From: a virus | Length of the DNA stretch: 45,978 nucleotides | Reading direction: 5' to 3' (one strand) | Virus record (IMG/VR): IMGVR_UViG_3300048921_000199 | Coordinates: 1-45,978 of that record | Shown here: piece by piece, positions 1-45,978 of the stretch | Layout: each line of letters starts with the position of its first letter | Position numbering within the stretch: the stretch's first letter is position 1 | Notes under the pieces: generated by a model | Told to the model about the DNA's origin: nothing | Seen by the model: the letters and a program-made list of their open reading frames with translations, nothing else | Database searches by the model: none | Position numbers and translations under genes: made by a program

Positions 1-38
1 TAGGCGCGGCTTTTTTTTTGGAGAAACAAAATGGGTTC
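1..38. repeat. terminal overlap, left copy
   Basis: These 38 bases recur at the right end with two mismatches (positions 20 and 22 here). The left copy carries GGAG seven bases before the capsid start codon; the right copy reads GTG there. The natural explanation is a circular or circularly permuted genome cut at this point, with low-quality bases at one contig end. A true short terminal repeat is less likely, because the cut falls inside a terminator hairpin whose other arm is at the right end. Confidence 0.85.
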
Positions 39-1533
39 CCTCAATATGCAAGAGCTGCAAGCGCTGGTGAAAAGCGCGCTTGCCGCCGATATGGGCGTGC
101 CGCTCAACAAGGCGAACACGGTTAGCACGGCAACCGGGCTGGTGTCGTATGACCTGCAAGCGCCCGCGAAAAACCTGTACCCGGTTCTCACGCCGATCCG
201 CAACAGCTTGCCCCGCGTGCAGGGCCGGGGCGACACGGCGACGCGCTGGAAAGTGATTCGCGCGATTCAAGGCTCGGGCCTCGACTCGATCGGCTTCGTG
301 CCCGAAGGTCAGCGCGCCGGGCGCATGAGCTATACCGCCGTCAACGCGCTCGCGTCGTATGCGACGATGGGCGAAGAAGAAAGTGTGACGTTCGAGGCTG
401 AATCGGCCGGCCGCGAGTTCGAGGACGTGCGCGCGACCGCAGCGATTCGCCTGCTGCAAAAAATGATGCTCAAGGAAGAGGACGCGCTGCTCGGCTCGAA
501 CATGTCGATTGCACTCGGCACGCCGGGCACCCCGACCGTTTCGAGCGCCAGCACGGGCGGCACGATCGGCGCAGCGACGTATAACGTCATCGTCGTCGCG
601 CTCGCCTACACGGCGTACCGCATCGCGACTGTCTCGGCTTCGGGCGTGCCGACCTCGACGACCGTGAACGGCGCGGACGGCCAAACGTTCACGCTGAACT
701 CGGGCGCGTCGAACAAGAGCGCGGCGGCAAGCTCGGGTGCGATCACCGGCACCACGAACACGATCAGCGCGACGGTTGCGCCGGTCACGGGTGCGATGGC
801 CTATGCGTGGTACGTCGGCACCGCTGGCAACGAAACGTTGCAAGCAATCACGACGATCAACAGCGTTGCGCTTACGTCCCTCTCGACCGGCAACCAGAAC
901 GCGAGCGCGATCACGGCCGACACGTCGCAAAACGCGCTCGGCTTCGACGGTCTGCTGTCGTGGGCGCTGAACCCGGCGAACGGCGCGTATGTGAACACGT
1001 TCGGCACCGGCACGGCTGGCACCGGGTCTTTCATGACTGCATCCTCGCGCGGCTCGATCAACGAGATTGACACCGCGTTCCGCCGCATGTGGGATTTGTA
1101 CCGCGTCTCGCCGACGGTCATCTACTGCAATGCGCAGGAGTATCAGAACATGCTGTCCAAGATTCTGAACTCGTCGAGCGGCCCGCTCCTGCGCTACTCG
1201 CGCGACGGCGCATCGCCCTACGCGATCTTTGCAGGCGGCAGCATCGAAGCCTACTTCAACCCGTTCGGCGCGAACGGCGGCTACAAGGTGCCGATTCTGA
1301 TCCATCCGACGATCCCGCCCGGCACGATCCTGTTCTGGACGCAAGACCTGCCGATGCAATACCAGAACAACGAAGTGCCGCAAGTGGCCGAGGTGCATTT
1401 GCACCGCGACTACTATGAAATCGATTGGCCGCTCAAGACGCGCGCTTACGAAATGGGTGTGTACGCCGAAGAAGTGCTCGCGGTGTATGCCCCGTTCGCA
1501 ATGGGCGTGCTGACGAACATCGGCAACGGTTGA
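31..1533 (+). CDS. major capsid protein, HK97-like, with inserted beta domain
   Basis: Likely builds the icosahedral head. It has 500 residues, longer than a typical HK97-fold capsid protein. Residues about 1-165 and 305-500 look like the capsid fold (N-terminal helix region, then the stretch around SIGFVPEGQRAG, and a C-terminal part rich in aromatic, prolyl and charged residues). Residues about 170-300 are Ser/Thr/Gly/Ala-rich and beta-like, as in the Ig-like inserts other phages display on capsids. The start is set by GGAG at 20-23. It follows the protease-scaffold gene through the circular junction and is followed by a strong terminator. Family assignment comes from position and general character; I see no single diagnostic motif. 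Confidence 0.82.
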   Translation: MGSLNMQELQALVKSALAADMGVPLNKANTVSTATGLVSYDLQAPAKNLYPVLTPIRNSLPRVQGRGDTATRWKVIRAIQGSGLDSIGFVPEGQRAGRMSYTAVNALASYATMGEEESVTFEAESAGREFEDVRATAAIRLLQKMMLKEEDALLGSNMSIALGTPGTPTVSSASTGGTIGAATYNVIVVALAYTAYRIATVSASGVPTSTTVNGADGQTFTLNSGASNKSAAASSGAITGTTNTISATVAPVTGAMAYAWYVGTAGNETLQAITTINSVALTSLSTGNQNASAITADTSQNALGFDGLLSWALNPANGAYVNTFGTGTAGTGSFMTASSRGSINEIDTAFRRMWDLYRVSPTVIYCNAQEYQNMLSKILNSSSGPLLRYSRDGASPYAIFAGGSIEAYFNPFGANGGYKVPILIHPTIPPGTILFWTQDLPMQYQNNEVPQVAEVHLHRDYYEIDWPLKTRAYEMGVYAEEVLAVYAPFAMGVLTNIGNG

Positions 1534-1547
1534 TCGCGCGAAGCACT

Positions 1548-1579
1548 GCGCCGCCTCACTCGGGGCGGCGCTTTTTTTT
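1548..1579 (+). terminator. intrinsic terminator after capsid gene
   Basis: GCGCCGCC (1548-1555) pairs with GGCGGCGC (1564-1571), followed at once by eight T residues. It would end or attenuate the capsid transcript before the head-tail genes. Confidence 0.85.
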
Positions 1580-1591
1580 GCGGAGGGAATC

Positions 1592-1795
1592 ATGGCAACG
1601 GTACGCATGAAGGCACCCGACTCGCTGCAATCGATTTCGATTGCGGGCGTCGTGCTCGAAATTAAGAAGGGCTTCGTCGAGGTTGATGAGGCATTCGTGG
1701 AAGAAGCGCAAGCGCACGGCTTGATGCTCAAAGACGACGCGGGCCTTAACGCGGCGTGGTCGGAGAAAGCCCCGGCACCGGACAAGACCGAGTAA
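1592..1795 (+). CDS. small head-region protein, hypothetical
   Basis: A 67-residue protein between the capsid and the head-tail connector, a place where phages often keep a small head or neck accessory protein. GGAGGG lies four bases before the ATG. The sequence is acidic, with beta-like alternation (SISIAGVVLEIKKGFVEV) and a short helix after it. No known domain is recognised. Confidence 0.75.
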   Translation: MATVRMKAPDSLQSISIAGVVLEIKKGFVEVDEAFVEEAQAHGLMLKDDAGLNAAWSEKAPAPDKTE

Positions 1796-1807
1796 GCGAG
1801 GTGTGAC

Positions 1808-2380
1808 ATGGCCGCAAACGATCTTACGACGCTGGCCGCTGTCAAAGCGTGGTGCAAAGTCACGACGACGAACGACGATGCGCTGCTGTCGAGCCTCATC
1901 ACGGCGGCGAGCACGTACATGCAAACGTACTGTGATCGCGAGTTCGTGTCGCAGTCGTTCACCGAAGTCCGAGACGGCAAAGGCACGCGCGCCATGTCAG
2001 TCGCGCATTACCCGATTACTGCGGTCGAGTCGGTCATGATCGGCTCGCTGCACATCCTACCGGCCCCTGCGGTCGGCTCGCCGAACTGGCCCGGCGTCGG
2101 GTACGTGTTCAACGATACGAGCATCAAATTGCAGGGCTACACGTTTTGGGCCGGTGTCGCTAACGTGCAGCTCGTCTATACGGCCGGGTACACGACGATC
2201 CCCGCTGACCTCGCGCAGTGCTGTAACGAGCTGGTCGGCCTGCGGTATCGACAGCGCGACCACATCGGCCTGTCCGGCGCGGTCGGCGTCGATGGTCAGC
2301 ACATTGTCTATGACGACTCGGCGCTGTCGCCTGCACAGCGCGTGCTGCTGTCGCAGTACAAAAAGCAGGTGCCGGTGTGA
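1808..2380 (+). CDS. head-tail connector (gp6-like adaptor)
   Basis: A 190-residue protein with the pattern of phage gp6-like adaptor proteins: an N-terminal helical part (LTTLAAVKAWCKVTTTND, then LLSSLITAASTYMQTYCDR), a central beta part containing HYPITAVESV, and a C-terminal helical part. Such proteins form the ring that joins the portal to the neck. GAGG lies six bases before the ATG. Its last bases overlap the next start (GTGA). Confidence 0.82.
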   Translation: MAANDLTTLAAVKAWCKVTTTNDDALLSSLITAASTYMQTYCDREFVSQSFTEVRDGKGTRAMSVAHYPITAVESVMIGSLHILPAPAVGSPNWPGVGYVFNDTSIKLQGYTFWAGVANVQLVYTAGYTTIPADLAQCCNELVGLRYRQRDHIGLSGAVGVDGQHIVYDDSALSPAQRVLLSQYKKQVPV

Positions 2381-2880
2381 TTTTCGATAGCGAGATTCGC
2401 GGCGATCAGGCTGTGATCGCCCACTTTCGCGCGATGCCCGACAAGCTGCGCGACGAGCTGCGCAAAGCGATCTATGACGACCTGATTAAGCTACAGCGAC
2501 ACGTCGCCACCGAGAAGCTGTCGAGCCAAGTATTGCGCCGGAAAACCGGCACGCTCGCGGCGTCGATCACGCCTTACATGGAGTTCGGCAACCCCGATGA
2601 AATTGTCGGCGTGATCGGCGCGAACACGCCGTATGCGCGGATTCTTGAGTACGGCGGGACGATCAACCATCCGGGCGGCACGGCCTACCTGATGGACAAA
2701 GGCGTGTCCACGTTCATCTCGAACAAGGCGGCGGCAGCGCTCGCGGAACGCTTGCCGCGCACGAAGCCGCACGCGATCCCGATCCCGGAACACTCGTATC
2801 TCCGCAGCTCGCTTGCCGACCTGCGGCAGACGATTCTAGACGACCTACAGCGCGCCGCTGCGCGTGCGATGAAGGGCTGA
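2377..2880 (+). CDS. neck/tail completion protein, HK97 gp10-like
   Basis: A 167-residue protein starting with GTG that overlaps the previous stop by four bases. It carries the gp10-type features: a helical N-terminus, then RRKTGTLAASI, a short beta run, and YARILEYGG, with an extended region before the C-terminal helix. Members help complete the head-tail interface. Order (connector, gp10-like, tail terminator, tube) supports the call. Confidence 0.82.
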   Translation: MIFDSEIRGDQAVIAHFRAMPDKLRDELRKAIYDDLIKLQRHVATEKLSSQVLRRKTGTLAASITPYMEFGNPDEIVGVIGANTPYARILEYGGTINHPGGTAYLMDKGVSTFISNKAAAALAERLPRTKPHAIPIPEHSYLRSSLADLRQTILDDLQRAAARAMKG

Positions 2881-2881
2881 C

Positions 2882-3328
2882 ATGTCGATCCAGCGCGAAC
2901 CCATCTACGCGGCTCTATTCGCGCTCGTACAGGCCGCAGTCGCACCGTATGCGGTGACGATCGGCCGACGCTTTCAGCTCGCGTCGCAAGTGCCGCCGAG
3001 CGAGCAGCCCGCCGTGTTTCAAGTGCAGAAAAGCGAGCGCATCGCGCACGAGCGGCGCGGCCTGCCGAAGAAATACCACCTGTTTGTCGATCTCGTCGTG
3101 TACGTGCAGGCGGGCGATAGCGCCGCGATTCCGGCGACCGCGATTAACGACATTCTCGACGCGATCGATAACGCGCTCGCGCCGACGCCCGGCGACCCGA
3201 TGAATAACCAGACGCTCGGCGGGCTGGTTGAGCACGCGTGGATCGAAGGCGAAGCATTGATTGTTGAGGGCACTTTGCAGGATCAGTCGGTCGCAATCGT
3301 GCCCGTTCAGATGTACGTGACCGGCTGA
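2882..3328 (+). CDS. tail terminator-like protein
   Basis: A 148-residue protein placed between the gp10-like protein and the tail tube, exactly where siphophages encode the tail terminator that caps the tube. The length and mixed alpha/beta character fit that family; the call rests mainly on gene order. The ATG is one base after the previous stop. Confidence 0.7.
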   Translation: MSIQREPIYAALFALVQAAVAPYAVTIGRRFQLASQVPPSEQPAVFQVQKSERIAHERRGLPKKYHLFVDLVVYVQAGDSAAIPATAINDILDAIDNALAPTPGDPMNNQTLGGLVEHAWIEGEALIVEGTLQDQSVAIVPVQMYVTG

Positions 3329-3361
3329 AACCACCGCATCACATTTTACGGAGTAGACGCC

Positions 3362-4123
3362 ATGCAAACCCTCTTTGGCGCGGGTGCACTGTGGGGCACG
3401 CCGCTTACTGATTCGCAGGGCAACGCTATCAGCAACCCGACGCCGGTTCGGTTCGGCGTGGCTCAAGAGATTTCGATCGATATCGATTTCTCGACGAAAG
3501 AGCTGTACGGCACCCTGCAATTTCCGGTTGCGATCGGGCGCGGCACGGCCAAGATCAGCGGGAACATCAAGAACGCGCAGATCAACGGCCGCGCGTGGGC
3601 TTCGCTGTTCTTCGGTCAGTCGCAGTCGAACGGCATCTTTGCCGACGTGCTCGACACGCTCGGCGAGCTGATCCCGGCGACTGGCCCCTACACGATCACG
3701 CCGACGCCGCCGAGTTCTGGCACGTGGGTAGCTGACCTTGGCGTGCTCGATACGAACGGCAACCCGATGCAAGTCGTCGCGACTTCGCCTGCCGCTGGTC
3801 AGTACACCGTCGCCGCTGGCGTGTACACGTTCGCCGCTGCGGATGAAGGCAAGAAAGTATTCATCAACTATCAATACACCGCGACGAGCACGACGGTTCA
3901 AAACCAGATCATCACGTCGCAGCCTTTGGGCTACACGCCGACGTTTTCGCTCGACGTGTTCCTGCCGTACAACGGCAGCAGCGTGACGGCGCACCTCTAT
4001 AACGTCGTCGCCTCGAAGCTCGCGATCCAAACGAAGCTCGACGACTTTGTGATCCCGCAGATGGATTACAGCGCCTTCGCCGACGCGCAGAACCGCGTCA
4101 TGCAGATCAGCACGACGCAATAA
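3362..4123 (+). CDS. major tail tube protein with inserted domain
   Basis: A 253-residue protein, probably the tail tube subunit, from its position before the frameshifted chaperones and from its beta-rich sequence. Residues about 110-174 form a self-contained beta segment (YTI, PP, GQYTV, GVYTF, KVFINYQYT) that has a close relative inside the tail-tip protein at 8372-9478. The tube fold therefore seems split or decorated by this segment. GGAG lies eight bases before the ATG. Confidence 0.8.
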   Translation: MQTLFGAGALWGTPLTDSQGNAISNPTPVRFGVAQEISIDIDFSTKELYGTLQFPVAIGRGTAKISGNIKNAQINGRAWASLFFGQSQSNGIFADVLDTLGELIPATGPYTITPTPPSSGTWVADLGVLDTNGNPMQVVATSPAAGQYTVAAGVYTFAAADEGKKVFINYQYTATSTTVQNQIITSQPLGYTPTFSLDVFLPYNGSSVTAHLYNVVASKLAIQTKLDDFVIPQMDYSAFADAQNRVMQISTTQ

Positions 4124-4149
4124 CGCGTCGCTTTCTTACGGGGGCAAAC

Positions 4150-4506
4150 ATGGCTCTTATCGATGGTGTACCGGTCAAGCTCGGCGCGAATGAATACGTG
4201 ATCCCGCCGCTGAACTTCAAACTGCTGCAAACGCTCGCCGAACCGCTCGCGGTCGTCAACAAAGGCGGTTCGTTCGTCTCTGATCCTGATACGCGGAACG
4301 CTTTCGTTGCGGTGATCACGGCATGCGTGCAGCGCAATTACCCCGAAGTCACGCAAGACATGATGCTCGACGCGCTCGACGTTTCGAATGCGCAGAGCGC
4401 CATGCTTGCGCTTCTCGGGGTGTCGGGCTTCGAGGCGAAGCGCGGCAGCGATAACGAGGGCACGCAGGTGGGGGAATCGGCTGGCACGGCATCTACAACG
4501 ACTTAG
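4150..4506 (+). CDS. tail assembly chaperone, short form (gpG-like)
   Basis: A 118-residue product read in the zero frame. By analogy with lambda gpG it should bind the tape measure during tail assembly. Its sequence begins with a beta-like part (PVKLGANEYVIPPLNFKLLQ) and ends in a low-complexity tail after the slip site at 4470. The position just upstream of the tape measure and the open -1 frame behind it are the main evidence. Confidence 0.82.
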   Translation: MALIDGVPVKLGANEYVIPPLNFKLLQTLAEPLAVVNKGGSFVSDPDTRNAFVAVITACVQRNYPEVTQDMMLDALDVSNAQSAMLALLGVSGFEAKRGSDNEGTQVGESAGTASTTT

Positions 4507-4724
4507 CGCTGGCGTTCGGCTGGTCGTGGGAATACATCGATGACTGCATGACCGTGCCTCGATGGAACGCAATACAACGTGCGTGGAATGAAGCCCCGCC
4601 CCCGCACGTAATGCTCGCGGGCTTCTTCGGTTATCAACGGCGCAGCTCGAACGATCAATCGTCGATCATCGCAGCGCTTATGCAATCCCCGCCTGATGGA
4701 GTCTCCGTCAATGGACGAAATTAA
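4150..4724 (+). CDS. tail assembly chaperone, -1 frameshift form (gpGT-like)
   Basis: Slipping back one base in the G run at 4470-4474 joins the first ~108 codons to an open frame that runs to TAA at 4722-4724, giving a protein of about 191 residues. The added part begins GWHGIYNDLALAFGWSWEY and continues WNAIQRAWNEAPPP; it looks like real protein rather than out-of-frame noise and has no start of its own. This matches the G/GT arrangement of siphophages. The slip site is not the classic heptamer, so the exact shift point is approximate. Confidence 0.78.
4470..4476 (+). promoter_or_regulatory. candidate -1 frameshift site in tail chaperone
   Basis: Five G residues (4470-4474) lie in the frame GTG GGG GAA. 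A P-site slip on GGG keeps full pairing after a -1 move. It leads into the long open frame ending at 4724. Confidence 0.65.
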
Positions 4725-7461
4725 CGTCAAGGTCACTGCGGACACCAAACAGGCGACGAATGCTGAGGTCAACCTCGCCGATGTGACCGAAGAAACCACT
4801 AGCCGCATGGGCGCGTCGCTGGAAGCACTCAGCGCGCGCTCGCGTGCGGTCAGTGAGTCCGTGTCTGAGCACTTCCGGGAAATGGGCCGCTCTGCGAAAG
4901 AGTCGGCCGCGCAGGTCAACGAGAATCTGGAAAAGATCGAGGGGCGGCTTAACTCGATCACGAAATTCGCGCGCACGCTTGGCGAGGTTGCGATTGCAGG
5001 TGCTGTTGGCGATTGGGCCATCGAGCAAGTGAAGGCAATCGGCGAGTATGGCGAAGCCGTCGATAACGCATCGCAGAAAACCGGTATTGCAGCCGACGAG
5101 ATTCAAAAGCTCGGCTACGTCGGCCGCGTCACGGGCCTGTCGTTCGACGACATGCAGCACGCCATGTTTCAGCTCGCGCGGCGCATGGCAGAGGCGCGCG
5201 GCGGCTCGAAAGAAGCAGCCGAAGCGCTCGCGCTCGTCGGCGTCAAAGGCGCAGACCTCAAGAATCTCAATCTCGATCAGGTCTATCAACGCATCGCGGC
5301 GACGTTCAAAGAGCACGCGGACGGCGCGAACAAAACCGCGCTTGCGATGGAGCTGATGGGCCGCAACGGTCAGCAGCTTATCCCGACGCTGAACAAAGGC
5401 GCTGAGGGCTTCGAGGAACTTGAAGAACACGCGAAGCGCGTCGGGTACGTGCTCGATGAGGAAACGATCGCCGCGATGGCGCGACTCGCCGAGCATATGC
5501 ACCAGCTCGACGCTGATTCCAGCGCGGTCGCAAACACGTTGCGCGGTCATGTCGCTGTCGCGTTCGACGAGCTGGTAAAGACGCTCGATGACACGATCAC
5601 GTCCAGCGACGGCGCGCGCGAAGCGATCAAGTTCTTCGGCGACGTGATCAAGGGCTTGGTCACGATCGTGATCGGCGCGATTGCGGGCCTGTCGCAGCTC
5701 GACGACCTGCTTAACGGTATCTCGAAGGCTGCGGCCGATTTCAAGTTCGGCAATTTCACGAAGGCTGGTCAAGACATTGCCGAAGGCTACGCGAAGGCGA
5801 AGGGCGAAGGCGACAAGTTCCTGCAAACGTATCACCGCATTTGGGACGAGCATCAAAAGCACGAAGGCGGTGAACCCGCGCGCCGTAAGCCCGATGTTGG
5901 TGTCGTGCACAAGGGCGGCAGTCAAGCGAGCACGTCTAAGGGGCTGGCTGCTGTCGCAGCGGCCGAGGCGGCTGCTGAACTCGCGATGCTCAAAGAGAAA
6001 TTGCAGGAAGAGGCGCGCGCGAATCAAGACGCATACCGCTCGGGCGCGATCGGATTGCAGCTCTACTATCAAGAGCGGCAATCGATCGAAGAACGCGCGC
6101 TGCAAGGTGAGATGAAGGTCAAGCGGGCCGAACTCGCCGCAGTAACTGCGATCAAGCCGAAGGACGCTAACGAGGCTTTGCAGCTCAAAGCCAAGATGAT
6201 CACGATTAATGGTCAGCTCGCCGTCCTCGATCAGAAATACCACGACTCGGCGATCCGTAACGCGCGTGAGTACACGCTCGCGTTGCGTGATCAGAATGAC
6301 GCGCTGACGCGCATCGCTTTGTCGTCCAAGGTTGCGCTCGGCGGGCAGTCGATCGCACAACAGAAAGCCCTCAACGATATGCGCGTCGCGCTCGGACAGG
6401 AAAGCGCGCAGGAGTCTATCGCGGTCGAAACTGACCTCGAAAATCAGCGCTACGCTTTGCAACAAGCCGAGTTCGAAAAAGAGATTGAACTCGCGCATAA
6501 CAAGCCCGTCGAGCTGGCGAAGGTCAACGCCGATATCCTCGCGGCCGAAGCCGAGCATCAGACCAAGATGGTCGAGCTGTCGGCGAAGAGCATCCAAGAC
6601 CAGATGAAATATCAGGTTGAGGGGCGGCAGGTCATGGAGTCGTCTTTCGAAGGCTTGTTCGAAAAGATCGCCACCGGGCAAGAGACGGCGCGCAAAGCCG
6701 TGATGGATTTCTTCTCGTCGATCCAGCAAGGCATCGCGAAGGTCATGGCGAAGGGGCTGACTGAAAAACTCTTCGGCGGCGGCACGAGCGGCGGCGGTTT
6801 GCTCGACGGATTCATGACGCGCCTGTTCGGCAATCAAGGCACGAACACGACGCCGGGCGCGGGCACGACGACTGGTTCGGGCGCTGCCGAGTCCGGTATC
6901 GGCGCAGTGTTCAAGGGGCTATTCGGTGGCGGCGGTGCCTCGACGCTCGCGGGCATCAATAGTCAGCAGATGACCGTCGCCGCGATGCAGGCTGCGTCGG
7001 CCACGATCCCGACCGCGACCGTAGCCACGATGACTGTCGCGAACATGATCAGTCCGGGCGGCGGCGGGGGCGGCGGAGGTGGCGGATTCGGCGACATGCT
7101 CGGCGGTCTGTTCGGTGGCAGCTCGAACTCGTTCGGCTTCTCGCTCGCCGGAACGGGCGTTCCCGATGCGATGGCAACCGCGACGAGCGGCGCGGGCATG
7201 GCGTTGCCTGCGGGCCTCGGCGGCATCGGCGCGGGTATCGCGATGTATGACAAGGGGACGAACTATGTCCCGCAGACGCAGCTCGCCATCGTGCACCGTG
7301 GCGAAGCTGTCGTGCCTGCTGCCTTCAACCGCCAGCAAAGCGGGAACGTCGTCGTAACGAATCACTTCTCACTCGGCCAAGCGACTGACCTGCGCACGCA
7401 ATCGCAGATCGCGTCAATGGCTGCTGGCGCGCTCAACCGCGCAGCACGGAGGAACGGATGA
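4711..7461 (+). CDS. tail tape measure protein
   Basis: Sets tail length and is threaded through the tube. About 916 residues from the chosen start; GGAG at 4698-4701 is nine bases before this ATG, while an in-frame ATG at 4696 lacks a binding site. It has a helical N-terminal third, a hydrophobic stretch (DVIKGLVTIVIGAIAGL), long Gln/Glu/Ala-rich coiled coil around residues 400-640, a Gly-rich hinge with a run of Gly, and the typical C-terminal end (GTNYVPQTQLAIVHRGEAVVPA). It overlaps the frameshifted chaperone end by 14 bases and the next gene by four. Confidence 0.93.
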   Translation: MDEINVKVTADTKQATNAEVNLADVTEETTSRMGASLEALSARSRAVSESVSEHFREMGRSAKESAAQVNENLEKIEGRLNSITKFARTLGEVAIAGAVGDWAIEQVKAIGEYGEAVDNASQKTGIAADEIQKLGYVGRVTGLSFDDMQHAMFQLARRMAEARGGSKEAAEALALVGVKGADLKNLNLDQVYQRIAATFKEHADGANKTALAMELMGRNGQQLIPTLNKGAEGFEELEEHAKRVGYVLDEETIAAMARLAEHMHQLDADSSAVANTLRGHVAVAFDELVKTLDDTITSSDGAREAIKFFGDVIKGLVTIVIGAIAGLSQLDDLLNGISKAAADFKFGNFTKAGQDIAEGYAKAKGEGDKFLQTYHRIWDEHQKHEGGEPARRKPDVGVVHKGGSQASTSKGLAAVAAAEAAAELAMLKEKLQEEARANQDAYRSGAIGLQLYYQERQSIEERALQGEMKVKRAELAAVTAIKPKDANEALQLKAKMITINGQLAVLDQKYHDSAIRNAREYTLALRDQNDALTRIALSSKVALGGQSIAQQKALNDMRVALGQESAQESIAVETDLENQRYALQQAEFEKEIELAHNKPVELAKVNADILAAEAEHQTKMVELSAKSIQDQMKYQVEGRQVMESSFEGLFEKIATGQETARKAVMDFFSSIQQGIAKVMAKGLTEKLFGGGTSGGGLLDGFMTRLFGNQGTNTTPGAGTTTGSGAAESGIGAVFKGLFGGGGASTLAGINSQQMTVAAMQAASATIPTATVATMTVANMISPGGGGGGGGGGFGDMLGGLFGGSSNSFGFSLAGTGVPDAMATATSGAGMALPAGLGGIGAGIAMYDKGTNYVPQTQLAIVHRGEAVVPAAFNRQQSGNVVVTNHFSLGQATDLRTQSQIASMAAGALNRAARRNG

Positions 7462-8375
7462 CCGCGCCTTTTCTCGAAACGCCGCGATTCCCCGATGACC
7501 TCGCACGATGGGCGCTCGGCGGCGTCAACTATTCCACGATCGTGATCGGCTCGACGAGCGGGCGCGAAACGCGTAACAGCCTGTGGCAGTACGGGCGCGC
7601 GCAGTGGGATTTGCAGAACGTCGAGCGCGCCGAAGGCGTGGCCGGTAACGCCTACGTGCTGCAAACGTTGCGTAATTTCTTTCGCGTCTGCAAAGGTCAA
7701 GCGTATGGGTTTCGCATGCGCGATTACACCGATTACAGCGACGAAGGGAACGGCATCATGGGCCTGCCGGTGTCGCTGCTCGCGCCGGGCGCTGCGCCGA
7801 CTTCGCACGGCGCAGGCGTCGGCGTGTACCAGCTCTACAAGCAATATGTGGCAAGCCCGCTGTCGGACTATCGCGTGATCCAGAAGCCGCTACCGGGTAG
7901 CGTGACGATCAAGCGCAACGGTTCGACCGTACCAGGGTCTGGTGCTGGCTCGGCGTCGCTCGACACGACGACCGGCCTCGTTACGTTCACGGCTGACAGC
8001 AGCGCGTCGATCAGCAGCGCGAGCGCGGCAACCAATTGCGTGCTGACGTTCAGCGCGATCCCGAGCGGCGCGGCTGTCGGCAAGTCGGTCTATGTGTCCG
8101 GCGTCTCGGGCACGATCGGCACGGCGATCAACGGCGCTGCATGGTCGATCGTCGGCGCGACGAGCACCACGCTAACGCTCGCGGCGAACACTGCGGGCCT
8201 CGCGGGCGGCACGGGCGGCACGGCCTCGATGTTCCCGCAGGGAACGGACGCGCTGACGTGGACAGGGCTTTTCGATACGCCGTGTCGGTTCGCGACGGAC
8301 GCCTTTGAACCCGTGTTCGACGCGGGCGGCCTGTACACGTTCCAGACGCTCAAAATCGTTGAGGTGCGGCTGTGA
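7458..8375 (+). CDS. tail-tip protein, DUF2460/TIGR02217-like
   Basis: First of the four-gene tail-tip set found in many proteobacterial siphophages and gene transfer agents. 305 residues. The N-terminus has the family pattern: FLETPRFPDDLARWALGG, then SGRETRNSLWQYGRAQWDL, then LRNFFRVCKGQAYGFRMRDY. The C-terminal third contains a Ser/Ala/Gly-rich insertion (about residues 175-260) before the final LTWTGLFDTPCRF region. The start overlaps the tape measure stop (ATGA) and has GGAGG five bases upstream. Confidence 0.87.
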   Translation: MTAPFLETPRFPDDLARWALGGVNYSTIVIGSTSGRETRNSLWQYGRAQWDLQNVERAEGVAGNAYVLQTLRNFFRVCKGQAYGFRMRDYTDYSDEGNGIMGLPVSLLAPGAAPTSHGAGVGVYQLYKQYVASPLSDYRVIQKPLPGSVTIKRNGSTVPGSGAGSASLDTTTGLVTFTADSSASISSASAATNCVLTFSAIPSGAAVGKSVYVSGVSGTIGTAINGAAWSIVGATSTTLTLAANTAGLAGGTGGTASMFPQGTDALTWTGLFDTPCRFATDAFEPVFDAGGLYTFQTLKIVEVRL

Positions 8376-9478
8376 GGACGATCAGCTCTGCGCTACTCGC
8401 GCACCTGCAAGGCGACGTGCGCACGCTCGCGACGTTGTGGAAAATCACGCGTACCGATGGCGCGGTTTTCACGTTCACCGATCACGACGCACCGATCACG
8501 ATCGGCGGATACACGTACCAGTCCGCCGCGTACACGGCCAGCGCCATCGACATGACGAGCGACATGTCTGTATCGAATATGGAAGTGAACTCCGTTTTCG
8601 ACAGCGCGAGCATTACGCAATACGACCTCGACGCGGGCCTGTGGAACTCGGCCAGCGTCGTGATCATGCTGTGCAATTACATGGACGCGACGCAGGGAAC
8701 CGTGCAGATCGCGGCCGGCCTGCTCGGCGCAATCAAGATTCTGAACGGCAAGTATTCCGCCGAGCTGCGCGGCACGTCGCAGATCATGCAGCAAGGTTTC
8801 GGCGATCACTTCCAACCGAGCTGTCGAGCGACGTTCGGCGCGACCGGCGTTCGGCAGTGCAATATCCCCGGCGGGCTTGGCCCCCTCACGTTCACGGGCA
8901 CGGTGAGCGCGATTGCGATTCCGGGTGTGTCGTGGCTCGATCCGCTGCTCACGCAGGCCGGGCCGGTCGTGCCGTACACCGACACGCGCGGTCTTGTCGT
9001 GCCGACGACGGGCGCATACACGATCCAGATCGTGCCGCCTGACGGTGGCGCGTTCGTCGCAAACTCGCTCGTCAAAGACATTCAGGGGAATGTCTACACG
9101 CAGGTGTCCGGCACTCCGGGCGGCAGTCAATACAGCGTGACGAGCGGCGGTCTGTACACGTTCAACCCGTCGCAGGCCGGGCAAATGGTGTTCATCAATT
9201 TCACCTACACCATCGGCTATTTTGCCTACGGCAAGGTCAAGTGGCTGACCGGCGCGAACGCAGGCTACTCGATGGAGGTTCGCAGCTTCGCGCCGGGTGC
9301 CGTCACGATTGTCCTGCCGATGGAATATCCGATCGCGATCGGCGACACGTACACGATCACGGCCGGTTGCGACAAGCAATTCGGCACGTGCAAAAACCGC
9401 TGGAACAACGTCGTGAATTTTCGCGGTGAGCCGTACATTCCGGGCATCGATACGGTTATCCGACCGCAGGTGTCGTAA
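8372..9478 (+). CDS. tail-tip protein, DUF2163/TIGR02218-like
   Basis: Second tail-tip gene, 368 residues, starting with GTG overlapped with the previous stop and preceded by GAGG. The N-terminal region (LATLWKITRTDGAVFTFTDH) and the Cys-containing centre (PSCRATFGATGVRQCN) are family-like; the C-terminal end has CDKQFGTCKNRW-type spacing, as in the BR0599 domain. Residues about 215-281 are an insertion closely related to residues 110-174 of the tail tube protein. Confidence 0.87.
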   Translation: MRTISSALLAHLQGDVRTLATLWKITRTDGAVFTFTDHDAPITIGGYTYQSAAYTASAIDMTSDMSVSNMEVNSVFDSASITQYDLDAGLWNSASVVIMLCNYMDATQGTVQIAAGLLGAIKILNGKYSAELRGTSQIMQQGFGDHFQPSCRATFGATGVRQCNIPGGLGPLTFTGTVSAIAIPGVSWLDPLLTQAGPVVPYTDTRGLVVPTTGAYTIQIVPPDGGAFVANSLVKDIQGNVYTQVSGTPGGSQYSVTSGGLYTFNPSQAGQMVFINFTYTIGYFAYGKVKWLTGANAGYSMEVRSFAPGAVTIVLPMEYPIAIGDTYTITAGCDKQFGTCKNRWNNVVNFRGEPYIPGIDTVIRPQVS

Positions 9479-9888
9479 TGTGCACGCGTGCAGAGTTCGT
9501 CGCAGAGGCCCGCACGTGGCTGCATACGCCGTTCAAAGCGCAAGGGCGACTCAAGGGTATCGGCATCGATTGCGGAGGCTTGGTGGTGTGCGTAGCGAAA
9601 GCGCACGGCCTCACTGAGTTCGACGTGTCCGGCTACAAGCTGCGCATGGGCGAATCGCTCGCGGCGTATTGCGATGCGAACATGCAGCGCATCGCGCTCG
9701 CTGACGCTGACGCGGCCGACGTGCTGCTTTTTCAGTGGAACGGCAAGGCGTCACACGTCGCGATCCTCACCGACCGCGATCACGTGATCCATGCCTTTGT
9801 GCCGAACAAAGAAGTCATCGAGCATCGTCTCGACGATCGCATGCGCGCCCTTGTGCGCTGCGCCTACCACGTTCCGGGAGTCGTCTAA
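9478..9888 (+). CDS. NlpC/P60 tail cell-wall peptidase
   Basis: Third tail-tip gene, 136 residues, likely a cysteine peptidase that opens murein during entry (TIGR02219 type). Visible catalytic features: Cys32 in GIDCGGLVV, His93 in SHVAIL and a following His105. The start overlaps the previous stop (TAATG). The short length is normal for the phage branch of the family. Confidence 0.9.
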   Translation: MCTRAEFVAEARTWLHTPFKAQGRLKGIGIDCGGLVVCVAKAHGLTEFDVSGYKLRMGESLAAYCDANMQRIALADADAADVLLFQWNGKASHVAILTDRDHVIHAFVPNKEVIEHRLDDRMRALVRCAYHVPGVV

Positions 9889-12800
9889 ATGCAGCTCGTC
9901 CTTAGCGCCGCTGGTGCGATCGTCGGCGGCATCATTGGCGGGCCGATGGGCGCACAGCTCGGTTTCATGCTCGGCGGCTTGATCGGCGGCCTGCTGTCCC
10001 CGCCGAAGCCGCCCGCGCTGCACGACCTCACGATCCAAGACAGCGCATACGGTCGATGGATCGCGACTGTCTACGGCACCTATCGCGTATCGGGTAACGT
10101 CATTTGGGCCAGCCCTGTGACCGTATCCGAGCAGGACAAAAAGAAAGCGCCTGTCGAGGCCGCGAGTATGTCGATTGCCATCGCGCTGTGTAACGGCCCG
10201 ATCGGCGGGATTCGTCGCATTTGGGCGAATCACAAACTCGTCTATGACGTGTCGAACCCGTCGAACTTCGAGGCGATCAGCGGCTCGGCATCGATGCTCA
10301 CGAACTGGTCGTTCTATCCCGGCGATGAAACGCAGATGCCCGACGCGACGATGGAATCGTATCTCGGGGTCGGCAACGTGCCCGCGCATCGCGGCATCTG
10401 CTATGTCGTGTTCAACGGCTTGAATCTGCTGCCGTATGGGAACGTGATCCCGACGTTCGAGTTCGAGGTGATGACCTCCCCGAACCAGATCGGCGTCGCG
10501 GGCATCGCGTGCAGTTTCCCCTACATTTTCAATGACTCGTATCTCGGGCCGGACGCAGGCGCGTGGCAGATGCCGCACATTACGGCGAGCGGCGGCCTCG
10601 CTATGGGCGTCGCACAGAACCCGTTCGGCGCGGGCCGCGCGGTCGAGGTGCAAATGTCGTCCTACGGGCCGGCGCGATTGCCTGACCTGCATCGCTCGTT
10701 CAGCTATAACCCCTTCGGGAATTTCTACGGCACGTCCGACGTTCCGGGCTTCATCAATAACGCGCTGAAACAGTGGATCGAGCCGAACGGGTTCTATACG
10801 CAGCTCGCGCTGGACGGGTTCCCTTTGAACTTTGAAAGCTACTGGCGCAACGGTGCGGATTTCTACGCGGGCGGCACGGGCGGGGCATATTCGATCTATC
10901 GTTCGACGTGCCCGGTCGCGTTCGCTACGCCGCAGCTCCCCGGATTCGTGCTCGCAACGAGTGCGACGCATCCGCAGGGCTACATGATCATCGGCGGCAC
11001 GTCGAGTTACGTCTATGCAGTGAGCGGCGACGGCACGACTATCTATCGCTTCGATAGGCATACGCTCGCGGTTGTCACCACGTGGACGAATAGCGGAAAC
11101 TCCGGGCAATACGGCGCGGTGCTCGATGACGATCATATTTTCATCTTTGCGCAACCGGCCGGTAATGCTCTGTGGCTGTTCCGACCGTCGCAAGGGTCGT
11201 GGACGAGACTCGGCTTTCTCGGAGACGCGAACCCGTATTCCCTCACCGCGATCAATCCAAACCTCGTGATGTGGTCGGGCACGGGCGGGCCGCTGCAATA
11301 CGGCTCGCCGTACATGCTCAAATACTTCGCGGTCGGCGGTAACAGCAATGAGGTCACGCTTGCATCGATCGTGCAGGACGTTTGCTTGCGGGCTGGTCTG
11401 CAAATCGGCCAGTTCGACGTGTCGCAGCTCACTGACCTCGTTTACGGCTATGCAATCACGTCCTACAGCAGCGCGCGCGACGCGCTCACGCCGTTGATGC
11501 AAACTTATTTCTTTGATGCGGTTGACGACGGCGGCACGCTGAAATTCATCAAGCGCGGCGGCGCGCAAGTGGGCGTGATCCCGTGGGCTGATCTCGGCGC
11601 GGCGCGCGATTCTCAAGGCGGCTTCACGATCGATCCGATCCATCAAGCAAACGAGTTCGAGCAAAGCGCGCCGCGCTCGCTCACGCTGACCTATGCCGGG
11701 AAGAACAACGATGGACAGACCGCATCGCAGCGCGCGTTCCGTTCGCTGACGAGTTCGAATCTCGACAGCGCGGCGCAAGTGCCGATCGTGTTTGACGACG
11801 GCGAAGCGCTCACGCGAGCGCAAGCATTCATGTGGTCTATGTGGCTCGGGCTGAAAAAATTCCAGTTCACTACGTCCCTTGCGTATCTCAATTACGAGCC
11901 GGCCGATGTCGTCGGCTTGACCGACCAGAACGGGTACACGCACACGGTGCGCCTCACGAAATGTCAGTATGACGGTGCGGGCGTGCTGCTTTGGGATGCA
12001 GAATATGAATTCCCTTCCATCTACCCGAACTTCGCGAATTTCAGCGCAGCGGGATCGCCGCCTGCGGGATTCACGCCGCAAACGATCGACTATTCCGGGC
12101 CTTCTACGCTGGTTGTTCTCGATGTTCCTCCCCTGCGCGACTCCGACACCTCTCCGGGTCTATATCTCGCCGCATGCGGGTACGCGGCATCGTGGCCCGG
12201 CATCTCGATCGAAGTCTCACGGGACGGCACGACATACAGCTCGGTAGCGAGCGACGCGACGGCCGCTGTCATCGGCGTGACGACGACAGCCATGCCGAAT
12301 TTCTTGGGCGGCAATCAGCCCGACGAACTCAGCACGGTAACGGTGAGCCTGTACGGCGTCGGCGGCCTGTCGTCGGTCGATTACTCGACGTTTCTTTCCG
12401 GCGCGAGCTACGCATACATCGGCGGCGAACTCGTCTTGTTCCGCAACGCGGTGCAGATCGCGGCCAACACATACACGCTGTCTGGTTTCTTGCGTGGCCG
12501 CGCCGGTACTGAATGGGCGATGGCGTCGCATGTCGTCGGCGATACGTTCGTGTTTCTCGACCCGACGAAGCTGATCGCCGAAGGCATCCTTGTGAGCGAC
12601 CTCAAGAACACGATGTATTTCGAGTATCAGCTCTTGAATCTGTTCTTCAACGTCGCGAATCCGATCGTGACGCAGACGGTCACGAACGGGCGCGTTAAGC
12701 CGCTCGCGCCTGCTCTGTTCACGGCCGGGCACGGCAGCACGTCGAGCACGTCGGACATTTCGCTGTCGTGGTTCCGACGCGCGCGCGTCAACGCGCAATG

Positions 12801-13056
12801 GCTCGACGGCACCGACGTGCCGCTCGATGAATCGAGCGAGTCTTACCAGCTTCAAATCCTCAACGGCACGACCGTGGTTAGAACCGTCGTCGTCACTGGC
12901 CCGTTCACTGCGCCCGCTGTGCCTTCGTACACGTACACGGCAGCGCAGATCACGGCGGACGGCTTCACGACCGGCAACACGATCAATTTCCAAGTCGCGC
13001 AGAACAGTGATCAGGGGCTTCTCGGCTTCTTGGCGCTCACCAGCATTGTGAGGTAA
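9889..13056 (+). CDS. baseplate hub / tail tip protein (gpJ- or GTA gp15-like)
   Basis: A 1055-residue protein following the peptidase, the usual place of the large central tail-tip protein that contacts the host. The N-terminal 45 residues are a glycine-rich hydrophobic segment (AGAIVGGIIGGPMGAQLGFMLGG) seen in this family, followed by PKPPALHDLTIQDSAYGR. The middle holds repeated beta segments, and the region from about residue 480 to 720 resembles the hub domains (VQDVCLRAGLQ, GYAITSYSSARDALTPL). The C-terminal part looks fibronectin-like. The ATG directly follows the previous stop. Confidence 0.85.
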   Translation: MQLVLSAAGAIVGGIIGGPMGAQLGFMLGGLIGGLLSPPKPPALHDLTIQDSAYGRWIATVYGTYRVSGNVIWASPVTVSEQDKKKAPVEAASMSIAIALCNGPIGGIRRIWANHKLVYDVSNPSNFEAISGSASMLTNWSFYPGDETQMPDATMESYLGVGNVPAHRGICYVVFNGLNLLPYGNVIPTFEFEVMTSPNQIGVAGIACSFPYIFNDSYLGPDAGAWQMPHITASGGLAMGVAQNPFGAGRAVEVQMSSYGPARLPDLHRSFSYNPFGNFYGTSDVPGFINNALKQWIEPNGFYTQLALDGFPLNFESYWRNGADFYAGGTGGAYSIYRSTCPVAFATPQLPGFVLATSATHPQGYMIIGGTSSYVYAVSGDGTTIYRFDRHTLAVVTTWTNSGNSGQYGAVLDDDHIFIFAQPAGNALWLFRPSQGSWTRLGFLGDANPYSLTAINPNLVMWSGTGGPLQYGSPYMLKYFAVGGNSNEVTLASIVQDVCLRAGLQIGQFDVSQLTDLVYGYAITSYSSARDALTPLMQTYFFDAVDDGGTLKFIKRGGAQVGVIPWADLGAARDSQGGFTIDPIHQANEFEQSAPRSLTLTYAGKNNDGQTASQRAFRSLTSSNLDSAAQVPIVFDDGEALTRAQAFMWSMWLGLKKFQFTTSLAYLNYEPADVVGLTDQNGYTHTVRLTKCQYDGAGVLLWDAEYEFPSIYPNFANFSAAGSPPAGFTPQTIDYSGPSTLVVLDVPPLRDSDTSPGLYLAACGYAASWPGISIEVSRDGTTYSSVASDATAAVIGVTTTAMPNFLGGNQPDELSTVTVSLYGVGGLSSVDYSTFLSGASYAYIGGELVLFRNAVQIAANTYTLSGFLRGRAGTEWAMASHVVGDTFVFLDPTKLIAEGILVSDLKNTMYFEYQLLNLFFNVANPIVTQTVTNGRVKPLAPALFTAGHGSTSSTSDISLSWFRRARVNAQWLDGTDVPLDESSESYQLQILNGTTVVRTVVVTGPFTAPAVPSYTYTAAQITADGFTTGNTINFQVAQNSDQGLLGFLALTSIVR

Positions 13057-13060
13057 CGAC

Positions 13061-14779
13061 ATGAGTAACAGCACCACGCTACTCGACACGATCGCCGTCA
13101 ATCAGTCGAACAAGGAAGCAGTCGCCAACGCGCTATTCGACGCGGCATCGCCGGGCATGCTGTGGGGCCGACATGCGAGCGCGTGCTCTGGCCTCACGTG
13201 GGGATACTACGGCGGCACGTACATGGTCGGCGCGACTGCGAACGCTATCGCAGACGGTACAGTGACGCTCACTGCGAGCACGACGAACTATCTCTATGCC
13301 GACAATGCGACGGGCGCGGTGTCGGTCAACACTACTGGCGTTCCGGCTGGTCAAATCCCGCTCTATACGATCGTGACGGGCACGGCGACTGTTTCGAGTT
13401 ACACCGACAAGCGAAGCTATCAACCGAGCGCAATTGCTGGCGTCGGCTCTGTTACGAGCGTCGGCGTATCGATGCCCGGTATCTACAGCGTGGCTGGTTC
13501 GCCGATCACGTCGAGCGGCACCATCTCCGTCACGCTGAACACGCAAAGCGCTAACACGGTGTTTGCTGGCCCGTCGAGCGGCGCAGCAGCGGCCCCGACG
13601 TTCCGCGCGCTGGTCGGCGGCGATATCCCCATTTTCGGCGCGTCAGGTTCTTCGCACGCACCGGGCGGCGTTCCTGATCCGGGCAGCACGGCAGGATCGA
13701 CGAAATACCTGTGCGAAAACGGAACTTGGGCCGTACCGGCAGGAGGCGGCGGGGGCGGCGGCGGGACGGTCACTGACGTGGCCGCAACGCAGGGCGTCGA
13801 GACGGCGGCCGGATCGGATATCACGACGACCGGCACGATTCGCGCGAATCTCGTTCCGACGATTTACACGGCAGCGCATACCGTCGTGACCGGCGACCGT
13901 GGCGCGGGGATCGTGATGAACTCGGCCAGCGCGGTCGCGCAAGCATTGCCGACTGCGGGCGGGACGAACTTTCCGTCCGGCTGGTACTGCGATTTCGCGA
14001 ACATCGGCGCAGGCGTCATGACGCTTTCGGTGCCGAGCGGCGCATACCTCGATGGCGTGCTCAACGGCACGCTCGCGCTGTCGCAAAGTACCGGCGTGAC
14101 GGTCTTTACGGACGGCTCGAACTGGTTTTCTCTGCGCGGCGCAGCACCCGCGACCAGTGCGCCGAAAGACGCGCTCGGATACTACCTTGCGAACAATCCG
14201 AGCGCGTCCAGCTTTACGCTTATGACGCAGACGGGCGCAACTAGCACGATGGCGAGCCTTGCGAGCGGGCGCGGCTTTTATATCAAGGTTCCGGCGACGA
14301 ACTCAGCGGATAACAACACGTTTGCATACCAGACGCCGCCCGGCGGCTCGACGTGGACGATGACCGCAATGCTTGGAGCATCGACGCTCAAAGGCAACGC
14401 AACGAACTTTGGCCTTGCCGTGCAGGATACGAACCCGAACACCCAAACGTTTGTTTTCAGCGGGTTCTCGGCGGCAGTGACCAGCGAAAATTGGTTTGGC
14501 GGTGTCAACAATTTTAGTGGCCGCACGTCCGGTATCTCGATTGGGACACTTCCGGTCAGCTCGCATCTTTGGATGCGACTGCAATACACGTCGGGCGGTA
14601 ACTTCATTTTTTCGCTATCGCCGGACGGCGAAACGTTCGTGGAAGTGTATCGGGTAGGCGTTACGTCATGGCTCACGGTCGCGCCGACGAAGGCGGGAAT
14701 CTGGCTCAACACAAACGACAACGCGGCCAACTCGAACATTCAAAACGTTCTGTCTTGCATGCACTTCGCTATTGCATAG
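13061..14779 (+). CDS. tail fibre protein
   Basis: A 572-residue fibre-like protein, probably host-recognising. It has an N-terminal module that likely attaches to the hub, then repeated GSVTSV/GTVTDV-type segments with SGTISVTLNTQ, typical of phage fibre shafts, a Gly-rich hinge encoded at about 13742-13766, and a C-terminal lectin-like beta domain (residues about 360-572, ending CMHFAIA). GAGG lies seven bases upstream. It is followed directly by the endolysin gene. Confidence 0.83.
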   Translation: MSNSTTLLDTIAVNQSNKEAVANALFDAASPGMLWGRHASACSGLTWGYYGGTYMVGATANAIADGTVTLTASTTNYLYADNATGAVSVNTTGVPAGQIPLYTIVTGTATVSSYTDKRSYQPSAIAGVGSVTSVGVSMPGIYSVAGSPITSSGTISVTLNTQSANTVFAGPSSGAAAAPTFRALVGGDIPIFGASGSSHAPGGVPDPGSTAGSTKYLCENGTWAVPAGGGGGGGGTVTDVAATQGVETAAGSDITTTGTIRANLVPTIYTAAHTVVTGDRGAGIVMNSASAVAQALPTAGGTNFPSGWYCDFANIGAGVMTLSVPSGAYLDGVLNGTLALSQSTGVTVFTDGSNWFSLRGAAPATSAPKDALGYYLANNPSASSFTLMTQTGATSTMASLASGRGFYIKVPATNSADNNTFAYQTPPGGSTWTMTAMLGASTLKGNATNFGLAVQDTNPNTQTFVFSGFSAAVTSENWFGGVNNFSGRTSGISIGTLPVSSHLWMRLQYTSGGNFIFSLSPDGETFVEVYRVGVTSWLTVAPTKAGIWLNTNDNAANSNIQNVLSCMHFAIA

Positions 14780-14788
14780 AGGTGAGCT

Positions 14789-15298
14789 ATGGATACGTTT
14801 GATCAAGCGTTCGCGCTCGTCGTCGGCATCGAAGGCGGCTTCTCGACCGATCAGAACGACCCCGGCAATTGGACGAGCGGCAAGGTCAGCATCGGCGAAT
14901 TCAAAGGCACGAAATACGGCATCAGCGCGGCGTCGTATCCGCACCTCGACATTCCGAATCTCACGCCTGACGAAGCGAAAGCAATCTATGGCTCGGACTA
15001 TTGGGCCGCTGCGTGCTGCGATCAGATGCCGTGGCCGCTCGCGCTCTTCGTTTTCGACTGCGCGGTTAATCAAGGCGTCGGCGCGGCCAAGATGACGCTA
15101 CAGCAATCGCTCGGCGTGAAGGTTGACGGCGTGATCGGCCCGGTGACTGTCGCGGCTGCGCAGAATGCGGACGTTGAGCATGTCGCGCTGTTCATGGCGT
15201 CGCGCGGCATCCGATACACGCACTCGCCGATCTTTCCCGGTAACGGCCTCGGCTGGTTCAAACGGCTGTTTCTGCTCTGTCTCAATCACGGGGGCTGA
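14789..15298 (+). CDS. endolysin, GH108 muramidase
   Basis: Cleaves host murein at lysis. 169 residues, the normal size. The GH108 motif is clear: Glu15 in GIEGGFSTDQNDPGNWT is the expected catalytic acid, followed by TKYGIS. The C-terminal half (LFVFDCAVNQG, then GVKVDGVIGPVT) is a peptidoglycan-binding domain of the type paired with GH108. No signal peptide or anchor is seen, so it should need a holin. GAGG lies six bases before the ATG. Confidence 0.94.
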   Translation: MDTFDQAFALVVGIEGGFSTDQNDPGNWTSGKVSIGEFKGTKYGISAASYPHLDIPNLTPDEAKAIYGSDYWAAACCDQMPWPLALFVFDCAVNQGVGAAKMTLQQSLGVKVDGVIGPVTVAAAQNADVEHVALFMASRGIRYTHSPIFPGNGLGWFKRLFLLCLNHGG

Positions 15299-15300
15299 TC

Positions 15301-15972
15301 ATGGCATGGGGTGACGTTCTCAACGTGCTCGAACAAGTCGCGCCGACCATCGCGACTGTTGCGGGTACACCGCTGCTCGGCGGCGCGGTCGCAGCGCTCG
15401 AACAAGTGTTTGGCCTCACGCCGAAAACCGATGAATCGATGCAGGAGCGGCAAGACACGCTTGCGACTGCGATCGGCGGCGCGACGCCCGAGCAATTGAT
15501 CGCGCTGAAAAAAGCCGATCAGGACTATGCGGCGCGCATGGCCGAACTCGGCTTCAAGAATAACGAAGCGCTCGCGCAGCTCGCCGTCACTGAGGAACAG
15601 GCATACATGGCCGACGTTGAGGACGCCCGGCGCGCGAACGCGGCGAATCAGCGCGTGTTCTGGCTCGGCGTCGCGGTGCTCACCACGTTCGGCCTCGTAA
15701 GCGTCGGCGCGCTGTTCGGTGCTGCTGCGCTGCTGACCGGGAAAATGGCCGTGCAGGACGCCGCGCTCGTCGGCATGGTCGCGGGCTTCATCGGGACGAT
15801 CATCGGCTATGTCGCGAGCAATGCAACGCAAGTCGTATCGTTCTATTTCGGATCGAGCAAGGGCAGTGAACAAAAGAGCGAGGCGATGGCTACGGCCTTT
15901 ACGCAGGCGTTTGGCGGCTCTGCTGCGCCGGGCAAGGGTGTATCAGCACGAACGACTAGCAGCGCGTCCTAG
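15301..15972 (+). CDS. holin-like membrane protein
   Basis: A 223-residue protein two bases after the endolysin. A long helical N-terminal part is followed by two hydrophobic segments (about residues 120-143 and 154-180) and a short tail beginning FYFGSSKGSEQKS, an ending I associate with phage membrane proteins near lysis genes, including three-segment holins. The role as holin is inferred from position and topology. Confidence 0.7.
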   Translation: MAWGDVLNVLEQVAPTIATVAGTPLLGGAVAALEQVFGLTPKTDESMQERQDTLATAIGGATPEQLIALKKADQDYAARMAELGFKNNEALAQLAVTEEQAYMADVEDARRANAANQRVFWLGVAVLTTFGLVSVGALFGAAALLTGKMAVQDAALVGMVAGFIGTIIGYVASNATQVVSFYFGSSKGSEQKSEAMATAFTQAFGGSAAPGKGVSARTTSSAS

Positions 15973-16003
15973 GCCCCGTATCGGGCCGCACGAGGGGATT
16001 CCC

Positions 16004-16420
16004 ATGACGAACCCGCACCCGACGCCGCAATCTGTTCGTGATGAGATTGAAGCGCTCGAAAAGCTGTTCGATTCGAAAATCGGAACGCTCCGCTTCGAAG
16101 TCGTCACGGGCCTCGCGAACCTCAAGGAATTGAAGCGGCACGACCTCGACAGCATCACGGCATACCAAGCAGCGATCCACGATGAGGTGAACCGACGATT
16201 GACCGAGCTGGAAAACGCAATCGACCGGCTCGACCAAGCGAACCGCGACTATGTGCTGCGCGAGGTGTACGAGAAGGATGAGGAACGACTCTATGCCGAG
16301 CGGCATGAGCAGCAGTCGAACCGCGAGAACGGCCAGCGCGCCATCATCCTCGCGCTGATCAGCGTCCTGATCGGCGTGTTCAATACCATCGTGGTGATCA
16401 TTCTGCGGTTCGTGCACTGA
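16004..16420 (+). CDS. coiled-coil membrane-anchored protein, XhlA/holin-like
   Basis: 138 residues starting at the ATG with GAGGGG six bases upstream. The first 105 residues are a charged helix or coiled coil; the last 25 are one membrane span (IILALISVLIGVFNTIVVIIL). This layout resembles XhlA-type haemolysin partners of holins. It ends the lysis block. A spanin is an alternative, but no lipoprotein signal is visible. Confidence 0.72.
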   Translation: MTNPHPTPQSVRDEIEALEKLFDSKIGTLRFEVVTGLANLKELKRHDLDSITAYQAAIHDEVNRRLTELENAIDRLDQANRDYVLREVYEKDEERLYAERHEQQSNRENGQRAIILALISVLIGVFNTIVVIILRFVH

Positions 16421-16459
16421 CGCGCCGCAAGTGCGGTGTCCCGCGCCGCAAGTGCGGTG
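16421..16459. repeat. tandem 18-bp direct repeat
   Basis: CGCGCCGCAAGTGCGGTG occurs at 16421-16438 and again at 16442-16459, right after the last lysis gene. Each unit contains a small inverted repeat (CCGC/GCGG). It could be a protein-binding site at the edge of the attachment region. Confidence 0.8.
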
Positions 16460-16535
16460 CATTTCGCGAGATGACGTGTCCGGTTTTCGGACGTGCTGTG
16501 TGGTAGGCCATTGAGGCTTAGTCGTCCTGCCGGTC

Positions 16536-16564
16536 GAAAAAAAGCCCCGACCGGGGCCGGGGCT
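16536..16564 (-). terminator. leftward intrinsic terminator inside attP region
   Basis: On the minus strand AGCCCCG (16564-16558) pairs with CGGGGCT (16549-16543), followed by a T run. No minus-strand phage gene reads into it in this arrangement. It may stop stray leftward transcription into the lysis genes, or be the 3' end of a host gene captured with the attachment site. Confidence 0.6.
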
Positions 16565-16893
16565 GAATCTCGCACAGTTCCCATAAAACACGCTGGCGAG
16601 GTGCTACGCGCGCAAGTATGCCCTCATGCGTCCATCGGGTAAACCAGTGTAATTTCGCGGGGTGCATTTAAGTGCACCCAACCCCCCGTAACCTGTTGAT
16701 TTTGTTGTATAAGCGCTACATCGAACATGAGCAAATTTACCCCGTGTTCCGCTACGTAACCTGTTGATTTCACAAGTATTTTAGTGTGAACCAGTTTAAC
16801 AATGTGCACCCGTAGATAGAAAAGGAGCAGCGCCACAGCCCCTCGCGTCGTGTATCTTGGGCACTCCCATAAAACACGTGTGAGGAACACAAA

Positions 16894-17964
16894 ATGGCGA
16901 CCTACTCGACTAGGAACGGCAACACGCGCGCGCTCGTTCGGATGCGCGGACAGAAATTGAGCGCGACTTTCGACACGCGCATCGAGGCCGAGGCGTGGGC
17001 CGACGGCATCGAAGCACGCATCATTGCAGGCGAGGTGATCCGGCAAGACTCGTTTGGCGAAAACCCATCCGTCGCGGCGATCATCGATCGCTATCTCAAG
17101 GAAGTATCCCCGAAGAAAGGTAGCGCTCGTTTCGAGCGGCTGACCGGCTGCCGCATGATGGAATACGACACGTTTAAAAAGCGCGTGTTGAACTTCGGCC
17201 CGGCTGACCTGCGCGCGTATCGCGACATGCGACTGACCGGCGATCCGAAATACGAGGGGCGCAAAATCTGCGGCTCGTCGTGTATCCGCGAGCTGTCGTT
17301 TCTGTCGTCCGTGTTCACGCACGCGATCAAAGAGTGGGGCATTCCCCTCAAGCAAAATCCGGTCAGCTTGATCACGATGCCGAAGAAGAACCCGCCGCGC
17401 ACGCGCCGCGTCACCGACGACGATATCGCCAAGCTGTCGAAACAGCTCGACGGGTACGACGGCGCGACGACGCCCGCGAACAGCCTGCATTACACGATGT
17501 GGGGCTTTCTCTTCGCGATCGAGACGGCCATGCGTCGCGGCGAGTTCTGCAATGCGACGTGGGGCAACGTGCACCTCGACAAGCGCTATATCTACTTGCC
17601 GAAAACGAAGAACGGCGACGCCCGCGAGGTGCCGCTTTCTAAGCGTGCGCTCGCGCTGCTCTTGCTGCTGCCGAAGGGCGGGCCGGACGATAAGATGGTG
17701 CCGCTGACGGCGAACCGCTACACGACGCTTTTCTGCAAGGCATGCAAGGATGCTGGTATCGATGACCTGCACGGGCACGACTCGCGCCGCGAGGCTGCTA
17801 CGCGCGTCGCCAAGAAGCTGAAAAAGACGGTCGGTGATGGTGACGTGGCGCTGCTCAAGCTGTCGGCGTTCACGGGCCACAAGTCGTTACAGATGCTCAA
17901 GGTCTATTTCCACATGAGCGGCACTGAGATGGCCGACGCACTCGACGCGCTCGACGCAGCATAA
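16894..17964 (+). CDS. int: tyrosine site-specific integrase
   Basis: Integrates and excises the phage genome. 356 residues. An N-terminal arm-binding/core-binding part is followed by the catalytic domain with all key residues: Arg214 (AMRRGE), Lys in TKNGDAREVPL, His295 and Arg298 (HDSRRE), His329 (TGHKS) and the nucleophile Tyr338 (KVYFHMS). GAGG lies eight bases before the ATG. A terminator follows. It faces the leftward early operon, whose last gene may be its excisionase. Confidence 0.95.
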   Translation: MATYSTRNGNTRALVRMRGQKLSATFDTRIEAEAWADGIEARIIAGEVIRQDSFGENPSVAAIIDRYLKEVSPKKGSARFERLTGCRMMEYDTFKKRVLNFGPADLRAYRDMRLTGDPKYEGRKICGSSCIRELSFLSSVFTHAIKEWGIPLKQNPVSLITMPKKNPPRTRRVTDDDIAKLSKQLDGYDGATTPANSLHYTMWGFLFAIETAMRRGEFCNATWGNVHLDKRYIYLPKTKNGDAREVPLSKRALALLLLLPKGGPDDKMVPLTANRYTTLFCKACKDAGIDDLHGHDSRREAATRVAKKLKKTVGDGDVALLKLSAFTGHKSLQMLKVYFHMSGTEMADALDALDAA

Positions 17965-17987
17965 CGAACGCAGCTCGCACAGTGAGA

Positions 17988-18015
17988 AGCGCCCCCGCAG
18001 GGGCGCTTTTCTTTT
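17988..18015 (+). terminator. intrinsic terminator after integrase
   Basis: AGCGCCCC (17988-17995) pairs with GGGGCGCT (18000-18007), followed by TTTTCTTTT. It lies between convergent genes; on the other strand the T run is poor. Confidence 0.8.
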
Positions 18016-18017
18016 GG

Positions 18018-18332
18018 TCAGTGCGCAGGCATCTTGCGCGGTCGGCCGACAATCGGCTTGCGCGGCTCGCGCTTCGCCTCAGGCGGGCTGGTTTCGATCG
18101 GCGGCGCGGCGGGCTTACTGCCGTCACGCGCCCATGCCATCGCGACCGAACGCAGCCATCGCGGGCGCTTCAAGCCGCTGATACGCGGCGGCAGTCGATC
18201 AGGGTGAGCAGTCGAGTAAATGCGGATCGTCTCGGCCTTGTACCCGAGGAATTTTCCGAGCTGCGCAGCCGTCCACACTTCATCGTCATCAGCGCGTGCC
18301 ATTTCCTTCGCTTGTTCTTCATTCGTGTCCAT
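18018..18332 (-). CDS. small helix-turn-helix protein, possible excisionase
   Basis: 104 residues; the start is set by GAGG six bases before the ATG. The centre (VWTAAQLGKFLGYKAETIR, then PDRLPPR and RPRWLRSVAMAWAR) has the pattern of a MerR/AlpA-like winged helix that binds DNA. The C-terminal 35 residues are basic and proline-rich. Being last in the early operon and next to the integrase suggests an excisionase or directionality factor; that role is inference. Confidence 0.72.
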   Translation of the reverse strand: MDTNEEQAKEMARADDDEVWTAAQLGKFLGYKAETIRIYSTAHPDRLPPRISGLKRPRWLRSVAMAWARDGSKPAAPPIETSPPEAKREPRKPIVGRPRKMPAH

Positions 18333-18346
18333 TGTGTACCTCTTCG

Positions 18347-18739
18347 CTAGTTCGTTGCGGTCGCCGCGCGCTCGACGCACTCAGCGATGTATCGATTAAC
18401 CATTACGCGCAAGTCGTCTTGCTGCTCGCGCGTCAGCTTGTCGAAATTCGGCGGCATGAATCCCTGTACTGGCGTCTCGATCACGTCAGGCATGTCATCG
18501 GTCACGAACTCCCAATCGAATCCGCCGCGCGCGCCTTCCTCTGCAATCTCGAACGCCAAACACTTCAACAGGCCCGCGATCGTATCTGCACGATCGCGCA
18601 GGCCCGACGCGACGTATGCAATCGACGCGACCGCACCCGCGAAGAACGTCAGCCGCACGTCCTCGCGCAGCGCATCAGGCAAATCGGGCGACACACATTC
18701 GGACTCGTAACGCTGATACTCGTTTTGCAGCATTCCCAT
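18347..18739 (-). CDS. hypothetical early protein
   Basis: 130 residues, acidic, mostly helical, with a short hydrophobic stretch (LTFFAGAVASIAYVASGL) too weak to be a sure membrane span. GAGGGG lies five bases before the ATG. It is in the leftward early operon. No known family is recognised. Confidence 0.75.
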   Translation of the reverse strand: MGMLQNEYQRYESECVSPDLPDALREDVRLTFFAGAVASIAYVASGLRDRADTIAGLLKCLAFEIAEEGARGGFDWEFVTDDMPDVIETPVQGFMPPNFDKLTREQQDDLRVMVNRYIAECVERAATATN

Positions 18740-18750
18740 GTCCGCCCCTC

Positions 18751-19128
18751 TCAGTCATTGCGCGTCTGGTCGTCGCGCTGCATGTCATAGCGTGCGCGCA
18801 GCACGTCATCGGCGCGCTGCACTTGCTCCTGCGTCCAGTGTTGCAGGTAGACCTTCACAGGCGGCACGGCCGACAGATGCGTCGGGCTGTTCACATAGAA
18901 CTTGTACCCCTTGTCGGTCGGTTCGACGTGCCACCCCGCGACGAGCAGCGGAATCAGATCGTCGGGGTTCACGCCGCCGCAGTAGCTACACGTGCGCGGC
19001 TTCGCCACCGTGCCGGGCCACTGGTCATCCGGGCGGCTCCATCGCGTCGTCATCCATTGATCCTCGGGATTGACGAGCGCCACGAGGCGGCGCGGGCAAT
19101 TAAAGAATCGTTGCGCTTCGTTGTTCAT
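18751..19128 (-). CDS. hypothetical protein with CxxC
   Basis: 125 residues with Trp-rich segments and a single CSYCGG pair that could be half of a metal site. GAGG lies six bases before the ATG, and its 5' end overlaps the upstream gene by 29 bases. Function unknown. Confidence 0.75.
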   Translation of the reverse strand: MNNEAQRFFNCPRRLVALVNPEDQWMTTRWSRPDDQWPGTVAKPRTCSYCGGVNPDDLIPLLVAGWHVEPTDKGYKFYVNSPTHLSAVPPVKVYLQHWTQEQVQRADDVLRARYDMQRDDQTRND

Positions 19129-19375
19129 CGCTCACCTCTTCCGTGATCGGCAGAAAATAGAACGTCGCGCCGCCCGTGTCGCCGACATGCACGCGAGACA
19201 GCGCGCCGTGCTCCCACATGACGAGCGTGAGGCCGCGAACGCGCGCATAGTCCGTGTCGAGCGCGTTAGCGATTTCCTTGTTCGTCATTCCCTGATTCCC
19301 GTTTTCGGTCAGCACTTCGAGAACCCGCGTCCACGAAAGCGGGCTTCGATACTCGACCATTTCGCGCTGCTTCAT
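19100..19375 (-). CDS. small winged-helix protein
   Basis: 91 residues. WTRVLEVLTENGNQGMTNKEIANAL followed by VRGLTLVMWEHGALSRV reads as a winged helix-turn-helix of the type that binds DNA, ending in a beta-hairpin-like GGATFYFLP. GAGG lies five bases before the ATG. It resembles two other small winged-helix products of this operon (21922-22131 and 22128-22547). Target unknown. Confidence 0.75.
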   Translation of the reverse strand: MKQREMVEYRSPLSWTRVLEVLTENGNQGMTNKEIANALDTDYARVRGLTLVMWEHGALSRVHVGDTGGATFYFLPITEEVSDEQRSATIL

Positions 19376-19404
19376 AAGTACCTCTAACAGAAAGCCAGTT
19401 TAGA

Positions 19405-19441
19405 AACCCCCGAAAAATTCACGTCGCTTTTTTCAGGGGTT
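19405..19441. other. long hairpin between early genes
   Basis: AACCCCCGAAAAA (19405-19417) pairs almost fully with TTTTTTCAGGGGTT (19428-19441) around a ten-base loop. No T run follows on either strand, so it is more likely a processing or stability element, or a weak terminator, than a standard terminator. Confidence 0.5.
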
Positions 19442-19446
19442 CGTGG

Positions 19447-19671
19447 TTAAAGCCACGTCTCGACTATCTGCGCTTCGTCGCGCGGGTCGCGATCGATTCG
19501 ATACAGGCCGAACGGCTTGAGGTGCGCCCGCACCTCTTCCAACGTGTCCCCCGTGAAGAACTCACGATGAGATACGAGAACGCCGCCATCGCTTTTCGCG
19601 TAGCAGCGCCGCGCGACATACCCATTCGGGTAGTCGCTCGGCCGTTCATAAATGACCCACATCGAAAACAT
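19447..19671 (-). CDS. hypothetical small protein
   Basis: 74 residues, compact alpha/beta look (MWVIYERPSDYPNGYVARR, then LVSHREFFTGDTLEEVRAHL). It starts two bases after the upstream gene's stop, with GGAG about ten bases before the ATG. The WVIYERPSDYP opening reminds me of short phage proteins of unknown role; no function is claimed. Confidence 0.75.
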   Translation of the reverse strand: MFSMWVIYERPSDYPNGYVARRCYAKSDGGVLVSHREFFTGDTLEEVRAHLKPFGLYRIDRDPRDEAQIVETWL

Positions 19672-19673
19672 CG

Positions 19674-21080
19674 CTACTGCGCTCCGTTTGCGCTCGACAC
19701 GTAAGCGTCAAGCCACTTTTTCAACGCGGACACGGTGCCGTTAATGGGAACGTATGCGATGCCTGCTGCCTTCGCTTCGCGCTTGAACCGCGCCCCGCCC
19801 CACTCGTCCATGATCAGCACCACATCACGCGCGCCCTTGTCCTTCAATTTCACGCCGCCTTCCTCCCGATGCTTCGCAAAGTCCACATCGAGCACGTCGC
19901 CGTAGGCATGCTTGATTTCTGCAATTTGCTGGTTGAGCAGACCGCAGATCAAGACCTTCGGCTTGTGGGCCGGGCGCTTGATCACAATCTGTTCGCTCGG
20001 CGCAGCGCCCGGCGTGAACCCGGCGCGCGCCGCCGACACCAGCCCTTCAATCTGTTCCTCGATATCGGCATACAGCGATGCGCCGATTTCGTTGATCACC
20101 GTGCGCGCGACCTTGTTGGCGAACATTCGCACGATGCCTTCGAATGACATTGCGGCGAGCCGCTCGTTAACAGCTTCGTCGATAGACTGCTCGCGCGCCG
20201 CCGCTTTCTCTGCTGCGATCCGTTCGGCCTCAGCGCGTTCGTGCGCTTCGTGCGCGTCGCGCACCGCTTGCTCTTGCCGTTCACGCTCCAATCGCCGAGC
20301 GTCCTCTTCGCGCGCTTGCGCTTGCTCACGTGCGAGCGCTTCGGCCTGCTCGGTGTCCTGCACTTGTTTCCACAACTGGTCAATCCATTTCACGTCGCCG
20401 AACGTCGCAATCGTGCGTTGCTTGTCGTCGGTCAGCTCGTACTGCATCGCTTTGCGGATCGCTTCGAGGGGCTTCATCCCGTCGAATCCGCGCATCAGCT
20501 CAAGCGACTTACGCGCAATTTTCAGCTTGTCATCGTCGTCCCATCGAACGTGCGTCTTACGTTCGGCGTGATGTTCGACCGGCGCGGGCGGCTCACTACT
20601 CGACGGTGCTGCGTCGTCGAGTTCAAGCGCGGTCTGTTCCGGCTCGCTGGCGGCTTTCGCCTCTTCGGGTGCGTCGATCACTGCGCTTGCGTCCACGGTC
20701 GTCTCCTGTGCCTTGCTCGCGAGTTCTGCGCGCATCTGCGCAAAGTAAAAGGTCAAGCCCTCCCGCAGTCTCGATTGCGGGTTCCCCGCAGCGCTATAGA
20801 ACGGGCGCTGTCTCGTCGTCAGCAGTGCGTGCGCCTGCGCGCGGTCGGCTGCTTGATAGTCCGAAAGGTTCGGCTCTTGCTCTTGAATCTCGATTGCTTT
20901 GGCGACGACTGCTCGCCATTCTGGTTCTGTCCATGTAACGCGCAGCGCTCCGAGCTGCGTTTTTATATCGTCGTGCGCTGCTGCTGATTTCTTGCTGCTG
21001 CCGCTGCGCGGCGGCGTGCCCGATACTGCGTTCGTCTCACGTGCGCGGAGAACACGACCTTGCATGTAGGGATGGCGCAT
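19674..21080 (-). CDS. large coiled-coil early protein with Rossmann-like tail
   Basis: 468 residues; the ATG chosen has AGGAG five bases upstream, better than the GTG two codons earlier. Order: basic N-terminus; helical region (about 40-130); acidic Pro/Ala linker; helical region (about 175-245); highly charged Arg/Glu/Ala coiled coil (about 245-310); then a C-terminal alpha/beta domain from about 375 (PKVLICGLLNQQIAEIK, DVVLIMDEWGG, GIAYVPINGTVSALKKWL). The tail resembles DUF2325-type domains, in which a parallel sheet ends in a helix. No enzymatic motif seen. Confidence 0.78.
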   Translation of the reverse strand: MRHPYMQGRVLRARETNAVSGTPPRSGSSKKSAAAHDDIKTQLGALRVTWTEPEWRAVVAKAIEIQEQEPNLSDYQAADRAQAHALLTTRQRPFYSAAGNPQSRLREGLTFYFAQMRAELASKAQETTVDASAVIDAPEEAKAASEPEQTALELDDAAPSSSEPPAPVEHHAERKTHVRWDDDDKLKIARKSLELMRGFDGMKPLEAIRKAMQYELTDDKQRTIATFGDVKWIDQLWKQVQDTEQAEALAREQAQAREEDARRLERERQEQAVRDAHEAHERAEAERIAAEKAAAREQSIDEAVNERLAAMSFEGIVRMFANKVARTVINEIGASLYADIEEQIEGLVSAARAGFTPGAAPSEQIVIKRPAHKPKVLICGLLNQQIAEIKHAYGDVLDVDFAKHREEGGVKLKDKGARDVVLIMDEWGGARFKREAKAAGIAYVPINGTVSALKKWLDAYVSSANGAQ

Positions 21081-21082
21081 AT

Positions 21083-21733
21083 TCACTCCTGAGTTGGTTG
21101 ATTCACTGGTGGCAGATAGCCCGCAACCGTTTGCGCTCGAAGGCGCACAGCACCGCGCGCTACTGCGTCCTCACCTGCTATCGCGAGTAATTTCTCGACC
21201 CCTGCATTTACTGCGCTTGCTGCTTCGTCTCGTGTTGCAAGACGACCTTCCTTGAACCAGCGCACGTGATCAGGTTCGCCAAGCTCGAACAAAAGCGAGT
21301 GCGCACCCTGAAACACGCGGGCGGTACTTGAAACCCATTCAATGATCACGCCGGGATTTTCGATATCAAGTCCATCGGGCTTGACGGCGGCACCGGGTTT
21401 ACCCGCTTCGCGTCGGCGTGCCTTCGGCAGCGCGAGGAACGGGCAAACTTGTACCGCGTAAAAAGCACAATCCCTATGCGACGGCGGTTCCGAATGAACG
21501 CGGTTCATCGCGCCCATCGCGCCGATCAGAAACGACCGATACCGGCCCAGCCCGCCGCCGCATATCCAGCAACGATGCCCGATCACGGCTTGCTCGACCT
21601 TGCGAGCGTCCGCGATCCGAAAGTCGGGCCGACCGCCGACAAGCGCCGTGAACCACGGCACCGGATACCCGCGCTCGTCGCGCGGCAGTGCTGCCATGTG
21701 CTGCGGGATGGGAACCCGCGAGAGTGTATTCAT
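21083..21733 (-). CDS. hypothetical protein with zinc-type cysteines
   Basis: 216 residues. RCWICGGGLGRY plus a later HRDCAFYAVQVCPFL suggest a small metal site near the middle. No binding site precedes the ATG, so translation may start on a leaderless or short-leader message, or further in. It overlaps the next gene region. It resembles conserved proteins of unknown role seen in phages; I recognise no activity. Confidence 0.72.
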   Translation of the reverse strand: MNTLSRVPIPQHMAALPRDERGYPVPWFTALVGGRPDFRIADARKVEQAVIGHRCWICGGGLGRYRSFLIGAMGAMNRVHSEPPSHRDCAFYAVQVCPFLALPKARRREAGKPGAAVKPDGLDIENPGVIIEWVSSTARVFQGAHSLLFELGEPDHVRWFKEGRLATRDEAASAVNAGVEKLLAIAGEDAVARGAVRLRAQTVAGYLPPVNQPTQE

Positions 21734-21921
21734 ATGTGTAATTAATCATCAGCGCACCTGTAGCAGTTCGGCGCTATCAGACCAACCCGTGATTCTATCG
21801 CATCGCGATTTAAATTACGGTATGGAGATAGATTGGAATCAGTATGGTGCGACGTAAGTTAGACGACGTTACGAGGTGTAACTAAACGTAAATGACGCTG
21901 GATCACCTCGTTAACACTGCT
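21734..21921. other. short intergenic region with inverted repeat
   Basis: 188 bases within the early operon, AT-richer than its surroundings. GTTACGAGGTG (21868-21878) is nearly the inverse of CACCTCGTTAAC (21904-21915), which could be an operator or a weak hairpin. A minus-strand promoter for the genes below may lie here; no good -35/-10 pair stands out. Confidence 0.45.
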
Positions 21922-22131
21922 TTACATCGAGCTGAACATGACTTCCGTTTTGCCTTCCGACGTGTGACGCACGCCGACCCGACGCACCCGACCCCGCTTG
22001 ATCAGGGTGGTGATCGTCTCCGAAACCCGCTCGGCGCGGGGTGCCTTTGCTCTGATCTCGGCCGCCGTGAGAATGAATCCCGGTTTCAGCACCGACAGGA
22101 CGATTTCAGCCGTCGTATCTACCTTGCTCAC
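21922..22131 (-). CDS. small winged-helix protein
   Basis: 69 residues from a GTG start that overlaps the upstream stop (GTGA) and has GGGAGG five bases before it. FILTAAEIRAKAPRAERVSETITTLIKRGRVRRVG is a clear small winged helix. It probably regulates early genes or assists the neighbouring recombination proteins; role unknown. Confidence 0.78.
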   Translation of the reverse strand: MSKVDTTAEIVLSVLKPGFILTAAEIRAKAPRAERVSETITTLIKRGRVRRVGVRHTSEGKTEVMFSSM

Positions 22132-22547
22132 TTTGCCCTCCCGAAAATCATGCACAGGTGCCGCCAGAGGGCGCGCGCGTCCTCGACGTTGACTTGTATC
22201 GTCTCGCGCCCGAGCGGCATGAGGATCAGCATGTCGCTGACCTTGGCGTGACCACTGCGGGGCTTCTCGCGCGTCTCTACGGGTTTTTCCGGAATAACGT
22301 CTGTGACGTAGCGATAGCGGTACATGAGCCGCCCGCCGCGCGCGCCGTTCGTTTTCTCGCGCGTCAAGCACCGCAGATCGTGCAGCTTCGAGAGGACGGC
22401 AGCAGCCGCATTCGGATCCAGTTCGAGCTGCTCGGCCAGCTCAGGGCTACTGATCCCGTCCGGGTATCGCTCGCGGGTCGCGCGCAGCCACGTGAGGGCG
22501 CGGCGGGTCAACGTCGGGGTTTCTTTCGTGCTGTCGTCGTCAGTCAT
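22128..22547 (-). CDS. winged-helix DNA-binding protein
   Basis: 139 residues. The start at 22547 overlaps the upstream ATPase stop (ATGACTGA). Residues about 12-75 (LTRRALTWLRATRERYPDGISSPELAEQLELDPNAAA and on) form a winged helix. The C-terminal part is beta-like (MLILMPLGRETIQVNVEDARALW). It is tightly coupled to the recombination ATPase. Function otherwise unknown. Confidence 0.75.
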   Translation of the reverse strand: MTDDDSTKETPTLTRRALTWLRATRERYPDGISSPELAEQLELDPNAAAAVLSKLHDLRCLTREKTNGARGGRLMYRYRYVTDVIPEKPVETREKPRSGHAKVSDMLILMPLGRETIQVNVEDARALWRHLCMIFGRAK

Positions 22548-24012
22548 TGCCGCCTCCGCGCTCGTTTTCGCCCGTCTTGATCCAGTGCGACTCCATGAAA
22601 CCGCGCTCGGGCGGCGGCAAGGTGCGCAGCGTCGCGAAGAGAAACGCGGCGTCGAGTTCTTTGTGCTGCACCAGATGCTCAAGCCATTGCAGCGCGCCAT
22701 TGCGGCCCCCTGTGTCGAGCACGTCGAACTCGTCGGCCGCGACGAAACGCAGGCCGGAATAGTGGGCGATCGCGACCGCGCACGACAGATCGGCCCGCCA
22801 CTTTTCCGACTTGGACAGCAGCGCGTAGGGTCGGCCGTCGGCAGTGATCGTCAACGCGGGGGTGACTGCGCATTGCTGGAACCCGTTCTGCGCCGCGAAG
22901 CCGCGCAGCGTCGCATTGAACCGGCCGAGCACGCCCCGCAGCAGCTCGGACGGCAGCCCTTCCGGCGCGGCCAGATCAGCAACCATCGTCCATTGCTTCA
23001 CGTCGGCGTGATACCCGCGCGCGGCTTCGGTGCGCTTCTCGCCTTCGGCTGCCTGCACTTGGATTGCCTCTTGCTCGCGGCGCTGCGTCGTCAGCGCGTC
23101 GAGCACCGAACGCAGCTCGTCGGCATGCTTGCGCGCCGCGACGTATTCACCTTCGAGGATCGTGAGGTCATTGCGCGTCGCATCGGTGGGCGGCTGGTAC
23201 GCGTCGAGTCGATCGCCGCTGATCATGAGCAGGCCGCCGCAGTGGGCGCACGGCTGCGCCTGCGCCGCGCGCGCGGCGAACCGCATCCGTTCCTCGATCG
23301 CGCCAACCTCACGTTGAACGGCTTCAAGTTCGGGGCCGACCTCAGCGAGCCGGGCCACGACATGATCGAGATATTCAGGCGAGAACTCGACGACCGGCGA
23401 GGCCCAGGTATCACCCTTGCGCGACCCGTAGGTTTCGCCCGTGATCGCTTTCCACGCCGCGCGCGCCTGCTTCGCCTGATCGATCGCATACGCGTGCATC
23501 ATTTCAAAACCGCCGTGCATGAGCGTTGCGGCCTCGCTCGCGTGCATGGGGCTGACTTCGTGATCGACGAGAATTTGCTCAACGTCGGACGGCTCGATGC
23601 TCGCGTCGAGCAGGTGGAACAGCAGCATGCGGCGCTCGTCGGTCGGCACGCTCGCGAACAGTGTCGGATCGAGCACGAACGGCAGGTATTCCGGCTGCGG
23701 GATCGGCGGGCCGTCCGCCGTCGTGACGCCTTCCGGCAGCGACACGCGGCGGATGCTCCGGCCGTCGTCGTGTTCCACGTGAAGCGCGATCACCGCCTCA
23801 CGGGAACCCTCAGAGACGAGCAGGGGCCAGTCGCCCGACTTGACGACGCGCGCGCCGCCGCCGTCGCCGAGCGCGGCGAAGCGTAGCGCCTCGATCAGCG
23901 ACGACTTGCCCGCGCCGTTCGAGCCGCAGATCAGCACGACCGGCTCGGTCGGCTCAACGTCGATTCTGAATGCCCCGCAGAAATTGCGGACGGCGAGACG
24001 GGTGACTTTCAT
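22540..24012 (-). CDS. Rad50/SbcC-like ATPase with zinc hook
   Basis: 490 residues. N-terminal Walker A GSNGAGKSS (30-38), a helical middle with a single CAHC (Cys255 and Cys258) at the apex, and a C-terminal half with a signature-like LSKSEKWRADLS (399-410) and Walker B FVAADEFD ending Asp427-Glu428. This is a short version of the SMC/Rad50 plan, in which two CxxC hooks share a zinc ion. Likely role: DNA end handling or recombination with the exonuclease and RecT. No SbcD-type nuclease gene is next to it. The start overlaps the previous stop (TAATG). Confidence 0.88.
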   Translation of the reverse strand: MKVTRLAVRNFCGAFRIDVEPTEPVVLICGSNGAGKSSLIEALRFAALGDGGGARVVKSGDWPLLVSEGSREAVIALHVEHDDGRSIRRVSLPEGVTTADGPPIPQPEYLPFVLDPTLFASVPTDERRMLLFHLLDASIEPSDVEQILVDHEVSPMHASEAATLMHGGFEMMHAYAIDQAKQARAAWKAITGETYGSRKGDTWASPVVEFSPEYLDHVVARLAEVGPELEAVQREVGAIEERMRFAARAAQAQPCAHCGGLLMISGDRLDAYQPPTDATRNDLTILEGEYVAARKHADELRSVLDALTTQRREQEAIQVQAAEGEKRTEAARGYHADVKQWTMVADLAAPEGLPSELLRGVLGRFNATLRGFAAQNGFQQCAVTPALTITADGRPYALLSKSEKWRADLSCAVAIAHYSGLRFVAADEFDVLDTGGRNGALQWLEHLVQHKELDAAFLFATLRTLPPPERGFMESHWIKTGENERGGGND

Positions 24013-24524
24013 TATTCGTCCTCCCCGCTCGGCTGCGGCGGCACGCTCGGCGGCTGCTGCGAACGGCGGCGCACTTGCTCGATCAGCGAGTTCGCGTCGC
24101 CGGTTCCGTTCCCGTCGAACATGTCTTTCTGCCGAATGTCTTTCTGCGGCGCGTCCGTCCCGCCCATGTGCTGACCGGCATCGGCCACGACGATGAGGCA
24201 TGCAAGCCCTTGCGCGTGACACAGCTCCATCGCGGACGGGTCGCGCTTCGCGAGACTGAACACAGCCTCGACCTTATCGGCGAACGTAACGCGCTTGAGT
24301 TCGGCCGCGACAGTCATCCGATCACCGGCTGCGATCAGCGTGACGGCCTGCCGCACGTTGTCGGTCACGCGCTTTTTGATGCGTTCAAGAATGTCCTGCT
24401 GCTCGTCAAACCCGACCTTGATCCAGATATCAGGCAACAGGCGCAGCTCTTGAACCAGCGCCGCGATCAAGTCGCCTGCGATCGTTTCCGTCGTCCGCAC
24501 CATCACATCGTTTTCCGTCGTCAT
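24012..24524 (-). CDS. hypothetical protein of recombination operon
   Basis: 170 residues from an ATG with GGAG eight bases upstream. Helical throughout, with ILERIKKRVTDNVRQAV and a hydrophobic LACLIVVADAG strand; a polar Gln/Pro-rich tail. Its place between RecT and the ATPase suggests a partner of one of them. No known domain recognised. Confidence 0.72.
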   Translation of the reverse strand: MTTENDVMVRTTETIAGDLIAALVQELRLLPDIWIKVGFDEQQDILERIKKRVTDNVRQAVTLIAAGDRMTVAAELKRVTFADKVEAVFSLAKRDPSAMELCHAQGLACLIVVADAGQHMGGTDAPQKDIRQKDMFDGNGTGDANSLIEQVRRRSQQPPSVPPQPSGEDE

Positions 24525-24600
24525 CGCACTTTCTCCGGGCAAAGTGAGGCCCGCAGCGCGCGCCATGCGCGCCGGTCGGGCACTCGGTCAAAGAGGGGGC

Positions 24601-25638
24601 TTAGTCGATCGCGCGGTTCCGCGATCGGCTCGGGGCGGGCGCAGGCTGGAATTCAGCGAGTCGCGCCTCGTACAGATTTGCCAGCTCGACAGATTCATCG
24701 TCCGGCACTGCGCCCAGCATGTTGGCGGCTGCGTTCAGCTCGTCAACGCTGCGCGCGTTCTTCATCGCGCTTTCGATTTCGAAATACGTCGGGGGCTGCG
24801 CGTCGTTCGGCAGCGCGGGGGGCGGCCCGCCGCGCCCGGCGTCGTGGTCGGTCACGTCGCGCTCGACCGGCTGATCCGGTTCGACTGCCGTAAAGTCGCC
24901 GTCGATCGTGAAGCCTTCGCCGAGCGCCGCCTCGGCCTGCAAAGCTTGCGTCAGCTCGACCGACATAGGCAGGTACTTGAGCACTTGCAAGAGCGGGATT
25001 TTGCGCGCGTACATTTCCCAGTTCTTGAACGAGTAGTGTCGCTGGCCGACCTTGTTGTTCTTGTCGCGGTGCTTCATCACGCGCACGATCGGCCACACTT
25101 CAATGATCGGCCATTCGCTACCGTTCACGCGACCGACCGCGTAGACGTGCGTGATTTTCTTCGGGTCGTCCTCGCCGTGCGGCCGGTGCGTGATGAAAGG
25201 CTTATCGCCCAGCGCATAGTCGAACTCGTCGCCTTCGAACACTGCGCCCGTCCACGCCGACGCGCGGCCCGCGCGCGCCACCAGATCGACCAGCCCGCGC
25301 CAGCCCGGAATGAACTGCGCTTCGTGCACGCCCTTTTGCGTGTTGAAGAACGGGACGAGATACCCCTGTCCGAGCACGCCGATTTCGAGGCCGAGCTGCG
25401 ACGATTTGATGACCTCGCCGAACACGCTGCGAAGCGTGCATTTCCGCAGGTCAGGGTTCTGGCTGAGGCTCGTCAACGCAAGGCGCGTGATCCGATCGCT
25501 GTTCAGATGCTTCGGCAGCGCCATGCGGAGCTGGTCGGCGTTCTTCTTGAAGAACGCTTCAACCTCCGTGAGCGAGTCAGCCGTGCGGACGGCGCGCGAC
25601 TTCTCGTCGCTCTGTTTCAGCTCTTGAATATTCGGCAT
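24601..25638 (-). CDS. recT: RecT-like single-strand annealing protein
   Basis: Anneals complementary single strands made by the exonuclease. 345 residues. The family core is clear: LTSLSQNPDLRKCTLRSVF, SSQLGLEIGVLGQGYLVPF, HEAQFIPGWRGLVDLVARAG, and WPIIEVWPIVRVMKHRD. A long acidic, proline-rich C-terminal tail follows. The start is set by GGAG eight bases before the ATG. Confidence 0.94.
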   Translation of the reverse strand: MPNIQELKQSDEKSRAVRTADSLTEVEAFFKKNADQLRMALPKHLNSDRITRLALTSLSQNPDLRKCTLRSVFGEVIKSSQLGLEIGVLGQGYLVPFFNTQKGVHEAQFIPGWRGLVDLVARAGRASAWTGAVFEGDEFDYALGDKPFITHRPHGEDDPKKITHVYAVGRVNGSEWPIIEVWPIVRVMKHRDKNNKVGQRHYSFKNWEMYARKIPLLQVLKYLPMSVELTQALQAEAALGEGFTIDGDFTAVEPDQPVERDVTDHDAGRGGPPPALPNDAQPPTYFEIESAMKNARSVDELNAAANMLGAVPDDESVELANLYEARLAEFQPAPAPSRSRNRAID

Positions 25639-25651
25639 CGTTTTATCTCCG

Positions 25652-25837
25652 TCAATCGTTCCACGTCGCAGGATCGACCGCCTCTGCGGTGCCCCAAGTG
25701 CAGGGGCCGCACATACGGCCGTGATAGACCAGCTTGCCGTTGCGCCAGCCGTCAACCGTGGGCGATTCGCCGCACTGGATGCACTCGCCGTCATAGTCGG
25801 GCAACCACTGATCCACTTTCGTTACTTCGTCGTCCAT
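25652..25837 (-). CDS. small zinc-ribbon protein
   Basis: 61 residues with two Cys pairs, CIQC (about 19-22) and CGPC (about 43-46), the spacing of a single zinc ribbon. GAGG lies five bases before the ATG. Small proteins of this kind often accompany recombination genes; partner unknown. Confidence 0.8.
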   Translation of the reverse strand: MDDEVTKVDQWLPDYDGECIQCGESPTVDGWRNGKLVYHGRMCGPCTWGTAEAVDPATWND

Positions 25838-26025
25838 GTTTTCCTCGCGAGAAATTGCGCTACGGCTTCGTCCACTTCGGCCTTGCTGAACGCTGCGGGC
25901 GGGCGCTTCGTTTTCTTCGGCGTGGCCTTGACGCCGACCTCACCGCTCCCCCACTTCACTTGCGCGTTACGCTCGCGCGTCGGCTTCGCCGCGACCAAAT
26001 CGGCGTCGTCGTCCGTCTCGTTCAT
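25822..26025 (-). CDS. small basic protein of recombination operon
   Basis: 67 residues; the start overlaps the exonuclease stop (ATGA). Lys/Pro-rich middle (KATPKKTKRPPAAFSKAEVDEAV), likely unstructured with a short C-terminal helix. It may bind DNA or a partner protein; no family recognised. Confidence 0.75.
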   Translation of the reverse strand: MNETDDDADLVAAKPTRERNAQVKWGSGEVGVKATPKKTKRPPAAFSKAEVDEAVAQFLARKTWTTK

Positions 26026-26831
26026 TCGTGGAAAATGCAGTGATCCCAACGGGCGCAATACTTCGGCGAACACAGCATCGAGCGCGGGTTAGGCGGGAAA
26101 AGGCCCGTGCGGAACATTTCGGCGGCGTACTCAATCAGCCCCTTCGTGTCCTCGGTGCCGGTCATGACCTTGCGGGCGTCGAACATCGGCGAGATTGCAA
26201 CGCGCGGATTGGATGAAGTCATGAGGCCGACAATCTGCGCGCCGTCGCTGCGCTGGCCCGTCGTGTGATCGTCGAGCAATTGATACGTGCCGCACTGCGC
26301 CGCGTGACCCTTCGTCGTGACGACGCCGCCGACGATCGCACGCTCACCGCTCTTGAGGTCAACGATGGCGCGCTTGCCGCTGTCGCGCTTGACGCGCGCA
26401 CGGTCCATCGTCCCGGTGAGCTGCACAATCACGCCCCCGCCGCAGTCGATATCGAGCGGCGTGAACGGCGCTTCAACCGACTCGTATTGCATCTTGGGGG
26501 CGATCGTCGTGCAGTATTTCGTGTGCAGGGTCAACCCGATCCGCTCGGCCTGCCGCACGGTCAGCTCGTCCTGCGTGTAATCCACATCGTATTCCGGGTG
26601 TTTCAGCTTCGCGATCAGCACGTCGGCCGCGTCGAGCGGCTTGATAGCGTTGCCGTCGATCAGCGCTTGATCGAACACGGCAGTGCTCGCATGGATCGCA
26701 GTGCCGAGCGCGGCCCGCAGGCCGACCGCTTTCCGGTGCTGGTTCAGGACTTCGTATTCCCACTTGTAGGCGCAGTCAAAGAGCGCCCCCCAAGAGGAAG
26801 CACGAACCTTAGTTCGACTAATTACGGTCAT
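26022..26831 (-). CDS. PD-(D/E)XK exonuclease with Fe-S-type cysteines
   Basis: 269 residues, RecB/Cas4 family. Motifs: His47 in GTAIHAS, Asp143 in LTGTMDR, Asp158-Leu-Lys160 in IVDLKSG, and Gln184 in TYQLL. Cys20 near the start and Cys254, Cys259, Cys265 at the end are placed like the four ligands of the 4Fe-4S cluster of AddB and Cas4, though the spacing of the last three (x4, x5) differs from the usual x2, x5. Paired with RecT it should resect ends for recombination. Confidence 0.9.
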   Translation of the reverse strand: MTVISRTKVRASSWGALFDCAYKWEYEVLNQHRKAVGLRAALGTAIHASTAVFDQALIDGNAIKPLDAADVLIAKLKHPEYDVDYTQDELTVRQAERIGLTLHTKYCTTIAPKMQYESVEAPFTPLDIDCGGGVIVQLTGTMDRARVKRDSGKRAIVDLKSGERAIVGGVVTTKGHAAQCGTYQLLDDHTTGQRSDGAQIVGLMTSSNPRVAISPMFDARKVMTGTEDTKGLIEYAAEMFRTGLFPPNPRSMLCSPKYCARWDHCIFHE

Positions 26832-26879
26832 GGCGAACTCGCTAGTGGTGAGGTTGGGAACTGTGCGGGGGTGTGTGGC

Positions 26880-27044
26880 TTAAGCCAGCTTGATATAGGC
26901 GAACTGTCGGCGCACCGACTTCGGAAGCACCGCAGTGCCGATCGGCACGCGCGGCGTGAGGCGCTTGCGCTGCTCGAACCACGATCGGCGCTGCGCGGGC
27001 GTGAGACGACGCAGATACGAACGGTGACGGAAAAGGGTTTCCAT
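26880..27044 (-). CDS. small basic protein, first gene of early operon
   Basis: A 54-residue protein, very Arg-rich in its first half (HRSYLRRLTPAQRRSWFEQR) with a beta-like end. The reading frame opens the leftward operon. No clear ribosome-binding site precedes the ATG. The consistent codon use and its location upstream of the exonuclease favour a real gene. Possible nucleic-acid binder. Confidence 0.6.
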   Translation of the reverse strand: METLFRHRSYLRRLTPAQRRSWFEQRKRLTPRVPIGTAVLPKSVRRQFAYIKLA

Positions 27045-27127
27045 GATTTTAAATGCCGTTACATTCCGATTGAGGTAATGCAGCCCGATACAGCAATTAA
27101 CGCCCGATCCCGTTCTCGCATATCCAC

Positions 27128-27156
27128 TTGACGCGGTTGAAAACGAAGCTGATAAC
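27128..27156 (+). promoter_or_regulatory. rightward early promoter
   Basis: TTGACG, 17 bases, GATAAC: a near-consensus -35 and a four-of-six -10, about 70 bases before the Cro-like gene. Confidence 0.6.
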
Positions 27157-27164
27157 TAGGGCGT

Positions 27165-27182
27165 GTGGCAATCATAGGCCAC
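27165..27182. promoter_or_regulatory. candidate operator
   Basis: GTGGC (27165-27169) and GCCAC (27178-27182) form an inverted repeat with an eight-base spacer, just downstream of the early promoter, where an autoregulating Cro-like protein would bind. Confidence 0.45.
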
Positions 27183-27225
27183 AGTTTAAAAAACGCGAAA
27201 TACTTTTTTCGAAAAGAGGCGCGCG

Positions 27226-27543
27226 ATGAAGGTTGACAGGATCATTAAAGACATGGGCGGTCGGCGTTGCGTGAAGGGCCTCACCGGCATTTCCGAATCA
27301 CTAATTTCACACTGGTATAAACGGCAATACATCCCCACGCACTGGATTAGATTCTTTATTGCTTTGAAACCGGAATTGGATTGGCCGGATTTGCTTAACG
27401 GGAATACATCGGAATACACGGATTTAATGAATCACGAACATGTGATCCGATCCCGATTAACCCAAATCAACCGATTGCGAAAACGCGTGAAGCAGTTGAA
27501 GCAGGAGCACGCGCAGCTTGTCGGCGACGATGAGCTGGTCTGA
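27226..27543 (+). CDS. Cro-like transcriptional regulator
   Basis: 105 residues. RRCVKGLTGISESLISHWYKRQYIPTHW is a helix-turn-helix of the Cro/CI superfamily, followed by a basic coiled-coil-like tail (RSRLTQINRLRKRVKQLKQEH). GAGG lies six bases before the ATG. As first gene of the replication operon, beside the divergent promoters, it probably controls both early operons. It has no autocleavage domain, so it is not a CI-type repressor. Its base composition is more AT-rich than its neighbours, which may mark a separately acquired gene. Confidence 0.82.
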   Translation: MKVDRIIKDMGGRRCVKGLTGISESLISHWYKRQYIPTHWIRFFIALKPELDWPDLLNGNTSEYTDLMNHEHVIRSRLTQINRLRKRVKQLKQEHAQLVGDDELV

Positions 27544-27569
27544 TCGACATTCCGCAATCGAGGTTAACC

Positions 27570-28745
27570 ATGAACAAAAGTGCTACGCGTTATCGCAAGG
27601 TGCGGGTCGCGATGTGGGGCGATCGGAAGTTCCGCGAGCTGTCGGTGATGGCCCCGAGCGGTCAAGCGCTTTGGGTCTATCTGCTGACCGGGCCGCACAC
27701 GTCGCAGATTCCCGGCATTCAGTGCGTCAGCGTCACGCAGATGGCGGAACGGCTGCACTGGTCGCTCGACCAGACGCGCGCCTGCCTCGCCGAGATTGTC
27801 GATCTCGGCATGGCGCGGTTCGACGATGAGTCGGGCTTTCTGTACCTGCCGAAGGCGATCGAGTATGACCCGCCGCATAACCCGAACGTGGTCCGGAGCT
27901 GGGGTAGCACGTGGGCCGAGCTGACCGAGTGCGACCTCAAGCTGGCGGCATATGCGGCGCTGCGGGAATTCATCACCACGCGCGGCGAATCGTACCTTGT
28001 CGCGTTCGACGCAGCAATCGACAAGCCCGATAGTGCACCGCGCAAACGAAAGACTTCGGGGAATGGTTCCGGAAATGGTTCGCCGAATGCTTCGGGGAAT
28101 GATTCCCGAAAGACTTCCACGAACGAACCCGAGTTCGAGGTGATGGGTGGTAGTGAAAACCCGAACGACCCTTGCCAGCAAAGGCCGGGAAAGGTGTCGG
28201 GGAATGATTCCCGGAATGATTCGGCAATACAGGAACAGGAACAGGAACAGGAACAGCTTAAAAGCAAAGTCAAAAGCAAAGACATGTCGAGTTCGCGCGC
28301 ACCGCGCTCGGCGAGCGCTGCCGACGTGCTCAACGTGTTCGAGTTCTGGCAGCGCGTCATGTCGTCCCCGCGCTCGAAGCTCGACGACAAGCGCCGCGCG
28401 CTGATCGTTCGGGCCATCGGACTCGGCTACACGCCCGACGAGCTGAAGGAAGCGATTCGCGGCTGTAGCCGCTCGCCGTTCCACATGGGCGACAACGATC
28501 GACAGACTGCGTTCAACGGCCTCGACCTGATCCTGCGCAGCGCCGACAAAATCGACACGTTCCGACAGCTCGACGCGCACCCGCCCGTGGCGCAAGCAGC
28601 GCGCGCGAGCACGCCGCGCCTCACGGCGGACGAGCGGCGACGCGAAGAAAGCGACCGGAACATGCGCGACTTTCTCGGGGGTAGCAGGCCGAACGGCCGC
28701 GCGCTGCCGGACGACCCGTTCACGATCGACATGGATTCGCAATGA
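27570..28745 (+). CDS. replication initiator (lambda O-like in function) with internal origin
   Basis: 391 residues. N-terminal winged helix (residues about 1-100: YRKVRVAMWGDRKFREL, GIQCVSVTQMAERLHWS) of the phage replication-organiser type; a low-complexity middle (about 160-240) made of SGNG/SGND repeats and a QEQEQ run; a helical C-terminal domain (NVFEFWQRVMSSPRSKLDDKRR, FHMGDNDRQTAFNGLDLILRS) common in such initiators. The middle is encoded by a DNA repeat array that looks like an origin. GAGG lies six bases before the ATG. Confidence 0.85.
   Translation: MNKSATRYRKVRVAMWGDRKFRELSVMAPSGQALWVYLLTGPHTSQIPGIQCVSVTQMAERLHWSLDQTRACLAEIVDLGMARFDDESGFLYLPKAIEYDPPHNPNVVRSWGSTWAELTECDLKLAAYAALREFITTRGESYLVAFDAAIDKPDSAPRKRKTSGNGSGNGSPNASGNDSRKTSTNEPEFEVMGGSENPNDPCQQRPGKVSGNDSRNDSAIQEQEQEQEQLKSKVKSKDMSSSRAPRSASAADVLNVFEFWQRVMSSPRSKLDDKRRALIVRAIGLGYTPDELKEAIRGCSRSPFHMGDNDRQTAFNGLDLILRSADKIDTFRQLDAHPPVAQAARASTPRLTADERRREESDRNMRDFLGGSRPNGRALPDDPFTIDMDSQ
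28055..28126. repeat. six tandem 12-bp iterons
   Basis: Six units, each starting TTC, with consensus TTCSGGGAATGR, follow one another in phase with the codons. The fourth is centred on the palindrome GGGAATGATTCCC (28095-28107). Two more units lie at 28196-28219. Confidence 0.8.
28055..28283. other. probable replication origin inside initiator gene
   Basis: Iterons (28055-28126 and 28196-28219, the latter with a second GGGAATGATTCCC at 28200-28212) are followed by four CAGGAA repeats (28230-28253) and an A-rich stretch with AAAAGCAAAG twice (28260-28269, 28272-28281). Lambda has the same order inside gene O: iterons, then an AT-rich unwinding segment. Confidence 0.7.
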
Positions 28746-29287
28746 TCGAGGCCGACCGTCAAGACTTCGTCGCGGCGCTGCGGAGCGTTTTCGAGACGTA
28801 CAGCAAGCCGCTACCGACCAAGCCCGTAGCGGAGCTGTGGTGGCGCACGCTGCTGCCGTTCCCCCCCGACGTGATCGCCGATGCGTTCGAGCAGCATATC
28901 GGCGCGAGCGGGTACGCGCCCGTGCCATCGGACATTCGCGCGCTTTGCATCCAAGCGCGAAAGCATCAGGTTGACGAGCGCGCCGCGCGCCTCACGTACA
29001 CGCCGGAACGGGATGCCGAGCTGGTCGAGCGCGGACTCGACACGCTGCGCGCGATCGTCGCGCCGTTGACGAACAAGCCCGGCGTGGAATGGGCGTTCAA
29101 GCTGCTCGACCGTGGCACGTCGGCGAGCGGTGCGCCCCTGAGCAACGAAATTGCCCGTGTGGCTGGTGACGCGGTTCTCAGCGGGGCTGGTCGAGCGTTG
29201 ATCGACGGGATACGCGACGACGAGCTGCGGAGACGCTACAGGGCCATTTATCGAAACGCCCAGCGACAACGAACGGAGGGGGCATGA
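28742..29287 (+). CDS. replicative helicase loader-like protein
   Basis: 181 residues, overlapping both neighbours by four bases (ATGA). The N-terminal 70 residues (FVAALRSVFETYSKPLPTKPVAELWWRTLLPF, DAFEQHI, YAPVPSDIRAL) resemble loader/inhibitor proteins of the G39P/lambda P functional class that bring the host helicase to the initiator. The rest is helical. The call depends on this pattern and the position between initiator and RusA. Confidence 0.7.
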   Translation: MIEADRQDFVAALRSVFETYSKPLPTKPVAELWWRTLLPFPPDVIADAFEQHIGASGYAPVPSDIRALCIQARKHQVDERAARLTYTPERDAELVERGLDTLRAIVAPLTNKPGVEWAFKLLDRGTSASGAPLSNEIARVAGDAVLSGAGRALIDGIRDDELRRRYRAIYRNAQRQRTEGA

Positions 29288-29742
29288 GCACGATCGACGA
29301 AGAGAAGCGCACGGGGTTCGCGGTCAGCTTCGTGATTCCGGGCGCACCTGTCCCGAAGGGACGAGCGCGCGTGACCCGGTTCGGCACGCATACGCCGAAG
29401 CGCACGCGCGCATACGAGCACGACGTGCGATTGCTGGCCCGCGCTGCCGTCGGCATGGCGTCTCCGTACGAGGGGGCGTTGCATCTCGACCTCATCGCGT
29501 ATCTGCCGATCGCGAAGTCGTGGCCGAAATGGAAGCAGGCAGCGGCGCGCGCAGGCACATTGCAGCCGATCAGCAAACCAGACCTGGACAATATCGAGAA
29601 AGCCGTGACGGACGCATGCAACGGCGTGCTATACGCCGACGACGGACAGATCGTCTCTGCATGCAAGGCGAAGCGGTACAGCGATAACCCGCACCTGTGG
29701 GTGCGCATTGCGTCGATCGACGTTGAGGTGTGCGATGAGTGA
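29284..29742 (+). CDS. rusA: RusA-like Holliday junction resolvase
   Basis: Cuts four-way junctions arising in phage recombination and replication. 152 residues. The RusA pattern is clear: FVIPGAPVPKGRARVT at the N-terminus and KPDLDNIEKAVTDACNGVLYADD-type core with Asp100, Asp102 and Asp119/120 in the places of the catalytic aspartates. It overlaps the previous gene (ATGA). Confidence 0.93.
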   Translation: MSTIDEEKRTGFAVSFVIPGAPVPKGRARVTRFGTHTPKRTRAYEHDVRLLARAAVGMASPYEGALHLDLIAYLPIAKSWPKWKQAAARAGTLQPISKPDLDNIEKAVTDACNGVLYADDGQIVSACKAKRYSDNPHLWVRIASIDVEVCDE

Positions 29743-30340
29743 TTCCCTTTTCATGTCGATCCCGCGCGCGCTGCACTTCGCGTATCTCATGCAGGCGTTC
29801 GACGCGGTGCCCGAGTCGATTCTCGCGAACGTCTATCGACGTTTCATGATGGAGTCGGACGTGTGGGAACCGCGCAAGGCCAAGACAGTCGATTTCTCCG
29901 GGCTGTCACGTCACGAAGTTTTCGCCGAGTGCGCGGGCATCCGCGCTGCTGTCGTGCGTGAGTGTCCGTCGCTTGAGCGAACCGTGATTGAGTGTCGGTA
30001 CGAGCTGACCGATTACGCGCAGCGTCAAGGCGGGCGCGTCGCGTTCTTCACGAAGCAACGCGCGCAAGCGTTCGAGACAGTCGCGCACTATGCGACTGTC
30101 GCGTGGCTGCCGAACGTACCCGAAGAGGTGATGAAGCTGCTGGTGGCGCATGCGTTCGTGAGCAAGCGCGAGACGCCGATCACGCTGCGCAGGCTGGCCG
30201 ACGACTTCGGCCGATCTCACTCGCACTGGCACCGCGTATCGAACAAGCTGTCCGACGAGCTGGCGCTCGTCGAGTCTCGCGCGCTCGATGCAGTCACGCC
30301 GTATTTCACTCGTCGCTGTCACGGGGTGTCGGTTGCGTGA
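29735..30340 (+). CDS. DNA-binding protein, possible late regulator
   Basis: 201 residues from an ATG with GAGG six bases upstream, overlapping the RusA stop by eight bases. The C-terminal part (ITLRRLADDFGRSHSHWHRVSNKL) is a helix-turn-helix. The last gene of a replication operon is a typical place for a late activator or Q-like antiterminator, and the late region has terminators that would call for one. Function is inferred from position only. Its 3' end overlaps the convergent gene at 30306 by 35 bases. Confidence 0.7.
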   Translation: MSDSLFMSIPRALHFAYLMQAFDAVPESILANVYRRFMMESDVWEPRKAKTVDFSGLSRHEVFAECAGIRAAVVRECPSLERTVIECRYELTDYAQRQGGRVAFFTKQRAQAFETVAHYATVAWLPNVPEEVMKLLVAHAFVSKRETPITLRRLADDFGRSHSHWHRVSNKLSDELALVESRALDAVTPYFTRRCHGVSVA

Positions 30341-30482
30341 AGTCGTGCATGCTGCCTGCGATCCATGCGGTGAGGAAAAATTCGTATGGCACGGGCACCG
30401 CGATTCCGTACTTCGCGAAGTCAGTTTGTTCCCATCCCGCACGGTACGCGCAATAGTTGAGAAACAGATCAGTCGAGGTCAT
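30306..30482 (-). CDS. small hypothetical protein
   Basis: 58 residues; its ATG lies inside the end of the acetyltransferase gene (14-base overlap), the coupling seen throughout this operon. The sequence is aromatic-rich (LFLNYCAYRAGWEQTDFAKYG, then YEFFLTAWIAGSM). It overlaps the convergent gene's 3' end. No function recognised. Confidence 0.62.
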   Translation of the reverse strand: MTSTDLFLNYCAYRAGWEQTDFAKYGIAVPVPYEFFLTAWIAGSMHDFTQPTPRDSDE

Positions 30483-30831
30483 GGGGCGTCAGCGGCTTGA
30501 ACATGCACAGATCAGCGGGCGCGCGCTCGGGCACGACGCGATAGCCGCGCCTGCCGAGCATGTCGTGCAGGATCGGATTGCAGATGTTCTCGACATACAC
30601 GCCATCGAGTTCGAGCATACGTGCAGCCTCTTCGCACTCGATGAGCATTCGCGAGAACAGGCCCATGCGCCGATAGCTCTCATGCACCTCGACGTTTGCG
30701 ATATCGAGCGTAGCGTGCAGACTGCCATCGACCACGCGGTTAGCGCGGCGCACGTACAGCGTGGCAATCATCGCGTCGAAAAAAACGCGATGCACTTCGG
30801 CTAGTTGATCAGCGATCCGCTTGGCGTACAT
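30469..30831 (-). CDS. GNAT-family acetyltransferase
   Basis: 120 residues from the ATG at the downstream end of the TTGATG start region. The GNAT core is visible: VDGSLHATLDIANVEVHESYRRMGLFSRML carries the acetyl-CoA loop (R-R-M-G-L-F-S, like R/QxxGxG/A), followed by LELDGVYVENICNPILHDMLGRRGYRVV. The substrate is unknown. It is shorter than most GNAT proteins because the N-terminal strand region is reduced. Confidence 0.82.
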   Translation of the reverse strand: MYAKRIADQLAEVHRVFFDAMIATLYVRRANRVVDGSLHATLDIANVEVHESYRRMGLFSRMLIECEEAARMLELDGVYVENICNPILHDMLGRRGYRVVPERAPADLCMFKPLTPHDLD

Positions 30832-31174
30832 CAATCGCCCCCGTGCATCGGTCGATCAGGCCGAGCAAATAGCCGACGTTAAATTGTAGCGTCGGCACGT
30901 CGTGAGCATCGCCGCCCTTGCCAGATTTCATCGCGCGCACGAATGCGTCCTCGCGCAGTACATAGCGGTCAGCCATGACGCGCGCAGCGAGTTCGGGCAG
31001 ATCGTGCCAGCTATGCCCGGTTCCCGGTTTCGGATCGCCGCGCAGCGCGTTCGCGACGCCAGTTAGCAGCATCGCAAGGCGTTCGTTCAACGCATGCACT
31101 TCGCCAAGGTCACGCATAGCTTCGTCGCGCTGCGCCTGAAGTTTTGCAATCAATGCTTCGTTGTCGTCCGTCAT
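30809..31174 (-). CDS. coiled-coil hypothetical protein
   Basis: 121 residues; the start at 31174 is fixed by a four-base overlap (ATGA) with the upstream stop. An N-terminal coiled coil (ALIAKLQAQRDEAMRDLGEVHALNERLAMLL) is followed by a mixed region. Such proteins occur in phage accessory operons; role unknown. Confidence 0.78.
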   Translation of the reverse strand: MTDDNEALIAKLQAQRDEAMRDLGEVHALNERLAMLLTGVANALRGDPKPGTGHSWHDLPELAARVMADRYVLREDAFVRAMKSGKGGDAHDVPTLQFNVGYLLGLIDRCTGAIDVRQADR

Positions 31175-31350
31175 AGCCACTTCCATTCATAGCCTTTGCG
31201 TAACAGCACGTCGAGCACGTGCCCCGGTGGCTTGCCGATCATCCATCGAAGAATCGGCGCTGCGTGCGTGCACCGCCATTCGTCGCTGTGCTTCTCCCAC
31301 ACGGCACCGGCGACGAAGTGCGGCGCGACGACACGCAGCAAGCGTTTCAT
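31171..31350 (-). CDS. small hypothetical protein
   Basis: 59 residues, overlapping both neighbours by four bases. A basic, Trp-rich compact sequence (MKRLLRVVAPHFVAGAVWE, then WRCTHAAPILRWM). The HFVAGA and C-x-AP-x-L-x-W-M pattern recurs in short phage proteins of unknown function. Confidence 0.8.
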   Translation of the reverse strand: MKRLLRVVAPHFVAGAVWEKHSDEWRCTHAAPILRWMIGKPPGHVLDVLLRKGYEWKWL

Positions 31351-31580
31351 TTCGGCCAAACGTCGAGCCGCACGCGGTAGCCGAACACGTTCAGCAGATC
31401 GATGGCAGTATCCAGCTTCATTTCTCGCCTGCCATATTCGAAATGCGAAATTTGCATCTGCGACAAACCCACAAAGGCTCCGATATCGGCTTGCGTGAAG
31501 CCTCGCGCTTCGCGCTGCTCACGCAGAAATACGCCGATGTGTTTAGGGTCGATCAGCACGCGCTCTGTCATCAGGCTCAC
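31347..31580 (-). CDS. XRE/HipB-like regulator, copy 1
   Basis: 77 residues from GTG with AAGGAG close before it; an ATG three codons in is an alternative. FLREQREARGFTQADIGAFVGLSQMQISHFEYGRR is a classic lambda-repressor-type helix-turn-helix, and the end (LLNVFGYRVRLDV) is the HipB-style beta tail. No HipA kinase or toxin is next to it. It is a tandem relative of the next gene. Confidence 0.85.
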   Translation of the reverse strand: MSLMTERVLIDPKHIGVFLREQREARGFTQADIGAFVGLSQMQISHFEYGRREMKLDTAIDLLNVFGYRVRLDVWPK

Positions 31581-31815
31581 CGTTCTCCTTTCGCATCGGC
31601 GTCAGCTCAAGGCGCAAGCGATAGCCGAGTACGTCGAGCAATTTGATCAGGTGTCCAAGCCGCAACGCCCTGTGCCCGTTCTCAAGCAGCGAGATTTCGG
31701 CGTGCGATTTGCGGCACCGGTCGCCAAGCTTCGTTTGCGACCAGCCCCGCAATTCCCGCGCCCTGCGAAGGAACGCGCCGATCTCGTCAGGCTCGATCAG
31801 CTCAGGGTGACTCAT
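31543..31815 (-). CDS. XRE/HipB-like regulator, copy 2
   Basis: 90 residues. FLRRARELRGWSQTKLGDRCRKSHAEISLLENGHR is the helix-turn-helix; LLDVLGYRLRLEL matches the beta tail of the neighbouring copy. The two share domain layout and end, so they look like an old duplication. The start overlaps the H-NS-like gene's stop (ATGA). They could form a repressor pair or orphan antitoxins. Confidence 0.85.
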   Translation of the reverse strand: MSHPELIEPDEIGAFLRRARELRGWSQTKLGDRCRKSHAEISLLENGHRALRLGHLIKLLDVLGYRLRLELTPMRKENGEPDDRARADRP

Positions 31816-32030
31816 TCCAGCTCACCGTTCGCGTTGCGCTTGCGGCGCGGCTTGAACGGACGTTTGCGGCCTTCGAGTTCGAGCGTCGTGATTCCGTACT
31901 GCGCCATCTGCGCGCGTATCCCTTCGATCACTTCGGCTTTCTCGGCCGCGCGTATCTCGTCGATCCTCGCTTGGAGTTCTTCGTGTTGCTTCAACAGTGC
32001 CGACAGTTGCTGATCGCGTTTCGTTGCCAT
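31812..32030 (-). CDS. H-NS-like protein without DNA-binding domain
   Basis: 72 residues from an ATG with GGAG eight bases upstream. The first 55 residues (LLKQHEELQARIDEIRAAEKAEVIEGIRAQMAQYGIT) match the helical oligomerisation part of betaproteobacterial H-NS proteins, including the MAxYGIT/L turn. Where the family continues into the TWxGRGRxP DNA-binding domain, this protein has only a basic stretch (GRKRPFKPRRKR) and stops. It may pair with host H-NS and alter silencing, as truncated H-NST proteins do; this is inference. Confidence 0.72.
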   Translation of the reverse strand: MATKRDQQLSALLKQHEELQARIDEIRAAEKAEVIEGIRAQMAQYGITTLELEGRKRPFKPRRKRNANGELE

Positions 32031-32044
32031 GCGTGCTTCTCCTC

Positions 32045-32338
32045 TCAGTGAGTCGTGGGGGGTGAATTCGTTTTGCAAGTGCGCTCCCATATCGCTTTCA
32101 TCACTTGCAGGTCGGGGTCTTGGCTGAACACTTCGGCTTCATCGTCGTTCGGCATGCGCAATGCGCCGTCGTGCGTGAACACGGCGAACTGGCCGCAGCC
32201 GATGCAGATCGAAACATCGCCTTCTTCGGGGACGATGAACCGATTCGCTGCCGTGTATCCGAGATGGCCGGTCTTGTCGCGCGCACTCATGTGCTCTTCG
32301 TTCATCTTGCCGCAGTACGGGCAGAACGTTTTCAGCAT
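32045..32338 (-). CDS. small zinc-binding hypothetical protein
   Basis: 97 residues with two Cys pairs, CPYC near the start and CIGC in the middle, the ligand set of a zinc ribbon. The start overlaps the upstream stop (TGATG). Function unknown. Confidence 0.8.
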   Translation of the reverse strand: MLKTFCPYCGKMNEEHMSARDKTGHLGYTAANRFIVPEEGDVSICIGCGQFAVFTHDGALRMPNDDEAEVFSQDPDLQVMKAIWERTCKTNSPPTTH

Positions 32339-32553
32339 CAGTGTTCACCTCGCGCTTTGATCGATTCATCGGCGGTGCGGATCAGGCGCTCGCGCATTTC
32401 CTCATGCGTCTCGCCGAACATCAGCACGAAGCGCTTGCCTTCAATGCCGAGCGTTTCGCCATCGATCAGCACCACGTTAGCGCCGCTCGCCTTGCGCACG
32501 TCGTCATGCGTGAGGCCGATGAATACAATGTCGCCCGCTGTCGTCGTGAGCAT
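32338..32553 (-). CDS. small hypothetical protein
   Basis: 71 residues, beginning MLTTTAGDIVFIGLTHDDV and overlapping the upstream stop by one base. Beta-rich first half (VVLIDGETLGIEGKRFVLMFG) and a helical end. No family recognised. Confidence 0.78.
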   Translation of the reverse strand: MLTTTAGDIVFIGLTHDDVRKASGANVVLIDGETLGIEGKRFVLMFGETHEEMRERLIRTADESIKARGEH

Positions 32554-32834
32554 CAGTACCCCCCCACTTTCACAAAGTCGGCATCCGGGCACACGTACAC
32601 GTCGCCGCGTATCGGCTGACCGGGTGAGTACCCGGCATGATGGTAGATACGCGTCGCGGTCGGATTCAGCGGCAGCTCTTTCGCGATGAACCTGTCATCG
32701 AAAATCATCACGTGCACGTCGTCGATCTTTCGCGAGTCAACCACGTCGGCACCGATCAGCTTTTCGATTTCCTCGATGGTCATCGGCGCGTCAAAGTCGA
32801 GCGTGGTGCCATTACTGCGGATCAGTCGGCGCAT
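32553..32834 (-). CDS. DUF3846-like protein
   Basis: 93 residues with AGGAGG four bases before the ATG. The sequence FIAKELPLNPTATRIYHHAGYSPGQPIRGDVYV follows the DUF3846 pattern (a -LPxN-AT- segment and a final GDVxV). The family is common in phages and plasmids, and its activity is not established as far as I know. Confidence 0.7.
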   Translation of the reverse strand: MRRLIRSNGTTLDFDAPMTIEEIEKLIGADVVDSRKIDDVHVMIFDDRFIAKELPLNPTATRIYHHAGYSPGQPIRGDVYVCPDADFVKVGGY

Positions 32835-33349
32835 ATGTCCTCCTGCGGGCCTGCGAGCTGCAATGCGAGCGCGGTGACGTTCAAGCGCACATACGCGATG
32901 TTCCGATAGTGCTGCATGCTGTTGATCGAGTCGTTATAGCTCCGTACAGATTGACCGCCGCGCAGCTCGCTAACCGTGGCATCCAGACCGGGCGACACGT
33001 CCCATGCGTGGCCGCAGTCGAATCCGAGCCACCACAAATCATCCGGCTCGCCCGGTTCGGGAACGTGGCAGATACCGCGCCCCGTGACCGGATCGTGATC
33101 AGGCGCGCAGTGATCAGCGTATGTGAGTCCGCCGTGACAGTCGGCGTCAACGTCGGTGAACTCGACTTCGTGATATCGATGACCGGGCGGCACGCCGACA
33201 TAGCCGCACAAGTGACCGAGCGCTGCGCGGTGGATCAGACAGACCAGACCTGTCGTCTCGTCCGTCCATTGCACTTTGTCCGGCTCGTCGTCCCACTCGC
33301 CGCGCTCCCACTTCGAGCGGTCTATGAACGTCCACTGTTGTTCTTTCAT
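32822..33349 (-). CDS. conserved phage protein, Cys/His-rich
   Basis: 175 residues. It has the conserved run CLIHRAALGHLCGYVGVPPGH, then HGGLTYADHC, GICHVPEPGEPDDLWWLGFD and CGHAWDVSPG, which recurs in phage proteins of unknown function. The many Cys and His residues suggest metal binding. It overlaps both neighbours. No activity is known to me. Confidence 0.85.
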   Translation of the reverse strand: MKEQQWTFIDRSKWERGEWDDEPDKVQWTDETTGLVCLIHRAALGHLCGYVGVPPGHRYHEVEFTDVDADCHGGLTYADHCAPDHDPVTGRGICHVPEPGEPDDLWWLGFDCGHAWDVSPGLDATVSELRGGQSVRSYNDSINSMQHYRNIAYVRLNVTALALQLAGPQEDICAD

Positions 33350-33609
33350 CGCTTCGTCCTCTCGGTGAGTTTTGCCTCTCTCAAAAACTCTTCGGCGAAA
33401 TACACAAGCACTAGCGCTGCCGTGCCTGCGGTCATGCGTGCTGATTCAACGTCACTCGAACCCATGCGCTCACACAGCACGCTCGCGCATCGATCGATGT
33501 TCTGGTCGATCACGTGCGCCGCGTGCGCGAGCATGTGGGCGTTCTCGATCGCCTCGATATGCGCTTGCTCTTGCTCGTTCTCTTCGGCGACTTGTTGCAG
33601 GAACCTCAT
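33346..33609 (-). CDS. hypothetical helical protein
   Basis: 87 residues, almost entirely helical (EQEQAHIEAIENAHMLAHAAH) with a hydrophobic later part (TAALVLVYFAEEFL) that is short for a membrane span. It overlaps both neighbours by four bases. Function unknown. Confidence 0.78.
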   Translation of the reverse strand: MRFLQQVAEENEQEQAHIEAIENAHMLAHAAHVIDQNIDRCASVLCERMGSSDVESARMTAGTAALVLVYFAEEFLREAKLTERTKR

Positions 33610-33923
33610 TTTTTTCCTCGATCGATCGCGCGAATGATTTCATCGCGCAGCGCGGACGCCAGATCGTGCAGGTGGCTCACGCGCCGATACATGATCTCGA
33701 CGTGGATACCGCGCCACGCGACGACGACCAAACAAATGATCATCACTGCGAGCCCAGCGCACTCGAACCAAAGCATCGCGTCGTATCCCTCGCGAGCGAA
33801 CCCGTATGCGTTGCGCAGTTCGTGATAGATCACGATGCCATCGAACACGAACACGACCGCCGCCATCACCAACAGCACTACCGGGCGCGGCGGTTTCGGT
33901 GGAAGCGGCGGAATGTCAGTCAT
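33606..33923 (-). CDS. small membrane protein
   Basis: 105 residues from the ATG that overlaps the upstream stop (ATGA). A proline-rich N-terminus is followed by two membrane spans (about 15-33 and 54-73) and a cytoplasmic-looking helical tail. It may act at the host membrane, for example in exclusion; not shown. Confidence 0.78.
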   Translation of the reverse strand: MTDIPPLPPKPPRPVVLLVMAAVVFVFDGIVIYHELRNAYGFAREGYDAMLWFECAGLAVMIICLVVVAWRGIHVEIMYRRVSHLHDLASALRDEIIRAIDRGKK

Positions 33924-34426
33924 TGCAGTGGCGTCCTCGGCGGCAACAGGTTGAGCGTGGACATGAGCGGATCGCACGACGACAGCTCCATGTCACCGAT
34001 CGTCGAGACACCATCGACGACCTCAACGGGCTTCACTGCGACCCATACGCCGTGATACGTCTCAAGCGAGACGAATGCGACCCGCTGCGCGTTCGGGCAG
34101 TCCTCGGGGCGCTTGTATTTCGCCGCCATCGCTTCGGCCTCTTCGCGAGTCTTTGCGTTCGCACCGATCAGCGTGCGGCTGATCATCACGAATTCGGCGT
34201 TGATCTTTCGCGCCGTCTCGGTGATTGCCGCACAGCCGAGTTCAAACGGCAGCTCGGTAATGCCGTAGACCGGCATCGCCCAGCCGTCGGTCAAGCTGCC
34301 GATCACGATGAACGGGTCCGATTTGCCGTGCGTGGCGACGGTCGCCTTAAGCGTGTCGATCATCGCGTCGACGTATGCGGTGTATCGATCGGGCACAGGA
34401 ATGCCCGGTTCCACGGTTTGAATCAT
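33920..34426 (-). CDS. hypothetical protein
   Basis: 168 residues, alpha/beta (DPFIVIGSLTDGWAMPVYG, INAEFVMISRTLIG, QRVAFVSLETYHGVWVAV). GAGGG lies four bases before the ATG. No recognised family or catalytic motif. Confidence 0.78.
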   Translation of the reverse strand: MIQTVEPGIPVPDRYTAYVDAMIDTLKATVATHGKSDPFIVIGSLTDGWAMPVYGITELPFELGCAAITETARKINAEFVMISRTLIGANAKTREEAEAMAAKYKRPEDCPNAQRVAFVSLETYHGVWVAVKPVEVVDGVSTIGDMELSSCDPLMSTLNLLPPRTPLQ

Positions 34427-34445
34427 GGTGCCCTCTCGGAAACGA

Positions 34446-34655
34446 TTAGCCGAATATCTCGCCGCGTGCGTAGCGTTCGAGCAGTCGCAACACGTAATTT
34501 AGATCGCGGTGTGTATGCAGCCACGCCGGGTTTCGATCAGTCGGTCGCGCGCTCGCTTGAGAACGGGCGATTTGATCGACACGTGGATCCTCAAGGATCG
34601 TGCGTGCGCACTCCTGCCACTGCGCCACATCAATGGGCGGTTGTCTGCGGCTCAC
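34446..34655 (-). CDS. small hypothetical protein
   Basis: 69 residues from GTG overlapping the upstream stop (GTGA). Helical, basic (VAQWQECARTILEDPRVDQIAR, then LNYVLRLLERYARGEIFG). Function unknown. Confidence 0.72.
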   Translation of the reverse strand: MSRRQPPIDVAQWQECARTILEDPRVDQIARSQASARPTDRNPAWLHTHRDLNYVLRLLERYARGEIFG

Positions 34656-34948
34656 CAATTGATCGTCTCCCGGTTCGGGTCGCCGTTCTCACGACGACGC
34701 CCGCTGCTCGGGTGACGATGCCAGCCGGTCGGCTCGCCTTCTCCGTCCCAGGCGTCGAGTGCTGCTTTCGCATCGGCGTAGGACTTGAAGCACCAGCGGT
34801 CGCCGTAGCCGAACGACGACATGTCGGCCAGCACGGCGTAGGTGAAAAGCAGTCGTGCGATCAGCGCATCACGGCCGTTCGGGAAAACCCGATAGTCCGT
34901 GTAGCCGTCCGCCGGAGTCCAGATCGCTTGGATATCCACGGGGGTCAT
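34652..34948 (-). CDS. hypothetical protein, first of accessory operon
   Basis: 98 residues with AAGGA seven bases before the ATG. A Trp/Tyr-rich sequence (IQAIWTPADGYTDYRVFPNGRDALIARLLF, then YADAKAALDAWDGE) and a basic, unstructured end. It opens the leftward accessory operon, whose promoter should lie just to its right. Confidence 0.78.
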   Translation of the reverse strand: MTPVDIQAIWTPADGYTDYRVFPNGRDALIARLLFTYAVLADMSSFGYGDRWCFKSYADAKAALDAWDGEGEPTGWHRHPSSGRRRENGDPNRETINW

Positions 34949-35022
34949 TACATTGTCCTTTCTTCGTCTTGTGGGGGTGCAGCGTGCCGTTTTTTACCTG
35001 CCGATCTATTCGTCGGAGGATT

Positions 35023-35058
35023 ATGGAAACTGTTAAACACGATTTTACATTCGTTTGA
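35023..35058 (+). CDS. possible 11-residue leader peptide
   Basis: ATG follows GGAGGA by two bases and reads 11 codons (METVKHDFTFV) to TGA. The binding site is strong, but the spacing is tight and the frame very short, so chance is quite possible. If real, it may be a leader of the rightward transcript. Confidence 0.25.
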   Translation: METVKHDFTFV

Positions 35059-35219
35059 ATTAATCACCACTGAGGATGAATCTTTTGCGGGTATTCCCTG
35101 AGTGCAAACGGTTGCATCGCCGATTGCGGTGTAAGTGGGTACTCACTTGCGGTCTTGAGACAAAGCCACTAGCATTCCGCCAAAGTGGAAAAATTGTCAC
35201 CAATCGGATGAGAAACAGT

Positions 35220-35251
35220 CGTGATTCAAACCCCTACGGTTTGCAATCACG
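35220..35251. other. stable hairpin in non-coding region
   Basis: CGTGATT (35220-35226) pairs with AATCACG (35245-35251) and AAACC (35228-35232) with GGTTT (35238-35242) around the loop CCTAC, with a small bulge. No T run follows. It could be part of a small RNA, an operator, or a transcript-end structure. Confidence 0.6.
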
Positions 35252-35811
35252 TGTTCGGTGTGGTCACAACGATCCGCAGTGCAAGCGAGACGAATGTGTG
35301 TGCAGATCGCTCGCCGATAGACAGAGCAACGAGCAAGGTTGAAGAGAGTAAAAACGGGTGTGTGTGAGAGTGCTTACACCGGTCTCGTTTCGGGCTTATC
35401 CCCCCGCCTGCTCTAGCTCGACCAGTTGCGGCAGGCTGCTCGACCAGTCGCCCGATGCTGTCGTGTAGTGGGGTGAGCGTGAGGGCGTCGAATCCCCCTC
35501 CGGCTCGCGTACAGCCTCACCAGCAGCCTGCCGCGCCCCAGTCGCTATGCTGATATCCCCAGCCCCCGCCATCGTCTCTACGGGGCTGTATTCCGGTCGT
35601 GTTCATTCGAGATGAACCGCTGCTGCTAGACGTGTGGCGGCTGTCAGCTCGATCCCGTGCACCCGAGCCGGCGTTTCCGGGGCAAGTAGCGCGTGAACGA
35701 ATCCGACCCCCCCGGCACTGTCACTCGCTCTTTTCCACTCCAGCCTCACGACGTAGCTCGGGCCACCTGCGCCGATAGCGCGCGACGGTTTTCTGTAACT
35801 CGGAGCCTCTC

Positions 35812-36303
35812 ATGCTCGCTGTCACGTATCGCTCGATCGACGAGCTGATCCCGTATGCCCGGAACAGCCGCACGCACTCGGACGCGCAGATCGCGCAGAT
35901 TGCTGCGAGCCTGCGCGAGTTCGGCTGGACGAATCCGGTGTTGATCGATGACGAGTGCAACGTGATTGCCGGTCACGGTCGCCTGCTCGGCGCACGCAAG
36001 CTCGGGCAAACCGAAGTGCCGACGATCAGCCTGTCGCACCTGAGCGAGACGCAGCGCCGCGCGTATGTGATCGCCGACAACAAGCTTGCCGAGCTGGCCG
36101 GATGGGATACCGAACTTCTCGCGCTCGAACTCGGCGAGCTGAACGAAACATTCGACGTGTCGCTACTCGGCTTCGCCCCCGAAGAGGTTGCCGATTTGCT
36201 GGTCGGGCCGACGTTCGGCCCGGCCGACGCAGACAGCCAAGGCAAGCTTGACGAGAAAGCGAAGTGCACGTGTCCGAACTGCGGCCATGAATTCACGCGT
36301 TGA
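35812..36303 (+). CDS. ParB-like domain protein with C-terminal zinc knuckle
   Basis: 163 residues. Residues 1-90 are a ParB/Srx-type domain (ELIPYARNSRTHSDAQIAQIA, VIAGHGRLLGARKLG with the AGHGR box at 53-57, RRAYVIADNKLAEL). The end carries CTCPNCGHEF, a small Cys cluster. In phages such domains often sit beside DNA-modifying enzymes, as here. GGAG lies six bases before the ATG. It overlaps the Mom-like gene by 17 bases, so the two are probably co-translated. Whether it binds or cuts DNA or modifies the partner's activity is unknown. Confidence 0.85.
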   Translation: MLAVTYRSIDELIPYARNSRTHSDAQIAQIAASLREFGWTNPVLIDDECNVIAGHGRLLGARKLGQTEVPTISLSHLSETQRRAYVIADNKLAELAGWDTELLALELGELNETFDVSLLGFAPEEVADLLVGPTFGPADADSQGKLDEKAKCTCPNCGHEFTR

Positions 36304-36943
36304 GCTGAAACTCGACTGGTGCACGCACGAAGCTGCAACGTATGCCGTGATGCACTGGCACTACTCGAAGCGCATGCCGATGCCGCCGCTGGTTCGAGTC
36401 GGGGTGTGGGAGTCCGGCAAGTTCATCGGGTGCGTGCTGTTCGGTCGGGGTGCTTCTCCGCATCTCGGCGCACCGTACGGCCTCACGCAGCTCGAATGCT
36501 GCGAGCTGGTACGCATCGCGTTGACGAAGCACGCCACGCCTGTTTCGAGAATCGTGAAACTCGCGATCAAGCTGCTGCGTGAGAACTCGCCCGGCCTGCG
36601 TCTGATCGTGTCGTTTGCCGATGCGAATCAGGGGCACCACGGCGGGATTTATCAAGCCGGGAACTGGCTGTATCTCGGCAAGAGCGCTGCGAGTGTCGAG
36701 TATTTCCACGAAGGACGGTGGAAGCATCAGCGCGAAGTGAGCGGCGGCGCTTTCGGCGGTGAGCGAAAGATCGCTGACGCGTCCGGCCTGCCGAAGCGCA
36801 GAACCGACGGCAAGCATCGATACGTCATGCCGCTCGATGAGCGTATGCGTGAGCGTCTCGCGCCGCATGCGCTGCCGTACCCGAAACCCCCTATGCGTGA
36901 GAAGCAAGCGATGACCGGTTCCACCGGTACAGCGGCGGTGTAA
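36287..36943 (+). CDS. mom: Mom-like DNA modification protein
   Basis: 218 residues, close to the size of Mu Mom. Visible family features: WHYSKRMP (24-31), VGVWESGKFIGCVLFGRGAS, CCELVRIALTKHA and FADANQGHHGGIYQAGNWLYLG, a GNAT-like core. Mu Mom converts adenine to N6-carbamoylmethyl-adenine and so protects phage DNA from restriction. The start lies inside the ParB-like gene's end. No Com gene is seen; the ParB partner's Cys-rich tail could play a similar part. The assignment is from motif and size. Confidence 0.88.
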   Translation: MNSRVELKLDWCTHEAATYAVMHWHYSKRMPMPPLVRVGVWESGKFIGCVLFGRGASPHLGAPYGLTQLECCELVRIALTKHATPVSRIVKLAIKLLRENSPGLRLIVSFADANQGHHGGIYQAGNWLYLGKSAASVEYFHEGRWKHQREVSGGAFGGERKIADASGLPKRRTDGKHRYVMPLDERMRERLAPHALPYPKPPMREKQAMTGSTGTAAV

Positions 36944-36980
36944 CGCCGACCCTCACGCTCCATCTTTCAATGGTGTCGCC

Positions 36981-37517
36981 ATGCCCGAGCAAGAGAAGCC
37001 GCGCACGCTTGCCGACTGCGAGCCTATTCCGCCTGATCGCAAATCGGCGTTCAAGCGCACGCACCCGCGCATCAAGCAAGGTCAGCTTGAGCCGTTCGAG
37101 CCGACACACGATCAGCGCATGACTGTGCGCGTCATGTCCGCGTGCGGCATGAAAGTCGAGGTGATCGTGCAGCATATCGTCAACCCGGATACCGGTTTGC
37201 CGGTCACGGTCAAGACGCTGCGCAAGTATTGCTCGAAAGAGCTGAAAGACGGCCGCGAAGTCGCTAACGCGATGGTCGCGCAGTCGCTGTTCAAGAAAGC
37301 AATCGGGAACTCGCCTCAGGCCGTGCAGGCGTGCATTTTCTGGTTGCGCTCGCAAGCAGGCTGGCTCGCCCCGGACTCGATCGAGATTTCCGGGAAAGAC
37401 GGCAAGCCCTTGAGCGGCGGCGAACGTCAGAATCTCGTCGTGTATCTCCCCGACAACGGGCGCGATGCAGCGAACGCGCAAAGCGATGGCACGCAAGTCC
37501 TCAAGCGGCGTTCCTGA
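36981..37517 (+). CDS. terminase small subunit
   Basis: 178 residues, ending inside the start of the large subunit. Residues about 40-100 (HDQRMTVRVMSACGMKVEVIVQHIV, VKTLRKYCSKELKDG) form a helix-turn-helix that would recognise the packaging site; the next part is helical (oligomerisation). Order next to the large subunit supports the call. Confidence 0.85.
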   Translation: MPEQEKPRTLADCEPIPPDRKSAFKRTHPRIKQGQLEPFEPTHDQRMTVRVMSACGMKVEVIVQHIVNPDTGLPVTVKTLRKYCSKELKDGREVANAMVAQSLFKKAIGNSPQAVQACIFWLRSQAGWLAPDSIEISGKDGKPLSGGERQNLVVYLPDNGRDAANAQSDGTQVLKRRS

Positions 37518-38943
37518 GAAGCGCCTCGGGCCGCAGGCCGGGCCGCAATCGATGTTCCTCGCGACGCCCGCGGATATCGCTATCTACGGCGGCGCTGCCG
37601 GTGGCGGCAAATCGTTCGGCCTGCTGCTCGACCCGCTGCGGCACGTGCTCAGTGTGCGCGGCTTCTTCGGCGTGTTCTTCCGACGCACGACCACGCAGAT
37701 TCGCAACCCCGGCGGTCTGTGGGACGAGTCGCAGCAGATTTACATGCAGCTCGGCGCGAAAGCGCGCCAGCATGAGCTGGAATACACGTGGCCGAACGTC
37801 GGGTCTAAGCTGAAACTCGCGCACCTCGAACATGAGATGAGCGTGTACGAGTGGCAGGGTGCGCAAGTGCCGTTCATCGGGTTCGACGAACTGACGCACT
37901 TCTCGCGCAACCAGTTCTTTTACATGCTGTCGCGCAATCGCTCGACGTGCGGCGTGCGCCCCTACGTGCGCGCGACGACGAACCCGGACGCCGAGTCGTG
38001 GGTGTCCGAGCTGATCGAGTGGTGGATCGATCAAGAGACTGGCCTACCGATCGACGATCGTGCAGGCGTGCTGCGCTGGTTCGCGCGTCAGAACGACGTG
38101 ATCGTGTGGGCGAACACCCGCGACGAGCTGATCGACCAGCTTGGCCCCGACTGTCTCCCGAAAACGCTCACCTTCATTCCCGCGCAGATTTACGACAATC
38201 CGATGCTGCTCGCGAGCGACCCCGGTTATCTCGCGAACTTGCAAGCGCTGCCGTATGTCGAGCGCATGCGCCTGCTCGGCGGGAACTGGAAAATCCGCCC
38301 CACTTCGGGCCTGTACTTTCAGCGTCAGTGGATCAACGTTATCGACGTTGCGCCGACGAATCTCGACGTGGTGCGCTACTGGGATTTGGCCGCGACCGAC
38401 AAGACGCAAGACAACGACCCGGACTGGACGATCGGCGTCAAGCTCGGCAAGTATCGCGATCAAAATCGCTGGGTCGTGCTGCACGTGTGCCGCCTGCGCG
38501 GGTCGCCGCACAAAGTCGAGGAAGCGATTAAGAACGTCGCCGCGATCGACGGGCCGCGCTGCCGCATCGGTCTACCCCAAGACCCCGGCCAAGCAGGCAA
38601 GGCGCAAGCGATCGCGTTGATCGGTGCGCTGTCCGGCTACATCGCGACTGCGCGCGCCGAGCGCGGCGACAAAATCACGCGCTTCGGGCCGTTCAGTGCG
38701 CAAGCCGAAGCCGGGAACATCGATTACCTGCGCGGGCCGTGGCTCGATGAGCACCTGTCGCAGCTCGAAGGGTTTCCCGACTCGCCGCACGATGACGACG
38801 CCGACGCGTGCGGCGGTGCGCTCGGCATGTTCCTCGACAGCCGTACCGGGTTCCTCGACTACTTCGCTGGCGTCGTCAGTGAGAAGCGCCAGCGCGAAGA
38901 GGCGAAGCTTCGCAACGAAGGCAACGTAGTGCGGATTCGGTGA
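37465..38943 (+). CDS. terL: terminase large subunit
   Basis: 492 residues. Packages DNA by ATP hydrolysis and cuts concatemers. Walker A GGAAGGGKS (42-50); Walker B FIGFDELTHF with Asp141-Glu142; C-terminal nuclease with Asp307 (RYWDLAATD) and later Asp residues in LPQDPGQAGKAQ and HDDDADA. The family with a GGAAGGGKS loop often makes headful-type cuts, but this cannot be settled here. An ATG at 37486 is an alternative start; neither has a good binding site. Confidence 0.95.
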   Translation: MQRTRKAMARKSSSGVPEKRLGPQAGPQSMFLATPADIAIYGGAAGGGKSFGLLLDPLRHVLSVRGFFGVFFRRTTTQIRNPGGLWDESQQIYMQLGAKARQHELEYTWPNVGSKLKLAHLEHEMSVYEWQGAQVPFIGFDELTHFSRNQFFYMLSRNRSTCGVRPYVRATTNPDAESWVSELIEWWIDQETGLPIDDRAGVLRWFARQNDVIVWANTRDELIDQLGPDCLPKTLTFIPAQIYDNPMLLASDPGYLANLQALPYVERMRLLGGNWKIRPTSGLYFQRQWINVIDVAPTNLDVVRYWDLAATDKTQDNDPDWTIGVKLGKYRDQNRWVVLHVCRLRGSPHKVEEAIKNVAAIDGPRCRIGLPQDPGQAGKAQAIALIGALSGYIATARAERGDKITRFGPFSAQAEAGNIDYLRGPWLDEHLSQLEGFPDSPHDDDADACGGALGMFLDSRTGFLDYFAGVVSEKRQREEAKLRNEGNVVRIR

Positions 38944-38950
38944 GGCTCGA

Positions 38951-39160
38951 ATGAAGCGATTGATGAGTGGCACGACCGGGCGCGGTCGCGAGCTGTTTGA
39001 ACTGCTCGCGCGTGAGTTTGCGCTACCCGAGTGCGTGCAAGAGTTCGAGGTGTCGTTTCACCTCGACGGCACAGTGATTTGCCGCTGCACGTGGCTTGCT
39101 GCTGAACTCGATGAGGACGAGAAAACGTCCGACTCGAAAGTCGGCTGTCGATGGGAGTGA
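38951..39160 (+). CDS. small hypothetical protein
   Basis: 69 residues right after the terminase, with CRCTW near the middle and an acidic end. Lies at the start of a run of small genes before the structural proteins. No family recognised. Confidence 0.72.
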   Translation: MKRLMSGTTGRGRELFELLAREFALPECVQEFEVSFHLDGTVICRCTWLAAELDEDEKTSDSKVGCRWE

Positions 39161-39165
39161 ACACC

Positions 39166-39363
39166 ATGTCATTACTTGAACTGTTAATCACGCTGCTCGT
39201 TGTGCTGATCATTCTCGGGCTGGTGTGGCATGTCATTTCGCTGCTGCCGATGCAGCCGGAAGTCGGGCGCGTCGTGCAGATCGTGTTTATCGTGGTCTGT
39301 ATTCTCGTGCTCGTCTATATGTTCTTGCCGATCGGCGGGCGCGGCGCGCTGCTCTGTCGATAG
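39166..39363 (+). CDS. small membrane protein, second holin candidate
   Basis: 65 residues from the ATG with GGAG eight bases upstream. Two long hydrophobic spans (ELLITLLVVLIILGLVWHVISLL and VVQIVFIVVCILVLVYMFL) joined by a short loop, the plan of a class II holin or of small phage membrane proteins. It is far from the endolysin, so another membrane role is equally possible. Confidence 0.72.
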   Translation: MSLLELLITLLVVLIILGLVWHVISLLPMQPEVGRVVQIVFIVVCILVLVYMFLPIGGRGALLCR

Positions 39364-39375
39364 GGAGTCAAACTC

Positions 39376-39666
39376 ATGAGCATCATCGTGAACTCCGAGT
39401 CTTATGCGCTCACTGCCGGTCATGACGTGATTGTCAGCGGCGCAGGTAATCCGCTGACCGTCCATATCCCGACCGGCACCACGGCAACGATCTACACGAC
39501 TTGCTCGTCACGTGCGCAGATCGACGCAGGCACCGCAGACTGGATCGCATGGGGCAACGGCTCGAAGGCCGGCCCGTTCATGGACGTGCTGCTGTATCCG
39601 ATCGGTGCTCTGAAAATCAGCTCGGCAGCAGGCGGCACCGTCAATATTGCGAGGACTCGGCTATGA
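39376..39666 (+). CDS. small structural-type protein
   Basis: 96 residues, beta-rich (IIVNSESYALTAGHDVIVSG, LTVHIPTGTTATIYTTC), lacking a signal peptide. The look and place before the fibre-like gene suggest a capsid decoration or minor structural protein. Its stop overlaps the next start (ATGA). Confidence 0.7.
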   Translation: MSIIVNSESYALTAGHDVIVSGAGNPLTVHIPTGTTATIYTTCSSRAQIDAGTADWIAWGNGSKAGPFMDVLLYPIGALKISSAAGGTVNIARTRL

Positions 39667-40598
39667 CTTCAAAGGTGTGGGCCTCCGAAAATAGCAGCGG
39701 CGGCGGCGGTGGTGGCGGCGGCGCAACCGACTTCACACAGCTTGCCGATGCACCGACGAGCTACACGGGAAAAAGCGGCCTCGTTACGCGCGTCAAGCGT
39801 GATGAGTCTGGACTCGAATTTGGCGTCGCTGGCGCGCGTACTGTGCGCTTTGTCGATAACGACAACGGCGACACGACAGGCGGCGTGCTCGTCGGTGCTG
39901 ACCTGTCAGCAGAGCCGTATTTCGGGAATCTCGCTGTCGGTGACTCGATCTTTCTCGGTGGCGCATACACGGCGGCCGACGTTGGCATATGGGTGTGTAC
40001 TGCGATCAATGACGGTGTTGCATCCGTTGCGCGGCGCAGTGATTCGCTGATCGGTTCGCTTTTCGTTACTGGCGAGCCGGTGTTTTCAGCCTATGACTGG
40101 GCAATCCATTACGTCAACGTATCAGACGGCTCGACGACGCTTGAAAACGGCAGGCTCGACGGCAGCACGATTTGGGTAGGTCTGACAGAACCTGTTACAT
40201 CGATTGCCGTGACGAAGGCATTCGAGGGCTCAGGTATCAATTTTGGCGGCGCAGTTTTCGGCGCAACTGTATTGCAGTCGAGAGTCGTGCGGATTGATTC
40301 GAGCGCAAGCCCCTATAACACGAACTCGCAACTGGCCGGCGTTCTGCTGATCGACGCGAGCGCAGGCGATGTGGTTGTCACCATCGTCGGTGACCCGTTC
40401 TTTAGCGTTGCTAATCAGCAAGGCGCACCGATGACGCTCAAGCGCGTTGACAGCAGCAGCAACACGGTGACGATCAACACGCAAGGCGTGAATTTTCCGC
40501 TTGATGATGGCACTACTTCATTCACGCTCGCCGCGCTTGAGGTCAGGCGGCTGCTGTATGAACCGGGCAACCCGCACAGCACGTGGTGGACTGTCTAG
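39663..40598 (+). CDS. fibre- or decoration-like structural protein
   Basis: 311 residues. A Ser/Gly-rich start with a run of eight Gly leads to TQLADAPTSYTGKSGLVTRVKRDESGLEF, typical of phage fibre or decoration proteins; the rest is beta-rich, ending HSTWWTV. It lies in the packaging/head module rather than by the tail fibre, so a head fibre or decoration is plausible. The same type of poly-Gly linker occurs in the tail fibre and tape measure. Confidence 0.75.
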   Translation: MTSKVWASENSSGGGGGGGGATDFTQLADAPTSYTGKSGLVTRVKRDESGLEFGVAGARTVRFVDNDNGDTTGGVLVGADLSAEPYFGNLAVGDSIFLGGAYTAADVGIWVCTAINDGVASVARRSDSLIGSLFVTGEPVFSAYDWAIHYVNVSDGSTTLENGRLDGSTIWVGLTEPVTSIAVTKAFEGSGINFGGAVFGATVLQSRVVRIDSSASPYNTNSQLAGVLLIDASAGDVVVTIVGDPFFSVANQQGAPMTLKRVDSSSNTVTINTQGVNFPLDDGTTSFTLAALEVRRLLYEPGNPHSTWWTV

Positions 40599-40606
40599 GC
40601 GCTGCG

Positions 40607-40643
40607 CGAAAAAAAGCCCGCTTCGTGAGCGGGCTTGTTTGTG
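40607..40643. terminator. bidirectional intrinsic terminator
   Basis: AAGCCCGC (40614-40621) pairs with GCGGGCTT (40629-40636). On the minus strand it is followed by a T run (complement of 40609-40615), on the plus strand by GTTTGTG. It separates the fibre-like gene from the convergent cassette. Confidence 0.85.
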
Positions 40644-40655
40644 TGCGCTGTGCTG

Positions 40656-40802
40656 TCAGTCATGCAGTCCCCGATTGTCGAGCTGCGAGTTATAGATCAC
40701 GGTGTGCAGCGTGTCGGACACTGCTGATATGACGCTGTGCGCGCCGTAGCTGATACCTACAGCAGCGATGACGACGACGAGCAGCTTAACCAGCAGTTTC
40801 AT
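40656..40802 (-). CDS. short membrane or exported peptide
   Basis: 48 residues with GGAG seven bases before the ATG. A Lys start, then a hydrophobic span (LLVKLLVVVIAAVGIS) and a polar tail without a lipobox. It ends the five-gene leftward cassette. It could sit in the inner membrane with its tail outside, which would suit an exclusion or surface role; not shown. Confidence 0.7.
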   Translation of the reverse strand: MKLLVKLLVVVIAAVGISYGAHSVISAVSDTLHTVIYNSQLDNRGLHD

Positions 40803-40804
40803 GT

Positions 40805-41239
40805 TCAGACTCCTGTTTTGATGAGGAACAGCTCAAAGAGCGCGGCTGACATAGTGCGCTCCCCGAGTTCCCATTTCTGCCACGTGCGCAGATTCACGCG
40901 CATGACTTCGGCCGCTTGCGCTTGCGTCATGCCGAGCTGCTCGCGCAGCGCGCGCAGCGTGTCGGCGTCCGGCGTCGTCACTGACGTTTCGACGAGCGCG
41001 AGAAACTCGCGCACGGCGCGCAGATCGTCCGCGCTCGGCTGTGCCGGGATACGTCCCGACTCACGATGCAGCTCGCGCGCGCAAGCGTCGCGACGCGCTG
41101 CCGTCTCGCTGCCGATGAACGGATCGCGATCGACGAACGCGCGTGCGTTCGCGAGCGTGCGATTCGGGTTCGATTGCTTCGTGAGCCATGCGCGGTAGTC
41201 GTGCAGCATCGCGCGGGCCACTTCGTGCAGTTCAGTCAT
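40805..41239 (-). CDS. XRE-type regulator of the cassette
   Basis: 144 residues. An N-terminal helical region of about 90 residues is followed by a helix-turn-helix (LRALREQLGMTQAQAAEVMRVNLRTWQKWELGERTMS). It probably controls the cassette and may recognise the paired palindromes near 42091 and 42129. It resembles antitoxin-like regulators, but no toxin gene stands next to it. Confidence 0.8.
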   Translation of the reverse strand: MTELHEVARAMLHDYRAWLTKQSNPNRTLANARAFVDRDPFIGSETAARRDACARELHRESGRIPAQPSADDLRAVREFLALVETSVTTPDADTLRALREQLGMTQAQAAEVMRVNLRTWQKWELGERTMSAALFELFLIKTGV

Positions 41240-41251
41240 GATCAGCTCCGG

Positions 41252-41455
41252 TTACTTGAAAGACTTTTGCGCCCAAACAAGCGCGATGACCCAGCCGATT
41301 GCTGTCCAGCCGAGGCAGAGGTTCAGCGTCGCGATAGCCCGGTAATCCGGGTGCTCGCGGCGATATGCAGTGATCGCCGGGGCGAAGTAGATTGCGAAAA
41401 CGACAGCGATCGTGGCGAGTGCGCTAACGATGCCGTTGAGTGCGTCCATGTTCAT
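41252..41455 (-). CDS. imm: superinfection immunity family protein
   Basis: 67 residues, start chosen with GGAG seven bases upstream. Two membrane spans with the family pattern: VFAIYFAPAITAYRREHPDYRAI followed by LNLCLGWTAIGWVIALVWA. T4 Imm-type proteins of this class block DNA entry by related phages from the inner membrane. Likely expressed from the prophage. Confidence 0.85.
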   Translation of the reverse strand: MNMDALNGIVSALATIAVVFAIYFAPAITAYRREHPDYRAIATLNLCLGWTAIGWVIALVWAQKSFK

Positions 41456-41481
41456 TGTGTGTCTCCGTCGCGTATGTGTGG

Positions 41482-41784
41482 TCAAACGTGCTCGGCGTCG
41501 TCGAGCGCGGTGAGTGCGTCCTCGAAGTCGGACAGATCGCAGATCGTGTCCAGTTCGCCGATTGCTGTGTCGAGCTGATCAATCGCGGTCTGACTCGCTT
41601 GCCCGCGCTCCCCGTCTTGCAAGCTCTCAGGCATGTTGTCGAACGCGTCTTGTTCGTCGTCGCGAACCGATTGCAGCTCGTCGCGAATCGTCTCCGCTTC
41701 GCTCTTGATCGCGTTCAGTCGTTCGACAAGCGCAGTGAGTGCAGCGTACTGCGCGCGGATCGTCTTGCGTCGTGCATTGTTCAT
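41482..41784 (-). CDS. coiled-coil hypothetical protein
   Basis: 100 residues, mostly one long acidic helix (RAQYAALTALVERLNAIKSEAETIRDELQSVRDDEQDAF) then an Asp-rich end. GGAG lies five bases before the ATG. Function unknown; it could act with the neighbouring membrane proteins. Confidence 0.78.
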   Translation of the reverse strand: MNNARRKTIRAQYAALTALVERLNAIKSEAETIRDELQSVRDDEQDAFDNMPESLQDGERGQASQTAIDQLDTAIGELDTICDLSDFEDALTALDDAEHV

Positions 41785-41807
41785 GGTGTCTCCGTAGCGT
41801 GTAGTGA

Positions 41808-42035
41808 TCAGAAACCTTGCTTCGTCAGTTCTTCGGTCAGCACGCGCGAAGCGATCGCGCGCTGTTCTTCGTTCAGCGTCTTTCTGATCGCGTTGAACGC
41901 CTCGGCAGCAGCGAACGCCTTTGCCGCTTCGCTGCGCATGCCCCGCACTGCCTTCGTCTCGCCGGACTCAGCGCAGCGCGTGTAGATGTTCCCGACCTCG
42001 CCCCAAGTCGGGGTCATGTCGATGGCTTTACTCAT
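41808..42035 (-). CDS. small hypothetical protein, first of cassette
   Basis: 75 residues; the ATG is chosen because GGAG lies eight bases upstream, while an ATG two codons earlier is too close to it. Helical, Ala-rich (SEAAKAFAAAEAFNAIRKTLNEEQRAIA). It opens the leftward cassette. Confidence 0.72.
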   Translation of the reverse strand: MSKAIDMTPTWGEVGNIYTRCAESGETKAVRGMRSEAAKAFAAAEAFNAIRKTLNEEQRAIASRVLTEELTKQGF

Positions 42036-42084
42036 GGTCATATCTCCGGTTCGTGCGCGCGGGTGCGCGCGAGTCACCATGATG

Positions 42085-42134
42085 CGCCCAATGGGCGTGT
42101 CCGCAGCATTGGTATTTACCCCTGCCCAATGGGC
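42085..42134. promoter_or_regulatory. pair of palindromic operator-like sites
   Basis: CGCCCAATGGGCG (42085-42097) and GCCCAATGGGC (42124-42134) are palindromes around a central A, 38 bp apart (3.6 turns), between the divergent cassette and portal genes. Such a pair would suit a regulator that loops or binds cooperatively. Confidence 0.6.
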
Positions 42135-42160
42135 GTCATTTCTCAAACGAGGGCCGAATC

Positions 42161-43669
42161 ATGCCTGACACGAAGGGCGCGAAAGTTACGCCGCTCGGCC
42201 CCGGTGTGGTCGGTCGCGCTGTGCAGGCGCTGCGCTACGTCGTGACGGGACGCGCACCGGTTGCGAACGCAACGACTCCGCAAGGTGCGACGACTGCGGG
42301 CACTGTGCACCCGGTCAAGACGACCATCACGGGTGTTGATCCGCAGAACTTCATGGGGCCGCTGAACCCCTTGCCGCCGGTCGCACAGGATGCAGTGTGG
42401 GGGCGTCGAACCGATTACCCGATCGGATACAACCAGCGCTTTACGCCGCGCAGCGATGAGCTGGTCGATTTCTCGACGCTGCGCATGCTCGCCGACACTT
42501 GGGATTTGCTGCGCGTCGTGATCGAGACGCGAAAGGATCAGCTCGACCAGCTCGACTGGAAAATCCGATACCGCGATCAGAACAAGCCGCAGGACAAGCG
42601 CTGCGAGCAGATCAGCGAATTTTTCCAGTACCCGGACAAGGTGAACACGTGGTCTGATTGGGTGCGCATGATCATCGAGGATTTGTTTGTGATCGATGCG
42701 CCGTGCTTGCTGCCGCGCCTCACGCGCGGCGGCGATCTATACGCGCTTGAGATTATGGACGGCGCGCTGATCAAGCCGCTATACGACGTGCAGGGGCGCA
42801 TTCCGATGACGCCTGACCCGGCCTATCAGCAGATCATCAAGGGCCTGCCTGCGGCGGAATACACGTTCGACGAGCTGATCTATAAGCCGCGCAATCGCCG
42901 ATCGTGGAAGGCATACGGGTATAGCCCCGTTGAGCAAATCATCGTCACGATCAACACCGGCATTCGGCGCAATCTCGCGACGTTGCAATACTACACAGAG
43001 GGTTCGCTACCGGACTCGATCATCGGCCTGCCCGACACGTGGAACTCCGAACAGATCAGGCAGTTTCAAGAGTATTGGGACGAGCTGCTGTCGGGCAACA
43101 CGGCCGAGCGTCGCAAGACGCGTTTCATGCCGGGCGGCGGCAATTACGTGCAGACCCGTGAGCCGGGCCTGTCGGATGAGTTCGACGAGTGGCTGGCGCG
43201 CGTCGTGTGCTATGCGTTCAGCGTCGAGCCGACGCCGTTTATCAAACAGCAGAACCGCGCCACGGCGCAGACCGCGCGTGAGCAGTCGATCGCCGAAGGA
43301 CAGGCCGCGCTCAAAAAGTGGTTGAAGCTGCTGATCGATAGCGTGATCACGCGATACCTGAAAGCGCCTGACCTTGAGTTTGTCTGGAACGATAACTATG
43401 CGGTCGATCCGTTGCAACAAGCGCAGATCGATCAAATCTACCTCATGAATCAAGTCATGGTGCCGAACGAGGTTCGCGAGAATCTCGGCATGGAACCCCT
43501 CGACTCCGAAGAAGCTGATCAGCCGTTACCGCGCCCGACCGGCTCGGAAGGACTCAAGCCCGATGAGGACGACGGCGGCGGACGCGCGCCCCGCAAGGGC
43601 GACGACAACGACAATGCGACTGAGAAAGTCGCGAAGGCGTCGCGGGGCGAAAAAAAAAAGGCAGCTTGA
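42161..43669 (+). CDS. portal protein
   Basis: Forms the ring through which DNA enters the head. 502 residues. The portal pattern is visible: DYPIGYNQRFTPRSDELVDFSTLRML, DLLRVVIETRKDQLDQLDWKI, a central part with YKPRNRRSWKAYGYSPVEQI, and a helical end (VVCYAFSVEPTPFI, ARTAREQSIAEGQAALKKW). GAGGG lies seven bases before the ATG. The last codons contain ten A residues, forming a possible slip site into the MuF frame. Confidence 0.92.
   Translation: MPDTKGAKVTPLGPGVVGRAVQALRYVVTGRAPVANATTPQGATTAGTVHPVKTTITGVDPQNFMGPLNPLPPVAQDAVWGRRTDYPIGYNQRFTPRSDELVDFSTLRMLADTWDLLRVVIETRKDQLDQLDWKIRYRDQNKPQDKRCEQISEFFQYPDKVNTWSDWVRMIIEDLFVIDAPCLLPRLTRGGDLYALEIMDGALIKPLYDVQGRIPMTPDPAYQQIIKGLPAAEYTFDELIYKPRNRRSWKAYGYSPVEQIIVTINTGIRRNLATLQYYTEGSLPDSIIGLPDTWNSEQIRQFQEYWDELLSGNTAERRKTRFMPGGGNYVQTREPGLSDEFDEWLARVVCYAFSVEPTPFIKQQNRATAQTAREQSIAEGQAALKKWLKLLIDSVITRYLKAPDLEFVWNDNYAVDPLQQAQIDQIYLMNQVMVPNEVRENLGMEPLDSEEADQPLPRPTGSEGLKPDEDDGGGRAPRKGDDNDNATEKVAKASRGEKKKAA
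43654..43660 (+). promoter_or_regulatory. A AAA AAG -1 frameshift heptamer at portal end
   Basis: In the portal frame the codons read AAA AAG preceded by A, the strongest known bacterial -1 slip heptamer. The MuF gene is in the -1 frame and open from here. A GGGGCG run lies just upstream and a small stem (GGCTG at 43673-43677 with CAGCC at 43681-43685) just downstream. Confidence 0.6.
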
Positions 43670-44565
43670 TCCGGCTGGTTCAGCCCGACCCGGAACGCCG
43701 TGAAGTGCAGACGCAGCGCGCGCGCGTCAAGCGCACGATGCAGCGCTTTCTAACGGGCCTCGCGCACGATATCGCGCGGCAGGCCGGGCCGAAGCTTGAC
43801 GGCCTGCGCGCGCACGTGAGCAAAGCCGCAGGCAACAAAGACGACGAGCAGCCCGACGAGATTCCGCTATTCGATGAGGCGAGCGCCGCAGCAGCGGCCG
43901 AATCGCTCGATGACAACCTCGACTGGTCGTCGTTTGAAACCCTCCCCGACGAGATTTTCGACCCGCTCGCACGCACGTACAAAGGCGCGCGCGCGGCGGC
44001 AGTGATTCAAGTCGGCGAGGTGCGTGAGGGTCTGTCGAGCGACGCTGCACGCGAGGCTGTGAATTTCGACGTGGTGAACGATGCCGCTGTCGAGTGGGCC
44101 GAGGGCCGCGCTGCTGAAATGATCGGCAAGAAACGCGTAGACGGCGAACTCGTCGATAACCCGGACGCGCGCTGGCGCATCGATGACACGACCCGCGAGG
44201 CGATCAAGTCGCTAACGCGCGACGCGCTCGAACAAGGCTGGTCGGCCGATCAGTTCACGAAGCAGATCATCGATGACTCGGCATTCGACTACAAGCGCGC
44301 CAACACGATCGCGCGCACCGAGACGCGACTCGCGAACTCGAACGGCACGATCGACGCGTGGCGTGAGGTTGGCCGCGTCGAGAAAAAAGGCTGGTCAACC
44401 GCAGAGGACGACAAGGTTGAGGAAGTCTGTCAGGCGAACGCCGAAGCTGGCGACATTCCCCTCGATGACGTGTTCCCGAGCGGTGACTCTGCGCCGCCCG
44501 CTCACCCCAACTGCCGCTGTGTGATTGTCGGCACAACCTATGCGAACGATGAGGACGAATCATGA
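43666..44565 (+). CDS. head morphogenesis protein, MuF (Mu gpF)-like
   Basis: 299 residues from TTG overlapping the portal stop (TTGA) with AAAGG four bases upstream. Helical first two-thirds; the C-terminal MuF domain is clear: TIARTETRLANSNGTIDAWREVG, then PAHPNCRCVIVG with the His and Cys pair. Minor head protein needed early in assembly or ejected with DNA. It may also be made as a portal fusion by the upstream -1 slip. Confidence 0.88.
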   Translation: MIRLVQPDPERREVQTQRARVKRTMQRFLTGLAHDIARQAGPKLDGLRAHVSKAAGNKDDEQPDEIPLFDEASAAAAAESLDDNLDWSSFETLPDEIFDPLARTYKGARAAAVIQVGEVREGLSSDAAREAVNFDVVNDAAVEWAEGRAAEMIGKKRVDGELVDNPDARWRIDDTTREAIKSLTRDALEQGWSADQFTKQIIDDSAFDYKRANTIARTETRLANSNGTIDAWREVGRVEKKGWSTAEDDKVEEVCQANAEAGDIPLDDVFPSGDSAPPAHPNCRCVIVGTTYANDEDES

Positions 44566-45896
44566 GCATGAAAATTTTTGTGCCGCTGACCAAAGTGGAC
44601 GTTGAGAAGCGCCTCGTTTACGGGACGCTCGCGGCCGAAGAACTCGACCGCTCCGGCGAGGTGCTGGACTACGCATCGAGCAAGCCGCACTTTCAAGCGT
44701 GGTCGGGCGATATCGCGAAGGCGACTGAGGGCAAGTCGGTCGGCAATCTGCGCGCGATGCACGGCAAAGTCGCCGCAGGCAAGTTCACCGATTTGCAGTT
44801 CGACGACGCAGCGCGCCGCATCGAGGCTGTCGCGAAAGTGGTCGACGACACCGAATGGAACAAGGTGCTCGAAGGCGTCTATACGGGCTTCTCGATCGGC
44901 GGCAAGTACGGCAAGACCTGGGACGACCAAGGGCACCGCCGCTATGAGGCGATCCCGGCTGAGGGGTCGCTCGTCGATTACCCGTGCATCCCGTCCGCTA
45001 CGTTCAAGGTTGTGAAGGCAGACGGCAGCGAAGAAATGCGCAAGTTCACCGGCGCGACTGAATCGCTCGAAGCGATTGATCAGCTCGCCGAGCTGCTGAA
45101 CAAAGGCACGATTGACCCGCGCGAAGTTCTCAAGCTGGCGCTGGCTGACCTGCAAAAGCGCGACTTCGCCGACACCGCGACGACCGAGACGACGACCGAG
45201 ACGGAAGAGGTTGCAAGCGCAACCGACGTTGAGAAAGCGAACAAGGGGGACGGTGATGGCTCCGACGACGATAACGCCGACGATCAATCCGGTGGTGCTG
45301 ACGGTAACGACGCCGACGCTAACGGAAGTGCCAAATCTGGCACTGCCGAAGAAGGCAAAGACGACCCGACCGGCGACGACGCCGAAGCCGCCGCAAAAGC
45401 TGCTGCCGCCGAAGCACTCGAAAAAGTCGGGGCGCGTAACAGCGCTGCCGACCTCGCGCATCTGCAAGCCGCCCATGATTCGCTTGTGAAGGCTGGCGCA
45501 ATGTGCAAGGCAGACGCGCTCGACGGCGACGACGCCGACCAGATCGATGAGGACTTTGCGCTTGCTGCTGGCGTAGACGAGCTGTGCAAGGCTGCGGGCA
45601 TCGAGCCGGTGTCGGGTGCGTCCGGGATGGAGAAGGCAGCGCAGCTCGTCGTCTCGCTCGCGAAAGCGCATGCACGCATCAAAGAACTTGAGGACATGCC
45701 TGCGCCGACGAAGGGCGTTCTCAAGACGATCGAAAAGGCTGCTGACATGACCGTGAACGGTGACGGTAAGTCGCAGCTTGACGAAGAACTCGAACGGGCA
45801 TCGAAGGCGCAGATCGAAGGCGATCCGCTGCCGATGGTCAAGTTCATCCACAAATACGGTGCGCGGAGCGTTCGTCCGAACACGCCGAGCAAATGA
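44562..45896 (+). CDS. capsid protease-scaffold, XkdF-like
   Basis: 444 residues. Residues about 1-155 match the XkdF/peptidase S78-type maturation protease: MKIFVPLTKVDVEKRLVYGTLAAEELDRSGEVLDY, His67 in RAMHGK and Ser111 in GFSIGGKYGK as likely catalytic pair. The remaining 280 residues are acidic, Ala/Asp-rich and helical, ending in a basic stretch, as expected for an internal scaffold. Fused protease-scaffolds are common. Overlaps the MuF stop (ATGA) and precedes the capsid terminator. Confidence 0.87.
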   Translation: MSMKIFVPLTKVDVEKRLVYGTLAAEELDRSGEVLDYASSKPHFQAWSGDIAKATEGKSVGNLRAMHGKVAAGKFTDLQFDDAARRIEAVAKVVDDTEWNKVLEGVYTGFSIGGKYGKTWDDQGHRRYEAIPAEGSLVDYPCIPSATFKVVKADGSEEMRKFTGATESLEAIDQLAELLNKGTIDPREVLKLALADLQKRDFADTATTETTTETEEVASATDVEKANKGDGDGSDDDNADDQSGGADGNDADANGSAKSGTAEEGKDDPTGDDAEAAAKAAAAEALEKVGARNSAADLAHLQAAHDSLVKAGAMCKADALDGDDADQIDEDFALAAGVDELCKAAGIEPVSGASGMEKAAQLVVSLAKAHARIKELEDMPAPTKGVLKTIEKAADMTVNGDGKSQLDEELERASKAQIEGDPLPMVKFIHKYGARSVRPNTPSK

Positions 45897-45923
45897 TCAA
45901 CCACTAACACGCTGTTTTCTCAG

Positions 45924-45960
45924 GCCGCGCCGCGCCCCCCTAGGCGCGGCTTTTTTTTTT
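45924..45960 (+). terminator. intrinsic terminator before capsid gene
   Basis: GCCGCGC (45924-45930) pairs with GCGCGGC (45944-45950) and is followed by ten T residues; the capsid start is about 10 bases after the T run. The 3' arm is repeated at the left end of the window. Confidence 0.8.
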
Positions 45961-45978
45961 GTGAAACAAAATGGGTTC
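45941..45978. repeat. terminal overlap, right copy
   Basis: Second copy of bases 1-38, ending in the first eight bases of the capsid gene (ATGGGTTC from 45971). Two bases differ from the left copy and destroy the GGAG site, so this copy is probably the less accurate. Confidence 0.85.

Follow-up and report, generated by a model that had tools for sequence, protein, structure and literature searches.

A phage exonuclease/RecT operon with a Rad50-like ATPase that may act as a DNA clamp without Mre11

The window analyzed here, a viral record of 45,978 bases (IMG/VR IMGVR_UViG_3300048921_000199), carries a seven-gene operon on its minus strand (22128-26831, nearly gapless in the ORFs of the record), in which a PD-(D/E)XK exonuclease, the single-strand annealing protein RecT and a compact Rad50-like ABC ATPase are encoded together. 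We give roughly even chances to a joint reading of its sequence, in which the operon would be a homologous-recombination module of the lambda Red/RecET type from a temperate tailed phage, extended by a third standing member, and in which this member, the ATPase, would serve exonuclease/annealase modules in general as a DNA clamp and would not be the private partner of one exonuclease.

Organization and distribution of the operon

The genes for the exonuclease, RecT, the ATPase and the small zinc and winged-helix proteins that had been named in the first-pass annotation of this DNA were all recovered on the minus strand, at the positions it had given. The arrangement by which lambda Red and RecET systems are recognized, an exonuclease and an annealing protein encoded as neighbor genes, is present both in the window and in its relatives. 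A megablast search with 23 kb of the sequence against phages returned no match, indicating a phage without a close named relative. The same operon recurs in named phages and in dozens of prophages, and thus does not represent a chance arrangement; among GenBank phages it is kept in phi297, AUS531phi, P54, Magia, BgManors32, CF418P1 and PfAn1.

The exonuclease, RecT and the small proteins

The first gene of the operon (26022-26831) encodes a RecB/Cas4-like exonuclease of 269 residues, which matches PDDEXK_1 (PF12705; E 6.8e-16, 59.4 bits against a cut-off of 22) and the "exonuclease" family phrog_69 (E 1.1e-13); a profile search matched no solved structure. Among 99 non-redundant relatives, H47, D143, D158, K160, Q179 and Y183 are invariant, as are C254, C259 and C265, so that the catalytic H, D, DxK and QxxxY motifs are kept in 99/99, and a fourth cysteine, C20, is kept in 98, the counts for C20 and H47 being biased by the presence of both residues in the patterns with which these relatives were sought. 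Cas4 and AddB carry one N-terminal cysteine and a C-terminal C-x2-C-x5-C motif, which together bind a 4Fe-4S cluster. The window exonuclease has four conserved cysteines, but its C-terminal spacing is C-x4-C-x5-C, which differs from the spacing known for Cas4 and AddB.

RecT (24601-25638, 345 residues) is recognized by PF03837 (E 5.8e-29, 101.5 bits, cut-off 24), by TIGR00616 (143 bits, cut-off 52.65) and by phrog_148, and its ATG start is preceded by the ribosome-binding site GGAG. Between the exonuclease and RecT lie two small genes. One (25822-26025) is known as an ORF and encodes a protein of about 67 residues beginning MNETDD, recognizable in the two nearest relatives (L036 and L037); a longer version from a GTG at 26073 is also possible. 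The other (25652-25837) encodes a 61-residue protein whose two CxxC pairs (CIQC and CGPC) make it a likely zinc ribbon, and for which a domain search returned no family match.

Downstream of RecT, at 24012-24524, lies a gene for a protein of 169/170 residues that was missing from the parts list of the first-pass annotation. It corresponds to the N-terminal domain of phrog_6576 (E 2.4e-29), an "FtsK-like" family of Pseudomonas phages, does not contain the FtsK-gamma winged helix, and shares 35% identity with a BR153a protein; its structural model (pLDDT 72) matched no PDB entry. An "FtsK translocase" was considered as an operon member and rejected, the phage proteins having the gamma winged helix only, without a motor domain. 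The last gene (22128-22547), which shares 8 bases with the end of the ATPase gene, encodes a protein of 139 residues that is a putative winged helix, on the basis of weak MarR_2/DnaD-like matches; it also matches phrog_18765 (E 2e-4). This protein is present in L036 and L037, and Magia-type phages carry other, unrelated-looking wHTH proteins at the same position.

The Rad50-like ATPase and its active site

The ATPase (22540-24012, 490 residues), whose start is MKVTRL and not that of a longer GTG ORF, matches AAA_23 (E 2.9e-10) and the "SbcC-like" family phrog_77 (E 9e-19). It lies far below the curated cut-off for SbcC (TIGR00618, 32.3 bits against 478.5), and likewise for the Rad50 NCBIfam models. 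Its AlphaFold2 model (pLDDT 94), built with sequences from IMG/VR and genome loci, finds Thermotoga maritima Rad50 as its best PDB match in Foldseek (3qf7, E 2.4e-12, probability 1.00), and the predicted structure has the Rad50-type ABC ATPase fold.

The active site, in turn, departs from that of canonical Rad50. The window ATPase has a Walker A motif GSNGAGKSS, the signature LSKSE, Walker B ADE and the H-loop TLR, so that of the canonical set of LSGGE, Walker-B DE and H-loop histidine only the glutamate is kept. Across the family the Walker-B glutamate is replaced by arginine (D-R) in 90/93 members, LSESE stands in place of LSGGE, and the H-loop reads TLK, without histidine; a separate check covered ATPases whose Walker A has the variant form GAAKSS, with the lysine kept. 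For the C-lobe, motifs were compared through a HMMER alignment to T. maritima Rad50 (LSGGE...DEGFSSLD), in which the second segment scores below zero and the match was made by eye, because hhalign against E. coli SbcC gave an alignment over the N-lobe only. The degenerate ABC site of this family is new here. The window ATPase and L140 are the only two members that keep the Walker-B glutamate, and the term "hydrolysis-impaired" consequently cannot be claimed for the window protein. In a control on a small set of loci, phage Rad50-like ATPases with a Metallophos protein in the same record (L028, L029 and L035) keep both the Walker-B glutamate and the H-loop histidine, and ATPases that adjoin an annealing protein or exonuclease in other phage groups do not (D-G in L025, L026 and L031; degenerate in L030).

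In the model, the tip of a short coil bears a single CAHC motif (255-258), in agreement with the one CxxC hook proposed earlier for this protein. The hook, a part of that earlier argument, is however absent in 43/93 relatives. Family-specific conservation is highest on a surface at the base of the coil (WxxxTGExYG...W at 187-203 and GIP at 350-354). This is where Mre11 docks on Rad50, and the conserved surface could point to a protein partner of the ATPase, which would count against a general clamp.

The search for an Mre11 partner

The record encodes no Metallophos (PF00149) protein, and an Mre11/SbcD-type protein of this family was found in 0/61 phage records with such an ATPase, by a search that was positive in 14/14 control genomes; the initial observation of a Rad50-like ATPase without Mre11/SbcD thus extends to all 61 records. 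The nuclease could instead be borrowed from the host, the ATPase recruiting SbcD/Mre11 of the infected cell, and SbcD does exceed the curated cut-off in 6/24 carrier genomes, including Pseudomonas aeruginosa PA7. The remaining 18, Burkholderia genomes among them, have no SbcD over the cut-off, and their weak matches may be other metallophosphatases, such as those of the YhaO type. A host SbcD, which had been named as the finding that would undo the original proposal, is therefore a weak objection, and with the motifs needed for the Mre11-Rad50 cycle altered across the ATPase family, its recruitment is scarcely credible.

Linkage and exchange of partners

The original proposal was that the Cas4-like exonuclease takes the place of Mre11 as the nuclease of a Rad50-type complex, forming a dedicated two-protein resection machine. 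Such a machine would agree with the lack of Mre11 in the 61 records, with the conserved surface at the coil base, and with the tight linkage of the two genes, the ATPase gene being found downstream of the exonuclease in 81/85 non-redundant exonuclease relatives, which answers affirmatively the earlier question of whether they co-occur. Conversely, an exonuclease lies upstream of all 12 independently found prophage ATPases. It is of the Cas4-like type at 8 of these loci, so the ATPase does not occur mostly apart from this exonuclease; at the other 4 it is of the YqaJ type, which speaks against a dedicated pair. Against our own clamp reading, linkage in phage genomes can reflect inheritance as a block. 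On the ATPase tree the exonuclease changes type (between Cas4-like and YqaJ/RecE) at least 6 times, clustering no more than shuffled labels, and the ATPases of phi297 and D14H, which are about 95% identical, stand beside a Cas4-like and a YqaJ/RecE exonuclease, respectively. These exchanges speak against the specific replacement of Mre11 by the Cas4-like exonuclease, and make a dedicated two-protein machine distinctly unlikely. The annealing protein has been exchanged even more often, with 18 changes on the same tree, and the constants are thus the substrate DNA and the pathway rather than any one partner protein. The ATPase is not strictly essential to the module, since some phages carry the exonuclease and annealing protein without it (L157, L158, L163 and L063) and in L146 it has decayed.

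A proposed role as a DNA clamp

In the general clamp model that we favor, the exonuclease would resect double-stranded DNA ends, probably in the 5' to 3' direction by analogy with RecE, lambda Exo and Che9c gp60, and RecT would coat, and then anneal, the exposed strand. The ATPase would act on the same ends as an ATP-dependent clamp, its two heads closing on the duplex upon ATP binding; in hook-bearing members the CxxC tips could join two coils through zinc and so hold ends together. It would need neither Mre11 nor a nuclease of its own, serving whichever exonuclease/annealase pair the phage carries, and would probably hold the ends, admit the exonuclease and keep off host nucleases such as RecBCD. 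The family-wide catalytic changes (D-R and LSESE) would fit a clamp better than a motor, with ATP hydrolysis that may be slow or otherwise altered.

Protection of ends could also be the main task of the ATPase, which would then be a Gam-like shield that binds phage DNA ends against RecBCD or end-directed defenses, standing where lambda exo-bet-gam has gam. Its place after the exonuclease and annealase genes and its independence of exonuclease type are compatible with this role, and there is a precedent in P. aeruginosa phage D3, where RecBCD is kept from loading by Exo-Erf and by end binders of the Mu-Gam type (PMC12407980); we regard it as rather unlikely. That the ATPase is a defense or superinfection-exclusion gene (PtuA/OLD/Lamassu-like) which came to lie in the operon by chance is suggested by PADLOC, whose PtuA, GajA, LmuB and DndD models match the P-loop region weakly. 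These matches correspond to the shared Rad50-type N-lobe, the protein has no effector domain, and its place among co-directional recombination genes does not vary, which renders a defense role highly improbable.

A broader generalization of the clamp model, which we put forward tentatively and at somewhat less than even weight, is that exonuclease/annealase modules of phages of Gram-negative and Gram-positive hosts share an Mre11-free Rad50-like third component that has repeatedly lost the Walker-B glutamate and the H-loop histidine, and that would act as an ATP-binding DNA-end clamp with interchangeable exonucleases and form a functional class of its own among Rad50-like proteins. Red and RecET modules are treated, in description and in use, as pairs of proteins, to which lambda adds Gam. 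Should a Rad50-like clamp regularly accompany them as a third protein, expressing it alongside the pair could benefit recombineering in Pseudomonas and Burkholderia, where it occurs naturally. An Mre11-free Rad50 relative with altered catalytic residues, with or without a hook, would also make it possible to test directly which parts of Rad50 are needed for clamping DNA and which only drive Mre11.

Comparison with known systems

The operon itself is already known from GenBank phages, and the presence of SMC/AAA ATPases beside recT has been noted in print. The order exonuclease, annealing protein, Rad50-like ATPase, without Mre11, is shared by the Pseudomonas phage phi297 (NC_016762.1), the Burkholderia phage Magia (NC_070954.1), BgManors32 and Achromobacter phage CF418P1, whose exonucleases are 54-57% identical to that of the window. 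Their ATPases differ in having 580-594 residues, a longer coil and D-R, against 490 residues and D-E in the window; the annealing proteins of phi297, Magia and BgManors32 belong to phrog_561, whereas that of the window is RecT, and the CF418P1 ATPase has no CxxC hook, whereas the window protein has one. A literature search for an exonuclease/RecT/Rad50-like module found a single remark, on Firmicutes phages in which SMC/AAA ATPase genes adjoin recT and are listed as neighbors only (PMC8093625). The same arrangement is seen in L025, L026 and L031, where an SMC/Rad50-type or uncharacterized ATPase lies beside recT and a PD-(D/E)XK exonuclease, but the sequences of these ATPases are very distant (E 1e-12 to 1e-15), with D-G at Walker B and without a hook.

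RecET of the Rac prophage, lambda Red and Che9c gp60-gp61 pair an exonuclease with a single-strand annealing protein, as the window does, but have no Rad50-like ATPase, lambda carrying gam instead (PMC3784561). With Mre11-Rad50, SbcCD and T4 gp46-gp47, finally, the phage family shares the ABC heads and the coil and, in part of its members, the CxxC hook, but differs from them in its short coil, its LSESE or LSKSE signature, the loss of the H-loop histidine, and the absence of an Mre11-type nuclease.

The operon and its phage

In the window, an IMG/VR virus record of 45,978 bases whose genes mark it as a tailed phage, seven minus-strand genes that overlap or are separated by short gaps run from 26831 down to 22128, and encode, in this order, the exonuclease, a protein of about 67 aa, a 61-aa CxxC/CxxC protein, RecT, a 169-aa protein, the 490-aa Rad50-like ATPase, and a winged-helix protein. 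The operon coordinates and gene identifications of the first-pass annotation proved correct; its list omits the gene of the 169-aa protein, which lies between those of RecT and the ATPase, and the true start of the ATPase is the ATG at 24012. The phage carries portal, terminase, head-tail, tail, RusA and replication-initiation-like genes, and since relatives are found in prophages it is probably temperate. A RusA-like resolvase (29284-29742), a ParB-like partition/nuclease protein (35812-36303) and a small GNAT-like protein (30469-30834, minus strand) are encoded elsewhere in the window.

The 169-aa protein (24012-24524) is a version, having lost the winged helix, of proteins annotated ‘DNA translocase FtsK’ in Pseudomonas phages, such as phi297 (L006:4026-4997) and P54 (L010:5065-5997), which consist of a roughly 140-aa N-terminal domain and an FtsK-gamma winged helix, without a motor. 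Following the N-terminal domain, these proteins share a conserved glutamine motif (RQKDMF or DQNPLDL) that resembles a sliding-clamp-binding peptide.

The exonuclease and RecT

The exonuclease scores well above the cut-off of PF12705. All 99 non-redundant relatives keep the catalytic residues and the three cysteines near the C terminus, and 98 have the N-terminal cysteine. The counts for C20 and H47 are biased by their position inside the search patterns; those for other residues are unbiased. The C-terminal cysteines are spaced C-x4-C-x5-C, whereas those of Cas4 and AddB follow C-x2-C-x5-C, and owing to this difference an Fe-S cluster in the enzyme is still hypothetical. RecT reads as a plain member of its family.

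A Rad50-like ATPase with an altered ABC site

The AlphaFold2 model of the ATPase (56 rows; mean pLDDT 94) finds Thermotoga maritima Rad50 as its top Foldseek match (E 2.4e-12), with other Rad50, SMC and RecF heads ranking next; as the protein falls below every curated SbcC and Rad50 model, it is not classed as SbcC. In the model, coil helices 212-250 and 280-348 are joined by a small hairpin that carries the CxxC, which makes the coil very short. This compact type (480-491 aa) is shared by the window and loci L036-L037 and L038-L040, relatives elsewhere measuring 565-625 aa. The CxxC hook is missing in 43 of 93 ATPases, with at least 10 changes on their tree.

Alignment sets LSESE...DR-FDVLD in this family against LSGGE...DEGFSSLD in T. 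maritima Rad50, a segment matched by motif, its alignment score being below zero. In ABC ATPases the residue following the Walker-B aspartate is the catalytic glutamate. The aspartate is invariant in the 93 sequences, and the residue that follows is Arg in 90, Glu in two (the window and L140) and Gly in one. The window's GAG and the CGA of its nearest relative, L036, differ by more than one base, and a single sequencing error thus does not explain its glutamate. The H-loop histidine is replaced (TLK). Every intact sequence retains the lysine of Walker A, as does a clade (L041, L042, L043, L045, L047, L117, L147) in which this motif reads GxNGAAKSS, a Gly-to-Ala change.

In other phage groups, distant Rad50-like ATPases encoded beside single-strand annealing protein (SSAP) and exonuclease genes also lack the Walker-B glutamate (D-G in L025, L026 and L031; degenerate in L030; D-A in Bordetella phage PY223), while those of L028, L029 and L035, with a Metallophos protein in the same record, keep both this glutamate and the H-loop histidine. 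The comparison, small and read by hand, offers no more than a lead. In the phage group of L025, L026 and L031, the ATPase is hookless, measures about 477 aa and adjoins a PD-(D/E)XK-like protein with C-terminal cysteines; a RecT-like protein lies between the two in L026 and L031.

Linkage and exchange of partners

Exonuclease-anchored loci were drawn from IMG/VR and GTDB-type contigs and thinned at 95% identity; where at least 5 kb lay downstream, the ATPase followed on the same strand in 81/85. The four loci without an intact ATPase are L157, L158, L163 (SSAP near integrase) and L146 (ATPase decayed). In an anchor-free check, about 1,160 genomes sampled across two orders and one class were scanned for the ATPase; with the two centre genomes left out, this gave 12 intact loci, which were taken with their flanks. 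An exonuclease lay upstream in all 12 (eight window-type, four YqaJ/RecE-type), and a recognised annealing protein was present in 11. Exonuclease/annealase modules thus regularly include the ATPase.

The first-pass annotation had proposed that the Cas4-like exonuclease may take the place of Mre11 as partner of the ATPase. The association of the two genes is upheld; the specific mechanism is not favoured. The tree of 93 ATPases is a quick one with some long branches, but its recent swaps are starred and close. On it, the type of exonuclease switches at least six times with only eight YqaJ rows, and shows no more clustering than shuffled labels do (115 of 500 shuffles gave as low a number). The ATPases of D14H (YqaJ) and phi297 (Cas4-like) are about 95% identical, and BR153a, L014 and L109 present similar cases. 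Annealing protein type changes 18 times, and Bordetella phages display a third combination, with phrog_3657 at the annealing position. An interface specific to a single exonuclease would not be expected to persist through such repeated swaps.

Between exonuclease and ATPase, the annealing position is occupied by phrog_3657 in PY223 (L004:3804-4898) and by an unclassified protein in L106 (ORF 7198-8706), both of which may be unrecognised SSAPs. Bordetella phage PBb001 (PV564983.1 20267-31829, L012) has intact exonuclease, SSAP-position and ATPase ORFs, yet no genes are annotated on the operon strand.

Mre11/SbcD

PF00149 had no match in 61 records carrying the ATPase or exonuclease, many of these virus records possibly being fragments and the 11 named phages having been searched whole; all 14 control genomes responded. 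Only 6/24 carrier bacterial genomes encode an SbcD above the curated cut-off. In many Burkholderiales carriers, including Burkholderia G053, G054 and G058, SbcD matches are weak and partial, none exceeding that cut-off. With so few carrier genomes encoding it and weak Burkholderia matches, host SbcD is unlikely to be an obligatory partner.

A proposed three-part recombination machine

The best reading of the module is a recombination machine of exonuclease, annealing protein and Rad50-like ATPase. The exonuclease would produce single strands, which the annealing protein would pair, and the ATPase would clamp the ends, whether or not zinc joins its coil tip, probably restricting access of host nucleases; its role may be one of clamping, shielding or loading.

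GenBank phages already carry the operon, their ATPases being labelled hypothetical protein, AAA ATPase, chromosome segregation protein or SbcC-like. In the open-licence literature, neither the module as such, nor the swapping of its exonuclease, nor the changed ABC site was found described; for Firmicutes phages, ATPases of SMC and of uncharacterised AAA type have been listed as neighbours of recT/redbeta (PMC8093625). In Pseudomonas aeruginosa phage D3, the exonuclease-annealase pair and Gam-type proteins reportedly prevent RecBCD from loading at ends (PMC12407980), which shows that it matters in these hosts whether ends are occupied.
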